64,000 bases of DNA, taken from NCBI GenBank assembly GCA_026390735.1, contig JAPLFJ010000012.1:1-64000 (forward strand), in the 5' to 3' direction. The notes beneath the pieces are model-generated. The model was given only the letters and a program-made list of their open reading frames with translations. It did not search any database and was not told where the DNA came from. A program made the translations under genes and the position numbers. The stretch is from Ignavibacteriota bacterium. Lineage in GTDB: Bacteria; Bacteroidota; Ignavibacteria; Tepidaquicellales; Tepidaquicellaceae. Below, one piece after another: positions 1 through 64,000 of the stretch (the stretch's first letter is position 1; each line of letters starts with the position of its first letter).

Positions 1-192
1 AAACAGGGACTTGCTACATTGAGAATCTATGACGTACTTGGAAGAGAAGTAAGAACACTCGTTAATGAAGTTAAATCAGCAGGAAACTATTCAGTTGATT
101 TCAACGCATCTGAATATTCAAGTGGTGTATACTTCTATAGACTGGAATCAAACGGATTTACAGATATAAAGAGAATGATGTTAATCAAATAA
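1..192 (+). CDS. T9SS cargo protein, C-terminal fragment
   Basis: The window opens inside a gene whose last 63 codons are an open frame ending in TAA at 190-192. They encode a type IX secretion type A sorting domain, with IYDVLGREVRTLVNEV followed by GVYFYRLESNGF and a final KRMMLIK. This region is read by the T9SS translocon in the outer membrane and is usually removed or anchored at the cell surface. The same ending occurs at 3600-3657 and 6780-6832. The functional part of the protein lies upstream of the window, so its activity is unknown. A strong terminator follows at 241. Confidence 0.9.
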   Translation, partial: KQGLATLRIYDVLGREVRTLVNEVKSAGNYSVDFNASEYSSGVYFYRLESNGFTDIKRMMLIK

Positions 193-240
193 CATTAGCA
201 ACTGTCATTCCTGTGGAAACGGGAATCAGTTAAGAATATC

Positions 241-277
241 AAGAGGTGCAGGTTCATTCCTGCACCTCTTTTTTTAT
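241..277 (+). terminator. Rho-independent terminator after the T9SS cargo gene
   Basis: A 12-bp perfect stem (AAGAGGTGCAGG pairing with CCTGCACCTCTT) with a 6-nt loop is followed directly by a T run. Confidence 0.9.
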
Positions 278-292
278 GCTATAACTCTCCAG

Positions 293-450
293 CGTATTAA
301 TGCCATATGATATACTCTCCGGGTTCTCGTTGCTACGACAGTCGAAGATTCCGACCTGTAGGGACGTAGTAACGCCATATGATATACTTTCCTTCATAAT
401 TCGTTCTCGTTACTACGCTCCAGCGTAGTAACGCAATATGATATACTTCC
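293..450. repeat. Three-copy intergenic repeat with a perfect palindrome
   Basis: Within the 488-base gene-free stretch 193-680, a unit of about 28 bp, consensus CGTAGTAACGCCATATGATA plus TACTTTCC, occurs at 293-320, 365-392 and 424-450. Copies 2 and 3 are nearly identical. Copy 3 overlaps a perfect 12-bp inverted repeat, CGTTACTACGCT at 408-419 and AGCGTAGTAACG at 422-433, with only CC between the arms. The rest of the gap (451-680) is AT-rich with no repeat or gene seen. This resembles a dispersed REP-type element, but no transposase is present. Confidence 0.75.
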
Positions 451-680
451 TTCCCAATTCGGGAAATACGTGATAATTCGTGTCTGAAATCTTCTCTCTT
501 TCTAAAGCAACACGCATATCCCGTCTCATCGTTATCAGGAAAGAGGTATTACTCCTTTAATTGTATTAGAAACAATAACTATTTTTTCAATCATATTTTT
601 ATACTTGACACTATATTTTATTATAAATATTTTACATCAGTTTGACATTATATTAATATATTTTTCCTCAAATTTAATTA

Positions 681-953
681 ATGGATATGGCAAGTACTCC
701 GAAATTATCAACGAATTTTGAGAACAAAAACATCAGCTTTCTGTATCTCCAATCCGCAAAATATTCCGAATGTAATCTGATTAATCAATATTTAAAAGTC
801 CCGAAATTGGTATTCCCCCGTTCTACTGTATTAAACTATTTCGATGGTCCAGGCGGACTCGCAGAAGTAGCCGCCCGTGCAAAACGAAACGTCAAACGTA
901 ACTACGGGAAAGATTCTCCCGAATACAAAGCACTCGTAAACAAAGCATATTAA
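681..953 (+). CDS. Small protein of unknown function
   Basis: A 90-residue frame starting at ATG 681, with no signal peptide or membrane segment. I recognise no family. The last 30 residues are basic and patterned (AARAKRNVKRNYGKDSPEYK), which looks more like a folded or nucleic-acid-contacting tail than random translation. The N-terminal half is rich in Asn and Ser and is less convincing. No clear ribosome binding site precedes it. Its codon composition is similar to neighbours. It could be a real lone small gene or a decayed one. Confidence 0.5.
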   Translation: MDMASTPKLSTNFENKNISFLYLQSAKYSECNLINQYLKVPKLVFPRSTVLNYFDGPGGLAEVAARAKRNVKRNYGKDSPEYKALVNKAY

Positions 954-973
954 AAAGCTCTATCTATAATTTT

Positions 974-1013
974 GTGGAGTCTCTTTCCCAAAACTAAAAT
1001 CGAGAGACTCCAC
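974..1013. repeat. Perfect 11-bp inverted repeat downstream of the small gene
   Basis: GTGGAGTCTCT at 974-984 pairs exactly with AGAGACTCCAC at 1003-1013 across an 18-nt loop. There is no T run on either strand next to the stem, so it is not a canonical intrinsic terminator. It may act as an RNA-stability element or protein-binding site between the 681-953 gene and the outer-membrane genes. Confidence 0.6.
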
Positions 1014-1192
1014 ATCAAAACAAAACATTTACAAACATTTAAAAGGAGTTACCAATGAAGCCGCCATAGCTCTGCATAGAACCACCTCGCAAAACTATAA
1101 TCGAAATCAATTAACATTTTCAATTAAACAAAAAGCACCAAACCACCGGTGCCGCTTAGGTTTAATCCCTTTAAAAAAAAGAATAACAAATT

Positions 1193-1792
1193 ATGAAAAA
1201 ACTCATAATAACAATAGTAATAGTCTTAATTTCAATTTCATCTGCATTTGCTCAATTAATGAATATACAGTTAACAGATAAATCAAAATCAGAATTCTTG
1301 TCTAGATTATCGCTTGAAGCAGGCGTTAGTCTTTCTTATCCGATACAAAATCTTGCAGGTGTTGATACTTATACTAAATATAAATTCACTGGTTCGATTT
1401 ATGCAAAATTAATTAATAATGTATCGCTGTATATCAACTATAACTATTTTGGAATTGAACAGAAAGATAACATTGTAATATATTATATACCAAGGGATAA
1501 ACTCTATTCATTTAATGTTGGTATAAATTATTCTTATGAAATTAAAAACCATATCCCCTTTATTGAAGGTGGAATTGGTTTATTCTCTTTTACAATCTGG
1601 GAGCCTAATCCACCAATTACATTCAATGAAGTGACAAAAACTCAATTTGGTGCAAATCTTGGAGCAGGTTATAGGTATTTATTTGACAGACGATTAGGTC
1701 TATTTATAAAAGGAAAATTTCATACGTTTTCCTTTAGTTCAAAAAACTGGAGCTTCTGGAATTTATCAGGCGGTTTATACTTAAGATTTTAG
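1193..1792 (+). CDS. Outer-membrane beta-barrel protein, unknown role
   Basis: The 199-residue product begins with a signal peptide (MKKLIITIVIVLISISSAFA, likely cleaved after the Ala before Gln-Leu). The rest is alternating hydrophobic and aromatic strands and ends in an aromatic-rich strand, SGGLYLRF, with terminal Phe as expected for BAM-inserted barrels. The pattern of an eight-strand OMP_b-brl type barrel fits the length. The next gene starts 11 bases downstream and encodes a similar barrel, so the two are probably co-transcribed. No substrate or enzyme activity can be assigned. Confidence 0.75.
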   Translation: MKKLIITIVIVLISISSAFAQLMNIQLTDKSKSEFLSRLSLEAGVSLSYPIQNLAGVDTYTKYKFTGSIYAKLINNVSLYINYNYFGIEQKDNIVIYYIPRDKLYSFNVGINYSYEIKNHIPFIEGGIGLFSFTIWEPNPPITFNEVTKTQFGANLGAGYRYLFDRRLGLFIKGKFHTFSFSSKNWSFWNLSGGLYLRF

Positions 1793-1802
1793 TATTCATA
1801 AT

Positions 1803-2360
1803 ATGAAAAAACTTTTTGCAATATTGTTCCTGGTTTTCAATACTGTTATTTCTGCTTATTCTCAGCCTGTTCTGAAAATCAATACCGATAAGTTTATCCA
1901 AAGATTCTCAATCGGTGCAGGTTTAGGAACTCTGATTCCCGTTGAAAATTATAAGATGGTTAAGGGGAATAAATTACTGGTGGACTTAACTTTACGTTAT
2001 AAATTCAGCAATGAATTTTCCTCAGGGTTTGACATAAATTTTGAAGATGATAACTCTGCTGCTGTATCATACTTAAATTTTGACGCAAGATATTCATACC
2101 TGAATTACAGGAATACATTAATCCCCTATTTTGAAATAGGTATCGGTGCATATTACGGTAAAGAATTATTAGCTAAGGATGAAGTCTTTATGTACTACTC
2201 CGAAACAAAATCATATTTCGGAGGAAGCGTAGGAACAGGTCTGGACTTAAAATTATCCCCTTATGCAGCGCTCGACTTAAACTTTAAATATCATTCATTC
2301 ACTTTTAATGAACCCCTGCATTTCTTTACAGTATTAGCGTGTATAAGGTTTAACTTATAG
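1803..2360 (+). CDS. Outer-membrane beta-barrel protein, paralogue of the preceding gene
   Basis: A 185-residue product with a signal peptide (MKKLFAILFLVFNTVISAYS, cleaved before Gln) and a predicted small beta-barrel ending in ACIRFNL. It shares architecture with the upstream protein: a short N-terminal linker, a glycine-rich first strand (SIGAGLGTLIPVENY) and a GGSVGTGLDLKL strand near the end. It lies 11 bases after that gene. Family membership beyond a generic outer-membrane beta-barrel domain cannot be stated. Confidence 0.75.
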   Translation: MKKLFAILFLVFNTVISAYSQPVLKINTDKFIQRFSIGAGLGTLIPVENYKMVKGNKLLVDLTLRYKFSNEFSSGFDINFEDDNSAAVSYLNFDARYSYLNYRNTLIPYFEIGIGAYYGKELLAKDEVFMYYSETKSYFGGSVGTGLDLKLSPYAALDLNFKYHSFTFNEPLHFFTVLACIRFNL

Positions 2361-2418
2361 GAACTTCCGAACTATAAATTCAAATCTCTTGTTTTAATCT
2401 CAAACAGGAGAACACTTT

Positions 2419-3657
2419 ATGAAAAAACTATTAATACTGATTTTATTCTTTGCCCTGGCGTATACTCAGTCGTATTCCCAATGGGTAAATATGAACCTTG
2501 GAAACGGTTTTGATATCCTTGATTTCAGTTTTCCTAATGCACAGACAGGATACATTAGCGGTTACGGAGGGCTTTTAAAGAAGACAACAAACGGCGGAAC
2601 AAACTGGACTAATATGTCCTTCACTACTACGCAGTTCAACATTAACGCAGTTCACTTCTTGAATTCTAACACGGGACTGATTTTCTCTGATAGCGATACA
2701 TTATACCGCACAACAAACGGTACACAGAACTGGTCGGATAAAATATTCATAGGTTTCCATGTATTTGACGTACAATTCTTCGACTCTCTGAACGGATACA
2801 CTTCGGGCAGCAATAGATTTGCAAAAACAACTAACGGCGGACTAAACTGGACGGTGAACACAATACAGTCAATCGGGCAAATATTCTTTCTAAACCCAAA
2901 CACAGGCTGGACTATAAATTATGTTGGCTCCGGGTCATCTTCAATATTAAAAACAACTGATGCAGGAGCAAGCTGGCAGTCTCAATACACTGCCGTTAAT
3001 TTCAAGAATCATTACGACATATTCTTCACAGATGAAAACACAGGATATGCCTCAGGATACAGGCACAACATTATAAAAACCACTAACGGAGGTATCGACT
3101 GGGTTACACAAATGGAACAGTCAAGCGCAGGCGGATTATATTCTTTATATTTTATAAATCCAAACACCGGCTGGGCTGTTGGAGATTATTATGCAGCAAC
3201 AAACACAAGTACTTATTATACAACAAACGGTGGAACAAACTGGGTTAATACAAACGGAATCTTAACCGGAGGAAGACTTAACCGTGTAAAAATAAACAAT
3301 TCCCCGGTCGGTTATGTAGCAGGTCAGAGTCAGTCTTTTTATAAAACAATTAACGCAGGCGGATTAACATCTATAAACACTATTGAGTCACCTCTTAAAT
3401 ATTCATTATCTCAGAACTATCCAAACCCATTCAACCCCGTAACCAATATTAATTTTTCATTACCAAAACAGGAAATGGTGTCTCTGAAGATTTATGACGT
3501 ACTCGGTCGCGAAGTAAGAACACTCGTGAATGAAGTTAAATCAGCTGGTCATTTCTCAGTTGATTTCAACGCATCAGAATTCTCAAGCGGCGTTTATTTC
3601 TACAGACTGGAATCAGAAGGATTCAGCAACATAAAGAGAATGTTATTAATAAAGTGA
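2419..3657 (+). CDS. Ycf48-like beta-propeller protein with T9SS sorting domain
   Basis: The 412-residue product has a signal peptide (cleaved around SYSQ). It then has about six propeller blades marked by repeats of the type TTNGGxNW (KKTTNGGTNW, AKTTNGGLNW, KTTDAGASW, KTTNGGIDW, TTNGGTNW) with intervening F(x)NxxTGW/Y motifs. These are characteristic of the BNR/Ycf48 photosystem-assembly-like propeller family used by many secreted bacterial proteins. Residues of about 325-412 form a T9SS type A sorting domain (NYPNPFNPVTNINF ... RMLLIK). AAACAGGAG lies about 8 bases before ATG. The protein is presumably secreted or surface-attached; its ligand is unknown. Confidence 0.88.
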   Translation: MKKLLILILFFALAYTQSYSQWVNMNLGNGFDILDFSFPNAQTGYISGYGGLLKKTTNGGTNWTNMSFTTTQFNINAVHFLNSNTGLIFSDSDTLYRTTNGTQNWSDKIFIGFHVFDVQFFDSLNGYTSGSNRFAKTTNGGLNWTVNTIQSIGQIFFLNPNTGWTINYVGSGSSSILKTTDAGASWQSQYTAVNFKNHYDIFFTDENTGYASGYRHNIIKTTNGGIDWVTQMEQSSAGGLYSLYFINPNTGWAVGDYYAATNTSTYYTTNGGTNWVNTNGILTGGRLNRVKINNSPVGYVAGQSQSFYKTINAGGLTSINTIESPLKYSLSQNYPNPFNPVTNINFSLPKQEMVSLKIYDVLGREVRTLVNEVKSAGHFSVDFNASEFSSGVYFYRLESEGFSNIKRMLLIK

Positions 3658-3913
3658 TCCGCCGCCGCGGACTTTATCAAAATCCTGATAACGTAGTGTA
3701 TCGGGAATGCTAATTAAAAAAGTATAGTCACCCTCTGCGTAAGCAGTAACCCAGCGAATAAAAGGGGTGCAGGGACAATCCTGAACTTTTATTAGTAAAA
3801 TGTCCATAATTAAACGATTTATAAGCTATTTATCCCGTTTCTTTACTGCATATTATTTTGATTAAATTATTTATATTAAGGAATATTTATTAATTAACTT
3901 AAATTTCCTTGCT

Positions 3914-6832
3914 ATGAAATTTCGTTTACAGATTTTAGTGTTAGCATTATTATTGGTTGTTACTCTCTCCTGTATTTCAACAGCCCAGATTAGTGTTGAC
4001 GGAAAACCTCTCAGCAATGACTATCAGGTAAAGTCAAATGTAGAAACATTTACGATGCCTTCATTCGACCTCGATAAAATGCTCAGAGAAGACGCATTTG
4101 AATCACAATATAAAGATATTCCGCCAAGATTCGGTAAAGATTTTGACGTGAACTTTGGTTACGGCAATTCAGGAACGATTGACGTATTACCAAACGGCAC
4201 AAAAATCTGGAGAGTGAAAATTATCTCAAAAGGTGCAATGTCTATTAATCTTATATTCGATAAATTTAATCTGCCAAAAGGCTCGACTTTCTTCGTCTAC
4301 AGTGCAGACAAGAAGCAGATTTACGGTGCTTTTACTGATTTAAACAATCAACCAACAAATGTATTTTCGACTACTCCCTGCAAAGGTGAAGAAATCTTGC
4401 TTGAATACAATGCACCTCTCGGCTTAAGAGACCCTGAAATTAATGTTTCTAAAGTAGTACACGCATACAAAGATATTTTTAATTTAATGAAATTAAAAGA
4501 TTACGGTACTTCGGGTACTTGTAACCGTAATATAATCTGTCCTGAAGGCGACCCTTACAGAGAAATAGCACGTTCAGTTGCAGTTATTATCGTTGGCGGT
4601 ATCCGTAATTGTACAGGTTCACTTTTAAACAACACAAGAAACGACGGCACTCCGTTCTTTATGACAGCAAATCACTGCTGGGATGCGGGAGTCGCAACCT
4701 GGGTATTTATGTTTAAGTACGAAGCTCCATCCTGCCCGAATCCGGGTGGCGACGGTCCTCTTACTTATTCAATTTCCGGTTGTACATTCCTCGCAAGGAA
4801 TGCCGCATCAGATTTTTGCTTAGTAAAACTTTCGAGCAAACCTCCTGTGAGTTATAACGTTTATTACACTGGATGGAACAGAAGCAACGTTCCTTCTACA
4901 AGCGGTGAATGCATACACCATCCTGCAGGTGATGTAAAGAAAATTTCATTTTATAATGTACCTAATACACCAACATCATATAACGCCCCTGCAGTACCGG
5001 GTGACAGTTCACACTGGCATACAACTTGGGCTTCAATTCCAAGTACTGGTTTGACGCCAATTACTGAAGGTGGTTCATCTGGTTCACCTTTATACGACCA
5101 GAATAAAAGATTCATCGGACAGTTACACGGCGGACCATCATCATGTACAGCATCAGATAAATCTGATTACTATGGCAAATTTGACCAGTCATGGAATGGC
5201 GGCGGAACTTCCGCAACCGGAGCAAAATACTGGCTCGATTCTGCAAACACAGGTGTTTATGTAATAGGTGGTTATGACCCGAATTCCGGTCCTTTAAACA
5301 CATTTAGTTTACAGGTACCTGTAGCAGGTGTTACAGTTCAGACTGTTCCAGGCTCAAGTACAGTTTATTCTTTTAACTGGGATACGTCCTCAACATCGGC
5401 ATCTTACAAATGGATATTCGGAAACTCACTACCAACAAGACAATTAACTATTCCTCTTACAACAAGACCATGGAATGTAACCTTAGGTCAGCTTGACGCT
5501 TACTTAGCAGCATTAGGCGTTCCGCAGGGCGGTTCAATAAGTGGTTCATGGGACGTATGGGCATTCAGAAATAATGCACCTATTAATGACTCACTTAAAG
5601 CAGGTAACGGTCCAAGAACTATAACATTTACAAGAACTCAGCCTACACTTTCAGCATTCTCTCTTATCAGCCCGGGAACAGGTGTAAGAGTTGAAACTCA
5701 GTCAGGAAGTACTACACCTTTAGTTGCAAACTGGACAAAATCAGGTGCAGGAACAACTTATAAGTGGTTCTATGCCTCACCAAACTTCAGTTCTGCAGCA
5801 AATATTAAATTCCGGTTGACGGCAGATAATAGTGGTTTTGACAGCACATTATCAATCACAAACGGTGCTATGGATGCAATGTTATCAGGTATCGGAATAG
5901 CAATGGGTGACTCAACAGTCGGTCAATGGAGAGTATACGCATACAGCGGTGCAGATTCACTCGCTTCATTAACAACCAACAATATTACTTTCAAAAGACT
6001 TTCAATAACAACAGCTTGTATCGGAACAGGTACAACATCTTCAAATTATCCGTTTACAACTTACTGGATGGATGGAAGAACACAGATGTTATTCACAGCA
6101 GCCGAAATAGCGGCTGCAGGCGGTACGGCAAATGCTGTTATCACAAAGCTAGGCTTTAACGTTTTAACAGCAGACCCGGGCGCAATGAACGGATTCAACG
6201 TAAAGATGCAGCACACTGCTCAGACATCACTTACTGCTTTCGTTACCACAGGATGGACAACAGTATTCAGCGGTACATACACCGTTCCGGGAACAGGAAT
6301 GCAGTACATTAACCTTACTGCTCCGTATTTCCAGTGGAATGGTACAGGTAATATTATTGTAGAAATATGCTATGATAACACAGCTTATACACAGTATTCT
6401 ACTGTAAACTCTACTGCAAACACAGGAAAAACCTGGGGTTACTACACAGATAACTCAACCGGTTGTACAATGACTGGTGGAGCAGCAATCGCAAACAGAC
6501 CTAACGTTTGTTTCTCGATGACAACTTCTACTGGTATCAGCGGAAATGTTAATCAATCAGGTTTACCTATAAATTATGCATTGTCACAGAACTACCCGAA
6601 TCCTTTCAACCCGGTAACAAAGATTAACTTTGCTATTCCGAGACAGGGATTTGTTACACTTAAGATTTATGATATGCTCGGCAGAGAAGTGAAATCACTC
6701 GTAAACGAAATAAAACCTGTTGGTTTCTACAGTGTTGATTTCAACGCAAGCGATTTTGCAAGCGGTGTTTACTTCTACAGACTGGAATCAGAAGGATTCA
6801 AAGATGTAAAGAGAATGATGCTTATAAAATAA
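3914..6832 (+). CDS. Secreted lysyl-endopeptidase-like serine protease with T9SS sorting domain
   Basis: The 972-residue preproprotein has a signal peptide (about residues 1-24), a propeptide-like segment to about 200, and a trypsin-fold (S1) domain at about 205-450. The domain resembles Achromobacter lysyl endopeptidase. The catalytic triad is visible as His254 in TANHC, Asp300 in SDFCLV and Ser391 in GGSSGSP. The segments IHHPAGDVKKIS and GQLHGGPSSC match that family, as does an Asp after the disulphide region (KSDYYG) at the place that sets Lys specificity there. Two all-beta repeats follow at about 460-700, then a putative carbohydrate or adhesion domain, then a T9SS sorting domain in the last 85 residues. 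It probably digests external protein; the window also encodes oligopeptide transporters and peptidases. Lys specificity is inferred, not shown. Confidence 0.88.
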   Translation: MKFRLQILVLALLLVVTLSCISTAQISVDGKPLSNDYQVKSNVETFTMPSFDLDKMLREDAFESQYKDIPPRFGKDFDVNFGYGNSGTIDVLPNGTKIWRVKIISKGAMSINLIFDKFNLPKGSTFFVYSADKKQIYGAFTDLNNQPTNVFSTTPCKGEEILLEYNAPLGLRDPEINVSKVVHAYKDIFNLMKLKDYGTSGTCNRNIICPEGDPYREIARSVAVIIVGGIRNCTGSLLNNTRNDGTPFFMTANHCWDAGVATWVFMFKYEAPSCPNPGGDGPLTYSISGCTFLARNAASDFCLVKLSSKPPVSYNVYYTGWNRSNVPSTSGECIHHPAGDVKKISFYNVPNTPTSYNAPAVPGDSSHWHTTWASIPSTGLTPITEGGSSGSPLYDQNKRFIGQLHGGPSSCTASDKSDYYGKFDQSWNGGGTSATGAKYWLDSANTGVYVIGGYDPNSGPLNTFSLQVPVAGVTVQTVPGSSTVYSFNWDTSSTSASYKWIFGNSLPTRQLTIPLTTRPWNVTLGQLDAYLAALGVPQGGSISGSWDVWAFRNNAPINDSLKAGNGPRTITFTRTQPTLSAFSLISPGTGVRVETQSGSTTPLVANWTKSGAGTTYKWFYASPNFSSAANIKFRLTADNSGFDSTLSITNGAMDAMLSGIGIAMGDSTVGQWRVYAYSGADSLASLTTNNITFKRLSITTACIGTGTTSSNYPFTTYWMDGRTQMLFTAAEIAAAGGTANAVITKLGFNVLTADPGAMNGFNVKMQHTAQTSLTAFVTTGWTTVFSGTYTVPGTGMQYINLTAPYFQWNGTGNIIVEICYDNTAYTQYSTVNSTANTGKTWGYYTDNSTGCTMTGGAAIANRPNVCFSMTTSTGISGNVNQSGLPINYALSQNYPNPFNPVTKINFAIPRQGFVTLKIYDMLGREVKSLVNEIKPVGFYSVDFNASDFASGVYFYRLESEGFKDVKRMMLIK

Positions 6833-6880
6833 TATTTAAATTGTAATCCCCGTTCGCTTTAGGCGGGTATCAAGATATCA

Positions 6881-6914
6881 AAAAAGGTGCCGGAGCATTC
6901 CGGCACCTTTTTTG
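6881..6914 (+). terminator. Rho-independent terminator after the protease gene
   Basis: AAAGGTGCCGG pairs with CCGGCACCTTT around a 6-nt loop and is followed by a T run. The arms resemble those of the terminator at 241-277 (GGTGC/GCACC). Confidence 0.9.
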
Positions 6915-6972
6915 TTTATAGAGTAATTTGCTTTACGCATAGAATTTTAATACTTTTGTAATAAATAGTATT

Positions 6973-7232
6973 ATGGCGATAATATCAATGTTTTATGGAA
7001 TAATTGTTTCTATGTATTATTTGGACAAAAAGAGACATAATATTCCACACATTCATATAAAATATCAGGAACAGGAAATTGTAATTTCAATTCCGAACGG
7101 TGATATTCTTGAAGGAAAATTAAAACCAAATAAATTAAAGCTTGGATTGAGATACATAAGGATGAATTAATAGCAGACTGGGAATTGGCATCAAAAGGTG
7201 AGACAATATTTCAAATTGAACCATTAAAATAA
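6973..7232 (+). pseudogene. DUF4160 gene, frameshifted
   Basis: The first frame (6973-7170, 65 codons) matches the start of the DUF4160 family, with ISMFYGIIVSMYY, HNIPHIHIKYQ and SIPNGDILEGKL. It then runs into an out-of-family end. The rest of the family is present in another frame from 7143: WIEIHKDELIADWELAS ... FQIEPLK, with stop TAA at 7230-7232. The usual residues between Leu and Trp-Ile-Glu are missing. The join AAGCTTGG can be explained by loss of 10 bases between two GCTT repeats. DUF4160 genes are often paired with DUF2442, which starts at the very next base here. The pair has been likened to toxin-antitoxin modules, but no activity is established. Confidence 0.85.
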
Positions 7233-7478
7233 ATGAACCCAAGAGTAAAATACGTAAAACCACTCGAAAGCTACAAACTCGAACTTGAATTCGATAACGG
7301 AGAAAAGAAATTATTTGACGTTAGTCCTTTTTTAAAGATCGGGAAATTCAGCGAACTGAAAAACGATAATATGTTTAAATCTGTTGTTTCATATTTAGGC
7401 AGTATTCAATGGTCGAATGGTTTAGATTTATGCCCTGACACATTGTACGAGAACGGAGTTCCTTACAATGTTAAATAG
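7233..7478 (+). CDS. DUF2442 domain protein
   Basis: An 81-residue protein made up of a single DUF2442 domain: VKYVKPLESYKLELEFDNGE, then LFDVSPFLKIGKFSELKN, and ending in WSNGLDLCPDTLYENG. These are the conserved stretches of the family. It starts immediately after the stop of the broken DUF4160 gene, so its translation may have been coupled to that gene. Members often sit beside DUF4160, and the pairing suggests a shared but unproven function. The intact state here with a damaged partner would be tolerated if this protein is the harmless or protective half; that is inference. Confidence 0.85.
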   Translation: MNPRVKYVKPLESYKLELEFDNGEKKLFDVSPFLKIGKFSELKNDNMFKSVVSYLGSIQWSNGLDLCPDTLYENGVPYNVK

Positions 7479-7625
7479 TCTATAAAACATCTCGCGGCAC
7501 CTAGTGTTCTCTGCGTGATATCTTGTTTCTTTTCAATCCCCCTAAATAAATTTGCCTTTATTCTTAAACTGATTATGAATAATTTTATACTCAATCATAA
7601 ACATTAAATAATCAAATTATATATT

Positions 7626-8843
7626 ATGGCAAAGCTTACTTTAGAAAATCTTATAGAGAAAAATCTGATTAAAGGAAAAAGAGTACTGGTCCGCGTTGAC
7701 TTTAACGTACCGCTGGATGAGAACAGAAAAATCACTGACCCGAAAAGAATTGTAGAAAGTATTCCGACAATCAATGCAATCACCAAAAACGGAGGAAAAT
7801 GTATTCTGATGAGCCATCTCGGAAGACCTAAGGGAGAAAAGAACCCTAAGTATTCTCTCGATGTCGTTGCTCAGTTCCTTACATCTTACCTGAACAAACC
7901 TGTTATCTTCACAGATGACTGTATTGCTGATGATAACAATGTAGTGATTTCAGCAATGAATGATGGTGACATCTTGCTTCTCGAAAACTTAAGGTTCTAC
8001 AAGGAAGAGGAAAAAAACAATCCTGACTTTGCTAAACAACTTGCTTCATTCGGAGATATCTACGTTAACGATGCATTCGGGACTGCACACCGTGCCCACG
8101 CTTCCACTGAAGGAGTAACACACTTCTTATCAAACTGTGCAGCAGGTTACCTTATGGAAAAGGAACTTAAGTACCTTGCAGGTGCAATAGACAACCCGAA
8201 ACGCCCGCTATGTGCAATACTCGGCGGCTCTAAGATTTCAGGCAAGATAGACGTACTCGATAACCTTCTGAAGATAGCGGATAAAATACTCATTGGCGGA
8301 GGGATGATGTTTACTTTCTATAAGGCTATGGGACTCGAAATAGGCAAATCAATACTTGAAGAAGACAAAGTAGAACTCGCAAAAGAAGTTATTGCAAAAG
8401 CAAAATCGCTTAATAAAGAATTCCTGTTACCGACAGATATATTAATCGCGGATAAGTTCGATAATTCTGCAAACACAAAGGTCATTGGCTTTGACAAGTT
8501 CGCTGATGATAAAAAGGATTGGATGGGAATGGATATCGGTCCTGACACTATAGCAAAGTATAAAGATGCTATTCTGAATTCTAAAACAATAGTCTGGAAC
8601 GGGCCAATGGGTGTGTTTGAAATGGATAACTTTGCAAAAGGTACTTTCGAAGTTGCAAATGCCCTTGCAGAAGCCACAAAGAAGGGTGCTGTAACGATAA
8701 TTGGCGGAGGCGATTCTGCTGCTGCAATAGCTAAAGCAGGCCTTGAGAAAGAAGTATCACATGTATCAACAGGCGGCGGTGCTTCTCTTGAATTCCTCGA
8801 AGGAAAGAAACTTCCCGGAGTTGAAGCACTTACAGAAGTTTAA
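7626..8843 (+). CDS. pgk: Phosphoglycerate kinase
   Basis: This is the cytosolic glycolytic enzyme that transfers phosphate between 1,3-bisphosphoglycerate and ADP. The 405-residue length is standard. The N-terminal domain shows RVLVRVDFNVPLD and the substrate-loop SHLGRPKGE, followed by LLENLRFYKEEEKN and NDAFGTAHRAHAS. The C-terminal nucleotide domain shows LGGSKISGKIDVL, WNGPMGVFE and the glycine-rich TIIGGGDSAAA with VSTGGGASLEFLEG. It stands alone, with no other glycolysis gene next to it, and is closed by a strong terminator. Confidence 0.98.
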   Translation: MAKLTLENLIEKNLIKGKRVLVRVDFNVPLDENRKITDPKRIVESIPTINAITKNGGKCILMSHLGRPKGEKNPKYSLDVVAQFLTSYLNKPVIFTDDCIADDNNVVISAMNDGDILLLENLRFYKEEEKNNPDFAKQLASFGDIYVNDAFGTAHRAHASTEGVTHFLSNCAAGYLMEKELKYLAGAIDNPKRPLCAILGGSKISGKIDVLDNLLKIADKILIGGGMMFTFYKAMGLEIGKSILEEDKVELAKEVIAKAKSLNKEFLLPTDILIADKFDNSANTKVIGFDKFADDKKDWMGMDIGPDTIAKYKDAILNSKTIVWNGPMGVFEMDNFAKGTFEVANALAEATKKGAVTIIGGGDSAAAIAKAGLEKEVSHVSTGGGASLEFLEGKKLPGVEALTEV

Positions 8844-8851
8844 TACATTAC

Positions 8852-8887
8852 AAAAAAACCTTCCGTGTTCAACACGGAAGGTTTTTA
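8852..8887. terminator. Bidirectional terminator between pgk and the convergent exported-protein gene
   Basis: AAAAAACCTTCCGTGTT and AACACGGAAGGTTTTT form a long near-perfect stem with A and T tracts on both sides, so it can end pgk on the plus strand and the 8908-9711 gene on the minus strand. Confidence 0.92.
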
Positions 8888-8907
8888 TCTAACCATTAAA
8901 ATATATC

Positions 8908-9711
8908 TTATTCCGCTTTCTTTTTTGCTGTTTCAGTTGTGTTTGTACCGCTGTTACCGCCTTTATTGCCGTTGTTACCTGTTGTAGTGGTTGTAGTAGT
9001 TGAAGTGCCTGTTGATGACGAGCCTGAATTATACGTCTTTGTAGTATTAGTTATATTATTGTTATATTTTCTCCACTCTATACTTCTTTCTATTGCATTA
9101 TCATTTCTTGTCTTCTCATATTTATAAACATTCACATTTCTTACTTCAATAGCAGTATTCAGTTTACTTTCATTAAGTTTAACAGGTTTTAATTTGTGAT
9201 TTATTTCATCTTCTGCATTTACATATTGCTGACTGGAATTGTTCAGCCCCGATATCACAAAATAAACAGGAGTTGGTAGATAGGTATTAGTGCTGCTGAC
9301 CTTATCATAATGAGAATAATTTCTTAAAGGCATAATATTTGGATATATATTTTCATTCTGACGGAATGGATAGAATGTTGCATAACGGAAATCGAACATT
9401 CCATTCATAATACTGTGTAACATCCAGCCTCCGTATATTCCGGATAAATCCAGCATCTTTTGAAAATAATTATCTTCATAGAAAAACCCTCCGTCCGAAT
9501 AACATAGGAAACCTTCGCTTGAAAGTTTCCAGAAAGCAAATTCCTTCTGATGTAATTTCGGAATCTCTAATGGGAGCCAGTTATCTATTGGTTCAGTGAC
9601 AGTTTCTTTTAACTGTATGGGAGATAATTTAATGGAAGCACTGCTCTGTGCAAAAGAATTAACAGAAAATGCAACCAATAGGGCTAATATAATTAATGCA
9701 GGCATTTTCAT
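8908..9711 (-). CDS. Exported protein of unknown function with low-complexity tail
   Basis: A 267-residue product with a signal peptide (KMPALIILALLVAFSVNSFA, cleaved before Gln-Ser). The mature part has an aromatic-rich core at about 60-160 (KEFAFWKLSSEGFLCYSDGGF, FDFRYATFYPFRQ). A Thr/Gly/Asn/Ser-rich tail of about 60 residues ends in KKKAE. I recognise no family. It stands alone between two terminators. The tail is probably disordered or surface-exposed. Confidence 0.7.
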   Translation of the reverse strand: MKMPALIILALLVAFSVNSFAQSSASIKLSPIQLKETVTEPIDNWLPLEIPKLHQKEFAFWKLSSEGFLCYSDGGFFYEDNYFQKMLDLSGIYGGWMLHSIMNGMFDFRYATFYPFRQNENIYPNIMPLRNYSHYDKVSSTNTYLPTPVYFVISGLNNSSQQYVNAEDEINHKLKPVKLNESKLNTAIEVRNVNVYKYEKTRNDNAIERSIEWRKYNNNITNTTKTYNSGSSSTGTSTTTTTTTGNNGNKGGNSGTNTTETAKKKAE

Positions 9712-9801
9712 AATAATTGCAATGAAGTTAATAATGTTATTTAATAAAATTTATGGGAAAATGTTATAATATGCAAGTACAAAATCAACTTCTGAATACG
9801 T

Positions 9802-9828
9802 AAAAAGGGGATATTACTCCCCTTTTTC
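9802..9828 (-). terminator. Terminator of the envelope operon
   Basis: AAAAAGGGG and CCCCTTTTT flank an 8-nt loop. It lies 21 bases past the lpxC-fabZ stop codon, and the minus strand gives a stem followed by a T run. Confidence 0.85.
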
Positions 9829-9848
9829 GATATTAAATGTTATGATAA

Positions 9849-11264
9849 CTATGGCTGCCTGTCAACGAGTACTACTGAAAACTCACCTTCGGCAGCAAGT
9901 TCACCGCCTACATAACCCTTGTATGCTTTTCCTTTAAGTTTGCAGAAACCTCTTCGGAATGAAAGTACTTCCATTTCGAAGACAAGCTGGTCACCCGGGA
10001 CAACCTGCTTCTTGAACTTTACGTTATCCATCGATGTAAAGAATGCAAGTTTTTTATCGATATCATCCATAGTATGCATCAGAAGTATTCCGCCGCACTG
10101 TGCCATTGCCTCAACTATCAATACACCCGGCATTATTGGCTTAACAGGAAAATGTCCCATGAAGAAAGGTTCATTAAATGTTACATTCTTTAAACCAATT
10201 ATAACGTTTCTCTCAATATCTATATCGAGTATTCTGTCGACCAGTAAGAACGGATAGCGGTGTGGAAGAATTTTCATAATTGCTTCTATATCAAGTACAC
10301 CGTTAGAAGATTTAAGCATCTGGAACTTCTTAACGTTCTTCTTCTGTAAATAAAGTTTGCGGAGCATCTTTGTAAACTCAACGTTTGCCTTATGTCCGGG
10401 CCTTGCAGCAAGTATCTGTCCTTTTATAGGCGCACCGATAAGTGCCAGGTCACCGATTAAATCAAGAACTTTATGTCGTGCAGGCTCATTCTTAAACCTT
10501 AAATGTGTATCGTTCAGTATGCCTGTATCACCAATAGTAATCTTAGGGTCAAGTTTTAATTTCTTCTTATAGTTTGTAAATTCCTCATCGGTAAATTCCC
10601 TGTCAACAATGACCACTGCATTATCTATGGTGCCGCCTTTAATCAGGTTGTTATCTACGAGCATTTCAATTTCTTTCAGGAAACAAAATGTTCTTGCAGG
10701 AGCAAATTCCTTTTCGAATTCTTCCTGTAAGTTGAACAATCCCGAATGCTGAACACCGAGTGCGGGATTCTGGAAATCAATCATAAGTGAAATCCTGAAA
10801 TCATTCTTTAAAGGAAGAGCAACTATGTCAACGTGTCCGTCATCTGAATGATAATGAACTGTATCTTCTATTACAAGATATTCCCTTTCTGCATCCTGTT
10901 CTTCTATCCCTGCTTTATGAAGCGTATGTACATAATCCTTTGCACTGCCGTCCATCACAGGAGGTTCATTCGCATCGAGTTCAACTACGATGTTATCAAT
11001 CTCACATCCCATAATAGCAGAGAGAACGTGCTCAACGGTATGAACTTCCACACCATTCTTGCCGATTGTCGTTCCGCGTGATATATCTATTACGTGGTCT
11101 ATATCTGCAGGAATCTCAGGTGAGTTTTCAAGGTCAATTCTTTTGAATTTAACACCATGATTTTCAGGTGCTGGCTTGAATGTCATCTTTGATTTATTGC
11201 CGGTATGAAGTCCGACTCCGGACAGCGATACAGCATGTTTTATTGTTCTCTGTTTTATTAACAT
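9849..11264 (-). CDS. lpxC-fabZ: Bifunctional UDP-3-O-acyl-GlcNAc deacetylase / 3-hydroxyacyl-ACP dehydratase
   Basis: A 471-residue fusion typical of the Bacteroidota lineage. Residues of about 1-310 are LpxC, the zinc deacetylase that commits the cell to lipid A synthesis. It shows the EHVLSA motif with its zinc His, then ELDANEPPVMDGSA, and RHKVLDLIGDLALIG with the second His and the Asp. Residues of about 325-471 are FabZ, which dehydrates 3-hydroxyacyl-ACP in fatty-acid elongation. It shows LPHRYPFLLVDRI and GHFPVKPIMPGVLIVEAMAQ, which carry the catalytic His and Glu. Fusing the two links enzymes that compete for 3-hydroxyacyl-ACP. It is the last gene of the operon, 6 bases after lpxD. 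Confidence 0.97.
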   Translation of the reverse strand: MLIKQRTIKHAVSLSGVGLHTGNKSKMTFKPAPENHGVKFKRIDLENSPEIPADIDHVIDISRGTTIGKNGVEVHTVEHVLSAIMGCEIDNIVVELDANEPPVMDGSAKDYVHTLHKAGIEEQDAEREYLVIEDTVHYHSDDGHVDIVALPLKNDFRISLMIDFQNPALGVQHSGLFNLQEEFEKEFAPARTFCFLKEIEMLVDNNLIKGGTIDNAVVIVDREFTDEEFTNYKKKLKLDPKITIGDTGILNDTHLRFKNEPARHKVLDLIGDLALIGAPIKGQILAARPGHKANVEFTKMLRKLYLQKKNVKKFQMLKSSNGVLDIEAIMKILPHRYPFLLVDRILDIDIERNVIIGLKNVTFNEPFFMGHFPVKPIMPGVLIVEAMAQCGGILLMHTMDDIDKKLAFFTSMDNVKFKKQVVPGDQLVFEMEVLSFRRGFCKLKGKAYKGYVGGELAAEGEFSVVLVDRQP

Positions 11265-11270
11265 CGTCTT

Positions 11271-12287
11271 TTATTTATTGTTTTCTTCTATTTTCTTTAT
11301 TCTGTCTTTCAGTTTTGGAATTTCCTTAAGGTAAATATCGTCTTTCAACGCGTCCCTCATAGGTTTAGCCCTGTACCCTGTATAAACACCGGGCTGTGTG
11401 ATTGATTTAGCCACACCGACTGAAGCACCAATGATAACATCATCGCATATTACAAGATGACCAACAATTCCCGCCTGACCTCCTATCATGCATCGTTTGC
11501 CGATCTTTGTGGAACCTGCAATCCCTGCCTGTGCAGCAATAACAGTGTCCTCCCCGATTTCAACGTTGTGTGCAACCTGAATCTGATTATCAAGTTTCAC
11601 GCCTTTACAGATAAGGGTTTCACCTATAACTGCTCTGTCAATCGAACAATTACTCCCGATCTCAACATTGTCTTCAATCTTCACAATTCCGTTCTGAGGT
11701 ATCTTTTTAAAAGAACCGTCATCATTCTTTGCAAAACCGAATCCATCACTGCCTATCACTGTTGCAGAATGAATTATTACATTATCACCTATTATGCTTC
11801 CCCTGTAAATCGTTACGTTACTTTCTATCTTACAGTTGTTTCCGATTTTAACGTTGTCACCTACAGTAGTACCCGAATGGATTAATGTGTTCTTACCGAT
11901 ACTGCACTTTCTGCCAATCTTAACAAAGTCATCAATGAAGATATCCTCGTCTAAAGTTGTGTCAGACCCTATTGTACTTAGTTTCGATATACCCTTTACT
12001 ATTTCAGGCTTATCCTCAAAATGTTCCTGAAGTTTGACGAAACTCTGGTACGGGTCTTTTACTCTGACTATAACAATATCATTTCTTGTGTCCGGTGTTT
12101 CAAAATCTTCGGCTACAATTATTGCACCTGCTTTTGTAGTACTGAAGAATTTTGCATATACAGGGTTAGAAATAAATGTGATATCAGAATTAATGGCAGA
12201 TTCTATCTTACCGATTCCTTTTACATCGAAATCTTTATCTCCTGTCACTATACCGCCTACAATATTTGCTATGTCACAAATTTTCAC
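11271..12287 (-). CDS. lpxD: UDP-3-O-(3-hydroxyacyl)glucosamine N-acyltransferase
   Basis: A 338-residue left-handed beta-helix acyltransferase that adds the second hydroxyacyl chain to the lipid A precursor. The N-terminal uridine-binding region (about 1-100) is followed by many hexapeptide repeats (IGKNTLIHSGTTVGDNVKIG). The catalytic His lies in DNQIQVAHNVEIGEDTVIAA. The start is GTG, overlapping the TGA of the preceding ompH gene as GTGA, so translation is probably coupled. The C-terminal end is a short charged helix. Confidence 0.96.
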   Translation of the reverse strand: MKICDIANIVGGIVTGDKDFDVKGIGKIESAINSDITFISNPVYAKFFSTTKAGAIIVAEDFETPDTRNDIVIVRVKDPYQSFVKLQEHFEDKPEIVKGISKLSTIGSDTTLDEDIFIDDFVKIGRKCSIGKNTLIHSGTTVGDNVKIGNNCKIESNVTIYRGSIIGDNVIIHSATVIGSDGFGFAKNDDGSFKKIPQNGIVKIEDNVEIGSNCSIDRAVIGETLICKGVKLDNQIQVAHNVEIGEDTVIAAQAGIAGSTKIGKRCMIGGQAGIVGHLVICDDVIIGASVGVAKSITQPGVYTGYRAKPMRDALKDDIYLKEIPKLKDRIKKIEENNK

Positions 12288-12823
12288 TTATCTTTTCCTT
12301 CAACTACTTTCTGTACTTTTGCAGTTACATCATATTTTTCATTCACGTAAAGAAGCAGCAGGTCGCTGTTCCTGTCGAATATATAATCGTAATCATCCTT
12401 CTTCGCCACGGTTTCGATTGCTTTGAATATCCTGTCCTGAACAGGTTTCATGAATTCCACCTGCTTCTGAAAATATTCACCGCCATCACCGAACTTCTGT
12501 ACTTTAAAGTTTGATACGTTTGTTTCAAGGTCTTTAATGGTCTTTTCGTACTGCTGTTTAAGCTGCTCAGAAAGAATTAATCTTTTCTTCTCAAAGTCAT
12601 CTTTAGTCCTTTTTAAACTATCCTGCAAATCTGTCAATTGCTTTTGCCATTCCTGGACAAGATTATCAAGTTTCTGCTTGGCATCTTTCGCCTCCTGCAT
12701 AGTTTCTATAATCTTTTTAGAATCTATGTACCCGACCTTAGTCTGTGAACGTGAAGTGCCCGTCATAAAGAATAAAGCCAGTACAACAAAGGTTAATACA
12801 ACCCTGAGATTTTTTGGTTTCAA
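12284..12823 (-). CDS. OmpH/Skp family periplasmic chaperone
   Basis: A 179-residue protein with a signal peptide (cleaved around TSRSQ) and a long charged coiled-coil (about 45-120) in the OmpH/Skp fold. Skp holds unfolded outer-membrane proteins in the periplasm before BamA inserts them. It starts with TTG at 12823 after a weak ribosome binding site; no better ATG exists. It overlaps lpxD by four bases. It is the second of two ompH paralogues following bamA, an arrangement typical of Bacteroidota. Confidence 0.9.
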   Translation of the reverse strand: MKPKNLRVVLTFVVLALFFMTGTSRSQTKVGYIDSKKIIETMQEAKDAKQKLDNLVQEWQKQLTDLQDSLKRTKDDFEKKRLILSEQLKQQYEKTIKDLETNVSNFKVQKFGDGGEYFQKQVEFMKPVQDRIFKAIETVAKKDDYDYIFDRNSDLLLLYVNEKYDVTAKVQKVVEGKDK

Positions 12824-12847
12824 TGCTTCTTTAATTAAAATTATGAA

Positions 12848-13411
12848 TTATTTTAATTTATCTAAAACTTTGAATGTAATATCAAATTCCTTATCGCCGT
12901 ATATCAAAGTACCGTCAGCTTTATCAAAGACAAAATTAATCTTCATTTCCTTTGCAACACCCTCTATCGCCTTCGTGATTTTCTCTTTAATAGGTTTAAA
13001 CATTTCACCCTGCTTCTGGCCTAATTCTTCCTGAATCTTCTGCTTGTATGAGGATAAAGCATCATCCTGCTCCTGAAGTCCTTTTTGAAGTATTTGTATT
13101 TCTTCGTTCAGTTTCTTTAAATCTGTTTCGGATTTAATCTGTCCTGATTCTACCATCTTCTGAGCTTCTTCGTACCTTGCTTTAAAGGATTCCGCATTCG
13201 ATTTCAAGGTCTTTTCCTTGTTTTGGATTGTGTCAATGTAGAGTTTTTTCAATCCGTCTAATTCAGCTAATACCTTCTGAGATTCTGGCAGCTGCTTTAA
13301 GATTATTTCACTGTCAACAAAGCCAACTTTAACACCTTGTGCATTTACTACAGAAACAAAGGCAATAAGAACGAAAAATAATCCGAATAACTTAACATAA
13401 TTTGTTTTCAA
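12848..13411 (-). CDS. OmpH/Skp family periplasmic chaperone
   Basis: A 187-residue paralogue of the next gene downstream. It has a signal peptide (cleaved near SVVNAQ), VGFVDSEIILKQLPESQKV at the start of the mature part, a coiled-coil arm (about 50-125) and a C-terminal small domain. TTG is the start: AAGGAG lies 7 bases upstream of it and no ATG is available. Its place just after bamA supports a role in carrying outer-membrane proteins to the BAM complex. Confidence 0.92.
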   Translation of the reverse strand: MKTNYVKLFGLFFVLIAFVSVVNAQGVKVGFVDSEIILKQLPESQKVLAELDGLKKLYIDTIQNKEKTLKSNAESFKARYEEAQKMVESGQIKSETDLKKLNEEIQILQKGLQEQDDALSSYKQKIQEELGQKQGEMFKPIKEKITKAIEGVAKEMKINFVFDKADGTLIYGDKEFDITFKVLDKLK

Positions 13412-13461
13412 AAAATATCTCCTTAGATAATTTAATTATTATAAAATACTTTATTTAAAAT

Positions 13462-15825
13462 TTAAAATCCTCTTCCAAACTGGAAGTGAAACAGAAGTTT
13501 TGGATCCTGCCCGTCGACTGATTTTCTGTCGAAACCATATCCAAAATCAAAACCAATCAAACCTACTGCCGGTAACATTAAACGTGTTCCAAAACCTACT
13601 GACCTTTTTAATTCGAAGGGGTCTACCTTTGCAAAATCTGACCATACATTACCTGCTTCGCCAAACAGAAGGACAAAAATTGGAAACGGGTCAAGCGATA
13701 ACGGATACCTTAATTCAAGTCCGTACTTTAACGCTACTTTACCACCGACGAAATTTCCTGCAGCGTTTCTTGGACCTATACCCCTGTCTTCATATCCTCT
13801 TAATGATATTGTATTGTATGCTAAACCGTTACCACCCATGTAAAATAATTCGGTTGGCGGTAAATATCTGTCATTACCAAGAGGATTGACATAATAGAAA
13901 TTAAAGTTTGAATATAATACAAGTTTGGTGTTTTTAATAAGCGGCGTATAAGTTTCAGCCGAGAATATATTCTTCAGAAACTCTGTGTTACCGGGTAAAA
14001 ATGGACCACCTGAAAGTTCTGTTGTGTTAGCGAACTTTGTCCCCATAACCGGAAATACCGGGTCAAATATTGTAGACCTTGTTATTGTCTGTCTTAAACT
14101 GAATTGATTTCTTTTTCCTGTCTGATAGTAACCACCACCATCCAGTACGTTTGTTTCCTGATATTTCACTGCCCAGTCACCCCTGAAAAAGTCATCAGGA
14201 AATTTAAATCTTCTTCCTATATTAACTATTCCGCCTGTTTCCTGAACGTCGTAAGTATATCTTGTTCTTGAATCAAAGATATTAAAACCGAGTAATGTAG
14301 GAGTGTTCATAAACCATGGTTCCTGCAATCCCACTGAGAACGTTCTGTATGTTCCCGCTTCTCCAAACTGCCATGAAAAATTAAGTGACTGGCCACCTCC
14401 GCCTGAAAACGGCTCGGTTATGTCAAAGTTATTAAACGTTAAACCTAATGCTCCTGTCATTCCAAACGAACCGCTGTATCCGACTGAGGCATTAAACTGG
14501 TCTGATGAACGCTCAGCGACTAAATACTTTATGTTCACCGTTGAATCATTAAATAAACTTATATCCTGATTTAATTTTTCAGGATTAAAATAGTTCAGCG
14601 CATTCAACTGCTGCATACTTCTTTTAACATTACCACGGTTAAAATATTCACCTGGAATTGTATATAGTTCACGCCTTAAGACTTTGTCTTTTGTCTTATC
14701 GTTTCCTTCGAAACTTATAAGTCCCAGCCTGTACTGATTGTTCTCATTAAATTTAACATGGATATCCACTTTATCTATACCTAAAGGTTTATCCGTAACT
14801 TCAGGCTGAAATGCTAGGTATCCGTTATCAAGATAAAGTGAACTTATATCAGTCTCTGTTTCATTACCATACAGGTTCTGCTGGAATTTCTTCATGTTAT
14901 ATATATCACCAGGGCGAAGTTCAAGACGGGAACGGATTATCGTATCCGTGTATATCTTATTACCCTCAAATGTTATGCTGTTTATCCTGAACTGTCTTCC
15001 TTCTCTTACTTTAATGTTCAGGTAAACATCTTCTTTATCAGGTGATAACTTAATTTCTGTATCAACAATCTCTGCATCTTTATACCCTTTTTCTTTGTAA
15101 TGCTCAATTATTAACTTCTTATCCTCGTCAAGTTTATCCCTGTCGTGTCTTGCACCATCCCAGAATTTCCACCATATTTTTTCGGAAATATTATTCATCG
15201 CCTTCTTAAGTTCGTCGGAAGGTATATCTATATTTCCTTCAAATTGAATTCCTCTTACGGTTAATTTATTGCCTTCATTAATCTTTACTCTTATCCTGGC
15301 TTCATTGTTGGCGGATATCAGTTTATCAATCTTCACTTCGGCGAGCGCATAACCGTCCTCCGTATAGTATTTAACAAGGTTATATTCTGCATCTTTAAGT
15401 TTCTGTTCTGATACGACTTCACCGTTCGCAAAACCAATCTTTTCATTAACTTCCGAAGTAGAAAAATGGTTATTACCAACAACCTCCACTTTCTCTATGC
15501 GTGGTAATTCTTCTACCATTATTACAAGATATACATCCTTACCGAACTTCTTATCAATACTCATCGATATGTTTGAAAATAAAGCAAGTTTCCATAATCT
15601 TCTTATTGCTTCTCTGGTTTCATCCGAAGGAATTGCTATTTCCATGTTTTCTCTTAATCCCGAATATGCAACAATCGTTTTTGGGTCATATACTTTGTTT
15701 CCTCTTACAGAAATATTTACAAGTTTATAGATATTATTACCTTCATCCTGTGAGTTCGAAGTGTTGTAGGATACTACGAATATACATAATATAGTTAGAA
15801 CGAAAAATTTAATCTTCTTTATCAT
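13462..15825 (-). CDS. bamA: Outer-membrane protein assembly factor BamA
   Basis: A 787-residue Omp85 protein and the core of the BAM machine that folds beta-barrels into the outer membrane. A signal peptide is followed by five POTRA-type segments (about 30-430), each with the family's G(N)xxxx-T/S-xxI pattern, such as VEVVGNNHFST, ITFEGNKIYTDTIIRSRLEL and ISFEGNDKTKDKVLRREL. A C-terminal 16-strand barrel follows (about 440-787). The loop-6 motif region RGYEDRGIGPR is present, and the protein ends in LLFHFQFGRGF. The gene lies between uppS and two ompH genes. Confidence 0.96.
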   Translation of the reverse strand: MIKKIKFFVLTILCIFVVSYNTSNSQDEGNNIYKLVNISVRGNKVYDPKTIVAYSGLRENMEIAIPSDETREAIRRLWKLALFSNISMSIDKKFGKDVYLVIMVEELPRIEKVEVVGNNHFSTSEVNEKIGFANGEVVSEQKLKDAEYNLVKYYTEDGYALAEVKIDKLISANNEARIRVKINEGNKLTVRGIQFEGNIDIPSDELKKAMNNISEKIWWKFWDGARHDRDKLDEDKKLIIEHYKEKGYKDAEIVDTEIKLSPDKEDVYLNIKVREGRQFRINSITFEGNKIYTDTIIRSRLELRPGDIYNMKKFQQNLYGNETETDISSLYLDNGYLAFQPEVTDKPLGIDKVDIHVKFNENNQYRLGLISFEGNDKTKDKVLRRELYTIPGEYFNRGNVKRSMQQLNALNYFNPEKLNQDISLFNDSTVNIKYLVAERSSDQFNASVGYSGSFGMTGALGLTFNNFDITEPFSGGGGQSLNFSWQFGEAGTYRTFSVGLQEPWFMNTPTLLGFNIFDSRTRYTYDVQETGGIVNIGRRFKFPDDFFRGDWAVKYQETNVLDGGGYYQTGKRNQFSLRQTITRSTIFDPVFPVMGTKFANTTELSGGPFLPGNTEFLKNIFSAETYTPLIKNTKLVLYSNFNFYYVNPLGNDRYLPPTELFYMGGNGLAYNTISLRGYEDRGIGPRNAAGNFVGGKVALKYGLELRYPLSLDPFPIFVLLFGEAGNVWSDFAKVDPFELKRSVGFGTRLMLPAVGLIGFDFGYGFDRKSVDGQDPKLLFHFQFGRGF

Positions 15826-15833
15826 TTAATAAT

Positions 15834-16607
15834 TTATTTCCTTTTAAGTTGTTCGCTGACAAGACCAAACCGTCTCTCGCGTTTTTGATATTCTTCAATT
15901 GCTTTGTATAAATGCTCTCTTCTGAACTGAGGCCAGAACACACTATCTATGTAGATTTCTGAATAAGCTAACTGCCACAAAAGAAAATTACTGATTCTGT
16001 ATTCCCCGCCTGTTCTTATCATTAAGTCAGGGTCAGGAATATTTTTAGTAACTAAATAATCAGAAAAATTCTTCTCGTTAATATCTTCAATTGAAATTAT
16101 ATTGTTCTTACAATCCTCATAAATTTTTTGTACTGCATTAATGATGTCCCATCTGCCGCTGTAACTTAACGAAAGGTTTAAAGTCATTAGCTTATTATCT
16201 TTCGTCTTTTCCATGGCATCAATCAGTTCCTGATGTACTCTTACCGGCAGTTTTTCAAGGTTACCTGTTGCTATTAATTTCACATCGTTCTCGTGTAATC
16301 TGTCTGTTTCATTCTTTAACGCTTTAATAAGTAACTTCATCAGGACTGTTACTTCGTCTTTCGGACGTTTCCAGTTTTCAGTTGAGAAAGTGTAAAGAGT
16401 TAAAAACTTTACTCCTAATTGCCCACATGCTTCAACTGTTTCACGTACTGATGTTACTCCCTGTCTATGACCGAAAATTCTTGACTCACCCATTTGCTTA
16501 GCCCATCTGCCGTTGCCATCCATAATAATCGCTATATGGCGCGGTATCTCGCCACTTGCTTTTAACTTATCCTGTAATATTTTATCTTTTTTATCCGGTG
16601 CTGTCAA
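15834..16607 (-). CDS. uppS: Undecaprenyl diphosphate synthase
   Basis: A 257-residue cis-prenyltransferase that adds isopentenyl units to farnesyl diphosphate to make the C55 lipid carrier for peptidoglycan and surface glycans. It shows HIAIIMDGNGRWAKQMG (with the catalytic Asp), SLSYSGRWDI and PDLMIRTGGEYRISNFLLWQ. The start is TTG at 16607, giving about 24 residues before the core as in homologues; no ATG in the frame gives a full domain. It is cytosolic and membrane-associated. It lies 8 bases upstream of bamA. Confidence 0.96.
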   Translation of the reverse strand: MTAPDKKDKILQDKLKASGEIPRHIAIIMDGNGRWAKQMGESRIFGHRQGVTSVRETVEACGQLGVKFLTLYTFSTENWKRPKDEVTVLMKLLIKALKNETDRLHENDVKLIATGNLEKLPVRVHQELIDAMEKTKDNKLMTLNLSLSYSGRWDIINAVQKIYEDCKNNIISIEDINEKNFSDYLVTKNIPDPDLMIRTGGEYRISNFLLWQLAYSEIYIDSVFWPQFRREHLYKAIEEYQKRERRFGLVSEQLKRK

Positions 16608-16629
16608 TATTGTTTTAATATTTTAATTA

Positions 16630-17631
16630 TTAACCGATTTTCATTGAAGTGCGTACTTCTTCCATCGTCTTCTCTGCAACTCCCCTGGCTTTCTTTTCTC
16701 CCTCAATTAATACTTCCAATACCCCGTTTTTGTTCTGTTCAAGAACCGCCCTCTTTTCCCTTACTGGTTTTAAAAATTCGCTTATCGAATTTGACACTTT
16801 CATCTTGCAGTCAAAACATCCCAGTGCTCCTGAAGAACAACCTTCCCGTATTTCCTGAATACCGCCGGGATTAAACTTTCTGTGATAAGTATAGACCAGA
16901 CATATATCAGGGTTTCCTTTATCACCTTTGCGCAATTTAGCGGGGTCAGTAAATGCTTTTTTCATCTTGCCTTTTATCGCATCCTCGTCATCTGAAAGCA
17001 GAATTGTGTTGTCCAGTGACTTGCTCATCTTTGCTTTTCCGTCTAAACCGGGAAGTCTTGCAAACTGTGTAATCTTTGGTTCAGGTATCGGGAAAATTAA
17101 TTTTCCGTCTGCCTTCTTATAATGTTCATTGAAGTTACTCGCAATCTGCCTCGTTATTTCCACGTGCGGTACCTGGTCTTCACCAACAGGAACAACATCA
17201 CCTTTATACAATAGTATGTCAGCTGCCTGCAGGACAGGATACCCGAGATGCCCGTATGCTATCGTTTGTAAATTCAAATCCTTTATTTGTTCTTTCAGTG
17301 TTGGGTTCTTTTCCAGTCTTGCCTTTGTTATAAGCATTGAGAATATTAAGAATAATTCTGTATGCTCTTTAATCTTTGATTGTCTGAATATCGGCGACCG
17401 TTCAGGGTCGATACCCGATGCTATCCAGTCAATAGCCATCTCTATTGAATCTTCGTATACGTTATCAGTGTTTAAACTTGTTGTTAATGTATGGTAATCC
17501 GCGATTAAATGATAATTCTGATAATCATTCTGCAGCGCTACCCAGTTCTCAAGAGCTCCAACATAGTGTCCGATGTGCAGTTTACCGGTTGGTCTCATTC
17601 CCGACAGTATTATTTTCTTATTTGCTGACAT
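16630..17631 (-). CDS. trpS: Tryptophanyl-tRNA synthetase
   Basis: A 333-residue class I aminoacyl-tRNA synthetase of normal length. The ATP-binding signatures are clear: GKLHIGHYVGAL (HIGH) near the N-terminus and KAKMSKSLDN (KMSKS) near residue 200, with VPVGEDQVPHVEITRQIA between them. It charges tRNA-Trp. It overlaps the end of the upstream ftsB/divIC gene by 14 bases, so it is part of the same transcript as the envelope genes although its job is translation. Confidence 0.97.
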   Translation of the reverse strand: MSANKKIILSGMRPTGKLHIGHYVGALENWVALQNDYQNYHLIADYHTLTTSLNTDNVYEDSIEMAIDWIASGIDPERSPIFRQSKIKEHTELFLIFSMLITKARLEKNPTLKEQIKDLNLQTIAYGHLGYPVLQAADILLYKGDVVPVGEDQVPHVEITRQIASNFNEHYKKADGKLIFPIPEPKITQFARLPGLDGKAKMSKSLDNTILLSDDEDAIKGKMKKAFTDPAKLRKGDKGNPDICLVYTYHRKFNPGGIQEIREGCSSGALGCFDCKMKVSNSISEFLKPVREKRAVLEQNKNGVLEVLIEGEKKARGVAEKTMEEVRTSMKIG

Positions 17632-17959
17632 TGCTATCCACTTCTATTTTGTAAATTACTTCACCTTCTTTTGTCATTCCGTATTTTTCTCTTGCCACTC
17701 TTTCTATTTTTGCATCTGAATTATTTAATGAATCTATTTCTTTTCTCAGTGTGTCCTGCTTTTTCTTCTCTTCAATAAGCTGCTTTTCTAGTTTTGTTTT
17801 CTCACGCTGGAACTTCATCCTCGTTAATAATCCCTTATCTGCTACAACTGCATAAACAATAACGGAAATTATGATTAACGCTAATAATGTAAAAAATTTA
17901 TTGTATTTAATAAACCTTAAAATCCTGACGAAAACACTTTCGCTTTTTTCCTTATTCAT
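17618..17959 (-). CDS. Septum formation initiator family protein (FtsB/DivIC-like)
   Basis: A 113-residue bitopic membrane protein: a short basic cytoplasmic start, one membrane segment at about 22-41 (FFTLLALIIISVIVYAVVA), a periplasmic coiled-coil (about 50-85) and the conserved end ERVAREKYGMTKEGEVIYKI. FtsB and DivIC join FtsL/FtsQ-type proteins to activate septal wall synthesis. It overlaps ddl by 8 bases and trpS by 14, so the three are translationally linked. Its place next to ddl fits a cell-wall and division role. Confidence 0.92.
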   Translation of the reverse strand: MNKEKSESVFVRILRFIKYNKFFTLLALIIISVIVYAVVADKGLLTRMKFQREKTKLEKQLIEEKKKQDTLRKEIDSLNNSDAKIERVAREKYGMTKEGEVIYKIEVDSNVSK

Positions 17960-18974
17960 ACTTCTTTAAGGATGAATGGATAATCTTGTTTATCAATCCG
18001 TTAAAATCAAGTCCTGATGCATTTGCTGCCATCGGTACTAGCGATAACTCTGTCATCCCGGGTAAAGTGTTTACTTCCAGACAATACAATTCATTCGTTT
18101 CCGTCATTAAGAAATCAACCCTTGAATAAACTTTACAACCAAGTGCTTTGTTCGCTGCTAACGCCATATCCATTGCTTTCTTTGAAACCTCCTCAGGAAT
18201 CAGCGCAGGACATATGTATTTTGACATCCCCTTTGAGTACTTGTGTTCGTAATCATAAAACCCTTCGTTCGGTACTATCTCTATTACAGGATACGCTGTT
18301 CCGTCTATAATAGATACAGTAAGTTCACGGCCTTTTATGTATTTCTCAACCAATACTTTTTCAGAATAATTAAAAGCTAATTTTATTCCTTTGTAAAAAT
18401 CTTCTTTGTTGTTAACTATAGAAAGCCCTACAGTACTTCCCTCATCATTTGGCTTTATAACCAGAGGACTTCCAAACCTCTTTAAACATTCTTCATAATT
18501 GGCATCGTTTACATCTGAAAGTGCAACCCAGTCAGGAGTCGGAATTGACATTCTGTAAAACACTATCTTCGAAAAGTCTTTATCCATTGCTACACACGAA
18601 GACTGAACTCCCGAGCCGGTGTATTTTATACCCCTTAATTCCAGTAAAGTCTGTATCTTTCCATCCTCACCATATTTACCGTGCAGTCCGAGAAAGGCTA
18701 AATCAACATTGTCGAATAAATCCGAGTTTATACATTCAAGTAATTTCCCTGAACTCTCTTTTTGCAAAACCCTGATTTTATCAAGTGTTGGGTATTCTTT
18801 TGATACTTTATCCTTAAAAATCTGCTCTTCTTCAACCTTTTCCTTACCAAAAATAGGGTCTATAACAGTCACTTCGTGCCCTGAATTTCTTAGTGCTTTT
18901 AGTATACCACGACCTGAAGAAAGTGATACCTCACGTTCCGATGATAAACCGCCCGTTAATAATGCAATATTCAT
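17952..18974 (-). CDS. ddl: D-alanine--D-alanine ligase
   Basis: A 340-residue ATP-grasp enzyme that makes the D-Ala-D-Ala dipeptide of peptidoglycan precursors. Seen are ALLTGGLSSEREVSLSSG at the N-terminus, DLAFLGLHGKYGEDGKIQ, KPNDEGSTVGLSIV and, near the end, YSRVDFLMTETNELYCLEVN followed by TLPGMTELSL, which carry the metal and substrate residues. It is the first gene of the minus-strand envelope operon; an AT-rich promoter region should lie at about 18975-19080. Confidence 0.97.
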   Translation of the reverse strand: MNIALLTGGLSSEREVSLSSGRGILKALRNSGHEVTVIDPIFGKEKVEEEQIFKDKVSKEYPTLDKIRVLQKESSGKLLECINSDLFDNVDLAFLGLHGKYGEDGKIQTLLELRGIKYTGSGVQSSCVAMDKDFSKIVFYRMSIPTPDWVALSDVNDANYEECLKRFGSPLVIKPNDEGSTVGLSIVNNKEDFYKGIKLAFNYSEKVLVEKYIKGRELTVSIIDGTAYPVIEIVPNEGFYDYEHKYSKGMSKYICPALIPEEVSKKAMDMALAANKALGCKVYSRVDFLMTETNELYCLEVNTLPGMTELSLVPMAANASGLDFNGLINKIIHSSLKKYE

Positions 18975-19345
18975 ACAATTTTCAGTAAAACAATTAATAT
19001 AATCATTATAAAACAGTATTAAAATATTGAAATATGTTTAAATTTCAACATTATAAATATCTATAAAATACCTTGATTTTGCTATTTCTCTATCTCAAAT
19101 TCAATTGACTTATTTGCCGCAATTCGCTTTGGCATTGTCTGTTTTTCTTTGAGTAATATCCTGAATACTTATAAACAGTTATCTTCTTTTGTTTTGGCTG
19201 TATTTTATTGCCTGGATGTGCCAAACCAGGGTAAATTTCTTGATGAAGCAATGCGATACTGTCAGGCAGAATGCACCCTATTTGCTTAAAATCAGGCTTT
19301 TTTGTTAAATAGTATCTGAAAAGATATATTATTAAAATTATTTAT
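18975..19345. other. Gene-free gap with a start-less open frame
   Basis: This 371-base gap upstream of ddl holds no gene with a usable start. On the minus strand an open frame ends at 19090 and runs back past 19310 without a stop, but it contains no ATG or GTG (one internal TTG only). Its translation includes HQEIYPGLAHPGNKIQPKQ and KITVYKYSGYYSKKN. A second short frame starts at ATG about 19132 and reads MPKRIAANKSIEFEIEK. Both could be debris of an older gene. The stretch nearest ddl (18975-19080) is very AT-rich and probably carries the operon promoter. Confidence 0.4.
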
Positions 19346-20452
19346 TTAAAGTTTTTGCCTCCATATGATATCCCCTGTTTTAATGTCGAAGGAAATAATT
19401 TCATCTTTCACAGCAAAAAATAACTTTCCCGAGTTATCGTCTGTTACATATTCAGTTGTTAAAGGGTCTTCTGAGTCATCTTCAACTCTTAATATATCAT
19501 TTCTTAATTCCCACAGTTTTTCTTTTCCGTCAAGTGTAAGACAGGTTAAAATCAATCCGCTTTTCTTTGTTGTTTCATAACTTAAAACCACAAAGCAATT
19601 TTGTTTTTCACTCACGGCAATAAATTTTCCCATTAAGAATTCATTATCATTAATCTTATTTCTGTTTTTTCCCTTAATGTATCTTATTTCCTGATTACCG
19701 TCTTCGCCCCCCAGAGTAAGTAATACAGTTCCTGCGGGCCCGGCATTGGTTTTAATTTCCTTTTCGTTGTTTATAAAAATTGTTCTGTCCTTTGATTTTT
19801 CATTATATCTGTTCTTACTTACTTCTGGATAAATGGTTGCAGTTTCCATACTCAGATTGTAACGTTTTCCGTCAAGTGTTTTTAATTCAAGAACATTATC
19901 AGAACGTGAGACCATTACATTGTCAATACCCGCTGATAACTCGGGAAAGACATCAGGTAATGTTTTGCGTCCTAATTTGCCGATAAGCTTCCCGTTTGAG
20001 GAAGAAAATATTTTCAAAAGGTCCTCTCCATAAAATATCAAACTGTCTCCCTTGATTCCTGTAAGTGCTCCTGCCTCCCCTGTTGAGAAACGAAGTGTCT
20101 TTTTCCCTGTCTCAGGATCTAATATGTGTATTCTTGCATATCTTGTGGATGATGTGGCTCTGCTGCCACCGCCAAGAAGAAAATCAACTACAAACAGGCG
20201 GTTTTCGGATAACATAACTCCGCTAACACCTTTTGGATGTCCATATCCGAGGTATAATGCATTAAGAAGAAGAAATGTAAATACCCAGATAAATATTATT
20301 ACAGGAAAAAGTATATTTATAAATATTATTACTTTACTAAAAGATATAAATTTAGACCTGACGTAGGACAAAACAACCATAACTACGGAAAGACTGCCTA
20401 AGTTTAAAATCCAGTTAGAGAAGAAAGCATCTAAAAAAGTATTATAACTCAT
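19346..20452 (-). CDS. Membrane-anchored beta-propeller-like protein, unknown function
   Basis: A 368-residue product with two N-terminal membrane segments (about 12-30 and 38-66). The large domain after them has PQQ/WD-like repeats such as RIHILDPETGKKTLRFSTGE, LIFYGEDLLKIFSSSNGKLI and EIISFDIKTGDIIWRQKL. The last motif is the typical blade end of quinoprotein-type propellers. No catalytic residues are recognisable, so it is more likely a scaffold or binding protein. It is convergent with nothing and lies alone; no operon partner is seen. Confidence 0.75.
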   Translation of the reverse strand: MSYNTFLDAFFSNWILNLGSLSVVMVVLSYVRSKFISFSKVIIFINILFPVIIFIWVFTFLLLNALYLGYGHPKGVSGVMLSENRLFVVDFLLGGGSRATSSTRYARIHILDPETGKKTLRFSTGEAGALTGIKGDSLIFYGEDLLKIFSSSNGKLIGKLGRKTLPDVFPELSAGIDNVMVSRSDNVLELKTLDGKRYNLSMETATIYPEVSKNRYNEKSKDRTIFINNEKEIKTNAGPAGTVLLTLGGEDGNQEIRYIKGKNRNKINDNEFLMGKFIAVSEKQNCFVVLSYETTKKSGLILTCLTLDGKEKLWELRNDILRVEDDSEDPLTTEYVTDDNSGKLFFAVKDEIISFDIKTGDIIWRQKL

Positions 20453-20677
20453 ATTATTGTTTTTAAGTTAACAGTTTCAGCTGTTTAATACAAATAAACG
20501 GGAATTTACTAAAAAGATAAAGCAATTTAAATATACTTGCCTGAAAATCACTAATATGATGTATGATGCTTCAAAACCTAAGGTTACATTTTTTTAAACA
20601 CAAAGCTCACCATTGTTTTAAGAATTTCTATTCAATTTTAAAATACATAATTTTATGTAACTTATAATATCATATAT

Positions 20678-21412
20678 ATGACACCTTTCGAGACAGAAGA
20701 ATATGTTTTAAATTCTAACGATGTAGATACGAAAGAAAGGATGAATCCTGTCGCACTATGCAACTTTATGCAGAATTTGGCGAGTAAATCTGCCGAAAAG
20801 AGGGGTTTTGGTTATACTTTTATGAAGCAAAATGGTTTTGTATGGGTGCTTGTAAAAATCTGTGTGAAAGTTATTAAATACCCTAAGTGGAATGAATCCG
20901 TTAAACTTCAGACATGGGTCCACGGAATTGATAGAATTAAAACCGACAGGCATTTTATACTTTATGATAATGACGGTAATGAGATTGCGTACTCGATTAC
21001 TGAGTGGGCTATGATTGATTATAAACTAAGACGTCCGCAAATTATTGATAATTTTGTGGACAGAAGAAAAGCCCTTGATGAGAAGACAGCTAACGTAAAT
21101 TCACCTGCGAAAATAAAACAACTTAATAATCCTGTACTATGCGGTTCAAGAAGAATTGTTTACAGTGATATAGACCTTAACGGTCACGTCAGCAATATTA
21201 AATATCCTGAATGGTTTCTCGATACATATGAATTTGATTTCAGACATAATAATATTCCCGAAGAATTTGAAATGAATTTTTTCTCTGAATGCATATTTGG
21301 ACAATCTGTAAATATGTACAGAGAAATTGACGGGAATATACATTATGGTTCTATCGTCAGAGAATCAGACAATAAAGAAGTTTTCAGAATAAAATTAAAA
21401 TGGCAATTATGA
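20678..21412 (+). CDS. Acyl-ACP thioesterase
   Basis: A 244-residue double-hotdog enzyme of the FatA/FatB-like bacterial family that releases free fatty acids from acyl-ACP. Motifs seen are NPVALCNFMQNLASKSAEKRG, TWVHGIDRIKTDRHF and, in the second hotdog, SDIDLNGHVSNIKYPEWFLD, which carries the active-site Asn-His region. It is cytosolic. Its stop overlaps the best start of the next gene as ATGA, so the two are translated together, although the link between a thioesterase and an exported mannosidase is not obvious. Confidence 0.92.
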   Translation: MTPFETEEYVLNSNDVDTKERMNPVALCNFMQNLASKSAEKRGFGYTFMKQNGFVWVLVKICVKVIKYPKWNESVKLQTWVHGIDRIKTDRHFILYDNDGNEIAYSITEWAMIDYKLRRPQIIDNFVDRRKALDEKTANVNSPAKIKQLNNPVLCGSRRIVYSDIDLNGHVSNIKYPEWFLDTYEFDFRHNNIPEEFEMNFFSECIFGQSVNMYREIDGNIHYGSIVRESDNKEVFRIKLKWQL

Positions 21413-23679
21413 ATAAACTTTACACCTGTTTTGTTTTATTATTCCTGGTTTCAACGTATGCATTCTCACAATCAAATAACTCTGAATATGTTAATGTTTT
21501 TATCGGAACAGGCTCGATTGACAATCAAAGTCTTTCAGGAAGTAATTTCCCGGGTGCAACTTATCCGTTTGGAATGGTGCAGCTAAGCCCTGACACAAAA
21601 GAAAACCCTGAAGACCCTTGCAGCGGCTACGATTACAAAGATACTACAATTGTAGGTTTCAGCCACACACATTTAAACGGTACAGGTGTTGCCGACCTTT
21701 TTGATTTTCTCTTTATGCCTTATGCAGGTGAACGGAAATGGTTTCCGGGTGACAGTATTAATAAAGGATACAGTTCAACTTTTAAGCATAAAAATGAATC
21801 GGGACATCCCGGATATTACAGTGTGCTCCTCGATGATTATAACATTAAAGCTGAACTTACTGCAACTGAGCATTGCGGTATGCACAGATATTCTTTCCCT
21901 GAAAACAAACCTTATAATTTAATCGTTGACTTATTCCACTCAGTCGATAAGAAACGTCCGTACTGGTCCTGTAAAATTATTTCTTCACAAATCAGAATCA
22001 TAAACAACAACACTATCGAAGGATACAGAATTGTCACTGGCTGGGCAAGACTAAGGAAAGTATATTTCCGTGCTGAGTTTTCAAGACCCTTCTCATCTGA
22101 CTTTATTAAGGCCCGTGGTAATATCTTTGAGAATATTGACATTGGCAATGATATAGACCTTAAATTGAACCTTGTTTTCAATGAGAATAATAACCAGCCG
22201 TTAATCGTAAAAGTTGGTCTGTCTTCGGTTTGTCAGGAAGGCGCGAAAGAAAACCTCGAACAGGAAATTAATGATTTTGATTTCGACAGGATTTCATCAA
22301 TTGCTGAATCCAAATGGAATGAAGAATTATCCTGCATCGATATTGAAGCAACTGATGTTCAGAAAAGAATATTCTATACAGGCTTATACCACGCTTTTAT
22401 TCAGCCGAATAACATTGCCGATAAGAATGGTAATTATATCAACCAGAACTTTGAAGTATGCAAAGCACCTGACGGTGTTCACTACAGTACTTTTTCATTA
22501 TGGGATACTTACAGGGCTGCACATCCTTTATACACATTAGTTCAGAAGAAACGTGATGCAGACTTTATCAACTCAATGCTCAGACAATATAAGAACTACG
22601 GATACCTTCCCATCTGGCAGTTATGGGGTGAAGAAACATATTGCATGATTGGAAATCACGCAATACCGGTTATTGTTGATGCATACTTTAAAGGTTTGGA
22701 AGGTGTCGATTGGAATTTAGCATACGATGCAGTCAAATCATCATCCACAACTTCTCATAAGAATTCAACTTTTGATTTACTTAACAAATACGGATATTTC
22801 CCTGAGAATCTGCAGACTCAGTCAGTTTCTTTAACTCTTGAAATTGCATACAACGACTGGTGTACTGCACAGTTTGCAAAAGCACTCGGCAAGAATGAAG
22901 ACTATGATTTCTTTATCAAGCGTTCGGAAAACTATAAGAATTTATTCGATAAATCTATTGGCTTTTTCAGAGCAAAAGACAATGCAGGTAAATGGATTGA
23001 GCCGTTTGACCCATTAAAATACGGAGGTAACGGAGGTTATCCTTTTACCGAAGGTAATGGATGGCAGTATCTCTGGTACGTACCGCACAACGTTTATAAG
23101 TTTATAGACCTTATGGGAGGTAAAGATAAATTCTCAAAGAAACTCGATGAATTCTTTACTCTCGAAGCTAAACCCGAAGATGTGAACGGCAACGCTTCAG
23201 GATTCATCGGACAGTATGCACACGGCAACGAACCAAGTCAGCAGATTATTTACTTCTATAACTATATAAACGAACCCTGGAAGACTCAGTTCTATGCCTC
23301 TAAAGTTATGAATGAACAATACACAGATTCACCCTCAGGTTATTCGGGTAATGAAGATTGCGGACAAATGTCTGCCTGGTACATTCTGAGTTCTATGGGA
23401 TTCTATCCTGTAAACCCTGCTAACGGCATTTATTGTATTGGTTCACCACAACTTGCAAAAGCTGTTATTCATAATGGTAACGGTAAGGACTTCATAATCA
23501 TCGCAAATAATACAAACAGCAAAAACATCTATATCCAGAGTGCTAAATTGAATGGTAAACAATACGACAAAAGTTATATAACACATAAAGATATTATGTA
23601 CGGCGGAACGCTTGAATTTACTATGGGAGATAAACCAAACAAAGAGTGGGGTATGGGTATTATACCTGAACAGAATTAA
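21409..23679 (+). CDS. GH92 family alpha-1,2-mannosidase
   Basis: An exported glycosidase of family 92, calcium-dependent exo-acting enzymes that trim mannose from glycoproteins. The start chosen is ATG 21409, which overlaps the upstream TGA; a start at 21400 only adds three residues. The signal peptide is cleaved around YAFSQ. Family signatures are SGSNFPGATYPFGMVQLSPD near the N-terminus, FSLWDTYRAAHPL, PFTEGNGWQYLWYVPHN, AHGNEPSQQI and SGNEDCGQMSAWYILSSMGF. The final length of 756 residues is normal. It probably acts in the periplasm or at the cell surface to harvest glycans. Confidence 0.95.
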   Translation: MNKLYTCFVLLFLVSTYAFSQSNNSEYVNVFIGTGSIDNQSLSGSNFPGATYPFGMVQLSPDTKENPEDPCSGYDYKDTTIVGFSHTHLNGTGVADLFDFLFMPYAGERKWFPGDSINKGYSSTFKHKNESGHPGYYSVLLDDYNIKAELTATEHCGMHRYSFPENKPYNLIVDLFHSVDKKRPYWSCKIISSQIRIINNNTIEGYRIVTGWARLRKVYFRAEFSRPFSSDFIKARGNIFENIDIGNDIDLKLNLVFNENNNQPLIVKVGLSSVCQEGAKENLEQEINDFDFDRISSIAESKWNEELSCIDIEATDVQKRIFYTGLYHAFIQPNNIADKNGNYINQNFEVCKAPDGVHYSTFSLWDTYRAAHPLYTLVQKKRDADFINSMLRQYKNYGYLPIWQLWGEETYCMIGNHAIPVIVDAYFKGLEGVDWNLAYDAVKSSSTTSHKNSTFDLLNKYGYFPENLQTQSVSLTLEIAYNDWCTAQFAKALGKNEDYDFFIKRSENYKNLFDKSIGFFRAKDNAGKWIEPFDPLKYGGNGGYPFTEGNGWQYLWYVPHNVYKFIDLMGGKDKFSKKLDEFFTLEAKPEDVNGNASGFIGQYAHGNEPSQQIIYFYNYINEPWKTQFYASKVMNEQYTDSPSGYSGNEDCGQMSAWYILSSMGFYPVNPANGIYCIGSPQLAKAVIHNGNGKDFIIIANNTNSKNIYIQSAKLNGKQYDKSYITHKDIMYGGTLEFTMGDKPNKEWGMGIIPEQN

Positions 23680-23709
23680 AAAATATTTTACAACTAAACA
23701 TTATATACT

Positions 23710-24144
23710 ATGGATGAATTCATGAAAGCCGCAATCGATGAAGCCAGAAAAGGATTAGCGGAAGGCGGAATTCCTATCGGCTCCGTATTGGTTAAAGACG
23801 GAAAAATAATAGGCAGAGGACATAACCAGAGAGTTCAGAAAGGAAGCCCAACGCTTCATGCTGAAATCGATTGTCTTGAAAATGCAGGCAGAATAGGCTC
23901 ATACAAAGATACTGTCTTGTACTCAACATTGATGCCTTGCTATCTCTGTTCAGGCGCAGTCGTACAGTTTGAAATCAAGAAAGTTATAGTCGGTGAATCT
24001 GCTACATTCCCGGGAGGCCCTGAATTTATGCGCGAACACGGAGTTGAAGTAACTGACCTTGACCTTGATGAATGCAAGAAACTAATGACTGACTTTATTG
24101 AGGCAAACCCAAAACTCTGGAATGAAGATATAGGAGAGTTGTAA
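23710..24144 (+). CDS. Nucleoside/cytosine deaminase, yeast cytosine deaminase type
   Basis: A 144-residue zinc deaminase. The zinc site is TLHAEIDCLENAG (His plus catalytic Glu) and LMPCYLCSGAVV (the PCxxC pair). Outside the core it follows yeast cytosine deaminase closely: EGGIPIGSVLVKDGKIIGRG, HNQRVQKGSPTLHAE, VIVGE and the end PKLWNEDIGEL. That suggests cytosine to uracil conversion for pyrimidine salvage. Guanine deaminase or tRNA adenosine deaminase is less likely, since the typical TadA residues are absent. It follows GH92 by 30 bases and may be co-transcribed. Confidence 0.88.
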   Translation: MDEFMKAAIDEARKGLAEGGIPIGSVLVKDGKIIGRGHNQRVQKGSPTLHAEIDCLENAGRIGSYKDTVLYSTLMPCYLCSGAVVQFEIKKVIVGESATFPGGPEFMREHGVEVTDLDLDECKKLMTDFIEANPKLWNEDIGEL

Positions 24145-24216
24145 TTATTTCTTTATATATGGATAAAATAATCTGCATCGTCCTCTTTTTGCAACCCCTG
24201 CACTGAAAACATGAAA

Positions 24217-24254
24217 GCGGGGTGAATGCGGGGTGAATGCGGGGTGAATGCGGG
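24217..24254. repeat. 11-bp tandem repeat, GCGGGGTGAAT
   Basis: Three exact copies of GCGGGGTGAAT (24217, 24228, 24239) followed by a partial fourth, in the 229-base gap after the deaminase gene. The complement reads ATTCACCCCGC. A related 11-bp array with ACCGCA at its core lies at 46162-46237. Confidence 0.9.
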
Positions 24255-24321
24255 TTTGTAACGTGTATCTTGGTCTTAACTTACGTCAAAAGTAATCGAA
24301 CAGAGAGATGAGGTATAAACA

Positions 24322-24349
24322 AAAATCCCGGAGAATATCCGGGATTTTG
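24322..24349. terminator. Terminator between the deaminase and cyclophilin genes
   Basis: AAAATCCCGGA pairs with TCCGGGATTTT around GAATA. A and T tracts lie on both sides, so it can serve the minus-strand cyclophilin gene ending at 24374 and plus-strand transcripts. Confidence 0.9.
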
Positions 24350-24373
24350 TAAAACTAAATATGTTATTAAAGA

Positions 24374-25045
24374 TTAATTTTCTACCATATATACTTTCTT
24401 CATCTTAACTTCAGTTTCCGGTTTGTCACCTGGGACTGTCTTTGTTTTTCCAATCTTTTTAACAACGTCCATACCGTCTACAACTTCACCGAATATTGCG
24501 TGCTTACCGTCAAGATGTGGCGTTGGTGCCAAAGTAATGAAGAACTGTGATGTTCCTGTATTCGGACCTGCATTTGCCATCGAAAGTATACCTTCTTTAC
24601 TGTGCTTTAATCCCGGACCGAATTCGTCAGGAATCTTTTTCCCCGAACCGCCTGTGCCTGTACCATTTGGGTCTCCGCCCTGAATCATAAAGCCGTCTAT
24701 TACTCTGTGGAAAATAATACCATTATAGAAACCCTGTTCAACAAGACTTCTGAAATTGTCGGTTGTTATTGGGGCTTTATCACTGAATAACTTTACTTTA
24801 AAGTTACCCATAGTTGTTTCAAATTTTACGTAATTCATCTTCTTGCCGTCAGTCTTCGTATCTGTTTTATCGCCGTCTTTCTTAACGTCTTTTACAGTGT
24901 CCTGCTTGGTTTCAGTCGTTTGTTGCTTTACAGGTTCCTGCTTCTTCTCTTCTGTCTTCAGTTTTGGTGCTTCTTTTCCACAACCGGCAATAACTGCAAA
25001 GGCGAAAAAGAATACCATTAAATAATAAAATGATTTTTTATACAT
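24374..25045 (-). CDS. Cyclophilin-type peptidyl-prolyl isomerase, lipoprotein
   Basis: A 223-residue lipoprotein: signal peptide with lipobox VIAGC (Cys about 22), a Lys/Glu/Asp/Thr-rich linker (about 25-68) and a cyclophilin domain (about 70-223). The domain shows FHRVIDGFMIQGGDPNGTGTG with the catalytic Arg, GILSMANAGPNTGTSQFFI and HAIFGEVVDGMDVV. It speeds proline isomerisation during folding of exported proteins. It is paralogous to the next gene upstream (37 bases away), which has no linker. Confidence 0.95.
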   Translation of the reverse strand: MYKKSFYYLMVFFFAFAVIAGCGKEAPKLKTEEKKQEPVKQQTTETKQDTVKDVKKDGDKTDTKTDGKKMNYVKFETTMGNFKVKLFSDKAPITTDNFRSLVEQGFYNGIIFHRVIDGFMIQGGDPNGTGTGGSGKKIPDEFGPGLKHSKEGILSMANAGPNTGTSQFFITLAPTPHLDGKHAIFGEVVDGMDVVKKIGKTKTVPGDKPETEVKMKKVYMVEN

Positions 25046-25081
25046 GATTTACTCCTTTTAATAAATTTATGATTATAATAA

Positions 25082-25648
25082 TTATTCTATGGTTACTTTT
25101 ATCATTTTAACTTCAGTGACTGGTCTGTCGCCAGGTCCTACCTGTGTCTTACCTATCTTTTCAACTATATCCATACCTTCTGTAACTTCACCGAATATTG
25201 CGTGTTTTCCGTCAAGCCATGATGTTGGGGCAAGTGTTATAAAGAACTGCGAAGAACCTGTGTTCGGGCCGGAATTTGCCATCGAAAGCATACCCTTTTT
25301 ATCGTGTTTTAATCCTTCTCCGAATTCATCTGGAATGATTTTCTTGGATCCACCGCGTCCTGTTCCTGTTGGGTCTCCGCCCTGTATCATAAATCCATCT
25401 ATTACTCTGTGGAAAATTATTCCGTCAAAAAAACCTTCTTCAACAAGGTTCTTAAAATTACCTGCTGTAATAGGTGCTTTATCCATGAATAACGTTACCT
25501 TAAAATCACCCATTGTTGTTTCAAATTTCACTACAACGTTTTTATCGTCTGCCACTATATTACCCTCTTGTTTTAATGTTTTTGAAAAACCTTTTCCGGC
25601 AAATGTCATTATGATTATTGCCAGTAGAATTATGTTTATTGATTTCAT
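25082..25648 (-). CDS. Cyclophilin-type peptidyl-prolyl isomerase, periplasmic
   Basis: A 188-residue protein with a signal peptide (MKSINIILLAIIIMTFAGK, cleaved near FSK) and a single cyclophilin domain (about 38-188). Active-site motifs are FHRVIDGFMIQGGDPTGTGR and NTGSSQFFITLAPTSWLDGK. The core is highly similar to the adjacent lipoprotein, indicating a tandem duplication followed by different targeting: soluble periplasm here, membrane-attached there. It starts 10 bases after pheS ends, so pheS and the two isomerases are probably one transcript. Confidence 0.95.
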   Translation of the reverse strand: MKSINIILLAIIIMTFAGKGFSKTLKQEGNIVADDKNVVVKFETTMGDFKVTLFMDKAPITAGNFKNLVEEGFFDGIIFHRVIDGFMIQGGDPTGTGRGGSKKIIPDEFGEGLKHDKKGMLSMANSGPNTGSSQFFITLAPTSWLDGKHAIFGEVTEGMDIVEKIGKTQVGPGDRPVTEVKMIKVTIE

Positions 25649-25658
25649 TTATTATATT

Positions 25659-26684
25659 TTAAAATTGTTTTAAAAATCTTATGTCGTTTTCGTAGAACAT
25701 CCTGATGTCAGGTACAGAATGGCGTATCATAAGCGTTCTTTCAATACCCATTCCGAATGCAAAACCTGAATATTCCTCAGGGTCATAACCAACATGCTTG
25801 AAGACATTCGGGTCAACCATTCCGCAGCCTAATATTTCAAGCCAGCCGGTATACTTGCATATCCTGCACCCTTTGCTGTTGCAGAGGTAACATTCAACAT
25901 CCATTTCAGCAGATGGCTCTGTAAACGGAAAGAAACTCGGACGCAGTCTTGTTTTTAAATCCTTACCGAAAAACTCTTTTACGAAGAAATCAAGTGTACC
26001 TTTTAATTCCCTGAATGTAACATTTTTGTCAACATACAATCCCTCTACCTGATGAAACATTGAAAGTGACCGTGCACTTATTGCTTCATTCCTGTAACAC
26101 TTACCCGGAATGATAACCCTCACAGGAGGTTTTTGTGTTTTCATAATATGAACCTGTGCAGGTGATGTATGAGTACGTAACAAATACCTTTTATCTTTAC
26201 CCTCGTTCTTTAAGTAAAATGTATCCTGCATATCACGCGATGGATGATAATCAGGTGTGTTTAATGCATCAAAGTTATGGTATTCGTCTTCAATTTCCTG
26301 ACCATCTACAACTTTAAAACCAATCCTCTGGAATATTCCGCTGATATCTTCTAATGCCTGAGTTATTAAATGCTTGGTACCAAGATTAAATTTCCTTCCC
26401 GGTAATGTATAATCTTCTTTTGAACTCTCACTAACGGTCAGTTTTTCAATTTCGGCCTGCTTCTCATCATATGTTTTCTGTGCCAATATCTTCAATTCAT
26501 TTAAAGCTTTACCAACTGCACCCTTATGCGTTTTATCGACATTCTTAAAATCTTCAAACAGGTCGTTTAATAATCCTTTACGGCTTAAATACTTTATCCT
26601 GAAATCCTCTAATGAATCCTTATCCTTTATTAACGCAGAAACAACGGTAATCTCTTTATTTAACTTTTCTATGTTTTCGAGCAT
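25659..26684 (-). CDS. pheS: Phenylalanyl-tRNA synthetase alpha subunit
   Basis: A 341-residue class II aminoacyl-tRNA synthetase subunit carrying the catalytic site. It has an N-terminal coiled-coil arm (about 1-90) that binds tRNA-Phe. The core has NFDALNTPDYHPSRDMQDTF, LLRTHTSPAQ (motif 2 region), RSLSMFHQVEGL and GFAFGMGIERTLMIRH (motif 3). A Cys cluster in YLCNSKGCRICKYTGW resembles a small zinc site seen in some PheS proteins. The beta subunit gene pheT is not adjacent; the gene stands upstream of two cyclophilins. Confidence 0.97.
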   Translation of the reverse strand: MLENIEKLNKEITVVSALIKDKDSLEDFRIKYLSRKGLLNDLFEDFKNVDKTHKGAVGKALNELKILAQKTYDEKQAEIEKLTVSESSKEDYTLPGRKFNLGTKHLITQALEDISGIFQRIGFKVVDGQEIEDEYHNFDALNTPDYHPSRDMQDTFYLKNEGKDKRYLLRTHTSPAQVHIMKTQKPPVRVIIPGKCYRNEAISARSLSMFHQVEGLYVDKNVTFRELKGTLDFFVKEFFGKDLKTRLRPSFFPFTEPSAEMDVECYLCNSKGCRICKYTGWLEILGCGMVDPNVFKHVGYDPEEYSGFAFGMGIERTLMIRHSVPDIRMFYENDIRFLKQF

Positions 26685-26886
26685 AAATACTAAGTTTAAA
26701 ACATAGAAATTAGTTGAAAAATAATTAATTTTATATGATAAAAGGATTTCAGGAGCATATTTCTCAAAATCTGAGGTTTGTTGTATTACCGGAATTAAAG
26801 ATGTACAGTTAAATTTTACTTTTAAATATTCTTTACTTAGACTATCTTAAAGAAAAAGAACCCAAAGAAACAACGCTTACTTTAAA

Positions 26887-29800
26887 ATGAGTTTATTACC
26901 ACAATCTGAATCTATAAAATTTTACGAGGAATTAACTGAGGTATACAAAAAAGATGCCGGTCTTCTCTCAAAAGTAATTTCATTTAAGAGAATTTTCAGG
27001 AATGTATTCAATGAAATTTCTGTAGATGAAGATATAAGCTTTTCGAATTTATACACGAGAATCGATTATATAATTAATACTAATAGTTTTGAGACACTCC
27101 TTAAAGACAAAATATACTGGTTCAAAACATTCCTGTATAAATCCATTAGAAAAAAGATTTCTTTTTCTGATACAGAATTTTTAGAATCTCTATACGTATT
27201 ATCTCACATTGTTTCTGAATTATCAGGTACGGGAATACCCAAAGACCTTTCTGCCATAATAGAATATTATGTCCCTGTCATTAATCGGGAGGAAGATAGG
27301 GATACTTCTCACGATATTGATTTTATAAAGTGCGTTATTTTAAACATAACGGAAATCAAACTTAATGATAACGGAAGTAAGTTATTCTCAATCTACTGCG
27401 AAAGCTTAGAAGAGTCTTACAGATTCTCATTCAGGATGTTCGATTCCCATTTCCCTGACCTTGAAATACTTAACAAAAACCTGAAGAAGTATCAGACCAT
27501 TAATCTTCTTAACATAAAAGCATCTGTAATCGAAAAATATTTTTACACTTCATCAAAAGAATCAATGCTGGTTATCGAACCGGATTTCCTGGTTGAGGCT
27601 TCTGAGATAGCAGAGTGCTTTTCTTTTCTGGGAGGCAATCCGAATATTTTCTTTGTTAAGAAACTAATCCCTTCTACAATGGGAGAATCGGCATTCAAAG
27701 GCACACTCGTTAATGGCCTGATGGACAGATTAATTTGCAACCCAAACATAGACCCCAAAGTAACTTTAGATGAGTTAATAAAGGAAAGTCCTTTAAGGGC
27801 TGCGGTTATTGGTGATGAAGGAATAAACAACATTAAGAGTGATATTATCCGTACCCATTTTATTAATCTTATTAAACTGTTTAAGGATAAGAGAAACAAC
27901 AAGATAAAGATTGAGCCAACTTTCTTGTCTCCTGTATACGGAATAAATGGTCGTCTTGATGCCTTAATCGCACCTGTAAATGCTCCCGATAATATGAATA
28001 TCTTTGAATTGAAGAGCGGAAAAGCGCCAAAAGATAAAAGCGTCTGGCAAAATCACAAGATGCAGATTGTGTGCTATAATTTATTGTTGAAATCTGCTTT
28101 TGGCAGTAATAGAAAAGGGACATCTTCAATCCTTTATTCATCAACAAATCAATATTCTTTCAGGAGTGTATCATCAGCTATTTTCGAAGAGAAAGCGGTT
28201 CTGTCTGTAAGAAACCAGATTGTCTCAGAAATATTTAATCTGTCCGTTAACTATTACAGCATACTTAATAAATTTTTGAATTCAGAAGTAGGCACAGTTC
28301 CGCCGTTCAGTATGAATGATGTAATTGAGTTTTCAACACTTTTGAACTCAGTAACCGAGCTGGAAAGTAAATATTACCGTTATCATTTATCATTTGCAAT
28401 AAGAGAGCAGATGGAATCAAAAATCGGGAATAACAATTCAGTTGAGTACGGCAACAAAGGGTTCTCTTCTCTCTGGCTCGAGGAAAAGGAAGAGAAGGAA
28501 AAGGATTTTAATATTATCACTGATATTTCGCTGTCAGATTTTGATGCTGATAATAACTTAATCACCCTTAATTTAGTTAAAAAGATAAACCATAATTTCC
28601 GTGAGGGTGACTTTGCTATACTTTATAAGAATGATACTCCAGGCCCTGTAAATGCAGAGTTATACAGAGGAAAAGTCAAAAGCATTTCAAACGATATAAT
28701 TCAGTTTGAATTACACAACAGACAACTCGACGAAGACTATTTTTCTGTAAATACAATGTGGTCTATAGAACACGACATTGTTGAATCTAATATTTGGTCC
28801 GTTATCCAGTCAATGTACGATTTCCTGAGAGCATCTTCACATAAAAGAGAATTAATATTAGGACTGAGAAAGCCGCAAAGCAATAAAAAGGATTACATCC
28901 CTGATAATAATTTAAGTGAAGACCAGAAAGACTGCATTAAAAAGGCTTTGGAAGCAGAGGATTATTTTCTTATGCAGGGTCCTCCGGGTACAGGTAAAAC
29001 TTCTACTGCTTTAATCCAGATAGTTAAGAATATTATCTCAGAAGATAATGCGGATTCAAATTCTGTGGTAATTCTTGCTTACACAAACAGAGCGGTTGAA
29101 GAGATATGCACAAAACTTAATGAGAATAAAATTAATTTCCTGAAGATAGGCGGAAAAGCATTTAACAGCAGTTTTGATATAAGTGAAGTTTTTAAAAAGT
29201 CAGGCATAAACGAACTCAGGGAAAATATCGCAGGTAAAAAAGTGTTCGTATCTACTGTCACCTCATTCCTGTCAAAAATATACGACTTAAAGGACATTGT
29301 TGATCTGCATACAGTGATTATTGATGAAGCATCACAACTTTATGATTCCTCAATCATCGGAATCCTTTGCAACTTCAGAAAGTTTATATTAATCGGCGAC
29401 CAGAATCAGTTGCCCGCAGTCGTTACACAGGAAGAAAGTAAGACGATAGTGAAAGATTCCGACCTTAACAAAATTGGTATATCATATTTAAATATTTCCC
29501 TGTTCGAGAGATTGTATTCAGTATGCAAGAAGAATAAATGGAATGACGCAATCGGAATGCTCGAAACTCATTACAGGCTTCACGAAGACATTTCTGAACT
29601 GATAAACCACGCATACAAGAATAAACTCAAACCGGGTAACGATTCTCAGAAAAGCACATTTAATGTTTTTAATATCAATTCGGATAACAGGATTGAAAAA
29701 CTTCTGTCCTCGTCAAGAACAATATTCATCGATAGCTTATATGAGAGGACCTCGAAGACAAACTACAGTGAATCGCAAATCGTTGTCAGTTTAATGAAGA

Positions 29801-30207
29801 CCATCAGGGAAGTTTATGGAGTATCTTTTTCGGAAAGTACTTTGGGGATTATTACACCCTGGAGAGCTCAGATTGCTCTGATAAACAAACAAATTGAGTA
29901 TGAAGATAAATCTGATAAAGTTACCATAGATACTGTTGAAAGGTTTCAGGGTTCAGAGAGAAAAATCATTATTGTTTCGTTTGCAATTCATAATCCGGCT
30001 CAGCTCAGGAATCTGGAATCTATAAATACAGATGAAATTGACAGAAAACTCCTTGTAACTCTTTCCAGAGCAAGTGATCAGTTAATTCTCGTAGGTTACA
30101 ATAAAGCTCTTGGAGTAAGCATTAATTACTCAAGAATTATAAAATACATTAAAGCTAATGGCAAATTTGTTAACGCTAAAGAAAGAAAATCCTGCTTTGG
30201 TGTTTAA
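26887..30207 (+). CDS. Dna2-like nuclease-helicase fusion (SF1)
   Basis: A 1106-residue protein. The N-terminal half carries a PD-(D/E)XK nuclease of the Cas4/Dna2 type (about 340-410): GINGRLDALIAP supplies the Asp, NIFELKSGKAPK supplies the ExK, and HKMQIVCYNLLL gives the QxxxY motif. The C-terminal half is an SF1B Upf1/Dna2-type helicase: Walker A GPPGTGKTS at about 698-706, VIIDEASQL (Asp about 813), LIGDQNQLPAV, ETHYRLHEDI, GIITPWRAQI, ERFQGSERKIIIVSF and LVTLSRASDQLILVG. I do not see the four-cysteine iron-sulphur set of many Dna2/Cas4 nucleases. Likely roles are replication-fork or end processing, or defence; context does not decide. It is followed after 13 bases by the SDR gene. Confidence 0.88.
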   Translation: MSLLPQSESIKFYEELTEVYKKDAGLLSKVISFKRIFRNVFNEISVDEDISFSNLYTRIDYIINTNSFETLLKDKIYWFKTFLYKSIRKKISFSDTEFLESLYVLSHIVSELSGTGIPKDLSAIIEYYVPVINREEDRDTSHDIDFIKCVILNITEIKLNDNGSKLFSIYCESLEESYRFSFRMFDSHFPDLEILNKNLKKYQTINLLNIKASVIEKYFYTSSKESMLVIEPDFLVEASEIAECFSFLGGNPNIFFVKKLIPSTMGESAFKGTLVNGLMDRLICNPNIDPKVTLDELIKESPLRAAVIGDEGINNIKSDIIRTHFINLIKLFKDKRNNKIKIEPTFLSPVYGINGRLDALIAPVNAPDNMNIFELKSGKAPKDKSVWQNHKMQIVCYNLLLKSAFGSNRKGTSSILYSSTNQYSFRSVSSAIFEEKAVLSVRNQIVSEIFNLSVNYYSILNKFLNSEVGTVPPFSMNDVIEFSTLLNSVTELESKYYRYHLSFAIREQMESKIGNNNSVEYGNKGFSSLWLEEKEEKEKDFNIITDISLSDFDADNNLITLNLVKKINHNFREGDFAILYKNDTPGPVNAELYRGKVKSISNDIIQFELHNRQLDEDYFSVNTMWSIEHDIVESNIWSVIQSMYDFLRASSHKRELILGLRKPQSNKKDYIPDNNLSEDQKDCIKKALEAEDYFLMQGPPGTGKTSTALIQIVKNIISEDNADSNSVVILAYTNRAVEEICTKLNENKINFLKIGGKAFNSSFDISEVFKKSGINELRENIAGKKVFVSTVTSFLSKIYDLKDIVDLHTVIIDEASQLYDSSIIGILCNFRKFILIGDQNQLPAVVTQEESKTIVKDSDLNKIGISYLNISLFERLYSVCKKNKWNDAIGMLETHYRLHEDISELINHAYKNKLKPGNDSQKSTFNVFNINSDNRIEKLLSSSRTIFIDSLYERTSKTNYSESQIVVSLMKTIREVYGVSFSESTLGIITPWRAQIALINKQIEYEDKSDKVTIDTVERFQGSERKIIIVSFAIHNPAQLRNLESINTDEIDRKLLVTLSRASDQLILVGYNKALGVSINYSRIIKYIKANGKFVNAKERKSCFGV

Positions 30208-30220
30208 TACTTAATCAATT

Positions 30221-31663
30221 ATGAAAATACTATTAACGGGTGCAAACGGATATATAGGAAAAAGACTGCTTGCTGTCTTGCTTGAAGAAGGACACGAAGT
30301 TACTTGTCTCGTAAGAAATAAAAACAGATTCAATTTTCATACTAATTCAAATGACAGAATAAATACTATTGAAATTGATTTATTAAACCCTGTAAATAAT
30401 TCTATCCCTGAAGATATTGATGTAGCGTATTATCTTGTTCATTCAATGAGTTCCTCAAACGGTGACTTTACACAACTTGAGAACACAAGTGCCGTTAACT
30501 TTATATCTTTATTAAGAACAACAAAATGTAAACACATCATCTACCTGAGCGGTATTTCAAATGACCCTCACCTCTCAAAGCATCTGGATTCACGAAAGAA
30601 TGTAGAGACAGTATTGTCGGATTCTGAAATACCATTAACTGTATTGCGTGCATCTATTATAGTAGGTTCGGGAAGTGCTTCATTTGAAATAATCAGGGAC
30701 CTTGTTGAGAAACTGCCTGTTATGGTTGCACCAAAGTGGCTGAATACGAAGTGCCAGCCCATTGCCATCAGAGATGTCATTAAGTATTTATCACGTATAA
30801 AGTTAAATCAGGAAAGCTACAACAGAATATTTGATATTGGCGGCAAAGATATACTAACATTTAAAGAAATGTTGCTTTTATTTGCAGAAGTCAGAGGGCT
30901 TAAAAGGATCGTGTTTACAATACCAGTTTTAACACCAAAACTATCTTCTTATTGGTTATATTTTGTTACAGCTATTTCTTTTAAGCTGGCATCAAGTCTT
31001 GTTGATAGTATGAAGATTGAGACCATTTGTGAACTAAAAGGAATTGATGATATTATTAATATCAGTCCCCTGTCTTATAAAGAAGCTGTTAAGTTTGCCT
31101 TTGAAAAGATTGAGCAGAACTTAATCCTTTCAAGTTGGAGTGATGCATTAAGCAGCTCGGATTCAGATGATTTGAACAATCATATTGAAATACCCATTTA
31201 TGGCTGTTTTAAGGACAGCAGAATTAAAGAGATTAATGAAGACAGATTAAATAATGTGTTGGATAATATCTGGTCAATTGGCGGGGACAGAGGATGGTAT
31301 TATGCAAATTTTCTTTGGAAACTCAGAGGTCTATTAGATAAAATGGTTGGGGGTGTTGGACTGAGAAGAGGACGAAGAAGTGCTAATGATATCAATAATG
31401 GTGACGCTCTTGACTTTTGGAGAGTTTTACTGGCAGATAAGCCAAACAAAAGACTATTGCTTTATGCAGAGATGAAATTACCCGGAGAAGCATGGCTCGA
31501 ATTCAAAATTGAAATCAGGGATGATAAAGTTATTCTTAATCAGATTGCTACTTACAGACCGAAAGGTTTAATCGGAAGAATGTATTGGTACAGTGTATTA
31601 CCATTTCATTACTTTATATTCGCAGGTATGATTCGGAATATTGTTAATTACAGAAGTGAATAG
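30221..31663 (+). CDS. SDR-type NAD(P)-binding protein fused to DUF2867
   Basis: A 480-residue two-domain protein. Residues of about 1-300 are an atypical short-chain dehydrogenase fold with the nucleotide loop LLTGANGYIGKRLL and a YYLVHSMSS segment. Residues of about 325-480 form a DUF2867 domain: WSIGGDRGWYYANFLWKLRG, DKMVGGVGLRRGRR, DFWRVLLADKPNKRLLL and YRPKGLIGRMYWYSVLPFH. Such fusions are widespread and probably bind a hydrophobic or polyketide-like ligand, but no substrate is known. It is 13 bases downstream of the helicase-nuclease gene and probably shares its transcript. Confidence 0.88.
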   Translation: MKILLTGANGYIGKRLLAVLLEEGHEVTCLVRNKNRFNFHTNSNDRINTIEIDLLNPVNNSIPEDIDVAYYLVHSMSSSNGDFTQLENTSAVNFISLLRTTKCKHIIYLSGISNDPHLSKHLDSRKNVETVLSDSEIPLTVLRASIIVGSGSASFEIIRDLVEKLPVMVAPKWLNTKCQPIAIRDVIKYLSRIKLNQESYNRIFDIGGKDILTFKEMLLLFAEVRGLKRIVFTIPVLTPKLSSYWLYFVTAISFKLASSLVDSMKIETICELKGIDDIINISPLSYKEAVKFAFEKIEQNLILSSWSDALSSSDSDDLNNHIEIPIYGCFKDSRIKEINEDRLNNVLDNIWSIGGDRGWYYANFLWKLRGLLDKMVGGVGLRRGRRSANDINNGDALDFWRVLLADKPNKRLLLYAEMKLPGEAWLEFKIEIRDDKVILNQIATYRPKGLIGRMYWYSVLPFHYFIFAGMIRNIVNYRSE

Positions 31664-31818
31664 TGCTTATTTCATTAAATTTTGTTTATCCTTACAGTAT
31701 AACATTCAATACCTGATTTTGCTTTTTAAGGTCCTCAAATATTCATGAAATGTATACATATTTTTGTATTAACATTAATCTATAAAATGTGTATATTGTT
31801 TATTGTATTTAAAAATAT

Positions 31819-31891
31819 CGGGATGTGGCGCAGTTGGTAGCGCACCTCGCTTGGGACGAGGGGGCCGCTGGTTCGAGTCCAGTCATCCCGA
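31819..31891 (+). tRNA. tRNA-Pro (anticodon TGG)
   Basis: A full cloverleaf of 73 bases. The acceptor arms CGGGATG and CATCCCG pair, with discriminator A. The D arm is GCGC AGTTGGTA GCGC and the anticodon stem is CCTCG/CGAGG around CTTGGGA with TGG. The T arm is CTGGTTCGAGTCCAG. CCA is not encoded. It stands between the SDR gene and the DinG-like helicase gene. Confidence 0.97.
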
Positions 31892-31966
31892 CTATTCTCA
31901 ATAGTCACAATAATTATACCCCTCTTTTTATACTTATTTAATAATACCAATTTTTTAACTTAATAT

Positions 31967-33970
31967 ATGGAATTTGATAAAAATATTAATATTAGAGAAG
32001 AAGTAATAAAGTTTTTTGAAGAAGATGGATTACTAAGACAACACTTCCCAAACTTTGAATTCAGGGATTCACAGTTAAAAATGGCACTCTCTGTAGCTGA
32101 CTCGCTTGAAAATAACAGACACTTATTCATTGAAGCACCCACAGGCATAGGCAAGAGTTTAGCATACCTTGTCCCTTCTATTTATTATGCAAAGAAATAC
32201 GGGAAAAAAGCCGTTATATCAACACATACTATAAACCTCCAGGAACAATTAATAGGGAATGATATTCCCCTTCTTAAGAAAACCCTGCCGTTTGATTTTG
32301 AAGCATCCCTGCTTAAGGGTAAAACAAATTATGTATGCCCAAACAGATTACGTAAAGCATGCGAGAACTCAAACGCATTGTTCGAAGATAATGAATTAAT
32401 CACTCTCGAAAAGATTTATCGATGGAGCAGGAATACGACTGATGGGACTCTTTCAGATACTAATTTCACAATAGAACCTAACGTCTGGCAGACTGTATGC
32501 GCTGAAGTTAATGTCTGCACTAATAAAACCTGCGGGGATATCAATGATACCGAATGCTTCTTCCAGAAAGCCAAACATAAAGTATATAAATCAGATGTGG
32601 TTATTCTTAACCATTATTTGTTCTTTACATTATTCAATGCTGCTTCAAAAGACCAGAAAAACGGATTCCTGTACCTTAATGATTTTGTGATATTTGATGA
32701 AGGTCATACACTTGAAGATGCAGCAGCAGAAATGCTCGTCCCAAAAGTATCAAGAGAAATGGTCAAATATCATCTTCTAAGATTATACAATGAGAAAAAG
32801 AAAAAGGGGTTTCTTGTTTCATTTCCTGCACTGCAGATTCTGCCGGTAGTTCAGAACTTAATGGACATAAATCAGAGCTTCTTCTACGAATTAAGAAGAA
32901 AAGTATTTAAACGTGAATTTGATAAATACGATAAACTAGCAAAAAGAATAAGAGATAACGGAATCATAAAGAATCAGTTGAATGATGAAATTCAGACATT
33001 AATACGTCATCTGAAAGAACTTAAGAAATTTGCTAAGAATGATATAGTTGAGAATGAAATTTCTGACTACATAATCAGGTTTGCTGAAATGAACCGGATT
33101 ATAAATGAATTTATTGATCTTAAGGAAAATGATTATGTATATTGGGTTGAATTGTCTAATAACAATCTGGATTCCAATACAACGCTTTGTGCCTCTCCTT
33201 TGGATATATCAGGATATTTGCGTGAACATCTGTTCAAAGAGAATAACTCAGCGGTAATCACAAGCGCTACTTTGTCAATAAATGATAATTTCAGTTACTA
33301 CAAAAACAGGCTTGGTGGTGAAGTTGCTGAGGATGTTAAATTGCCAACGCAGTTTGATTATTACAGGCAGGTTAAAATTATTATACCTAATGACAATAAT
33401 CTGATTCCTCTTAAGGATAGCAACACGGCTTATGTAAATGCACTCACACAATGGATAGAAAAGACTATTAAAAAGACTAACGGCAAAGCATTAGTCCTCT
33501 TTACAAATAGTTTACTTATGAAAGAAATAGGAAACAGGCTAAGAGATAATCTTAATGAGCAGGGACTGGAATTATTAATACAGGGAGAAGGACTGTCCAG
33601 AAAAAACATACTGGACAGATTTAAGGCAGATATCAATTCAGTACTTTTTGGACTCGACAGTTTCTGGCTTGGAGTTGATGTACCTGGTGAATCATTAAGT
33701 AACTTAATACTGACCAAACTACCGTTTACTGTCCCTGACCATCCATTAATACAGGCAAGGCTTGAATACATCGATTCCAGGGGTGGTAACAGCTTTATGG
33801 ATTATTCTTTACCTGAAGCAGTACTAAAGTTCAGACAGGGCGCTGGAAGACTTATCAGGAGCAAAACTGATGAAGGTATAATTACTATTCTGGATTTCAG
33901 AATTCTGTCAAAACAATACGGCAAATATTTCCTGAATGCTCTTGAGGAATGCCCGGTAGACATAATTTAA
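31967..33970 (+). CDS. DinG/XPD-like ATP-dependent DNA helicase
   Basis: A 667-residue SF2 helicase of the Rad3/XPD/DinG group, 5'-3' polarity in known members. Motif Q region is FEFRDSQLKM; Walker A is EAPTGIGKSLAY (about 56-67); then ISTHTINLQEQL. The iron-sulphur cysteines are in YVCPNRLRKAC and CAEVNVCTNKTCGDINDTEC. The DEAH box is IFDEGHTLED. C-terminal motifs are ITSATLS, GLDSFWLGVDVPGES and FRQGAGRLIRSKTDEG. It probably unwinds damaged or stalled DNA. It may be transcribed with rsmB, which starts 71 bases later. Confidence 0.93.
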   Translation: MEFDKNINIREEVIKFFEEDGLLRQHFPNFEFRDSQLKMALSVADSLENNRHLFIEAPTGIGKSLAYLVPSIYYAKKYGKKAVISTHTINLQEQLIGNDIPLLKKTLPFDFEASLLKGKTNYVCPNRLRKACENSNALFEDNELITLEKIYRWSRNTTDGTLSDTNFTIEPNVWQTVCAEVNVCTNKTCGDINDTECFFQKAKHKVYKSDVVILNHYLFFTLFNAASKDQKNGFLYLNDFVIFDEGHTLEDAAAEMLVPKVSREMVKYHLLRLYNEKKKKGFLVSFPALQILPVVQNLMDINQSFFYELRRKVFKREFDKYDKLAKRIRDNGIIKNQLNDEIQTLIRHLKELKKFAKNDIVENEISDYIIRFAEMNRIINEFIDLKENDYVYWVELSNNNLDSNTTLCASPLDISGYLREHLFKENNSAVITSATLSINDNFSYYKNRLGGEVAEDVKLPTQFDYYRQVKIIIPNDNNLIPLKDSNTAYVNALTQWIEKTIKKTNGKALVLFTNSLLMKEIGNRLRDNLNEQGLELLIQGEGLSRKNILDRFKADINSVLFGLDSFWLGVDVPGESLSNLILTKLPFTVPDHPLIQARLEYIDSRGGNSFMDYSLPEAVLKFRQGAGRLIRSKTDEGIITILDFRILSKQYGKYFLNALEECPVDII

Positions 33971-34041
33971 GTCGTTTTTATTTCAGGTATTGGATTAAAC
34001 TTCTACATTTAATCTATATAACGAATTAATTATCTTTATGA

Positions 34042-35613
34042 ATGACTACAGAAAATAACAAAAATGAAAAGGTAGAAGATACCAGAGGCGAAAGCAAAAA
34101 GAAAGATATTGCTGTTGAGAAAATAAATGAGCCTCAGGAACAAAACTTAGCTTCTCTGGATGACGACCCGATGGCTATTGATGAGCCTAAGGACATCAGA
34201 ACTCCATTACAGAATCCGGACCATAATTTTCCATACTACCATAATGTTGATAAACGCATTTTCAACAATGCCAGAGCACTTGCAGTTAAAATACTCGTCA
34301 GGTGTGAAAGGTCAGATGCATATCTCGATAAACTAATTGATTTCGAAATAAGGAATAATGATTTAAACGATTTAGATAAAGCATTATTGAATGAACTGGC
34401 ACACGGTGTTATAAGATGGCTTAGAAGAATTGACTGGTTCCTTAATGGATTTTACAGAGGACAATACGAAAAGTGTTTATCTGACGTAAAAAATGCTATG
34501 AGAGTAGCATTATACCAGATTCTGTTCCTGAATAAGATTCCTTATTCAGCTGCTGTAAATGAAGCAGTCGAATTTATAAAGAAACTAAGGGGTGATAAAC
34601 ATGCAGGAGTAGTAAATGGGCTGTTAAGAACGATTATAAGGACATTAGACAGCCTTGTATGGCCTTCAAGGGACATTGACGAGGTTAACTACCTTGGGAT
34701 AGTCCAGTCGCATCCGAACTGGATGGTTAGAAGATGGGTAAAAAGATTCGGGTTTGATGAAGCTGAGAAACTTTGTGAAGCTAACAACCAAAGACCATCT
34801 TTAACATTAAGAGTAAATAAGACAAAAATTACTACCGAAGAACTCGAGAAATATCTTGAAGAAAAAGGTATAGTTAGTAAAAGAGGTAAGTATGTAGATT
34901 ACTTCCTGCATATTAAAATGATGTCAAAAATATACAACGATGAATTCTTTCAAAAAGGTTATTTCAACATACAGGATGAAAGTGCCGGTTTGATGTCGCA
35001 ACTTCTTAATCCCGTTGAGACTGATCTTGTACTGGACGTGTGTGCGGCACCCGGAGGCAAAAGTTCTCATATATCTGAATTAATGGCGGGTAAAGGAAAA
35101 ATCATCTCTATAGATAAATATATGACTAAAGTTGACATTATGAAGAAGAACTTTGAAAGGTTGAATATGACTAACGTTCTGGCATTTCACGAAAACATAC
35201 ACGAGCCTAAAACCGAATTACTAAAGGAAAAGTTAATAAACAAAGTAGACAAAGTACTGGTTGATGCTCCATGCACGGGTTTAGGTGTCATAACAAAGAA
35301 ACCCGACATTAAATGGAAGAGAGAAGCAGAGGATATATTAAAGTTACAGGAAATACAACTGGAGATACTTGAGAGAGCATCCGAATATGTCAAAGACGGC
35401 GGGACATTAGTATACAGTACTTGTACTACAGAGGCAGAAGAGAACAGTGATGTTATTTTTAAGTTTTTGGAGAAGCATACTGACTTTAAAATCGACAATG
35501 CGAATAACTATGTTAACCCGGAAGTTGTAAACGAAAATGGTTTTATTGAAGTCTTTCCTCATAAACATGGAATTGATGGGGCATTTGGTGCAAGATTAAT
35601 AAAGGCAGAATAA
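34042..35613 (+). CDS. rsmB: 16S rRNA (cytosine-C5)-methyltransferase RsmB-like
   Basis: A 523-residue protein. A charged N-terminal extension of about 65 residues, rich in Lys and Glu, is not part of the family. Then come a NusB-like RNA-binding domain (about 75-210) and a Rossmann methyltransferase (about 300-523). The SAM loop is LVLDVCAAPGGKSSHI, the first cysteine motif is LVDAPCTGLGVITKKPDIKW, and the second is GGTLVYSTCTTEAEEN. RsmB modifies C967 of 16S rRNA in E. coli. The NusB module separates it from other NSUN-type enzymes. A terminator follows. Confidence 0.94.
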   Translation: MTTENNKNEKVEDTRGESKKKDIAVEKINEPQEQNLASLDDDPMAIDEPKDIRTPLQNPDHNFPYYHNVDKRIFNNARALAVKILVRCERSDAYLDKLIDFEIRNNDLNDLDKALLNELAHGVIRWLRRIDWFLNGFYRGQYEKCLSDVKNAMRVALYQILFLNKIPYSAAVNEAVEFIKKLRGDKHAGVVNGLLRTIIRTLDSLVWPSRDIDEVNYLGIVQSHPNWMVRRWVKRFGFDEAEKLCEANNQRPSLTLRVNKTKITTEELEKYLEEKGIVSKRGKYVDYFLHIKMMSKIYNDEFFQKGYFNIQDESAGLMSQLLNPVETDLVLDVCAAPGGKSSHISELMAGKGKIISIDKYMTKVDIMKKNFERLNMTNVLAFHENIHEPKTELLKEKLINKVDKVLVDAPCTGLGVITKKPDIKWKREAEDILKLQEIQLEILERASEYVKDGGTLVYSTCTTEAEENSDVIFKFLEKHTDFKIDNANNYVNPEVVNENGFIEVFPHKHGIDGAFGARLIKAE

Positions 35614-35634
35614 GCAATCAGATTAAGTGTAAAC

Positions 35635-35668
35635 AAAAAAGCCATTGCTAATGCAAGGGCTTTTTTTG
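35635..35668. terminator. Bidirectional terminator after rsmB
   Basis: AAAAAAGCCATTGC and GCAAGGGCTTTTTTT pair with one mismatch around TAAT. It separates rsmB from the convergent LysM gene. Confidence 0.88.
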
Positions 35669-35684
35669 TATAAAATACATTACT

Positions 35685-36602
35685 TTATTTCTTTACGTCT
35701 TTCTTTGTATCCTTCTTTACATCTTTTTCTTTCTTTACGTCCTTCTTATCATCAGTTTTATTCACTTTGTCCTTTTTAATATCACCTTTAAGTGTCTTGC
35801 TTTTCTTCTGTTTCTTCTGTTCTTTTTTAAATTCCTTAGCTGCTTTTTGATTCTTCGCTAAATAAGAAATGTCTTTTAATTTCTTTAAGTCTTCATCATT
35901 TAAAGCAGGGACTTTAAGAACCTGTCCAGGATAGATTAAGTTAGGATTTACAACCTTCTTAGGCGTACGATCAGGTGCAGAAATCACACCGTGCTCATTT
36001 GCTTCCCAGAGTTTTGGCCAGTAATTGTTATTACTGTAAATCTCTTTTTTGCCAGCAATCTTCCATAAGCAGTCACCTTTTATAACAGTATACTGACCTG
36101 TTTTTCCCAGTTCTTTGCACCAGCTATCCATCTTTGTCTTCATAGCAAGATACCGGCTATAGAATTCGGGTAGACACTTCGCTTTGGATGCATCGATTTC
36201 ATTGAAATACAATTTCTTTGCATCTTCACACGTTCCAAGTTTGTTGTTAATCTTCTTTTCTGTTTCCTCAAACTTCTTCCTGAAATCAGAGATAGAATTT
36301 TTAGTCATCCCAACCGATGAATACAACGCATTCTCTGCATCAATCAGCTGTTTATCAAGATCAGCTGACTGGCTTTTTAATTTATCTAGATCTTTATTGC
36401 TTGCATCCAATAGTCCTAATAATGCCACTTTCTTTTCATTCAAATCAAACATTTGCTGTTCCCATTCCATTGGCAAAAGTTCGTCTTCACGACCGTACTT
36501 GTCATCTTCAGCACAGCAATCATCATCCTGTGCAAAAGCTTTGTTAGAAAATACCCCCCCCAGTAACATAACTGCTAAAAACAGCAGGGTTATCTTTTTC
36601 AT
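35685..36602 (-). CDS. Periplasmic LysM protein with coiled coil and lysine-rich tail
   Basis: A 305-residue product with a signal peptide (cleaved at KAFAQ), a Cys-Cys pair early in the mature part and a coiled-coil (about 45-115). A KCLPEFYSRY segment and a LysM peptidoglycan-binding domain follow (about 165-230; YTVIKGDCLWKIAGKKEIY ... NPNLIYPGQVLKVP). The tail of about 60 residues is made of KKDVKK-like units. It is paralogous to the gene at 41281-42204, with the same order of parts. It probably ties a periplasmic assembly to peptidoglycan. It is the last gene of a minus-strand cluster and reads after an outer-membrane protein. Confidence 0.85.
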   Translation of the reverse strand: MKKITLLFLAVMLLGGVFSNKAFAQDDDCCAEDDKYGREDELLPMEWEQQMFDLNEKKVALLGLLDASNKDLDKLKSQSADLDKQLIDAENALYSSVGMTKNSISDFRKKFEETEKKINNKLGTCEDAKKLYFNEIDASKAKCLPEFYSRYLAMKTKMDSWCKELGKTGQYTVIKGDCLWKIAGKKEIYSNNNYWPKLWEANEHGVISAPDRTPKKVVNPNLIYPGQVLKVPALNDEDLKKLKDISYLAKNQKAAKEFKKEQKKQKKSKTLKGDIKKDKVNKTDDKKDVKKEKDVKKDTKKDVKK

Positions 36603-36631
36603 CGCATTTATATTAGTTAGATTTATAATAA

Positions 36632-37888
36632 TTACTTTTCTGCATAAAAATCACCAAGTTTAAACCTGGCGTTCAGCAATGCCGTAACGACAGCCAAACT
36701 TGAATTTGGTCCTTTAGTTATTCTAATCGATGGTCCAAGAGCAAAAGATGTTGTACCAAATGATTCCCCGATATTCGATATATATGCTTCCCATAAAAAT
36801 TGCCAGTTTCTCTTTTGACTGGAGAATGTATAATCCATCCTTAAATCGAAAACTGAACCCGCAACTCTGAGTTCTCTTCCCATATAACCTGCATGAAATT
36901 CTCCTAAAAACTGAGCAACATATATTTTAGCTCTGGTTGAACCAAAAGTTCTGATTGGATAACGGAATTCCCAATTGAAATAAGATTGATTGACAATAAC
37001 ATGATTTGGCATATAAGGCCCTCTGGAAGTATCATAATTATTTTTAACAAGCATAGGAGGATCATAATCACCACTGTCTAATGTTGTAAAATAACCTACT
37101 TCAAGAAAATTACCAAATGGTATAACGTAACTAGCTGATAAACCAAGTTTAGGAGTAAAGATATTATTATAGTTCGAGAATGAGCCATTTTTTTCACTTG
37201 CTGTTGCACCATTATCGCGTTTTCTTACAAGTTCCTTAATACGAGTGTGAATGGCTATTTTTGCACCAAGTAAATGAAATCCACCTCCGACGATATCAGT
37301 TTCAAGTGGTCCTGAATAAGGTGTGCCTAACTGAAATGAGAATCCGAAACTTTTCTTGATTGGAATACCAAGAGGTTCTCCGCCAAAGAAGTTTAAATAT
37401 GGATTAATATATGAGGTAGTGCTAAGAATTTCTCTCTCCATTTTTGGGGGAGCAATAACATCTTTGAATTTTATATTTTTTAAAACATCCGTAAAAATTG
37501 AAATATAATTATATTTTTTCTGCTGAAGATTCCTTTTATTAGGTCCAGTCCATTTAATTAATTTATCTTTAGTCTCTTTGGAAAGATTATCCCAAGGAAC
37601 TGAAATATTATTTGGATCATCTTCTGCTCCCCAAGTTATTGTAGAATTCTTAGGATCTCTAATGTCAACTGTAAGTGGGTAAGTTTGAAAGGGAACAGGA
37701 ATATTCATTTCTGTTTGTACTTTCGAAAAGACACTATCATCGTCAGTGCTGGCATTGATAAGAAAATATTTAAATGTTGTAGGATCTTTTTCATTAATTT
37801 CTTGTGCTTTTAGAGAATTATAACTGCAAGTTATAAGTAATAAAAACATAAAAAAGAGCTTTAAAAGAGTTTTATTTCTCATTATCAT
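36632..37888 (-). CDS. Outer-membrane beta-barrel protein of unknown family
   Basis: A 418-residue product with a signal peptide (cleaved near SLKAQ), a periplasmic or linker region to about 170 and a beta-rich part to the end (KSFGFSFQLGTPYSGP, PKLGLSASYVIPFGNFLEVG, NWEFRYPIRTFGSTRAKIYV, LLNARFKLGDFYAEK). Strand pattern and length suit a 12-14 strand barrel. ATG at 37882 is an alternative start two codons in. It lies between a single-TM protein gene and the LysM gene, all on one strand with gaps of 29-46 bases, so they may form one envelope-spanning complex. Confidence 0.7.
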   Translation of the reverse strand: MIMRNKTLLKLFFMFLLLITCSYNSLKAQEINEKDPTTFKYFLINASTDDDSVFSKVQTEMNIPVPFQTYPLTVDIRDPKNSTITWGAEDDPNNISVPWDNLSKETKDKLIKWTGPNKRNLQQKKYNYISIFTDVLKNIKFKDVIAPPKMEREILSTTSYINPYLNFFGGEPLGIPIKKSFGFSFQLGTPYSGPLETDIVGGGFHLLGAKIAIHTRIKELVRKRDNGATASEKNGSFSNYNNIFTPKLGLSASYVIPFGNFLEVGYFTTLDSGDYDPPMLVKNNYDTSRGPYMPNHVIVNQSYFNWEFRYPIRTFGSTRAKIYVAQFLGEFHAGYMGRELRVAGSVFDLRMDYTFSSQKRNWQFLWEAYISNIGESFGTTSFALGPSIRITKGPNSSLAVVTALLNARFKLGDFYAEK

Positions 37889-37934
37889 AAATTTTAATTA
37901 ATATATATATATTTAGATGCAAATATTAAAAGCA

Positions 37935-38867
37935 TTACCATTCTCCAAATTCGTACTTTCCAGTTCGAACAACTACATGTTTTGGATTTATTTTATCTTT
38001 AACTGTGACTGTAAACGAAACAGAGTATGGAGCAGATTTATTTTCTGCCCACTTATCAAATTGTGCCTTTGAGCCGAATTGGGATAGCTTAATTTGATAT
38101 GAGCCAGAAGAAAGAGGCTTGACTGTAACATTATTTGAGAATGAGATATCCAAGTTACCCAAGCCAGTATCGTCTGAAATAGTCAATGTGTATCCGCCAG
38201 TACTCTGAAGGTCACTTAATTTAGCATCTCCACTTCCTCTATTAACCGATGTTAATTGAACATTGGGTGGGGTATTTACTGATGTATTCAAAGATATAGG
38301 ATTAGAGGTTCCATTATCAAATCTAACAGTAGACTGACCCATAACCCTAAAATTTGCAGTGGCCCCAGGTGCAACCGTTGCTAATGTTACACCATCGTCT
38401 CCAATAATTTTAACAGTTGCTTTTGTCTTATTTGTATAAGAATTATCAGCATATTGCTTAAAAGTTGCTGGTATTACTTGTTCGCCAACCGTCAAAGCCC
38501 CATTATCCTTTTCATTCTTGTCCTTTTCAACAACTTTATCATTCGATGTAAAAGTATTTGTCTCATTAGGAGGAGTATAGCCAATCACTCCATTACTGGT
38601 ATAATTTATTGGTGGAGGATTAGGATTCCTAAGAAAATCTTCTCGGGTTCTATTCTCATCTATTTCAATTTTAGGAACTAAACCTAAAGCCAGAATTGAA
38701 TCAAGCTGCCTTCTCCACGCATTTGCGATGTCTTTTTCAACAACTTTATCGGCACTCAATACTTCCTCAAGGTTAATATCAGCACCCTTAATAGTAATAA
38801 TTACAATCACAAAAATATACAGGACCTGATATATAATAAATTTAACGTCTCTATTATGTTTACTCAT
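37935..38867 (-). CDS. Bitopic membrane protein with large periplasmic part, unknown family
   Basis: A 310-residue product with a basic N-terminus, one membrane segment (about 10-28, FIIYQVLYIFVIVIITIKGA), a Pro-rich linker (about 75-115) and a beta-rich periplasmic region with Ig-like strands (SGSYQIKLSQF, YSVSFTVTVKDKINPKHVVV). The topology resembles GldM-type proteins that reach from the inner membrane into the periplasm, but length and sequence do not match, so no family is claimed. It sits between the multi-TM gene and the outer-membrane gene. Confidence 0.65.
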   Translation of the reverse strand: MSKHNRDVKFIIYQVLYIFVIVIITIKGADINLEEVLSADKVVEKDIANAWRRQLDSILALGLVPKIEIDENRTREDFLRNPNPPPINYTSNGVIGYTPPNETNTFTSNDKVVEKDKNEKDNGALTVGEQVIPATFKQYADNSYTNKTKATVKIIGDDGVTLATVAPGATANFRVMGQSTVRFDNGTSNPISLNTSVNTPPNVQLTSVNRGSGDAKLSDLQSTGGYTLTISDDTGLGNLDISFSNNVTVKPLSSGSYQIKLSQFGSKAQFDKWAENKSAPYSVSFTVTVKDKINPKHVVVRTGKYEFGEW

Positions 38868-38900
38868 TGCTTTAAAAAATTAAAATTTAATAAGCCCAAT

Positions 38901-40103
38901 TTAACGCTTACCTGCAAGGTAAACTAAATTTTCTAAACTTTTCAATGCACTTGAATCCTTTAAACTATTCGCCGTCTCATTAAGCATTGCTGCTGTCTTT
39001 TGCAATTCTACTAACGAAGCAGAGTCGGGTAATTTTATGTTCCCCATGACAGTAGAAAAGCCTTTCATAATTTCAAAATTTGACTTCATTACTTCGGTGT
39101 ATTCAGTTGTTTTTTTAACGATAGCAGCTGTATTATTAATATTATTCACAACTTCATTCATTTGATTAATCAAAGAAGAATCAAATAACTTAATCTGTCC
39201 GAATTCAGCTACAGTGGTCTTGAAAGCAGTTAAATTCTTCGCGTGTTCATCGTTAAGTTGTTTAGTCAGCTTTATGTAATCATAAATCATTTGTGCATCT
39301 TCTTTCGACATTGACTTTACATTACCTGCCCCGGTCAAACCAATAAGTAACTGTTCATTTGTTGATTTGATACTTTCAATCATTCTTGTCTGAAGTTCAT
39401 ACTGGTTGTAGAACTGATATTCTTCTTCAACGTTATTTACTTCTTCTGTAATTGCCTGGTATTGCAAACCCTGTGTTTCAAACACAGTACCGAATAATTT
39501 ACCAATGGCAAGAATTACAATTGATTTGATTTCAAAAGGAACTGAAAACCCAAGGAATACATCTTTACCCAACTGAGTGGATAATAACAATATAGCAGCA
39601 CCGAGTAAAGGCATAGCAGTTGCGATAGAATCAACAAGTCCGCTATAGTTATCGACTGTTCTTGTGATAATTTCTTCAGATGGTCCTTTTAAAGTAATTT
39701 GCTTTTTAAGACTTACATTACTTAACCATGCAAATACCATGAATAATGCAAATGCTGCAAAAGGTAACCACCAGAACTGAAATGCAGTAACACCGCTCAT
39801 TTCAATTTTAAAGAAGTTCCTGAACATATTCTGTGCTACATCTCCTAAAACAGGAACATGAGCAACGTCAATAAATAATGAAATAAAAAGTACAATTATA
39901 GAAGGAATTAAAGATTGTAAAACATCTCTTGTTCCTGCTTTACTAATTCTGTTAAGGTTTTTTTCTACTAAATACTTTCGTATTTCAACAATCTCAGAAA
40001 AACCTTCTTTCAGTTGATTAATTTTTGCTTCAATTTTTGAAGCCTTCGCGTTGGCGTTTGGGTCTGCAAACCTTTCTTCGCCTTTTACTGTATTATCTGC
40101 CAT
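38901..40103 (-). CDS. Multi-pass inner-membrane protein with long coiled-coil tail, unknown family
   Basis: A 400-residue product. It has a charged helical start (about 1-58) and about four membrane segments (about 66-85, 104-127, 163-184 and 188-208), including SIATAMPLLGAAILLLS and ILAIGKLFGTVFETQG. A mostly helical tail of about 190 residues (EEVNNVEEEYQFYNQYELQT onward) follows. The Pro and Gly placement and the helical tail faintly recall MotA/TolQ/ExbB-type channel proteins, but the match is too weak to name. It lies upstream of the bitopic and outer-membrane genes, an order seen in energised envelope complexes. Confidence 0.65.
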   Translation of the reverse strand: MADNTVKGEERFADPNANAKASKIEAKINQLKEGFSEIVEIRKYLVEKNLNRISKAGTRDVLQSLIPSIIVLFISLFIDVAHVPVLGDVAQNMFRNFFKIEMSGVTAFQFWWLPFAAFALFMVFAWLSNVSLKKQITLKGPSEEIITRTVDNYSGLVDSIATAMPLLGAAILLLSTQLGKDVFLGFSVPFEIKSIVILAIGKLFGTVFETQGLQYQAITEEVNNVEEEYQFYNQYELQTRMIESIKSTNEQLLIGLTGAGNVKSMSKEDAQMIYDYIKLTKQLNDEHAKNLTAFKTTVAEFGQIKLFDSSLINQMNEVVNNINNTAAIVKKTTEYTEVMKSNFEIMKGFSTVMGNIKLPDSASLVELQKTAAMLNETANSLKDSSALKSLENLVYLAGKR

Positions 40104-40225
40104 AGTTAACTTATATTTAATAAAACAAAGTTGAAGTAAACTGTTAACGTAATATAAAAAACATATATATTACAAACAACGAAATAATCATTGAATATTA
40201 TTATTGTAAAATCCTGTTAAATTAT

Positions 40226-41197
40226 CTAAATTCTATCATCGTTAAACTTCTCATAAGCGTTAATTATTTCTTTTACAAGCCTGTGCCTAACAACATCAGA
40301 TTTATTGAAATATACGAAAGAGACGCCATCAATCCCTTGTAATATTTTCTCTACCTGAATAAGACCCGAATTTTCTTTTTTGGGTAAGTCAATCTGAGTA
40401 ACGTCACCATTAATGATTGCTTTTGAGTTTGGGCCAAGGCGAGTCAGAAACATTTTCATTTGCATAGTAGTAGCGTTTTGTGCCTCATCTAAAATCACAA
40501 AAGAATTATTCAAAGTTCTTCCTCTCATATAAGCCAGCGGAACTATTTCTATAATATTTTTTTCAAGATAGTTTTGTAATTTTTCATAAGGCAGCATATC
40601 CTCCAATGCGTCCAATAAAGGTTTTAGATAAGGATCAATTTTTTCTGATAAATCCCCGGGTAGAAAACCAAGACTCTCACCTGCTTCAACCGCAGGACGT
40701 GCGAGTACAACTTTCGTGACCTGCTTATTGTTTAAAGCAGAGATTGCAAATGCAACCGCAAGATAAGTCTTGCCTGTTCCCGCAGGACCAATAGCAAAGA
40801 CAATTTCATTCTCTTGAATTGCGTTAAAATACTCTAACTGAGTAGGAGTTTTGGGTTTAACAAAATCATTTTTATTGACAAGAATAATCTCACTTTTATC
40901 ACCGTTATATGAGTGTGTATTTTGATTTTTATCGTCTCCGGATATCAGATGAATAATCAGATCAATATCTTCCTTCGAGATATACCCCTGCCGTTTATTA
41001 AGAAAAAAGAGTTCGTCAATAATTTTTAATGCCAAACCGTTCGTAATTTCATCCTTACTTTTCAAAAACAGATTATCACCTCTCAGGACAAAAAGTGCAG
41101 ATGGGAAAGTCTCTCTCAGGTAGTTTAAGTTACAATCATTAACCCCGCAAAAGGAGAGAATATCAATACCGGATAATGAAATATTTGTTTCCGTAAT
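40226..41197 (-). CDS. phoH: PhoH family ATPase, probable ATT start
   Basis: This is the PhoH-type P-loop NTPase, often linked to RNA metabolism. It shows FAIGPAGTGKTYLAVAFA (Walker A), VVLARPAVEAGESLGFLPGD, VILDEAQNAT (Walker B) and DVVRHRLVKEII at the end. The first standard start is TTG at 41065, but the frame upstream encodes the family's N-terminal domain: TETNISLSGIDILSFCGVND, then LRETFPSALFVLRGDNLFLK. No ATG, GTG or TTG occurs between the upstream stop TAA (41216-41218) and 41065. ATT at 41195-41197, just before TETNIS, gives 323 residues, the family's normal length. It lies between two envelope genes but has no obvious functional tie to them. Confidence 0.93.
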   Translation of the reverse strand: MTETNISLSGIDILSFCGVNDCNLNYLRETFPSALFVLRGDNLFLKSKDEITNGLALKIIDELFFLNKRQGYISKEDIDLIIHLISGDDKNQNTHSYNGDKSEIILVNKNDFVKPKTPTQLEYFNAIQENEIVFAIGPAGTGKTYLAVAFAISALNNKQVTKVVLARPAVEAGESLGFLPGDLSEKIDPYLKPLLDALEDMLPYEKLQNYLEKNIIEIVPLAYMRGRTLNNSFVILDEAQNATTMQMKMFLTRLGPNSKAIINGDVTQIDLPKKENSGLIQVEKILQGIDGVSFVYFNKSDVVRHRLVKEIINAYEKFNDDRI

Positions 41198-41226
41198 TTT
41201 GTATATTAAAATAAGTTATAAAATTT

Positions 41227-41261
41227 AAAAAAAGCCTTTACGCTTTCGCATAAAGGCTTTT
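41227..41261 (-). terminator. Terminator of the second LysM gene
   Basis: AAAAGCCTTTA pairs with TAAAGGCTTTT around CGCTTTCGCA, 20 bases past the LysM stop codon. On the minus strand the stem is followed by a T run. The phoH promoter must therefore lie in the short space 41198-41226 or in the hairpin itself. Confidence 0.9.
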
Positions 41262-41280
41262 AATATCTAAGAAACTAAAA

Positions 41281-42204
41281 TTATTTCTTTACGTCTTTTT
41301 TAGGTTCTTCTTTTTTAACGTCTTTTTTAACGTCTTTTTTTGGTTCTTCTTTCTTTACGTCTTTTTTAACGTCTTTTTTAACGTCTTTTTTGTCGTCTTT
41401 CTTTACGTCTTTTTTAACGTCTTTCTTTTCGTCTTTCTTAACATCTTTCTTAACTTCGTCTGTGTTCATCTTTTTCTTTCTGGTATATCTGTATTTCTTT
41501 GCTTTTAATTCTGCTTTTTTCTTTAAATCATCTGTTAAAGCAGGAACTTTAAGAACCTGACCTGGATAGATTAAGTTAGGATTCTTGACTGTTTTGACAA
41601 CTTTAGGAGGTGCATTGACTACGCCTTTTTCGTTTGCTTCCCACAATACAGGCCACATCTTTACATTGTTGTAGATTTCTTTTTTGCCTGCGATTTTGTA
41701 TAAGCAGTCACCTTTTACAACCGTATAGCCTACATCTTTTTTAACATCTGACCACGCGTCTAAAGCGGCTTTCATTTTCTTGTATCTGTCAAAAAATTCA
41801 GGTAAGCATTTAACTTTTGATGCTTCGATTTCTGCAAACATCTTAACTGCATCTTCTTTTTTACCTTCTTTTTTGTTGATTGTTTTTTCAACTGCTTCAA
41901 ATTTCTTTCTGAAATCTGCGACACCTGATTTTGTTGATCCAACTGATGCATAAAGATCTTCTTCAGCTTTGACTAATGCTGCGTCTTGTGCTGAATTCTT
42001 TGTCTTCAATGTTGCAATGTCTGCATCTAATTGTGCGAGTTTACCGGTAAGCTCTGTTTTCTTTGCGGTATTCTCATCCATTTGCTTCTGCCATTCTTCA
42101 CTTGTTAACTCTGGAGCATTTTCGTCCTGTGCAAATGCTGCTAATTTAACACCAAGAGTTAAGGAGAGAACTAGTAAAGCTACTAATAATTTATGAAATT
42201 TCAT
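41281..42204 (-). CDS. Periplasmic LysM protein with coiled coil and long lysine-rich repeat tail
   Basis: The start is ATG 42204, with AAGGAG upstream; the longer frame to 42261 adds residues before a clear signal peptide (MKFHKLLVALLVLSLTLGVK, cleaved at FAQ). The 307-residue product has a coiled-coil (about 35-100), KCLPEFFDRYKK, a LysM domain (about 150-215; YTVVKGDCLYKIAGKKEIY ... NPNLIYPGQVLKVP) and a tail of about 75 residues of KKDVKKD/KKEEPKKD units. The tail is coded by a 12-bp DNA repeat (ACGTCTTTTTTA on the plus strand). The small lipoprotein gene lies 60 bases upstream, so both are likely one transcript. The paralogue is at 35685-36602. Confidence 0.88.
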   Translation of the reverse strand: MKFHKLLVALLVLSLTLGVKLAAFAQDENAPELTSEEWQKQMDENTAKKTELTGKLAQLDADIATLKTKNSAQDAALVKAEEDLYASVGSTKSGVADFRKKFEAVEKTINKKEGKKEDAVKMFAEIEASKVKCLPEFFDRYKKMKAALDAWSDVKKDVGYTVVKGDCLYKIAGKKEIYNNVKMWPVLWEANEKGVVNAPPKVVKTVKNPNLIYPGQVLKVPALTDDLKKKAELKAKKYRYTRKKKMNTDEVKKDVKKDEKKDVKKDVKKDDKKDVKKDVKKDVKKEEPKKDVKKDVKKEEPKKDVKK

Positions 42205-42264
42205 TTTGTTAAAATCTCCTTTAAAAAGTTTTTTAAAATTTAGTGTTTTTAAAATAATCAAAGT

Positions 42265-42522
42265 TTATTTGCAATTGGCCTTTGCCTGGTCAGTTTGCTT
42301 TTGAAAATCTTTGATCTTTGCGTCTTTATCAGCAATTTGCTTAAGCAATGAAGTTCTTTCAGCTTCTTTTGCGTTTGCTTGACTCTGAAGTAATTCAACT
42401 TCTGCCTTCAGGTCGTTTAATTGTTTTAATTGCTCTTCACTTACACCACCGCATCCTGCGATTAATCCAGATAAGAATGCTACGGTAAGAAGAACAAAGA
42501 ACATGTTTTTAATTCTTGCCAT
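42265..42522 (-). CDS. Small coiled-coil lipoprotein
   Basis: An 85-residue product with a lipoprotein signal (lipobox LIAGC, Cys about 24). The rest is one helix of heptads (EEQLKQLNDLKAEVELLQSQ ... LKQIADKDAKIKDFQKQTDQ). It resembles Lpp-like or spacer lipoproteins that line the outer membrane, though no family is certain. GGAGG lies upstream of ATG. It directly precedes the LysM gene, so one protein could hold the outer membrane and the other the wall. Confidence 0.8.
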   Translation of the reverse strand: MARIKNMFFVLLTVAFLSGLIAGCGGVSEEQLKQLNDLKAEVELLQSQANAKEAERTSLLKQIADKDAKIKDFQKQTDQAKANCK

Positions 42523-42683
42523 TTAATACCTCCGATATTTTAGGCGTTTATAAAATTAGTTAATTAACGTTACAAATATATATCTAATAAATTCATTTGT
42601 CAAGTCATATTCTAAAAAAGTAGACAGTTTAATGTATTAAAAAAAGGACACGAAAAATGGCAAATATGGGCTGGTTTTACGAG

Positions 42684-42722
42684 AAAAAGCCTTTACCTAA
42701 TATAAGATACGATAAAGGCTCA
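42684..42722 (-). terminator. Terminator after the POT transporter gene
   Basis: AGCCTTTA (42689) and TAAAGGCT (42713) form a stem; the minus strand continues with a T-rich run. The arms resemble those of the terminator at 41227-41261. Confidence 0.7.
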
Positions 42723-42744
42723 AAATTAATTAAAAGACTATCGT

Positions 42745-44271
42745 TTATCTCACTCCATGCATCATCTTTAATAATGGTTTAATAAGTACAAATAATATTA
42801 TGGAACTTATACCAGCCATAGCAACAAAAATATAGAAGAAATCCACTGTTGTGTTGATGTGGAATAATCCTAACAATACAGGTTTGTAGTTTTCCGTTGG
42901 GAAGAATGAACTTAATACACCTGAAAGTTTGAATGATGTCCCAAGCGATAAAAACCAAACCGCCATAAGTACTGAACCAAACCTTATCGGTGCAAGTTTA
43001 ACAATCATCGATAATCCAATTGGAGAAAGTGACAACTCTCCGATAGTTAAAACAAAGTACATTATAATAAGCCATAACATACCCATTTTAACTCCAGGGG
43101 CTAACATGTTTACAGCAATTGCAAGAACGAGCCATGCTATTGCCATTAATATTAAACCAAGTGCCAGTTTAAAAGGTATTGAAGGTTCTTTGTTTCCCTT
43201 CGCCAGGAAAGTCCAGACTATAGCCATCAACGGAGCAAATGAAACGATAAATAAAGGACCGAATGCCTGAAAGACCGATGGAGGAATACTCCAACCAAAG
43301 ATTGAACGGTCTACTGCATTATCGGCAAAGTATGTCAGCGAAGAACCTATCTGTCCGAATGCTATCCAGAATATCATTGTGAAAACAACGAGTATAAACA
43401 TTGCAACAATCTTTTGCTTCTCTACTTTTGTAAGTGTTCTGTCTGTAATAATAGACAGTGGTGCAGTAAAGAAAGTAGAATATATAAAGGAACCAATTAT
43501 GTCAGCGCCTAAAGCAAACTTAAAGAATAAGAATAAAGCAATAAACACTATTGCGTTAATTAAAATCTGTTTACTACTGACACCTGATGATTCTGTGTTT
43601 TCTGTTTTCAGTTTTGCAGGAGGAACAGCCCCTACAGGAGAACCATCGGGCTTAACAACGTATTTATCCTTAAAAGGAATAAAGATTAACAGACTTAATA
43701 TCATTCCGATACCCGCAGCAAAATAACCCCATTTGAAATCAGCAATGTTACCTGTGTTACCAACTAACCCGCAAATTATAGGTGCAAGTAAGCCACCCAT
43801 ATTTATACCCATATAGAAAATAGTGAAAGCAGAGTCGATACGTTTATCACCTTCCGGATAAAGTTGACCAACCATTGATGAGATATTTGGTTTGAAGAAT
43901 CCGTTACCTAAACACAGAAAGAACAAACCTGTATATAATAATGCAGAGGCAAGAGGTCTGTTTGCATACATCAGACCACTCGTGAACAGAATAAACTGAC
44001 CAACTGCCATTAACGCGCCACCAGTGACTATAGATTTTCTGTTTCCAAAATATCTGTCAGAAACAAAACCACCAATCAAAGCAGTGATATAAACCATTCC
44101 CGTATAGTTGCCATAAATTAAATCAGCGAATGTCTTATCAAAACTCAAAGCCTGAATCATATAAAGATAGAACACAGCCTGCATTCCATAGAAACTGAAA
44201 CGTTCCCACATCTCAGTAAAGAAGAGCAGAAACAGACCTCCGGGATGTCTAAGTTTTTCTGTATTATTCAT
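42745..44271 (-). CDS. POT family proton-dependent oligopeptide transporter
   Basis: A 508-residue inner-membrane transporter with about 14 membrane segments. The POT signatures are present: FLLFFTEMWERFSFYGMQAV (the ExxERFxYY-like motif), FVSDRYFGNRKSIVTGG, LGNGFFKPNISSMVGQLYPE (the PTR2 signature) and, late, GELSLSPIGLSMIVKLAP. Members import di- and tripeptides with protons. The next gene upstream is an MFS transporter 23 bases away. Together with the secreted protease, the OPT transporter and peptidase T it suggests peptide feeding. Confidence 0.94.
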   Translation of the reverse strand: MNNTEKLRHPGGLFLLFFTEMWERFSFYGMQAVFYLYMIQALSFDKTFADLIYGNYTGMVYITALIGGFVSDRYFGNRKSIVTGGALMAVGQFILFTSGLMYANRPLASALLYTGLFFLCLGNGFFKPNISSMVGQLYPEGDKRIDSAFTIFYMGINMGGLLAPIICGLVGNTGNIADFKWGYFAAGIGMILSLLIFIPFKDKYVVKPDGSPVGAVPPAKLKTENTESSGVSSKQILINAIVFIALFLFFKFALGADIIGSFIYSTFFTAPLSIITDRTLTKVEKQKIVAMFILVVFTMIFWIAFGQIGSSLTYFADNAVDRSIFGWSIPPSVFQAFGPLFIVSFAPLMAIVWTFLAKGNKEPSIPFKLALGLILMAIAWLVLAIAVNMLAPGVKMGMLWLIIMYFVLTIGELSLSPIGLSMIVKLAPIRFGSVLMAVWFLSLGTSFKLSGVLSSFFPTENYKPVLLGLFHINTTVDFFYIFVAMAGISSIILFVLIKPLLKMMHGVR

Positions 44272-44294
44272 TTAATATTATTTATGTTTTAAAG

Positions 44295-45671
44295 TTAATT
44301 TGCTTTAGCTGCTTTTTCCTTCGCACTTAATTCCAGACCGTGTGCATTCGGACCCATCTCATTTCTTCTTAACATAAATGCGAAGAATAATCCTAAGAAA
44401 CCAAGTATTGAAAATATCCACATACCGAGTCTGTATCCTGTTGGGTTAGTAGCACTTGCACCCGAGAAGTCGTTTGCCCATCCAATCATTAAATTAAAAC
44501 CAAACAATCCAATGTTCTGAATCATAGTCATTAAACCATAAGCAGTACCGAGTTTTTCTTCTTTAACTACTAAAGCAACCGAAGGCCACATCACTGCAGG
44601 GATTAATGAGAAAGCAAATCCCATCATTGCCATCGGCACAATTAATTTGTAAGGAATAACTGCTTCTTCAATACCGAAGAATGGCATATTCACGTGTATC
44701 CCGCCATTCAACCCTATAAATGTCGCTAAATCAATATTGTAACCCATTATTAAATAAACAGGAATAATAGCCACTGCGCCAAGCATCATTAATAAAGAAC
44801 GTTTTCCTATTTTATCAGAAAGTAATCCAAAGAGCGGTGTAAATATCATCGCAGCTAAAGTGAGAATACTTGAAAGGTTACCTCCAACTTCTCTTGTTGT
44901 TCCATGTGCCTCCTGAAAAAATTTAATAGCAAATGTCTGGAAAGGAAACATTGCAGAATAAAACGTTACGCATAAAGCAGTGATGAACCAGAATGAAACT
45001 CCGAATTTAAAGAGTTCTTTAATTTCAATTTTATCCTGCGAACCGTCTTTAGGCATATCGTATTTCTTTGTTGCGTACACATCGAGCACATAATAGAATG
45101 CAATACATATTAAAGCGAATATACCTGCAGCAACAGTTATCATTAAAGGCTTTTGCCAGTCATTGAAAAAAGACTTTGCAATTGTCGGTGAGTTTAAAGC
45201 GAGAAAAGAACCGAGTCGTGCAACCGTAAGATTAATACCGAAAGCGAAAGACAGTTCTTTACCTTTAAACCAACGTGCGATAATAGTAGTGATAGCAACA
45301 ATCATAGATTCTGCACCAAGACCAAAAATTAAGCGGCCTGTTGCCATCGTAACGAGGGAACCATTGATTGCGGTTACAATCGCCCCAATCATAATCAAGA
45401 CCGTAAATATGATTACTGATTTTCTTGTTCCTATTCTATCTATAATAACACCACCGATTAAAACCATTATTATATTTGGGAAACTATATATAGCATTAAG
45501 TAATCCGATATTGGAATCAGAGAAGCCTAATTGTTCTTTTAATAAATCAGCAAGGGGGCTGATACTATCATAAATATAATAATTACCAAACATCGCAAGA
45601 CTGATAAGAATCAGTGCAAGCCAGCGAATAAATGAAGAGGGCTGTCCTTTAAGAACTTTAGTATCTGTCAT
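44295..45671 (-). CDS. Major facilitator superfamily transporter
   Basis: A 458-residue protein with 12 predicted membrane segments and the MFS motif between segments 2 and 3 (GGVIIDRIGTRKSVI), repeated in the second half as LLSDKIGKRSLLMML. The C-terminal tail is charged. Substrate cannot be read from the sequence; it could be a sugar, organic acid or peptide carrier. It is followed 23 bases later by the POT transporter and is probably expressed with it. Confidence 0.9.
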   Translation of the reverse strand: MTDTKVLKGQPSSFIRWLALILISLAMFGNYYIYDSISPLADLLKEQLGFSDSNIGLLNAIYSFPNIIMVLIGGVIIDRIGTRKSVIIFTVLIMIGAIVTAINGSLVTMATGRLIFGLGAESMIVAITTIIARWFKGKELSFAFGINLTVARLGSFLALNSPTIAKSFFNDWQKPLMITVAAGIFALICIAFYYVLDVYATKKYDMPKDGSQDKIEIKELFKFGVSFWFITALCVTFYSAMFPFQTFAIKFFQEAHGTTREVGGNLSSILTLAAMIFTPLFGLLSDKIGKRSLLMMLGAVAIIPVYLIMGYNIDLATFIGLNGGIHVNMPFFGIEEAVIPYKLIVPMAMMGFAFSLIPAVMWPSVALVVKEEKLGTAYGLMTMIQNIGLFGFNLMIGWANDFSGASATNPTGYRLGMWIFSILGFLGLFFAFMLRRNEMGPNAHGLELSAKEKAAKAN

Positions 45672-46161
45672 AAAATAATTTAATGTTTAAATAAACGATT
45701 CTGCAAATGTAAATATTTTTAGTGGAAGGTGAAATGTTTAAATAAGTGATAATTAATTTTCTTTAAAATCCGTGATGGGTGTTTAAATAATAAAAAGAGA
45801 CATCCACGAATTTCACTATTCCTTTTAGGAGCATAAAGGAATGACAACGAGTGAAGAAGAGAATTATTATTGCGAATTACGCTAATTAGAAAAAGGAAAT
45901 GATTATATTTCAGGTTTAATAATAAGATGTTTTGGGTTAGCTGTATAAAACATTAATAAATTTAATCTTGAATTAATCAAAAAGACTTATTATCTTAGTT
46001 TAAGAAATTGTATGGAAAAGTTCATTGATACATAATTAATTAAGGAACTTTTTTGGAGTAATAGATGTTTAAGTTATTATGAGAATTAAGGATTTGAAAT
46101 ATCTTGTTTTGTTTAATCGAACCAGTAATTTCGGGGTCAAAATCAGAAAAAATCACATCCC

Positions 46162-46237
46162 ACCGCATTTCAACCGCATTATCACCGCACTTCAACCGCA
46201 AACCGACCGCAAATTCACCGCACTCTTACCGCACTTA
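46162..46237. repeat. 11-bp phased satellite with ACCGCA core
   Basis: ACCGCA occurs at 46162, 46173, 46184, 46195, 46206, 46217 and 46228, exactly every 11 bases. The five intervening bases vary (TTTCA, TTATC, CTTCA, AACCG, AATTC, CTCTT). It is related to the 11-bp array at 24217-24254, whose complement contains CCGCATTCACC. Confidence 0.92.
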
Positions 46238-46400
46238 ATGAGATAGGGCTGTATTAAGTCTGTATAAGGGCTGTATGCATTAGCATAACGTGAGCCACTG
46301 TAGGGAATTGTAGATTGAACTAATTGTCACATTATTGACATTTTGAGTGTTTAATTATTATGTTAAGTGGGCTTTAAACTCAATTGCAAAAGTAAACATA

Positions 46401-46513
46401 CCGTGCCTACAGCACGGGGTCTCATTTATTATATTTTCTACTAACATTCCGTACCTACGGCACGGGGTTTCTGTTTCCATATTTTCTACAAACATTCCGT
46501 ACCTACAGCACGG
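46401..46513. repeat. Three-copy 48-bp repeat with palindromic core
   Basis: CCGTGCCTACAGCACGG at 46401 and close variants at 46449 and 46497 are spaced exactly 48 bases apart. Each is a 6-bp stem around a 5-nt loop. The spaces between them are also alike (ATTTTCTACnAACATT), so this is a tandem repeat and not a CRISPR array. Confidence 0.88.
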
Positions 46514-46733
46514 TAATTTTCGTTATAATTTATTCACTTAATCACCTACTTACATTTTCACTTTCTTACTCATTCACTTTCTTACTTTCTCACTGATTTA
46601 TTTATTTGATAAAATAATTTCTTTGTATTAAAAATAATAACTTGTAAGTATTAGAGAATATTTATAAATTAAAAACATTGGGGAAAGTTTTTAGAGGGGT
46701 CTAAAAGCTTTAAATACGGCAAAACGCAATTAG

Positions 46734-46790
46734 GGTTAGGGTTTAAAGTACCGATTAACAAAATCGGAAGTTTAAGCTTTAACCTTTTTG
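46734..46790 (+). terminator. Long imperfect hairpin with T run
   Basis: GGTTA (46734), TTTAAA (46742) and CCGATT (46751) pair in order with AATCGG (46762), TTTAAG (46771) and TAACC (46780), followed by TTTTTG. It could end a transcript starting in the gap; no gene lies just upstream. The 5' arm contains TTAGGGTTAGGG. Confidence 0.5.
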
Positions 46791-46841
46791 TGTTTTAAAG
46801 AGATTATGCAGATAGTATATTTGAATAACGATTGATAATAA

Positions 46842-46871
46842 TTGATTTGATTTGTAAACGTTCTTTATAAA
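46842..46871 (+). promoter_or_regulatory. Candidate promoter of the structured RNA
   Basis: TTGATT at 46842-46847 and TATAAA at 46866-46871 are separated by 18 bases. The expected start of transcription is about 46878, shortly before the first pairing arm of the RNA. Confidence 0.5.
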
Positions 46872-46877
46872 TAGGAT

Positions 46878-47046
46878 TTTTACGTAGCTTCTGCTATGTT
46901 CTATGCTGGAAACTGGTAATTTTCAAATCACTAAGAACAAGCGAGACGGCTGCGTCCAGAGATGGACGCCGCTTTCTTATGTCTTTAGTGATAGGTATAC
47001 CAGTACCTCAGCGTAGGACGTAATGTTAGTTGCGTCCTTTTTTATT
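46878..47046 (+). ncRNA. Candidate structured non-coding RNA, rod-like, about 170 nt
   Basis: Nested pairings form a long rod. GTTCTATGCTG (46898-46908) pairs with CAGCGTAGGAC (47009-47019), 11 pairs including G-U. ACTGGTA (46912-46918) pairs with TACCAGT (46998-47004). ATCACTAAGA (46927-46936) pairs with TCTTTAGTGAT (46982-46992). AAGCG (46939) pairs with CGCTT (46970), and GCGTCCA-GAGA-TGGACGC forms the tip. A terminator, AGGACGTAA (47015) with TTGCGTCCT (47030) plus a T run, closes it, and its 5' arm shares bases with the outermost stem. A promoter-like pair precedes it. Size and shape suit a 6S-type RNA that binds RNA polymerase, but no diagnostic sequence confirms this. A leader of the gene at 47230 is the alternative. 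Confidence 0.6.
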
Positions 47047-47229
47047 TTTATAATTGAAAATGTACTTTAAAAGTTATACTTGATTTCTTTAGCAGTGACA
47101 GAAAACAAAAGGGAGAATTCAAACTAAAACGAATTTTGAATTGCTTCTATATAAATAATAGATTGCAATTCACCAAACAAATTTAAAAGGATATATTACA
47201 TTAAAAACATTTAAAGAAAGGAAATCAAA

Positions 47230-47589
47230 ATGAAAATTGCAGGTGCGGTAATTGGAATTGTAGCAGGAGTATTAGGGCTTATTGGAGGTTTTGCCACTGT
47301 TTTCCTTGGTGAAATTGGTAAAAGTTTGGAAACCGATGGTGCTTCAACTGTTTCAAATTTAGGAGTAGCTGCCTTTTGGGTGTCTTTTGTGATTATAATT
47401 GTTTCAATTATTATTTTTAAAGCACCAAGGATTCCAAGTATTCTACTAATAATTCTGGCAATATTGGCAACAATATTCAGTAATTATTTCTCTGGGCCAC
47501 TAGCTTTACTTGGTGGAATATTTGGGCTTATAGCATCATTCAGAAATAACAATATTAAAAAAACAGAATTAAACAATATTTCTAATTAA
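47230..47589 (+). CDS. Small four-TM membrane protein (DUF4064-like)
   Basis: A 119-residue product with four hydrophobic segments (about 4-27, 45-62, 68-84 and 88-106). The Gly-rich first segment MKIAGAVIGIVAGVLGLIGG and the SILLIILAILATIFS stretch are like DUF4064-type small membrane proteins of unknown role. AAAGGAA precedes ATG. It starts a run of three small plus-strand genes (gaps of 10 and 63 bases) 184 bases downstream of the structured RNA. Confidence 0.75.
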   Translation: MKIAGAVIGIVAGVLGLIGGFATVFLGEIGKSLETDGASTVSNLGVAAFWVSFVIIIVSIIIFKAPRIPSILLIILAILATIFSNYFSGPLALLGGIFGLIASFRNNNIKKTELNNISN

Positions 47590-47599
47590 ATTATAAATT

Positions 47600-48043
47600 A
47601 TGAAAACCATTAAAACAAATTCATATATAAATTATATTATATCTTTAGTAATTTTATTCGCTATAATTTTGGCATGTGGAAAGTCAAAAGACCAATCGAC
47701 AAATTCAAATAGCAATACTAAATCAGAAGATTCTCCAAGCATAACAGTAAGTGCTTCGCAGTTGTACTCTGATTATGACGCAAACGAAGTTTCGGCAGAT
47801 AATAAATATAAAGGGAAAATTTTAAAAGTGTCAGGTACGGTTGGCGAAATTAGAAAAGATTTTACGAATGATATTATCGTAGAACTTAAAGTGGGAGATA
47901 TATTTAAGAAAATAGATTGTACATTTGGCAAAGAGGCTACTGAAACTGCCAATTTATCAAAAGGTCAGAATATTACAGTTATAGGAACATGCTCAGGTTT
48001 TCTTATAAAATCAGTACAACTAAAAAAATGTAGAATTCAATAG
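47600..48043 (+). CDS. Lipoprotein with OB-fold tRNA_anti-like domain
   Basis: A 147-residue product with a lipoprotein signal (ILACG, Cys about 26), a short Ser/Asn-rich linker and a domain of about 95 residues. That domain matches the tRNA_anti-like OB-fold lipoprotein family: ASQLYSDYDANEVSADNKYK, GKILKVSGTVGEI, VELKVGDIFKKIDCTFG, SKGQNITVIGTCSGFL. Despite the name the family is extracytoplasmic and its ligand is unknown. It starts 10 bases after the membrane-protein gene, so the two are co-transcribed. Confidence 0.82.
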   Translation: MKTIKTNSYINYIISLVILFAIILACGKSKDQSTNSNSNTKSEDSPSITVSASQLYSDYDANEVSADNKYKGKILKVSGTVGEIRKDFTNDIIVELKVGDIFKKIDCTFGKEATETANLSKGQNITVIGTCSGFLIKSVQLKKCRIQ

Positions 48044-48106
48044 TTATATATAGTCTTAGATACAAAATGTTACCATCTGTAGTTTATAAATATTAACAAT
48101 ATAATA

Positions 48107-48511
48107 ATGAAAGCAATTACATTTCCATTAGTTATAATTTTATTTGTAGTAGTAATGATAAATACAAGTTATTCGCAAACTACATTCGAAGCAAAAGGCT
48201 TAGAAATTACAATTAATAGTTCAGGTGCTTGGTACAGTGATAACGAATTTATAACCCCAAAAAACGGATTTATTTATTACACATTGAATGTGACGATATT
48301 AAATATAAGTAATGAAACAAAGAATGTTAATCCTTTATATTTTTCTTTAATTGACGGAGAAGGATATAAATATGATATTTCATTTATGGGAAAAGAACCT
48401 AATTTAGGATATGGAAATTTGTCTCCAAGTGATAAAATGAGAGGGTATATAACATTCGAAATATTAAAAGGTGCTACAGATCTTAAAATTCAGTATAATT
48501 CATTGTTTTAA
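48107..48511 (+). CDS. Exported DUF4352-like protein
   Basis: A 134-residue product with a signal peptide (cleaved at SYSQ) and one immunoglobulin-like beta-sandwich: GLEITINSSGAWYSD, NGFIYYTLNVTILNISNET, NPLYFSLIDGEGYKYDI and LSPSDKMRGYITFEI. This is the strand layout of DUF4352/Telomeric-repeat-factor-like extracytoplasmic domains. No function is known. It is the third of the small plus-strand group. Confidence 0.72.
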   Translation: MKAITFPLVIILFVVVMINTSYSQTTFEAKGLEITINSSGAWYSDNEFITPKNGFIYYTLNVTILNISNETKNVNPLYFSLIDGEGYKYDISFMGKEPNLGYGNLSPSDKMRGYITFEILKGATDLKIQYNSLF

Positions 48512-48820
48512 ATAATATCAATATTATTTTACTGCTCCTCGATAATGTACAATAATACTTTGTGTTTGTTGAGGGGCATATTGAATCCTTAAGGGTTTTT
48601 GATGGATTGAAAGAATGATATGAAATTTCTACGAGATTTTTGTTGATGGTAACATTTCTTGCTATTGATATGTCATCCCTACGGGATTATGGATGAAATA
48701 TCACTTGTTATTTCTCAAGTTGGAAGTACGCCACAGCTAATCTTCGACTTGAGTTTTGATATTAGAATTTCTCAAGCTGGAAGCTTGAGTTACTCTACAT
48801 TTTTGAATCTTTATAAATGA
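48512..48820. repeat. Intergenic region with short palindromes
   Basis: This 309-base gap between convergent genes holds several small palindromes: ATCCCTACGGGAT at 48675-48687, a weaker relative ATTTCTACGAGAT near 48638, CTCAAGCTGGAAGCTTGAG at 48771-48789, and CTCAAGT ... ACTTGAG (48714 to 48753). They look like dispersed extragenic palindromes. No gene or strong terminator was seen. Confidence 0.6.
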
Positions 48821-49681
48821 TTACATATTGTAACGGATACCGATATTCGTAGTGAATACTCTCTTTGTACCGTCAGTATTATCAACTCTTTTAATCATAG
48901 GGATTGCGATACCGAAGTCAAGTAAGAAATCGGGAGATATGTTGTACAAAAGTCCTCCCATAATATTTATCTGGAAGAAGTCACTGTCAGGAATCTTTGA
49001 AGTTGCACCTCCATTGTACACAATTTCTGATTCGTTTAATCTTTTAATAGCGAGTAATTCAAATTTAATTTTTAAATCACCAGCACGTCTTTGAAGTCCC
49101 GTTCTGAACATTACGTCTGCTCCCCTTTTCATAACATTACCTGCGTCATCTTTGTAGTTTGTAAATGGTATCTGTGCACCACCGGAAAAATGAAAGAACG
49201 AATAATTATAATCCACACCGAGTATTAAATCATTCGACCCCTGAGCATTGTAGTATCCAAATTTCTGCTTATCAACGGACGATGTGTTTAATTTAAAGCC
49301 GCCCTGAAAAGATATGTTTTGATTCTTACCTGTTGGAGTGATATAATCACCCATCACAAAGGCATCGCCAATACCATTTTTTGTCATAACATTCTTTTCT
49401 TTGTATACCAGTGAATATACCGGCAGAACAACATTCACAGAGAATTTATCTGTGATTGAAAAATCGCCTCCAAACTTAAAAGTATGGAACACTATATCCT
49501 CAGGAGTTCCGCTAAACCCAAGAACATAATGAAAAGAAAGAGCATTTGCCGTTATCTCGGTTTTAGTCTTTTTGGTTACATCCCCTATGATGCATACCCC
49601 TGCATCAGAGCACTGGGAATAAGAATTACGAATGGATAGAATAAGCCCAGCCAATAACAAAACAAATAATAGTTTTTTCAT
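48821..49681 (-). CDS. Outer-membrane beta-barrel protein, unknown role
   Basis: The start is ATG 49681 (MKKLLFVLLLAGLILSIRNS, signal cleaved at YSQ); the longer frame to 49744 adds a hydrophobic non-signal lead and is unlikely. The 286-residue product is a chain of amphipathic strands (GGDFSITDKFSVNVVLPVYSL, LKIKFELLAIKRLNESE) and ends in TTNIGIRYNM. It resembles transporter-like or MetA-pathway phenol-degradation type barrels but no family is certain. A terminator separates it from the upstream gene. Confidence 0.72.
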   Translation of the reverse strand: MKKLLFVLLLAGLILSIRNSYSQCSDAGVCIIGDVTKKTKTEITANALSFHYVLGFSGTPEDIVFHTFKFGGDFSITDKFSVNVVLPVYSLVYKEKNVMTKNGIGDAFVMGDYITPTGKNQNISFQGGFKLNTSSVDKQKFGYYNAQGSNDLILGVDYNYSFFHFSGGAQIPFTNYKDDAGNVMKRGADVMFRTGLQRRAGDLKIKFELLAIKRLNESEIVYNGGATSKIPDSDFFQINIMGGLLYNISPDFLLDFGIAIPMIKRVDNTDGTKRVFTTNIGIRYNM

Positions 49682-49742
49682 AGTGATATAATTTGTTTTA
49701 ATGTAAAAGTAAATTAGATTAAAATAAATTAAGATACAAAAC

Positions 49743-49770
49743 AAAAAACCCGGTACAAGACCGGGTTTTG
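49743..49770. terminator. Hairpin downstream of the DUF6600-type gene
   Basis: AAAACCCGGT pairs with ACCGGGTTTT around ACAAG. A and T tracts lie on both sides. It ends the minus-strand gene at 49795. Confidence 0.9.
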
Positions 49771-49794
49771 ATTATATAGTGTTATGTGTTTCTA

Positions 49795-51060
49795 TTACTT
49801 TCTGTTAGAGGATTTTGAATCATTATTACCTCTGCTGCTTTCTTTATTGGAGTTACCTCCTCTGTTACTATTACTCTCTCTGTTGGAGTTACTCTCTTTC
49901 GTTCGAGTACTTTCTTTATCAGGCTTACTGCCTTTGTTACTGTTACTTTCTTTGTTTTTATAACCGCTATTATCTTTTGACTTAGAACCGTTATTTGTAT
50001 CCTTAGTCTTTGTACCGTTATTACCCTTTGTTCTTGTACCGTTATTATCCTTCGTCTTTGTAATGGTACTGTTATCCTTAGTTCTGGTTCCGTTATTCAC
50101 TTCTTTAGTCTTAGTTCTGGTTCCGTTATTCACCTCTTTAGTCTTAGAACCGTTCTGATTATTAACTTTATCTTTTTTTGAAATATCATTTCTATAAATT
50201 GAAACAGAGCCATTATCTATCTTTGTAATACCTTTACTGCCATTATAATTTATTTCCTTTGGCTGAATCTTCTGCCCAGTATTCTTTTCTATAGTCTGAA
50301 CTTTTGGTCCTACGTTTTCAATACTTCCGCCGTTATTCTTCACAACAGCTTTGGTCTTTGAGCCATTAATGATTTCTTTGTTCTTATTTCTATCAACAAC
50401 AACTTCTTTATTAATCTTTTCAGTAAAATGATTTCTCTTAACGATTACCCAATTTCTATGATGTCCTCCATGATAGTATCTGTCGTGCCAGCCGTAATGT
50501 CCATGGTGCCAGCCGTGTCTCCTTGGATAGATAGGATACCAGCCGATATATGACGGGTTATAACACCACTGAACCCATGACGGAGCCCAATATCTGCCAG
50601 GCATCCAAACCCAGCCCCATAGTTCATCAAAAATCCATCTTCCGTAGTGGTATGCAGCCCAGCCCCAGTCATAATCCGTAGACCAAACCCATCCGCTGTA
50701 TGTATAGACCCATCTTCCTTCACTGTATGGTGACCAATCAGTACCCATACTGCGCGGTTTCCAGACGTTTATTATCCTGACATTAGTAACTTCAGTTTTA
50801 ACGTTTTCGGGATCACCGGAATCGTCATCGAGATCACTTTCTTTAATCTGAACCCAGTCACCATCTTTATTCAGATCTTTGTATAACTCTTTGTAATTCG
50901 TATTATCGTCAAACAAGTCTTCCTGGTCATCAACTGTATCGATTACGGTAGTTGATAATTGTTCTGTATTTACCTGAGCAAAAGACGGATATGCGAATAT
51001 TAAAAAAACTAAAGCAATAAGCCCTGATTTCATTAATACAATTATGTTATTCTTGTCCAT
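49795..51060 (-). CDS. DUF6600-type aromatic-repeat protein with low-complexity tail
   Basis: A 421-residue exported protein with a signal peptide (cleaved near SFAQV). The core at about 95-195 is full of W/Y/G repeats (DWSPYSEGRWVYTYSGWVW, WGWAAYHYGRWIF, LWGWVWMPGRYWAPSWVQW, YIGWYPIYPRRHGWH) typical of the DUF6600/YXWGXW group. A His/Tyr-rich patch follows (about 178-205), then a tail of about 200 residues built from NNGTRTK and ESNSNR units. The core may bind wall or carbohydrate; the tail is probably disordered. It stands alone. Confidence 0.8.
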   Translation of the reverse strand: MDKNNIIVLMKSGLIALVFLIFAYPSFAQVNTEQLSTTVIDTVDDQEDLFDDNTNYKELYKDLNKDGDWVQIKESDLDDDSGDPENVKTEVTNVRIINVWKPRSMGTDWSPYSEGRWVYTYSGWVWSTDYDWGWAAYHYGRWIFDELWGWVWMPGRYWAPSWVQWCYNPSYIGWYPIYPRRHGWHHGHYGWHDRYYHGGHHRNWVIVKRNHFTEKINKEVVVDRNKNKEIINGSKTKAVVKNNGGSIENVGPKVQTIEKNTGQKIQPKEINYNGSKGITKIDNGSVSIYRNDISKKDKVNNQNGSKTKEVNNGTRTKTKEVNNGTRTKDNSTITKTKDNNGTRTKGNNGTKTKDTNNGSKSKDNSGYKNKESNSNKGSKPDKESTRTKESNSNRESNSNRGGNSNKESSRGNNDSKSSNRK

Positions 51061-51254
51061 TTTGACCCCCTTCTGTTTAATTATTGGACAAACCCCATAA
51101 CCAAATGGTTTAACCTTAATTTGTATACTTTATATAATCTAATATGTTCCCGTTGACCCGATCTATTATTACAAATAATATGCTCACAAATACGATAAAA
51201 CATCTTCGTCATTAATTTGCCCTATTTCTTATACATAAAATACGAATAATTTGC

Positions 51255-51298
51255 CCTAAAAAGAAACTCCTTCCCGTGATAAAAACACGAGAAGGAGT
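51255..51298 (-). terminator. Terminator of the M2-like peptidase gene
   Basis: ACTCCTTC-CCGTG (51266) pairs with CACGA-GAAGGAGT (51286-51298). The minus strand continues with TTTCTTTTT. It lies 22 bases past the stop of the gene ending at 51321. Confidence 0.82.
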
Positions 51299-51320
51299 CA
51301 TTATAATTTAAACGCTATTA

Positions 51321-53036
51321 TTATTGATTAACGAATTGCTTTGCGTAATATTTAGCAGTAAGTTTTTCGCCTGTAGCTTTTTCAATCATATCGTTCCAGT
51401 AGTATCTTGCACCAGGTGCAAAAACTTTTTCCTGGAGGTATTTACCGACTTCAGGTTTACCGACAAAGCTCTGGTTTTTCGTATCAGAAGCCTTCAGGAT
51501 ATTAGTACCTATATAATTATATAACTGTGATGCGAGTAATTCACCTAAATGATAGTTATGATAATAACACGGATATAATGCTATATGAATCTTAGTAGCC
51601 CAGTCAGGTTCATTTCTATCTTTAGGTCTTTTCAGCAACTGGTATTTCTCAACCAAATCCCACCATAATTTATTCAAATCCTGGTCAGGGTTTTCATACA
51701 TAGATTTTTCGAAACGGTACATAACCTGAGACCAGCGCGAGAAAACGAGTTGCTGAAGTCTTAAAGATTTGAATGCATCATCAGAGATTTTCTTTGCTTC
51801 ATCCTCTGTAACAAGTTTCATATCTTTCATCCAGGTACCGTTTGATGAGAACCTACCGAAAATCATTGCGATAGCTTCTGTAGTAAAAGTATGTGCCGGG
51901 TCCCTTAATGCAAAAGGAAGGTTTTTATTGTCAATATATTTATCGTATGCTGCATGACCGAATTCGTGAAGCATAGTGTTCATCCATTTTTCAGTCGGTT
52001 TAATGTTACAAAGGACTCTTACGTCTCCGACATTATCAATGTCAGTACAGAATGCGTGCTGATTCTTTCCTGGTTTCTCCTTCAGGTCAGAGTTCTTCAT
52101 AATATCATCAATTGGAATTCCAATTCCATTATAATAATCTGAAGTTAATTTTTCGAGGTCTTTATCTTTATAATAAGAATCGAGGTCAACTTTATAAATC
52201 TTTGGTGCTTCCTGGAAGAAACGGTTCTGAAAATGCCATGGCATTAATTCTTCCTTTTTAATTTTATACTTATCAGCAAAGAAAGCATCGATTTCATCTT
52301 TCTCTTTTTTGAAAGCATCTTTAGTTAAAAGATCGAGTTCATCGAAAAGTTTTAATATTTCCGCAGGGTCCTGTTCGGAAAGTTTCAATTTCATTTCGTG
52401 GTAATTCAAATAGCCAAGGTCTTTTGCAACTTCATTTCTCATCTTGACGAGTTTCTTGACATCGTCGGCAACAACAGGTCCTATCTTTTTATGAGCAAGC
52501 CATGCTGATTCGAGTTCTTTAGAATCTTTTGAAGTCATCAGAATGTCTTCGATTTCATTATCAGACATCTTTTTGCCACCAACTTCGGCTCTGAAATTAC
52601 CGAATTTCTGTTCAATCTGATTCTGTGCGCCATTTATGGCATTCAACTTAGCAGTGTCCGCCTGATTTCCGAGGAAACCGAGGTACAGAATTTCAAGTTC
52701 GCGCTTTTTAATCGAGTCGGTAATACCTTTTGAACTGTGAATCTTTTTTAAAGTGCTAAAATCTTCTTTATTAGATAAGACTGCAGTAATCTTATTTTGA
52801 AACTCTGCTACTTTTTTAAAGTCTTCTTCTTTGCCTGAAATTGATGCATTCCAGGAAGCAAGGTTAGTTTCCTTGAATAAAGGAATATATTTTGCTTCAA
52901 ACTTCTTTACAAATTCATCAAATTGTTTAACCATTTCGGGGTCTGCTTTAGTTTGTTCCTGAGATTTCTTTTGTTCGCATCCTACTAATGCTGTTAAAAG
53001 AACAAATACGATTAGAATTAAGTTTAATTTTTTCAT
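51321..53036 (-). CDS. M2-like zinc metallopeptidase, lipoprotein
   Basis: A 571-residue lipoprotein (lipobox ALVGC, Cys about 20). The long helical fold has the gluzincin zinc site HEFGH at 357-361 and a downstream Glu in HTFTTEAIAMIFGR. These are features of the angiotensin-converting-enzyme-like (M2) clan used by bacteria for dipeptidyl carboxypeptidase activity. Length agrees with the family. It likely acts in the periplasm on peptides, which fits the peptide transporters nearby. M3-type oligopeptidase is the alternative but less likely. Confidence 0.87.
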   Translation of the reverse strand: MKKLNLILIVFVLLTALVGCEQKKSQEQTKADPEMVKQFDEFVKKFEAKYIPLFKETNLASWNASISGKEEDFKKVAEFQNKITAVLSNKEDFSTLKKIHSSKGITDSIKKRELEILYLGFLGNQADTAKLNAINGAQNQIEQKFGNFRAEVGGKKMSDNEIEDILMTSKDSKELESAWLAHKKIGPVVADDVKKLVKMRNEVAKDLGYLNYHEMKLKLSEQDPAEILKLFDELDLLTKDAFKKEKDEIDAFFADKYKIKKEELMPWHFQNRFFQEAPKIYKVDLDSYYKDKDLEKLTSDYYNGIGIPIDDIMKNSDLKEKPGKNQHAFCTDIDNVGDVRVLCNIKPTEKWMNTMLHEFGHAAYDKYIDNKNLPFALRDPAHTFTTEAIAMIFGRFSSNGTWMKDMKLVTEDEAKKISDDAFKSLRLQQLVFSRWSQVMYRFEKSMYENPDQDLNKLWWDLVEKYQLLKRPKDRNEPDWATKIHIALYPCYYHNYHLGELLASQLYNYIGTNILKASDTKNQSFVGKPEVGKYLQEKVFAPGARYYWNDMIEKATGEKLTAKYYAKQFVNQ

Positions 53037-53531
53037 ATAAATAAATTTAGTTGAAAATTCACTCCATGGTTAAAAATAGTTTATTTGTATTATATATAAT
53101 ACGGAAATAGTTGGGGGAAAGTTTGATAAGAACCTGCACACTGATAAAAGATGATTTTGACTGATTTTCGCTGAAAATTTTTAAGGTAAGAGATTTACCA
53201 CTAAGACACTAAAGCACTAAAGATAGAAACGGACACGAATTAACACTAATTGCTCGAATTGAAATATTATTAATGAGGTATATAGAGATTTACCACTAAA
53301 ACACTAAAGCACTAAAAAGAGAGATTATCATAATGCCTTCCCAAGCTGGAGGTTTAGAGCGAACACTTCGTGTTTGAGGAAGGAGGGAGGTGAAAGAATG
53401 AAGAGGTGAAAGAATGACGGGGAAAAGGCTTGCAAAAAAATATACACTAAAATACATCTTTTATTTTTGAGAATAAGATATTAATTTACGATAAGTCAAA
53501 ATATATTTTTCATTAACTTAAATATCAGTTT
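53037..53531. repeat. Intergenic region with a duplicated ACTAA-rich segment
   Basis: This 495-base gap between divergent genes contains two near copies of GATTTACCACTAA-ACACTAAAGCACTAAA, at about 53188-53222 and 53285-53317. A CAAGCTGGAGG palindrome-type remnant lies at 53342-53356, and the sequence GTGAAAGAATGA is repeated near 53390-53415. No gene is seen. The last 60 bases are AT-rich and probably hold the OPT gene promoter. Confidence 0.6.
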
Positions 53532-55520
53532 ATGTCAGAACACATCTCTACCGGAGTCAAAGGTATACCGGAAAATGCTTATCGTGAATTAAGAGAGGGA
53601 GAAGTTTTTGTTCCGTTGATGTCACCAACCAGCATTGTTCCTGAAGTAAATCTTTGGTCTGTATCATGGGGATTGCTTATGGCAATCATTTTCTCTGCTG
53701 CTGCAGCTTACCTTGGATTAAAAATAGGGCAGGTTTTCGAAGCGGCAATCCCGATTGCTATTATCGCAGTCGGTGTATCGTTCCTCACAAAGAGAAAGAA
53801 TGCTCTTGGTGAGAACGTAATTATTCAATCTATAGGCGCCAGTTCGGGTGTTATAGTTGCGGGAGCAATTTTCACGATTCCTGCATTATACATTCTCGGA
53901 CTTGACGTACAGTTTTATCAGGTATTCTTATCATCATTACTCGGTGGTTTTCTTGGTATTCTGTTTCTTATTCCGTTCAGAAAATATTTTGTTGCGGATA
54001 TGCACGGTAAGTATCCATTCCCTGAAGCAACTGCCACTACAGAAGTTTTAGTATCGGGAGAAAAAGGCGGCAGTCAGGCTAAGTTACTTTTAGTCAGCGG
54101 ACTTATCGGCGGTATATACGATTTTATAATCGCAACGTTCGGATGGTGGAGTGAAGTTTTCACTACACGTGTTTTCGAAGCGGGAAATATGCTTGCAGAA
54201 AAGACCAAGCTAATCTTCAAGATTAATGTTGGTTCAGCAGTACTTGGTTTAGGATATATTGTCGGTTTAAAGTATGCCGCAATTATCTGCGCAGGTTCTT
54301 TTATCGGATGGTATATGATTATTCCGATAATAAATTATTTTGCCCCGGGTATGACAATTCCTATCGGTGCAAACATAACAAAGCTTGTGAGTGCAATGTC
54401 GGCCGAGGAAATTTTTGGAGCCTACGTCAGACCGATTGGTATTGGCGGTATTGCAATGGCAGGTGTTATCGGCATCGTCCGCTCATCTGGGATTATTAAG
54501 TCCGCATTCGGTCTTGCAGTCAAAGAGATTTTTGGAAAGCACGACACCACGAAAGAAGTATTAAGAACTCAAAGAGATTTACCAATGGGTATTATTGTTG
54601 GCGGTATTTTACTCGTAGCAGTAGTAATTTTCGTATTCTTCTTATTTGGTGTTGTACACAATGTAGGATATGCGTTTATGGGATTAGCGATAGTTATGGT
54701 TATTGCATTCCTGTTTACGACTGTTGCGGCAAACGCAATCGCTATTGTCGGAACAAACCCTGTATCGGGTATGACATTAATGACACTGATTATCTCTTCA
54801 GTGATTATGGTGTCTGTCGGATTAACTGGTAATGTTGGTATTGTCGCAGCAATGATTATCGGCGGTGTAGTTTGCACAGCACTTTCAATGGCAGGCGGTT
54901 TTATCACAGACCTGAAAATCGGTTACTGGCTCGGAACTTCACCTTATAAACAGGAATCGTGGAAGTTTCTTGGGACAGTTTTATCAGCTGCTGCTGTTGG
55001 ATTTGTTATATTATTAATAAATAAAAATGGTGGTTTTACAGGTAGCAGTCCTGAGTTTCCAGCACCACAGGCGAATGCAATGGCGGCTGTTATAGAACCT
55101 ATGATGTCGGGGAAACCAGCACCCTGGATGCTTTATGCAGCAGGTGCTTTTATGTCTTTAGTTTTAACACTGATTGGTGTTCCAGCACTTGCATTTTCAT
55201 TAGGAATGTTTATTCCTCTTCAGCTGAATACACCAATATTACTCGGCGGCATAATATCTCACTTTGTTTCAACAAGAAGCAAAAATGAAAAAGTTAACAA
55301 AGCAAGAAGCGACAGAGGTACACTTATAGCATCTGGTTTTATTGCAGGTGGTGCTCTTATGGGTGTAGTAAGTCTTACTTTACAAAATTTTAATATTAAT
55401 TTTGTTAACAAAGAATGGTTCGAATCACACTCGGCTGAAATAATCGCATTATTAATGCTCGCAGTAATTTGTGCTTACTTTATCTGGGATTCATTAAGAG
55501 GTAAGCCCGAAGAAGATTAA
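53532..55520 (+). CDS. OPT family oligopeptide transporter
   Basis: A 662-residue polytopic membrane protein with about 15 membrane segments. It matches the OPT family: SWGLLMAIIFSAAAAYLGLK and GQVFEAAIPIAIIAVGVSF near the N-terminus, MHGKYPFPEATATTEVL, and LGTSPYKQESWKFLGT. OPT proteins import oligopeptides or metal chelates. The 35-base gap to the next gene suggests one transcript with the GxxExxY gene and pepT. Confidence 0.93.
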   Translation: MSEHISTGVKGIPENAYRELREGEVFVPLMSPTSIVPEVNLWSVSWGLLMAIIFSAAAAYLGLKIGQVFEAAIPIAIIAVGVSFLTKRKNALGENVIIQSIGASSGVIVAGAIFTIPALYILGLDVQFYQVFLSSLLGGFLGILFLIPFRKYFVADMHGKYPFPEATATTEVLVSGEKGGSQAKLLLVSGLIGGIYDFIIATFGWWSEVFTTRVFEAGNMLAEKTKLIFKINVGSAVLGLGYIVGLKYAAIICAGSFIGWYMIIPIINYFAPGMTIPIGANITKLVSAMSAEEIFGAYVRPIGIGGIAMAGVIGIVRSSGIIKSAFGLAVKEIFGKHDTTKEVLRTQRDLPMGIIVGGILLVAVVIFVFFLFGVVHNVGYAFMGLAIVMVIAFLFTTVAANAIAIVGTNPVSGMTLMTLIISSVIMVSVGLTGNVGIVAAMIIGGVVCTALSMAGGFITDLKIGYWLGTSPYKQESWKFLGTVLSAAAVGFVILLINKNGGFTGSSPEFPAPQANAMAAVIEPMMSGKPAPWMLYAAGAFMSLVLTLIGVPALAFSLGMFIPLQLNTPILLGGIISHFVSTRSKNEKVNKARSDRGTLIASGFIAGGALMGVVSLTLQNFNINFVNKEWFESHSAEIIALLMLAVICAYFIWDSLRGKPEED

Positions 55521-55555
55521 TCTAAAAATTTTTATTAATCTCAAATACTAAAACT

Positions 55556-55975
55556 ATGGCTGAACTATTATATAAAGACCTTACAGAGAAAATCATAAAG
55601 GTTTTTCTGGATGTCTTCAATCATCTTGGGTATGGTTATTCCAAGGACATATATATGGAAGCACTTGCTTATGAAATGCATACACAGGGATTAGTTTACG
55701 AGAAAGAAGTTCAGATAGAAATTTTTTATAAAGAAATTAAAGTAGGGCAATACAAACTGGACTTTGTTAATGAAGATAAAGTTCTGCTTTACATAGATAC
55801 GAATGAAGTAGTATCACAGAATGCAGAGTACACGATTATCAATCATTTGAAGTCCACAAAATTTGAAGTAGGTCTTGTGCTGAACTTTGGCAGAAAACCT
55901 GAAGTAAGAAGAAAGATTTTTCAAAACTCAAGAAAGACATTTATTAAAAAAGGAGAATTACTCGATGAAAAATGA
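55556..55975 (+). CDS. GxxExxY family protein
   Basis: A 139-residue protein of the GxxExxY family. The usual GxGxxExxY box is here GYGYSKDIYMEALAYEM, with Lys-Asp replacing the common Glu position. Then come GLVYEKEVQIEIFYKEIKVG, YKLDFVNEDKVLLYID and VGLVLNFGRKPEVRRKIF. The fold is related to nucleases (PD-(D/E)XK-like) but activity is unproven, and the altered box makes catalysis doubtful. It overlaps pepT by 11 bases, an unusual link for this family. Confidence 0.85.
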   Translation: MAELLYKDLTEKIIKVFLDVFNHLGYGYSKDIYMEALAYEMHTQGLVYEKEVQIEIFYKEIKVGQYKLDFVNEDKVLLYIDTNEVVSQNAEYTIINHLKSTKFEVGLVLNFGRKPEVRRKIFQNSRKTFIKKGELLDEK

Positions 55976-57197
55976 AATAAAGGAAAGGTTTTTCAGATAC
56001 ATTAAAATCGATACAATGTCCGATGAAAATTCCGAGACCTTTCCAAGTACTAAAAAACAGTACGACCTCTTAAACCTTTTAAACAAAGAGCTGAAAGAGT
56101 TTGGATTAAAATCAGAGGTTGACGAGCACGGTTACGTGATGGCAACCTTGCCGTCAAACATTGACAAGAAGATTCCTGTAATCGGATTCATATCACACGT
56201 TGATACGAGTCCTGATATGTCAGGTGAGAACGTTAATCCTTTAGTATGGGAAAACTATGACGGCGGCGACATTACAATCAATAAAGATTTAAAGCTTGTA
56301 CTGACCACAGAACTGTTTCCTGATTTAAAAGAATACGTTGGCGATACAATTATCACAACAGACGGAACAACGCTGCTTGGTGCAGATGACAAAGCAGGTA
56401 TTGCTGAAATCATGACTGCAATCAAGTATCTTGTTGAACATCCTGAAATAAAACACGGTGAGATTAAAATCGGCTTCACGCCAGACGAAGAAATCGGACG
56501 CGGTGTTGATTTCTTTGACGTAAAGAAGTTCGGAGCACAGTACGCATACACAATGGACGGAAGTCACGTTGGCGAGCTTGAATTCGAAAACTTCAATGCG
56601 GCAAAGCTTACTGTCAGCATTCAGGGTCGTAACGTTCACCCGGGATACGCAAAGGATAAAATGCTGAACTCTATGCTTATTGCGATGGAGTACAACGCAT
56701 TACTTCCAGTGAATATGCGTCCCGAGTACACAGAAGGCTACGACGGCTTTTACCATCTGATTTCGATGAGCGGTTCGGTTGAGAACACAACGATTACTTA
56801 CATCGTTCGTGACCACGACCGTGCAAAGTTTGAAAGCAAGAAAGTATTCGCAGCAGAATGTGCAGACTTTCTGAACAAGCGTTACGGCAAAGAAGTTGTG
56901 AAGGCTGAACTGAAAGACCAGTACTTTAATATGCGCGAGAAAGTGGAAGAAGTTTTCCACATCGTGGATATCGCAGAACAGGCAATGATAGAAATCGGCA
57001 TCGAGCCGAAAATTATGCCAATCCGCGGAGGTACGGACGGTTCAAGACTTTCCTACATGGGACTCCCCTGCCCGAATATTTTCGCAGGCGGAATAAACTT
57101 CCACGGAAAGTTCGAATACGTTCCGCTTGAATCTATGGTAAAAGCAACGAACGTTATACTGAAAGTAATAGAACTCTACACAAAGAAAGACTGGTAA
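55965..57197 (+). CDS. pepT: Peptidase T (tripeptide aminopeptidase)
   Basis: A 410-residue M20-family zinc peptidase that releases the N-terminal residue of tripeptides in the cytosol. Metal ligands are seen in FISHVDTSPDMSG, LLGADDKAGIAEI, TPDEEIGRGV (catalytic Glu), YTMDGSHVGELE and, near the end, NFHGKFEYVP. A dimerisation insert lies at about 205-315. It overlaps the end of the GxxExxY gene, so it is translated from the same message as the OPT transporter, which would supply its substrates. Confidence 0.97.
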   Translation: MKNEIKERFFRYIKIDTMSDENSETFPSTKKQYDLLNLLNKELKEFGLKSEVDEHGYVMATLPSNIDKKIPVIGFISHVDTSPDMSGENVNPLVWENYDGGDITINKDLKLVLTTELFPDLKEYVGDTIITTDGTTLLGADDKAGIAEIMTAIKYLVEHPEIKHGEIKIGFTPDEEIGRGVDFFDVKKFGAQYAYTMDGSHVGELEFENFNAAKLTVSIQGRNVHPGYAKDKMLNSMLIAMEYNALLPVNMRPEYTEGYDGFYHLISMSGSVENTTITYIVRDHDRAKFESKKVFAAECADFLNKRYGKEVVKAELKDQYFNMREKVEEVFHIVDIAEQAMIEIGIEPKIMPIRGGTDGSRLSYMGLPCPNIFAGGINFHGKFEYVPLESMVKATNVILKVIELYTKKDW

Positions 57198-57210
57198 CAC
57201 ATAAAATCTG

Positions 57211-57243
57211 AAAGCCGTACATTGCAAAGTGTACGGCTTTTTT
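57211..57243 (+). terminator. Terminator after pepT (AAAGCCGTAC type)
   Basis: AAAGCCGTACA pairs with TGTACGGCTTT and is followed by more T. This is the first of four copies of one terminator type (others at 59117, 60128 and 61326). Confidence 0.92.
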
Positions 57244-57262
57244 AAAATCAGCGGAGGAAAAA

Positions 57263-57697
57263 ATGATTCGTAGAACATTTTCTTACATCTTAATCTTTTC
57301 ATTTCTGTTAACTGCATCAGGCTGCTTTACAACTAAAAACTATTCCGACCCGCCCGAAGTTTTCATTGCCAAGGAAAAAGAAAACAAAGGTGTGAAGAAT
57401 GACAACATAGACAGTCTTACACTCATCAACAATAAATCAATTAGTCTAAGCGATTACACTTCAAGGTTCATTAAGAATTATATGGACAGTAGTTATAAGT
57501 TTGTTTATTACTATAAAACTTCTGTGCTGGATACTATCGACATCAAAAGCATCAACTTGGTACATTATTCGATAACTAAATCGGATAACAAAAGGTTTGA
57601 GAGAGAAGTACTGCCATACATCGGACTTGCAATACTTATTCCGCTGGCAATAATAGGGCTCGCAGCACTTTTGTTACCGCACGGATTAGGAGGGTAG
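57263..57697 (+). CDS. Lipoprotein of a tandem family, copy 1
   Basis: A 144-residue product with a lipoprotein signal (TASGC, Cys about 20). The middle region includes NYSDPPEVFIAKEKENKG, IDSLTLINNKSISLSDYTSR and FIKNYMDSSYKFVYYYKT. One membrane segment (about 120-139) is near the C-terminus, which is odd for a lipoprotein. GGAGG precedes ATG. I recognise no family. Copy 2 follows after 2 bases and is about four-fifths identical by eye, so this is a recent tandem duplication. Confidence 0.75.
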   Translation: MIRRTFSYILIFSFLLTASGCFTTKNYSDPPEVFIAKEKENKGVKNDNIDSLTLINNKSISLSDYTSRFIKNYMDSSYKFVYYYKTSVLDTIDIKSINLVHYSITKSDNKRFEREVLPYIGLAILIPLAIIGLAALLLPHGLGG

Positions 57698-57699
57698 TC

Positions 57700-58122
57700 G
57701 TGAATAAAAAGTTAATCACATACACTCTGCTCTTTTCATTTCTGTTAACAGCATCGGGCTGCTTTACAACTAAAAATTATTCCGACCCGCCCGATATTTT
57801 CATTGCAAAAGAAAAAGAAAACAAAGGTGTGAAGTCTGACAACATAGACAGCCTTACACTCATTAACAAAAAATCTGTTAGTCTAAGCGATTACACTTCA
57901 AGGTTCATTAAGAATTATATAGACAGTAGTTATAAGTTTGTTTATTACTATAAAACTTCTGTGCTGGATACTATTGATATCAAAAACATTTCATCAGTTC
58001 ATTATTCAATAACCAAAGCTGATAACAAGAAGGCGCTGCCATATGCTATTGCAATAATAATTATACCTTTAGTAATAATTGCACTAATTAGTCTTTTATG
58101 GCCACGAGGAATTGCAGGATAA
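57700..58122 (+). CDS. Lipoprotein of a tandem family, copy 2
   Basis: A 140-residue product starting with GTG, preceded by AGGAGGG. The lipobox (TASGC) and the middle region (NYSDPPDIFIAKEKENKG, SRFIKNYIDSSYKFVYYY) are nearly the same as in copy 1. The C-terminal membrane segment differs more (IIIIPLVIIALISLLWP). It follows copy 1 after 2 bases. Divergence concentrated at the C-terminus suggests the surface part is under selection or that the anchor is free to change. Confidence 0.75.
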   Translation: MNKKLITYTLLFSFLLTASGCFTTKNYSDPPDIFIAKEKENKGVKSDNIDSLTLINKKSVSLSDYTSRFIKNYIDSSYKFVYYYKTSVLDTIDIKNISSVHYSITKADNKKALPYAIAIIIIPLVIIALISLLWPRGIAG

Positions 58123-58124
58123 TT

Positions 58125-58601
58125 ATGACTAAAAAGTTAATCACATTCACTCTGCTCTTTTCATTTCTGCTTACTGTTGCGGGCTGTTACACAACAAACT
58201 ACTATTCAGAGACACCTGAAAATATGATTGAAAAAGAACAGGGAAGAAAGGATGTTGTGTATGATGATATAGACAGCTTAACTCTGACGAATAACAAAAC
58301 AATCGATTTATATTTTTATACTTCAAAGTTTATACAGAGCATGATTGACAGCAGTTACAAGTTTGTATATTTCTATCCGAGAGTTGTTTATGACAGTGTA
58401 AAGATGCGGGCGCTGAAATCAACTCAGGCTTTTTATAAAGACGCCGTCCCAGACACACTGGACATACGCAACATTTCTTTCCTGCATTACAAGGAAACAA
58501 AGATGCTGCCAAGAACATATACTCTTATTGCGCTGGGAGTCGGAATACCTGCTTTTATTCTGTTTTTCATCGCGATGTTTTCATTACCTATAGGAGGATA
58601 G
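58125..58601 (+). CDS. Lipoprotein of a tandem family, copy 3 (with insert)
   Basis: The start chosen is ATG 58125, which sits 2 bases after copy 2 and matches the other copies (MTKKLITFTLLFSFLLTVAGC). The earlier ATG at 58098 lies inside copy 2. The 158-residue product keeps the DIDSLTLTNNKTIDLYFYTS and DSSYKFVYFY segments but has about 18 extra residues before DTLDIRNISFLHY, and ends in a hydrophobic segment. It is clearly more distant than copies 1 and 2. Confidence 0.75.
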   Translation: MTKKLITFTLLFSFLLTVAGCYTTNYYSETPENMIEKEQGRKDVVYDDIDSLTLTNNKTIDLYFYTSKFIQSMIDSSYKFVYFYPRVVYDSVKMRALKSTQAFYKDAVPDTLDIRNISFLHYKETKMLPRTYTLIALGVGIPAFILFFIAMFSLPIGG

Positions 58602-58609
58602 TATTGATT

Positions 58610-59086
58610 ATGAAAACTTTCAATAAAATAATATCGTACATTCTACTTTTTGGGTTTCTGCTTAGCCTGAATGCGTGCACTTCGACAGAATATCTTTACG
58701 ACTCACCACAGAGAATATTAAGAGGAGATTCTGACATAGAATACGACAATGGCTTGTATAAAATTCAAAGCATTTCGCTGTATGATAACCGCGAGATTCC
58801 ATTAAGGAATTATTCCACAAAATTTATTGAGAAACCAGGCAAAGGTACATACTTTGTTTACTTCTATCCAAAGAATCTTTTTGTTGATTCTTTGCTTACG
58901 GCACAGACAAATTCCAAACTTCCGCTTTATAGAAAGCCCGTTGCAGACACTCTGAACATAAAGGAAATTGAAACGATGTACTTTACAAAGAACAAAGTGG
59001 AATCATCCACGATAGTTTTGCTTTCTGTGGTAGGAATTCCACTGGCAATTTTTCTTGGCGTACTGATAAGCAGAGGAAAGTTTTAA
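58610..59086 (+). CDS. Lipoprotein related to the tandem family, copy 4
   Basis: The start chosen is ATG 58610; TTG 58604 adds only two residues. The 158-residue product has a lipobox (SLNAC, Cys about 23) and the family layout: IQSISLYDNREIPLRNYSTK, TYFVYFYPKN, VADTLNIKEIETMYF and a C-terminal membrane segment (VLLSVVGIPLAIFLGVLIS). Sequence identity with copies 1-3 is low, but order and the DTLxIKxIxxxxY motif are shared. All four genes share one strand and probably one message ending at 59144. Confidence 0.72.
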   Translation: MKTFNKIISYILLFGFLLSLNACTSTEYLYDSPQRILRGDSDIEYDNGLYKIQSISLYDNREIPLRNYSTKFIEKPGKGTYFVYFYPKNLFVDSLLTAQTNSKLPLYRKPVADTLNIKEIETMYFTKNKVESSTIVLLSVVGIPLAIFLGVLISRGKF

Positions 59087-59116
59087 ATTCTACACAAGAG
59101 CAAATTCTGAATATAC

Positions 59117-59144
59117 AAAAGCCAAACAGTGTACGGCTTTTTTT
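59117..59144 (+). terminator. Degraded copy of the AAAGCCGTAC-type terminator
   Basis: AAAAGCC and GGCTTTTTTT pair, but the middle of the stem is altered on the 5' side (AAACAG) while the 3' side keeps GTGTACGG. It is probably still a weak terminator for the lipoprotein array. Confidence 0.7.
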
Positions 59145-59330
59145 ATCTGCCCATAAATCTTATAAAATCAGAAGAATTCATACCCGATATTAGCTCCAAA
59201 AAATAATTACAGAAATATTGAACTTATTTTATTTGATTTTGTTATTATATTCAATAAACAACAAAAAATACATTTATAAGTATTTAACTGTTGTTTAATT
59301 TTAAAATTAAATTAAAGGAGAAAAATTTAA

Positions 59331-60104
59331 ATGAAGAAAACATTACTTTCAGTTCTTGTAGCTATTGTATTTGTATTCACAGGTACAAGTTTATTTTCAC
59401 AGAATGCATACATTAAATTAGGCGGTGGTTATGGGCTTAGCCTTGCATCGCAGGAAGTTTATAACATTACTACTTCATCCGGAGAAGGAACAAGCGAAAG
59501 TCACAAGTATGGTTCATTCGGCGAAGGAATTAACTTTCAAGGCGGATTCGGCTACAACATTAATCCAAACTTTGCATTAGAATTAGCAGGTTCATACACA
59601 ATGGGAAAGAAATTCGATGAATACACATACAAAGCAGGATCGGTTAACTATGCGGAGAAATATTATGCAAACACAATTTCAATAATGCCTTCAGTAGTTG
59701 TAAAGGCACCTATGAAAGATATAACACCTTACACAAGATTCGGAATGATCGTTGGAATCCCGACCAAGAAAGAAGAAATCACTGCAACAGGAACAGGCGC
59801 ACCTACAGGAACAAAAGTTCTTAAGGAATCAGGCGGCGTTGCACTTGGAATTCAGGGAGCAGTTGGCGTGAACTTCAAAGCCGGAAAAAATCTTGGAATT
59901 TTTGCAGAAGTATTCGGTATCGGAATGAACTATGCACCGAGCCAGAGAGAAAATACTGAGACATTCACAGGTCTGACAGTAGACCCAACAGTAACTTATT
60001 CAGAAAGTTTTACATCAGGTACAGCAAACACAGAAGCAACACCAAGATACTCATTCAGCAGTTTTGGCCTGAATGTTGGTATCACATACACATTCGGAAA
60101 ATAG
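59331..60104 (+). CDS. Outer-membrane beta-barrel protein
   Basis: A 257-residue product with a signal peptide (cleaved at LFSQN), a Gly-rich first strand (LGGGYGLSLASQ), strands such as GFGYNINPNFALELAGSYT and GAVGVNFKAGKNLGIFAEV, and the end FGLNVGITYTFGK. It fits the OMP_b-brl type of about eight strands. AAAGGAG lies upstream of ATG. Remains of a paralogue of this gene are at 61236-61304. Confidence 0.8.
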   Translation: MKKTLLSVLVAIVFVFTGTSLFSQNAYIKLGGGYGLSLASQEVYNITTSSGEGTSESHKYGSFGEGINFQGGFGYNINPNFALELAGSYTMGKKFDEYTYKAGSVNYAEKYYANTISIMPSVVVKAPMKDITPYTRFGMIVGIPTKKEEITATGTGAPTGTKVLKESGGVALGIQGAVGVNFKAGKNLGIFAEVFGIGMNYAPSQRENTETFTGLTVDPTVTYSESFTSGTANTEATPRYSFSSFGLNVGITYTFGK

Positions 60105-60127
60105 TTTAAGAACAATAAAGAAAACAC

Positions 60128-60161
60128 AAAAGCCGTACGCTGCAAAGTGTACGGCTTTTTA
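60128..60161 (+). terminator. Terminator after the beta-barrel gene (AAAGCCGTAC type)
   Basis: AAAAGCCGTAC pairs with GTACGGCTTTT around GCTGCAAAGT and is followed by a T-rich run. The loop half GCAAAGTGTACGG is identical to the copy after pepT. Confidence 0.93.
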
Positions 60162-60210
60162 ATTTTTACTCAAAACACTAATCACAAATCCCTGTATTGT
60201 ATTATTAAAC

Positions 60211-60248
60211 AAAGAACGCTAATCTTTTGTGATTAGCGTTCTTCTTTA
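60211..60248. terminator. Bidirectional terminator between convergent barrel genes
   Basis: AAGAACGCTAATC pairs exactly with GATTAGCGTTCTT around TTTTGT, with T-rich flanks on both strands. It ends the minus-strand gene at 60280. Confidence 0.88.
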
Positions 60249-60279
60249 GAAAAAATCTGTTAAGAAAACCTCTTACTTC

Positions 60280-61014
60280 TTAGAAATGTACATTCAGCAA
60301 AATGCTGGCACTACCTGTACCAAAACCGCTTTCACTGGCACCTGTGTGAGTGTGACTAACACCTGTGTTAGTGAACGTTTGTACCGGAGATGTGAACGAT
60401 TCATAACCGAGTGTATATTTTCCTCCTAAGGAAATTCCCGGTGCGAAATACCAGTCAAATCCTAAGTTTGCGCCAAAACCAACAGAACTACCTGTCATTT
60501 TACCACTATAGGTTCCACCTGGCAAAGTGGAAGTATGGTCATAATTACCACTGTAGGTTCCATAATGAACATTTAAGCCTGCGTATGGTGATAGACCATA
60601 TAAAGATTTTAAGTGGTAATTTCCATCTAATGAAAACCCGAAGACTGTTTCAGATGCTTTTTCTGATTCACCCGGGGTAAGAAATGTCAACGTTCTTGAA
60701 CCTGTACCGAAACTTACTCCAATAGCCAAAGCTATTTTATCTGTTACATAATACTGTAAGCCGATACCATACGTAGGGGTAACTTTTAAAGATGCTGAAT
60801 CAAAACTACCATCTGCATTGAAATTAGGGCTCGTGTAAGAACCTGAATATGCTCCTTTTAAATCACTGCTAACAAAAGGAGAATATACAAAGATGATGTT
60901 TCTTGAACCCTGATGGATCTCTGGTTTTGTGCCATCCCAATTCTTATTGTCTTGAGCAAAAGAGAAACCGGTGGCTAGCACTACTAACAGTAAAGCTGTA
61001 ATTAGTTGTTTCAT
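60280..61014 (-). CDS. Outer-membrane beta-barrel protein
   Basis: A 244-residue product with a signal peptide (KQLITALLLVVLATGFSFAQ), then strands with alternating residues (YGIGLQYYVTDKIALAIGVS, GFGANLGFDWYFAPGISLGG) and a final strand SASILLNVHF ending in Phe. It belongs to the generic OMP_b-brl/OmpW-like group; pore or receptor function is not known. It is convergent with the 59331 gene but is not close to it in sequence. Confidence 0.8.
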   Translation of the reverse strand: MKQLITALLLVVLATGFSFAQDNKNWDGTKPEIHQGSRNIIFVYSPFVSSDLKGAYSGSYTSPNFNADGSFDSASLKVTPTYGIGLQYYVTDKIALAIGVSFGTGSRTLTFLTPGESEKASETVFGFSLDGNYHLKSLYGLSPYAGLNVHYGTYSGNYDHTSTLPGGTYSGKMTGSSVGFGANLGFDWYFAPGISLGGKYTLGYESFTSPVQTFTNTGVSHTHTGASESGFGTGSASILLNVHF

Positions 61015-61235
61015 TACTGTAACCTTTCATTTAATTTAAAAATATTTATTAAGGGGAACTATTGTTATATTAAATTGAACAATGGTTCATATTAATTATA
61101 AATAGCACAGGATTCAAGTGGCATATAAAGGACTGACGAACGCTATATCGTGATATCGCTTATCTCAAAACGGTATAAAAGGATAAATGCCACTAAGGGG
61201 TTACCTTTGAAAAATCAGTTTACTGAAACGTTCGT

Positions 61236-61304
61236 AAAATAATTACAGAAATATTGAATTTATTTGGTCTGAACGTTGGTATCACTTATGCATTCGGTAA
61301 ATAA
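61236..61304 (+). pseudogene. Remnant of a beta-barrel gene with internal deletion
   Basis: Bases 61236-61258 repeat 23 bases of the leader of the 59331 gene (59200-59222). From 61262 the sequence continues with the 3' end of such a gene, reading GLNVGITYAFGK and stop at 61302-61304, where the intact gene has GLNVGITYTFGK. Everything between, about 840 bases, is missing. A terminator of the same type follows, so the scar has leader, last 13 codons and terminator only. Confidence 0.85.
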
Positions 61305-61325
61305 TCCGTCCAATGAATTATATAT

Positions 61326-61358
61326 AAAAGCCGTACGCCAGAGAGTGTACGGCTTTTT
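61326..61358 (+). terminator. Terminator after the gene remnant (AAAGCCGTAC type)
   Basis: AAAAGCCGTAC pairs with GTACGGCTTTT around GCCAGAGAGT. It is the fourth copy of the terminator type. Confidence 0.9.
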
Positions 61359-61407
61359 AGTACATATACACAGAAAACCGTTTATGCCGGGAATCAGGTC
61401 TAACTTC

Positions 61408-61627
61408 TATCGTATATCGCAATTTGAGATAAGTGATAGGCATCTTAATTATAGTATTTTTCACTTAACGCATTATATGTACATTTATCGAAATCGTTCA
61501 TAGATACCACATTCGTTTATCGCATTTATTTATCGCTTATATCGTTATTTAATCATTTAGCATATTATAAGTATCTATTATCGGCAAAAATGAATAATTT
61601 ACACTTTCCCAATTATTGATTTTATCG
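61408..61627 (+). promoter_or_regulatory. Cluster of TATCG motifs upstream of the sensor gene
   Basis: In the 615-base gap 61015-61629, TATCG occurs at 61146, 61154, 61408, 61415, 61486, 61518, 61531, 61540, 61579 and 61623, always on the plus strand. The last eight lie in the 220 bases before the sensor gene start. The gap otherwise has the gene remnant and AT-rich sequence. Regulation by a TATCG-binding factor is inferred only. Confidence 0.45.
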
Positions 61628-61629
61628 GT

Positions 61630-64000
61630 ATGGCACGAAAAGCAGTAATAATAATAGACAATAAATCAATCATTAAAAAGTTTGATTTGAGGGCAGAGAA
61701 AATATTTGGTTTTAAGGCAAAAGAAGCTATAGGAAAACCTTTAGACATAATATTACCCAAAAGTACGTCTGAAATTCACCGTGCCCTTGTTACCGACTAC
61801 TCGAAAAGGAAGCCTTCAGACAGAATTATGAATGACGGCAGAGAATTAATAGGAGTTACAAAAGAAGGAATTAAAATTCCGCTTGAAATCAGTATAGGAC
61901 CGTTAAAAGAGGGTGACAACACATATTTTTCCGCAGAGATACTCGACATTTCCAAAAAAGTGAACAAAGTAAAGAAAGAAACAGAAAAGAATATAAAGGA
62001 CAAATTACTCGCAGAGAAGATTAAGTCTCTGGAATCAATAGTTGAGAAAGATATAATATCTCAAAAAGACTTAAAGGAAAGTCTTTATAACAGCGAAATG
62101 GAATCCAAGTTATTCTATAAAACTTACCCGGATCTTGTTTTCATAATGAATAAAGCAGGTGATATTATAGAGTTTAAAGGCGGACCGGAAGGAGATTTAT
62201 TTTTAAGTCCGATATATTTCGTAAACAAGAACATCAAACATTTTTTTCCAAAAGAAATCTGCAATAAATATTTTACTGCAATTAAGAACCTCACCAGGAG
62301 TAAAAACAGCACAGTTATGAATTATTCGCTGCAGCTTGAAGGCAAGGATTCATATTTCGAGGGAAAAATAAGTTTATTAAACGATGACAGGATTTTATTT
62401 ATTGCAAGAAACATTACAGAGAATGTTGAATCCAAGAATTTACTGGAAAGGAAAGATATACTTTTAAGTGCAATTGCTAAAGCAACAAATGTATTGTTAA
62501 CCTTAAAGGATTTAAACTTATCCGTCAACAAATCACTGGAAATATTAGGCGAAGCAGTTGATGTGGACAGGGTCTATATATTTGAGAACCATAAAGATGA
62601 GAATGGCAGATTACTGATGAGCCAGATTAATGAATGGTGCAAAGACCCTAAAGAAGCACAGATTGACAATACTGATTTGCAGAATTTTGACTACAAACAT
62701 GTACCGAGATGGAAATCCCTGATGATAAACGGCAAAGCAGTTAACGGCCTGGTAAAAACTTTTACGAAACCAGAAAGAGAAGCGCTGGAGCCGCAGGGAA
62801 TAAAATCACTGCTCGCAATACCGATTTATGTAGGGACAACATTCTGGGGATTTGTAGGGTTTGATGATATTACAAAAGAAAGAATATGGAGCGATACAGA
62901 AGTAGAAATACTCAGGTCAATGGCAAACATATTTGCACTTCATATAGAACAGAAACGAACAGAGGGAAATTACTTTAATAAAGCAAAAGAGTTATGGATA
63001 CTGAACCAGATTATTGCATCTGCCAATAAATCAAATGACCTTAGCGAAATATTTAAAAATGTTTTAGATGACACAATAAAGTTGTTGAATTTTGACGGTG
63101 GCGGGATTTATGTTCTGAATGAAGAAATAAATTTAGCAGAGCTGGTTTATTATACGGGATTGTCGAAAGAACATATTGGTGAGATTAAATCAATAGACAT
63201 AAGAAAACCTCCCTACAACAAGATTTTCATAGAAGGTGTACCTATCTTTACCGAAAACTACGGCAGTATAGACCCAAAAACATCTAAACTTCATTCAGTA
63301 TCTGCACTTGCAAGTGTTCCTGTATCCATAGGAAACAAAGTTATTGGTGCAATTAACGTAAAAAGCAGCAAACATAGTAAATTTACCGACCTTCAGAAAG
63401 AAACAATACGTTCAGTTGCAGATGAGTTATCAGGGGCCATTCAAAGAAGAAGAATGCTTGACAGTTTAATTCAGAATGAAACCAACCTGCATTCATTCTT
63501 CGATACTATAGATGACATGCTTTTTGTATTAAATACAGAAGGAAATATAATTAAGATAAATAAAGCAGTACAGGATAAATTAAAGTGTACAGAAGATGAG
63601 CTCATTGGTCAGAATGTGTTAATGGTGCACCAGCCCGAGGGAAGAGTAAGGGCACAGCGGATTGTAGGAGAGATGCTTGCCGGTAAGGAAAGTTCATGCG
63701 ATGTACCACTGATATCAAAATACGGTGATATTATAAAAGTTGAAACAAAAGTTAAACTCGGAAAATGGAATAATGAAGACGTGATTTTTGGTATCAGCCG
63801 TGATATTTCGCAGAGACTAAAGATGGAAGAAGAGTTACAAAAGAGTGAGGGTCTATGGAAGTACGCACTTGAAGGTAACGGTGACGGTCTCTGGGACTGG
63901 AATATAAAGACGAATGAAGTTTTCTTTTCAAAACGCTGGAAACAGATGATTGGTTATGAGGATAATGAAATAGAGAACAATTTTGACACATGGAAATCCA
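61630..64000 (+). CDS. Large PAS/GAF multi-domain sensor protein, 3' end outside the window
   Basis: An open frame of 790 codons from ATG 61630 to the window edge. Domains in order: PAS at about 1-100 (RKAVIIIDNKSIIKKFDLRA, AEKIFGFKAKEAIGKPLD), a coiled-coil (about 105-155), PAS at about 160-275, GAF at about 280-445 (IKSLLAIPIYVGTTFWGFVG), GAF at about 455-620 (SALASVPVSIGNKVIGAINV), PAS at about 628-740 (DTIDDMLFVLNTEGNIIKIN) and the start of another PAS (NGDGLWDWNIKTNEVFFSKR). There is no signal peptide or membrane segment, so it senses inside the cell. The output, probably a histidine kinase or a diguanylate cyclase, lies beyond the window. Confidence 0.92.
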   Translation, partial: MARKAVIIIDNKSIIKKFDLRAEKIFGFKAKEAIGKPLDIILPKSTSEIHRALVTDYSKRKPSDRIMNDGRELIGVTKEGIKIPLEISIGPLKEGDNTYFSAEILDISKKVNKVKKETEKNIKDKLLAEKIKSLESIVEKDIISQKDLKESLYNSEMESKLFYKTYPDLVFIMNKAGDIIEFKGGPEGDLFLSPIYFVNKNIKHFFPKEICNKYFTAIKNLTRSKNSTVMNYSLQLEGKDSYFEGKISLLNDDRILFIARNITENVESKNLLERKDILLSAIAKATNVLLTLKDLNLSVNKSLEILGEAVDVDRVYIFENHKDENGRLLMSQINEWCKDPKEAQIDNTDLQNFDYKHVPRWKSLMINGKAVNGLVKTFTKPEREALEPQGIKSLLAIPIYVGTTFWGFVGFDDITKERIWSDTEVEILRSMANIFALHIEQKRTEGNYFNKAKELWILNQIIASANKSNDLSEIFKNVLDDTIKLLNFDGGGIYVLNEEINLAELVYYTGLSKEHIGEIKSIDIRKPPYNKIFIEGVPIFTENYGSIDPKTSKLHSVSALASVPVSIGNKVIGAINVKSSKHSKFTDLQKETIRSVADELSGAIQRRRMLDSLIQNETNLHSFFDTIDDMLFVLNTEGNIIKINKAVQDKLKCTEDELIGQNVLMVHQPEGRVRAQRIVGEMLAGKESSCDVPLISKYGDIIKVETKVKLGKWNNEDVIFGISRDISQRLKMEEELQKSEGLWKYALEGNGDGLWDWNIKTNEVFFSKRWKQMIGYEDNEIENNFDTWKS

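Follow-up and report, generated by a model that had tools for sequence, protein, structure and literature searches.

A multi-copy, rod-shaped leader RNA of Bacteroidota with mutually exclusive pairings and a probable role as a conditional terminator

The window (the whole 64,000-nucleotide stretch of DNA analyzed here) carries one copy of a rod-shaped RNA that belongs to a multi-copy family. We consider it probable that this RNA is a 5'-leader acting as a conditional intrinsic terminator, that is, a cis-acting transcription attenuator that, along with its promoter, has been copied to positions ahead of many genes of unrelated kinds; that the rod RNA itself is real we regard as practically certain. 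The family is not in Rfam 15 and is found ahead of genes for SusC/RagA transporters, ECF sigma factors, response regulators, and RteC-like proteins. Bacteroidota are a major phylum in the gut, in soil, and in the sea, and to our knowledge few classes of regulatory RNA have been described in them. Were the attenuator reading true, the family would constitute a general-purpose ON/OFF module for unrelated genes and would explain the reuse of one promoter cassette across a genome. Its alternative pairings lead to precise mutation predictions, and what opens the terminators becomes directly testable.

The interval 46878-47046 folds with a minimum free energy of -70.5 kcal/mol, compared to a mean of -39.1 kcal/mol for 200 dinucleotide shuffles (z = -8.0; none of the 200 equaled it), so that the fold is far better than that of shuffled sequence, a comparison named as a test in an earlier note on this DNA. 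The strands follow one another in the RNA in the order W-P1-P2-P3-X-Y-P3'-P2'-P1'-Z-U-run (Table 1), and the rod is nearly palindromic. The five nested stems drawn in the earlier note were recovered, namely P1, P2, P3, and two more inside them. A local 3' terminator hairpin (47016-47037), followed by T6, has bases in common with the outer stem. The minimum-energy and centroid structures of the window copy are near-equal and between them display both the rod and the terminator folds. The conflict named earlier, outer stem against terminator, thus holds for the window copy, which is of the Ignavibacteria type; the conflict conserved across the family is instead X-Y against Y-Z, together with W-X against X-Y. 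The multi-copy nature of the element and the alternative Y-Z and W-X pairings are additions of the present analysis.

Table 1. Strands of the RNA and neighboring features, in window positions
Feature	Position	Strand	Remarks
Upstream imperfect hairpin, accessory	46721..46796	+	Fold -35.8 kcal/mol, z = -6.6
Promoter-like block ATTTG-N11-TATAAATA (whole block ATTTGTAAACGTTCTTTATAAATA)	46850..46873	+	Conserved in sister copies
Strand W, 5' hairpin ACGTAGC..GCTATGTTC	46882..46901	+	Partner of X in the alternative fold; W-X duplex test
P1 5' arm	46900..46908	+	Variable, full compensation; two-sided changes in 7 of 8 pairs, 97% paired
P2 5' arm ACTGGTA	46912..46918	+	Lies in the 5' hairpin loop when the alternative fold forms; invariant in alignment A2
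P3 5' arm	46927..46935	+	Two-sided changes in 6 of 8 pairs; duplex test p = 7e-21
Strand X	46934..46957	+	Pairs with Y (rod) or W (alternative)
Strand Y	46963..46983	+	Pairs with X (rod) or Z (terminator)
P3 3' arm	46983..46992	+	Covariation on homologue alignment
P2 3' arm TACCAGT	46998..47004	+	Flanks GGU/ACC covary
P1 3' arm	47009..47017	+	Covariation on homologue alignment
Strand Z and U-run (U-run 47038-47043)	47016..47043	+	Complementary to Y; supplies the 3' half of the terminator stem
First downstream gene, 119-aa membrane protein (weak DUF308)	47230..47589	+	Presumed controlled
Next two genes: tRNA_anti-like lipoprotein (47600-48043), DUF4352 protein (48107-48511)	47600..48511	+	Pfam

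The rod helices are supported by comparison among copies. In an alignment of 16 homologous copies of fixed orientation, 90.8% of rod pairs are kept, as against 35%–49% after sliding by one to three columns. Two-sided changes occur in 24 of the 45 rod pairs, and the covariation score is 0.455 versus 0.209 for shuffled alignments (500 of 500 shuffles lower); the compensatory changes in relatives that had been suggested as a check on the fold are thus strong. P1 and P3 are free to vary with full compensation and are divergent even within one genome. P2 (ACTGGTA/TACCAGT) is nearly invariant, with compensated versions at loci L044 and L045 (CTGCC/GGCAG and CTGGGG/CCCCAG) and at L216 and L221. The three bases flanking UACCAGU also covary (GGU/ACC, GGC/GCC, and two other types once each); counted over the copies, the P2 flanks are GTA/ACC in 124, GCA/GCC in eight, and CCA/GGC and CTA/AGG in one each. 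At paired sites of alignment A2, G-U outnumbers A-C by 82 to 22, an excess that points to the sense RNA strand. A column-wise test with a tree-based null found significant pairs only in P1, which also supplies the top covarying columns. Across the phylum, strands W, X, Y, and Z resist column-by-column alignment; this is why P1 alone is recovered, and why these four strands were analyzed with an alignment-free duplex test with cross-copy and nearest-neighbor controls.

That test, run on 90 dissimilar copies, set the energy of each duplex formed within a copy against that of duplexes formed across copies. Pairing inside a copy is stronger for W-X (-14.1 versus -9.3, p = 6e-29), Y-Z (-19.9 versus -14.0, p = 1e-26), and X-Y (-20.1 versus -14.6, p = 2e-21), and no excess is seen for W-Z (-7.5 versus -7.3, p = 0.26). 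A control that is stricter on shared ancestry, setting each copy against its closest relative, leaves W-X (p = 7e-5), Y-Z (p = 5.5e-7), and X-Y (p = 6.6e-7) significant and W-Z, W-Y, and X-Z not significant; under this control the effect is modest, with a copy's own pairing better in 61%–63% of cases for the three supported duplexes. A closing helix between W and Z looks attractive when the window copy is folded singly, but was rejected for want of support across copies. W-X and Y-Z each exclude X-Y, which yields the 1:2/2:3/3:4 layout of classical attenuators.

Folding the halves separately gives a similar picture. The 5' half alone forms W-X in 135 of 135 copies, and the 3' half alone contains Y-Z in its minimum-energy fold in 134 of 135. 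The full RNA adopts the rod in 108 of 135 copies, with a median gain of only 7.5 kcal/mol. In copies from outside Ignavibacteria, the sequence leading up to the U-run folds at a median of -0.7 kcal/mol, no better than shuffled. These copies keep the U-run and have no local terminator hairpin in that sequence, which leaves Y-Z as their sole possible terminator stem. Ignavibacteria-type copies have a local terminator hairpin too (median -10.8). In the predicted two-hairpin fold, CUGGUA and UACCAG would lie at or near the hairpin tips, where they could form a possible kissing pair.

Classical trp and his leaders and Bacteroid-trp (RF01692) resemble this RNA in their exclusive 1:2, 2:3 (antiterminator), and 3:4 (terminator) pairings, after which come a U-run and then a gene. 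The RNA described here differs from them in having no leader peptide, in not being tied to amino-acid genes, and in the extra P1 and P3 helices and complementary P2 loops that embed the switch in a rod. Leader-peptide attenuation was considered and set aside: the longest ORF of the 5' stretch has a median of eight codons versus 23 in shuffled sequence, and an ATG is present in 27 of 135 copies. There is no conserved short ORF, which makes such a mechanism unlikely.

A terminator/antiterminator layout is also what a metabolite riboswitch would show, with a small molecule binding the P2 region and the internal loops and stabilizing either rod or terminator, and many copies do contain a conserved block, GAAAACTGGTAATTTT / GGTATACCAGTACC. 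The crcB and pfl-motif riboswitches likewise combine a conserved fold ahead of diverse genes with a terminator that overlaps the structure (PMC2864571). We nonetheless consider this reading unlikely. P2 and its flanks are replaceable by compensated sequences at the four loci named above, leaving few invariant letters, and an invariant ligand pocket like that of the crcB and pfl classes is not evident when even P2 changes by compensation. Loci found by pattern scan carry the pattern letters by construction, so letter conservation there is partly built in. In addition, the downstream genes have no common pathway, and such contexts suggest no ligand.

The earlier note had placed a -35/-10 pair ahead of the RNA; this E. 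coli-type wording is unsuitable, although a conserved promoter-like block is indeed present (Table 1). The same block, ATTTGTAAACGTTCTTTATAAATA, also stands 5' of a cobalamin riboswitch in a relative (G035; L007:1286-1534, - strand), which supports it as the promoter of the lineage. Across the family, the canonical Bacteroidota -7 box TAnnTTTG is found 5' of 94 of 138 copies (12 expected) and just 3' of the U-run in only three of 138, and 115 of 138 copies have a U-rich tail. Promoter and U-run lie on opposite sides of the RNA, and their orientation is fixed. The accessory hairpin further upstream lies 5' of the promoter and has been copied along with several of the RNAs in the window's genome.

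A DNA search of 59 relatives found six copies in the window's genome and further copies in several others. A covariance model built from the 16 oriented copies raises the count in the window's genome to eight, and shows the element to be patchy within the family, where several relatives, some of them in the same genus, lack it. With this model the element is found in 42 of 294 genomes of the class and, among 395 Bacteroidota genomes sampled, in 41; single finished genomes of another order of the phylum have up to eight copies. A scan of named genomes with the pattern ACTGGTAATYTT N60-90 TATACCAGTA returned at least 119 stretches, and the family is present in at least 100 named genomes; the matches listed include Flavobacterium, Chryseobacterium, Elizabethkingia, Mucilaginibacter, Pedobacter, Chitinophagaceae, Bacteroides, Parabacteroides, and others. 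Several own-genome copies have in common a unit of 320–460 bp that runs from ~190 nt 5' of the first BLAST query through the U-run and contains the accessory hairpin and the promoter block. Outside it, the copies have different flanks and unrelated downstream genes, indicating that the promoter was copied along with the leader as one cassette. For an empty-site comparison of the window copy, the orthologues in relatives, at 36%–42% identity, are too diverged.

Such a common unit ending at the U-run, together with the long inverted repeat, the patchy distribution, and the copies on plasmids and viral contigs, would also be expected of a palindromic mobile DNA element (MITE- or REP-like) in which the inverted repeat matters as DNA and the RNA features are incidental. 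We judge this to be very unlikely. The promoter and U-run sit at opposite sides in fixed orientation with a co-oriented gene downstream; the within-genome divergence of P1 and P3 is fully compensated, with G-U favored over A-C; and Y-Z and W-X covary beyond what a palindrome requires.

If the first ORF of 100 aa or more that follows is taken as the downstream gene, it is co-oriented with the RNA in 124 of 129 copies (p = 4e-31), as compared to a random orientation of the upstream neighbor (62 to 63). Co-orientation persists when the 39 SusC/RagA genes are left out (85 of 90) and at loci found only by the covariance model (28 of 30). The gene starts no more than 60 nt past the U-run in 33 copies, in 21 of which the distance is 45 nt or less, leaving no room for a separate promoter. 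SusC/RagA genes account for 39 of the 124 co-oriented genes, ECF sigma factors for seven, and receiver-domain proteins for at least four; rarer families include RibD_C/DHFR (three) and RteC (two), along with many singletons. A link to defense was considered and rejected, PADLOC giving only scattered single matches among the downstream genes.

At SusC loci the gap between RNA and gene is typically 200–470 nt, and these genes could have their own promoters. Gaps of this size in many SusC loci, and the RNA's own promoter and terminator in most copies, are compatible with a free-standing family of trans-acting sRNAs for which gene proximity would be incidental and the terminator would merely end the RNA. 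Precedent exists in Bacteroides, where the multi-copy paralogous FopS sRNAs (~65–70 nt, with a common 5' seed, R1') act in trans on susC mRNAs (PMC11697453). FopS and GibS resemble the present family in copy number, Bacteroidota promoter, and connection to SusC (PMC11697453); compared by description and not by sequence, the RNA here is longer (~165–180 nt), is structured differently, has no common unpaired seed, and lies in cis upstream of genes. We regard the trans-acting reading as improbable, albeit the most serious of the rivals: co-orientation is confined to the downstream side, 21 copies have no space for another promoter, the conserved mutually exclusive helices would be purposeless in a simple sRNA, and a conserved unpaired seed is absent.

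In Flavobacteriia, the RNA most commonly lies between a small, divergently oriented Xre-type HTH gene and SusC. This arrangement recurs with SusC/RagA at loci L071, L075, L078, L090, L099, L140, L164, and others, where an ECF sigma factor or RteC-like protein can precede SusC/RagA; the divergent HTH protein might regulate the promoter of the RNA. At four other loci, in Bacteroides, Parabacteroides, and a contig binned as Pelotomaculum, the RNA stands 46–52 nt before a RibD_C/DHFR-like gene; the Pelotomaculum-binned copy was probably mis-binned or transferred.

The attenuator reading is favored by the findings that the three exclusive helices covary within copies and W-Z, W-Y, and X-Z do not; that the halves alone form W-X and Y-Z and the full RNA is mostly rod, at a median difference of only -7.5 kcal/mol; that Y-Z is the only terminator stem outside Ignavibacteria; and by the co-orientation, the short gaps, the upstream -7 box, and the G-U excess. 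Counting against it are the SusC gaps, the lack of a common pathway, the local hairpin of Ignavibacteria, which is independent of Y, the modest effect under the strict control, and the situation of the window copy itself. There, the gene at 47230 begins 184 nt past the U-run region, and between them TTCTATATAAATA (47145-47157) repeats the RNA's promoter block (46861-46873, 92%) and may be a separate promoter for that gene. The gap and this block leave the gene's dependence on the window copy in doubt. A conditional attenuator was among the readings of the earlier note: comparative evidence supports it for the family, and its application to the gene at 47230 is inferred from family-wide co-orientation.

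Under the attenuator reading, a transcript of ~165–180 nt would start at the RNA's own promoter. As X emerges, the 5' half would form the W-X hairpin with CUGGUA in its loop, and once Y, P3', P2', P1', and Z have emerged, one of two outcomes would follow. Y and Z could pair beside the U-run, forming the terminator and turning the gene off. Alternatively, the loop CUGGUA would pair with UACCAG (P2) and the halves would zip together through P1 and P3; X-Y would then form the long rod, Y would be lost to the terminator, and polymerase would read into the gene. The presumed trigger shifting this balance might be a protein, a ligand, polymerase speed, or temperature.

A more far-reaching form of the attenuator reading, which we advance only tentatively, is that of a phylum-wide promoter and self-zippering attenuator cassette, whose halves are hairpins with complementary loops (CUGGUA/UACCAG) and in which kissing versus completion of the 3' hairpin sets termination. 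If so, the RNA would amount to an intramolecular "sense/antisense pair," the fast-evolving P1 and P3 would let each copy recognize itself alone, and a single cell could employ many copies independently of one another, each movable to a place before any gene.

None of the 4,227 families of Rfam 15 matched the window or the other copy-bearing loci scanned above the gathering score; the best sub-threshold match in the window is frnS (21.9 of 60 bits). Flavo-1 (RF01705) and 6S-Flavo (RF01685) are likewise structured RNAs predicted in Bacteroidetes, and both fall below the gathering score in every scanned copy. The 6S-like RNA proposed in the earlier note, which would bind RNA polymerase, shares the long rod and similar size. 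6S RNA usually exists as one conserved housekeeping copy per genome, binds RNA polymerase, and templates pRNA. The present element has no Rfam 6S match in the window, occurs patchily in up to eight copies per genome, and is positioned upstream of co-oriented genes, and we give the 6S reading almost no weight. The search for 6S-Flavo gave no match in the window's genome, nor did it give one in any control genome.

In the literature text searched, no paper contained the conserved strings, and the main text of large-scale RNA-discovery papers (supplements aside) held no matching motif. A catalogue from the human microbiome lists palindromic, terminator-containing candidate RNAs of Bacteroidetes (HMP2_4205, HMP2_1032, and others), one of them near TonB genes (PMC8040213). 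Compared by description only, these are like the RNA here in all three respects, and one could be a member of the family; the excerpted text of that paper reports no analysis of alternative pairing. The attenuator as a kind of device is already known. What appear to be new are the family itself, the three-way pairing that it combines with a self-complementary rod, and the way it is reused ahead of genes unrelated to one another.

Several minor observations concern the spread and surroundings of the element. At nine loci, in Elizabethkingia, Flavobacterium, Chryseobacterium, Moheibacter, and Sphingobacterium, near-identical RNA copies precede a receiver-domain-like protein starting METGT, a resemblance in sequence that suggests recent horizontal transfer between families. 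Two Lentisphaerae MAGs have copies with differing letters and the same Y-Z and X-Y pairing, reflecting either transfer beyond Bacteroidota or binning errors. Four IMG/VR viral contigs also carry copies, as does a mobilizable Rhizosphaericola plasmid. One locus has a complete copy and then, ~150 nt 3' of the RNA, a truncated repeat of its 5' part (GCAAACGTGCTTTTTTCGCTATGTTCTGAATC). In the window, three tandem 48-nt repeats (46395-46538), each with a short palindrome (CCGTACCTACGGCACGGGG-like), lie directly 5' of the cassette.
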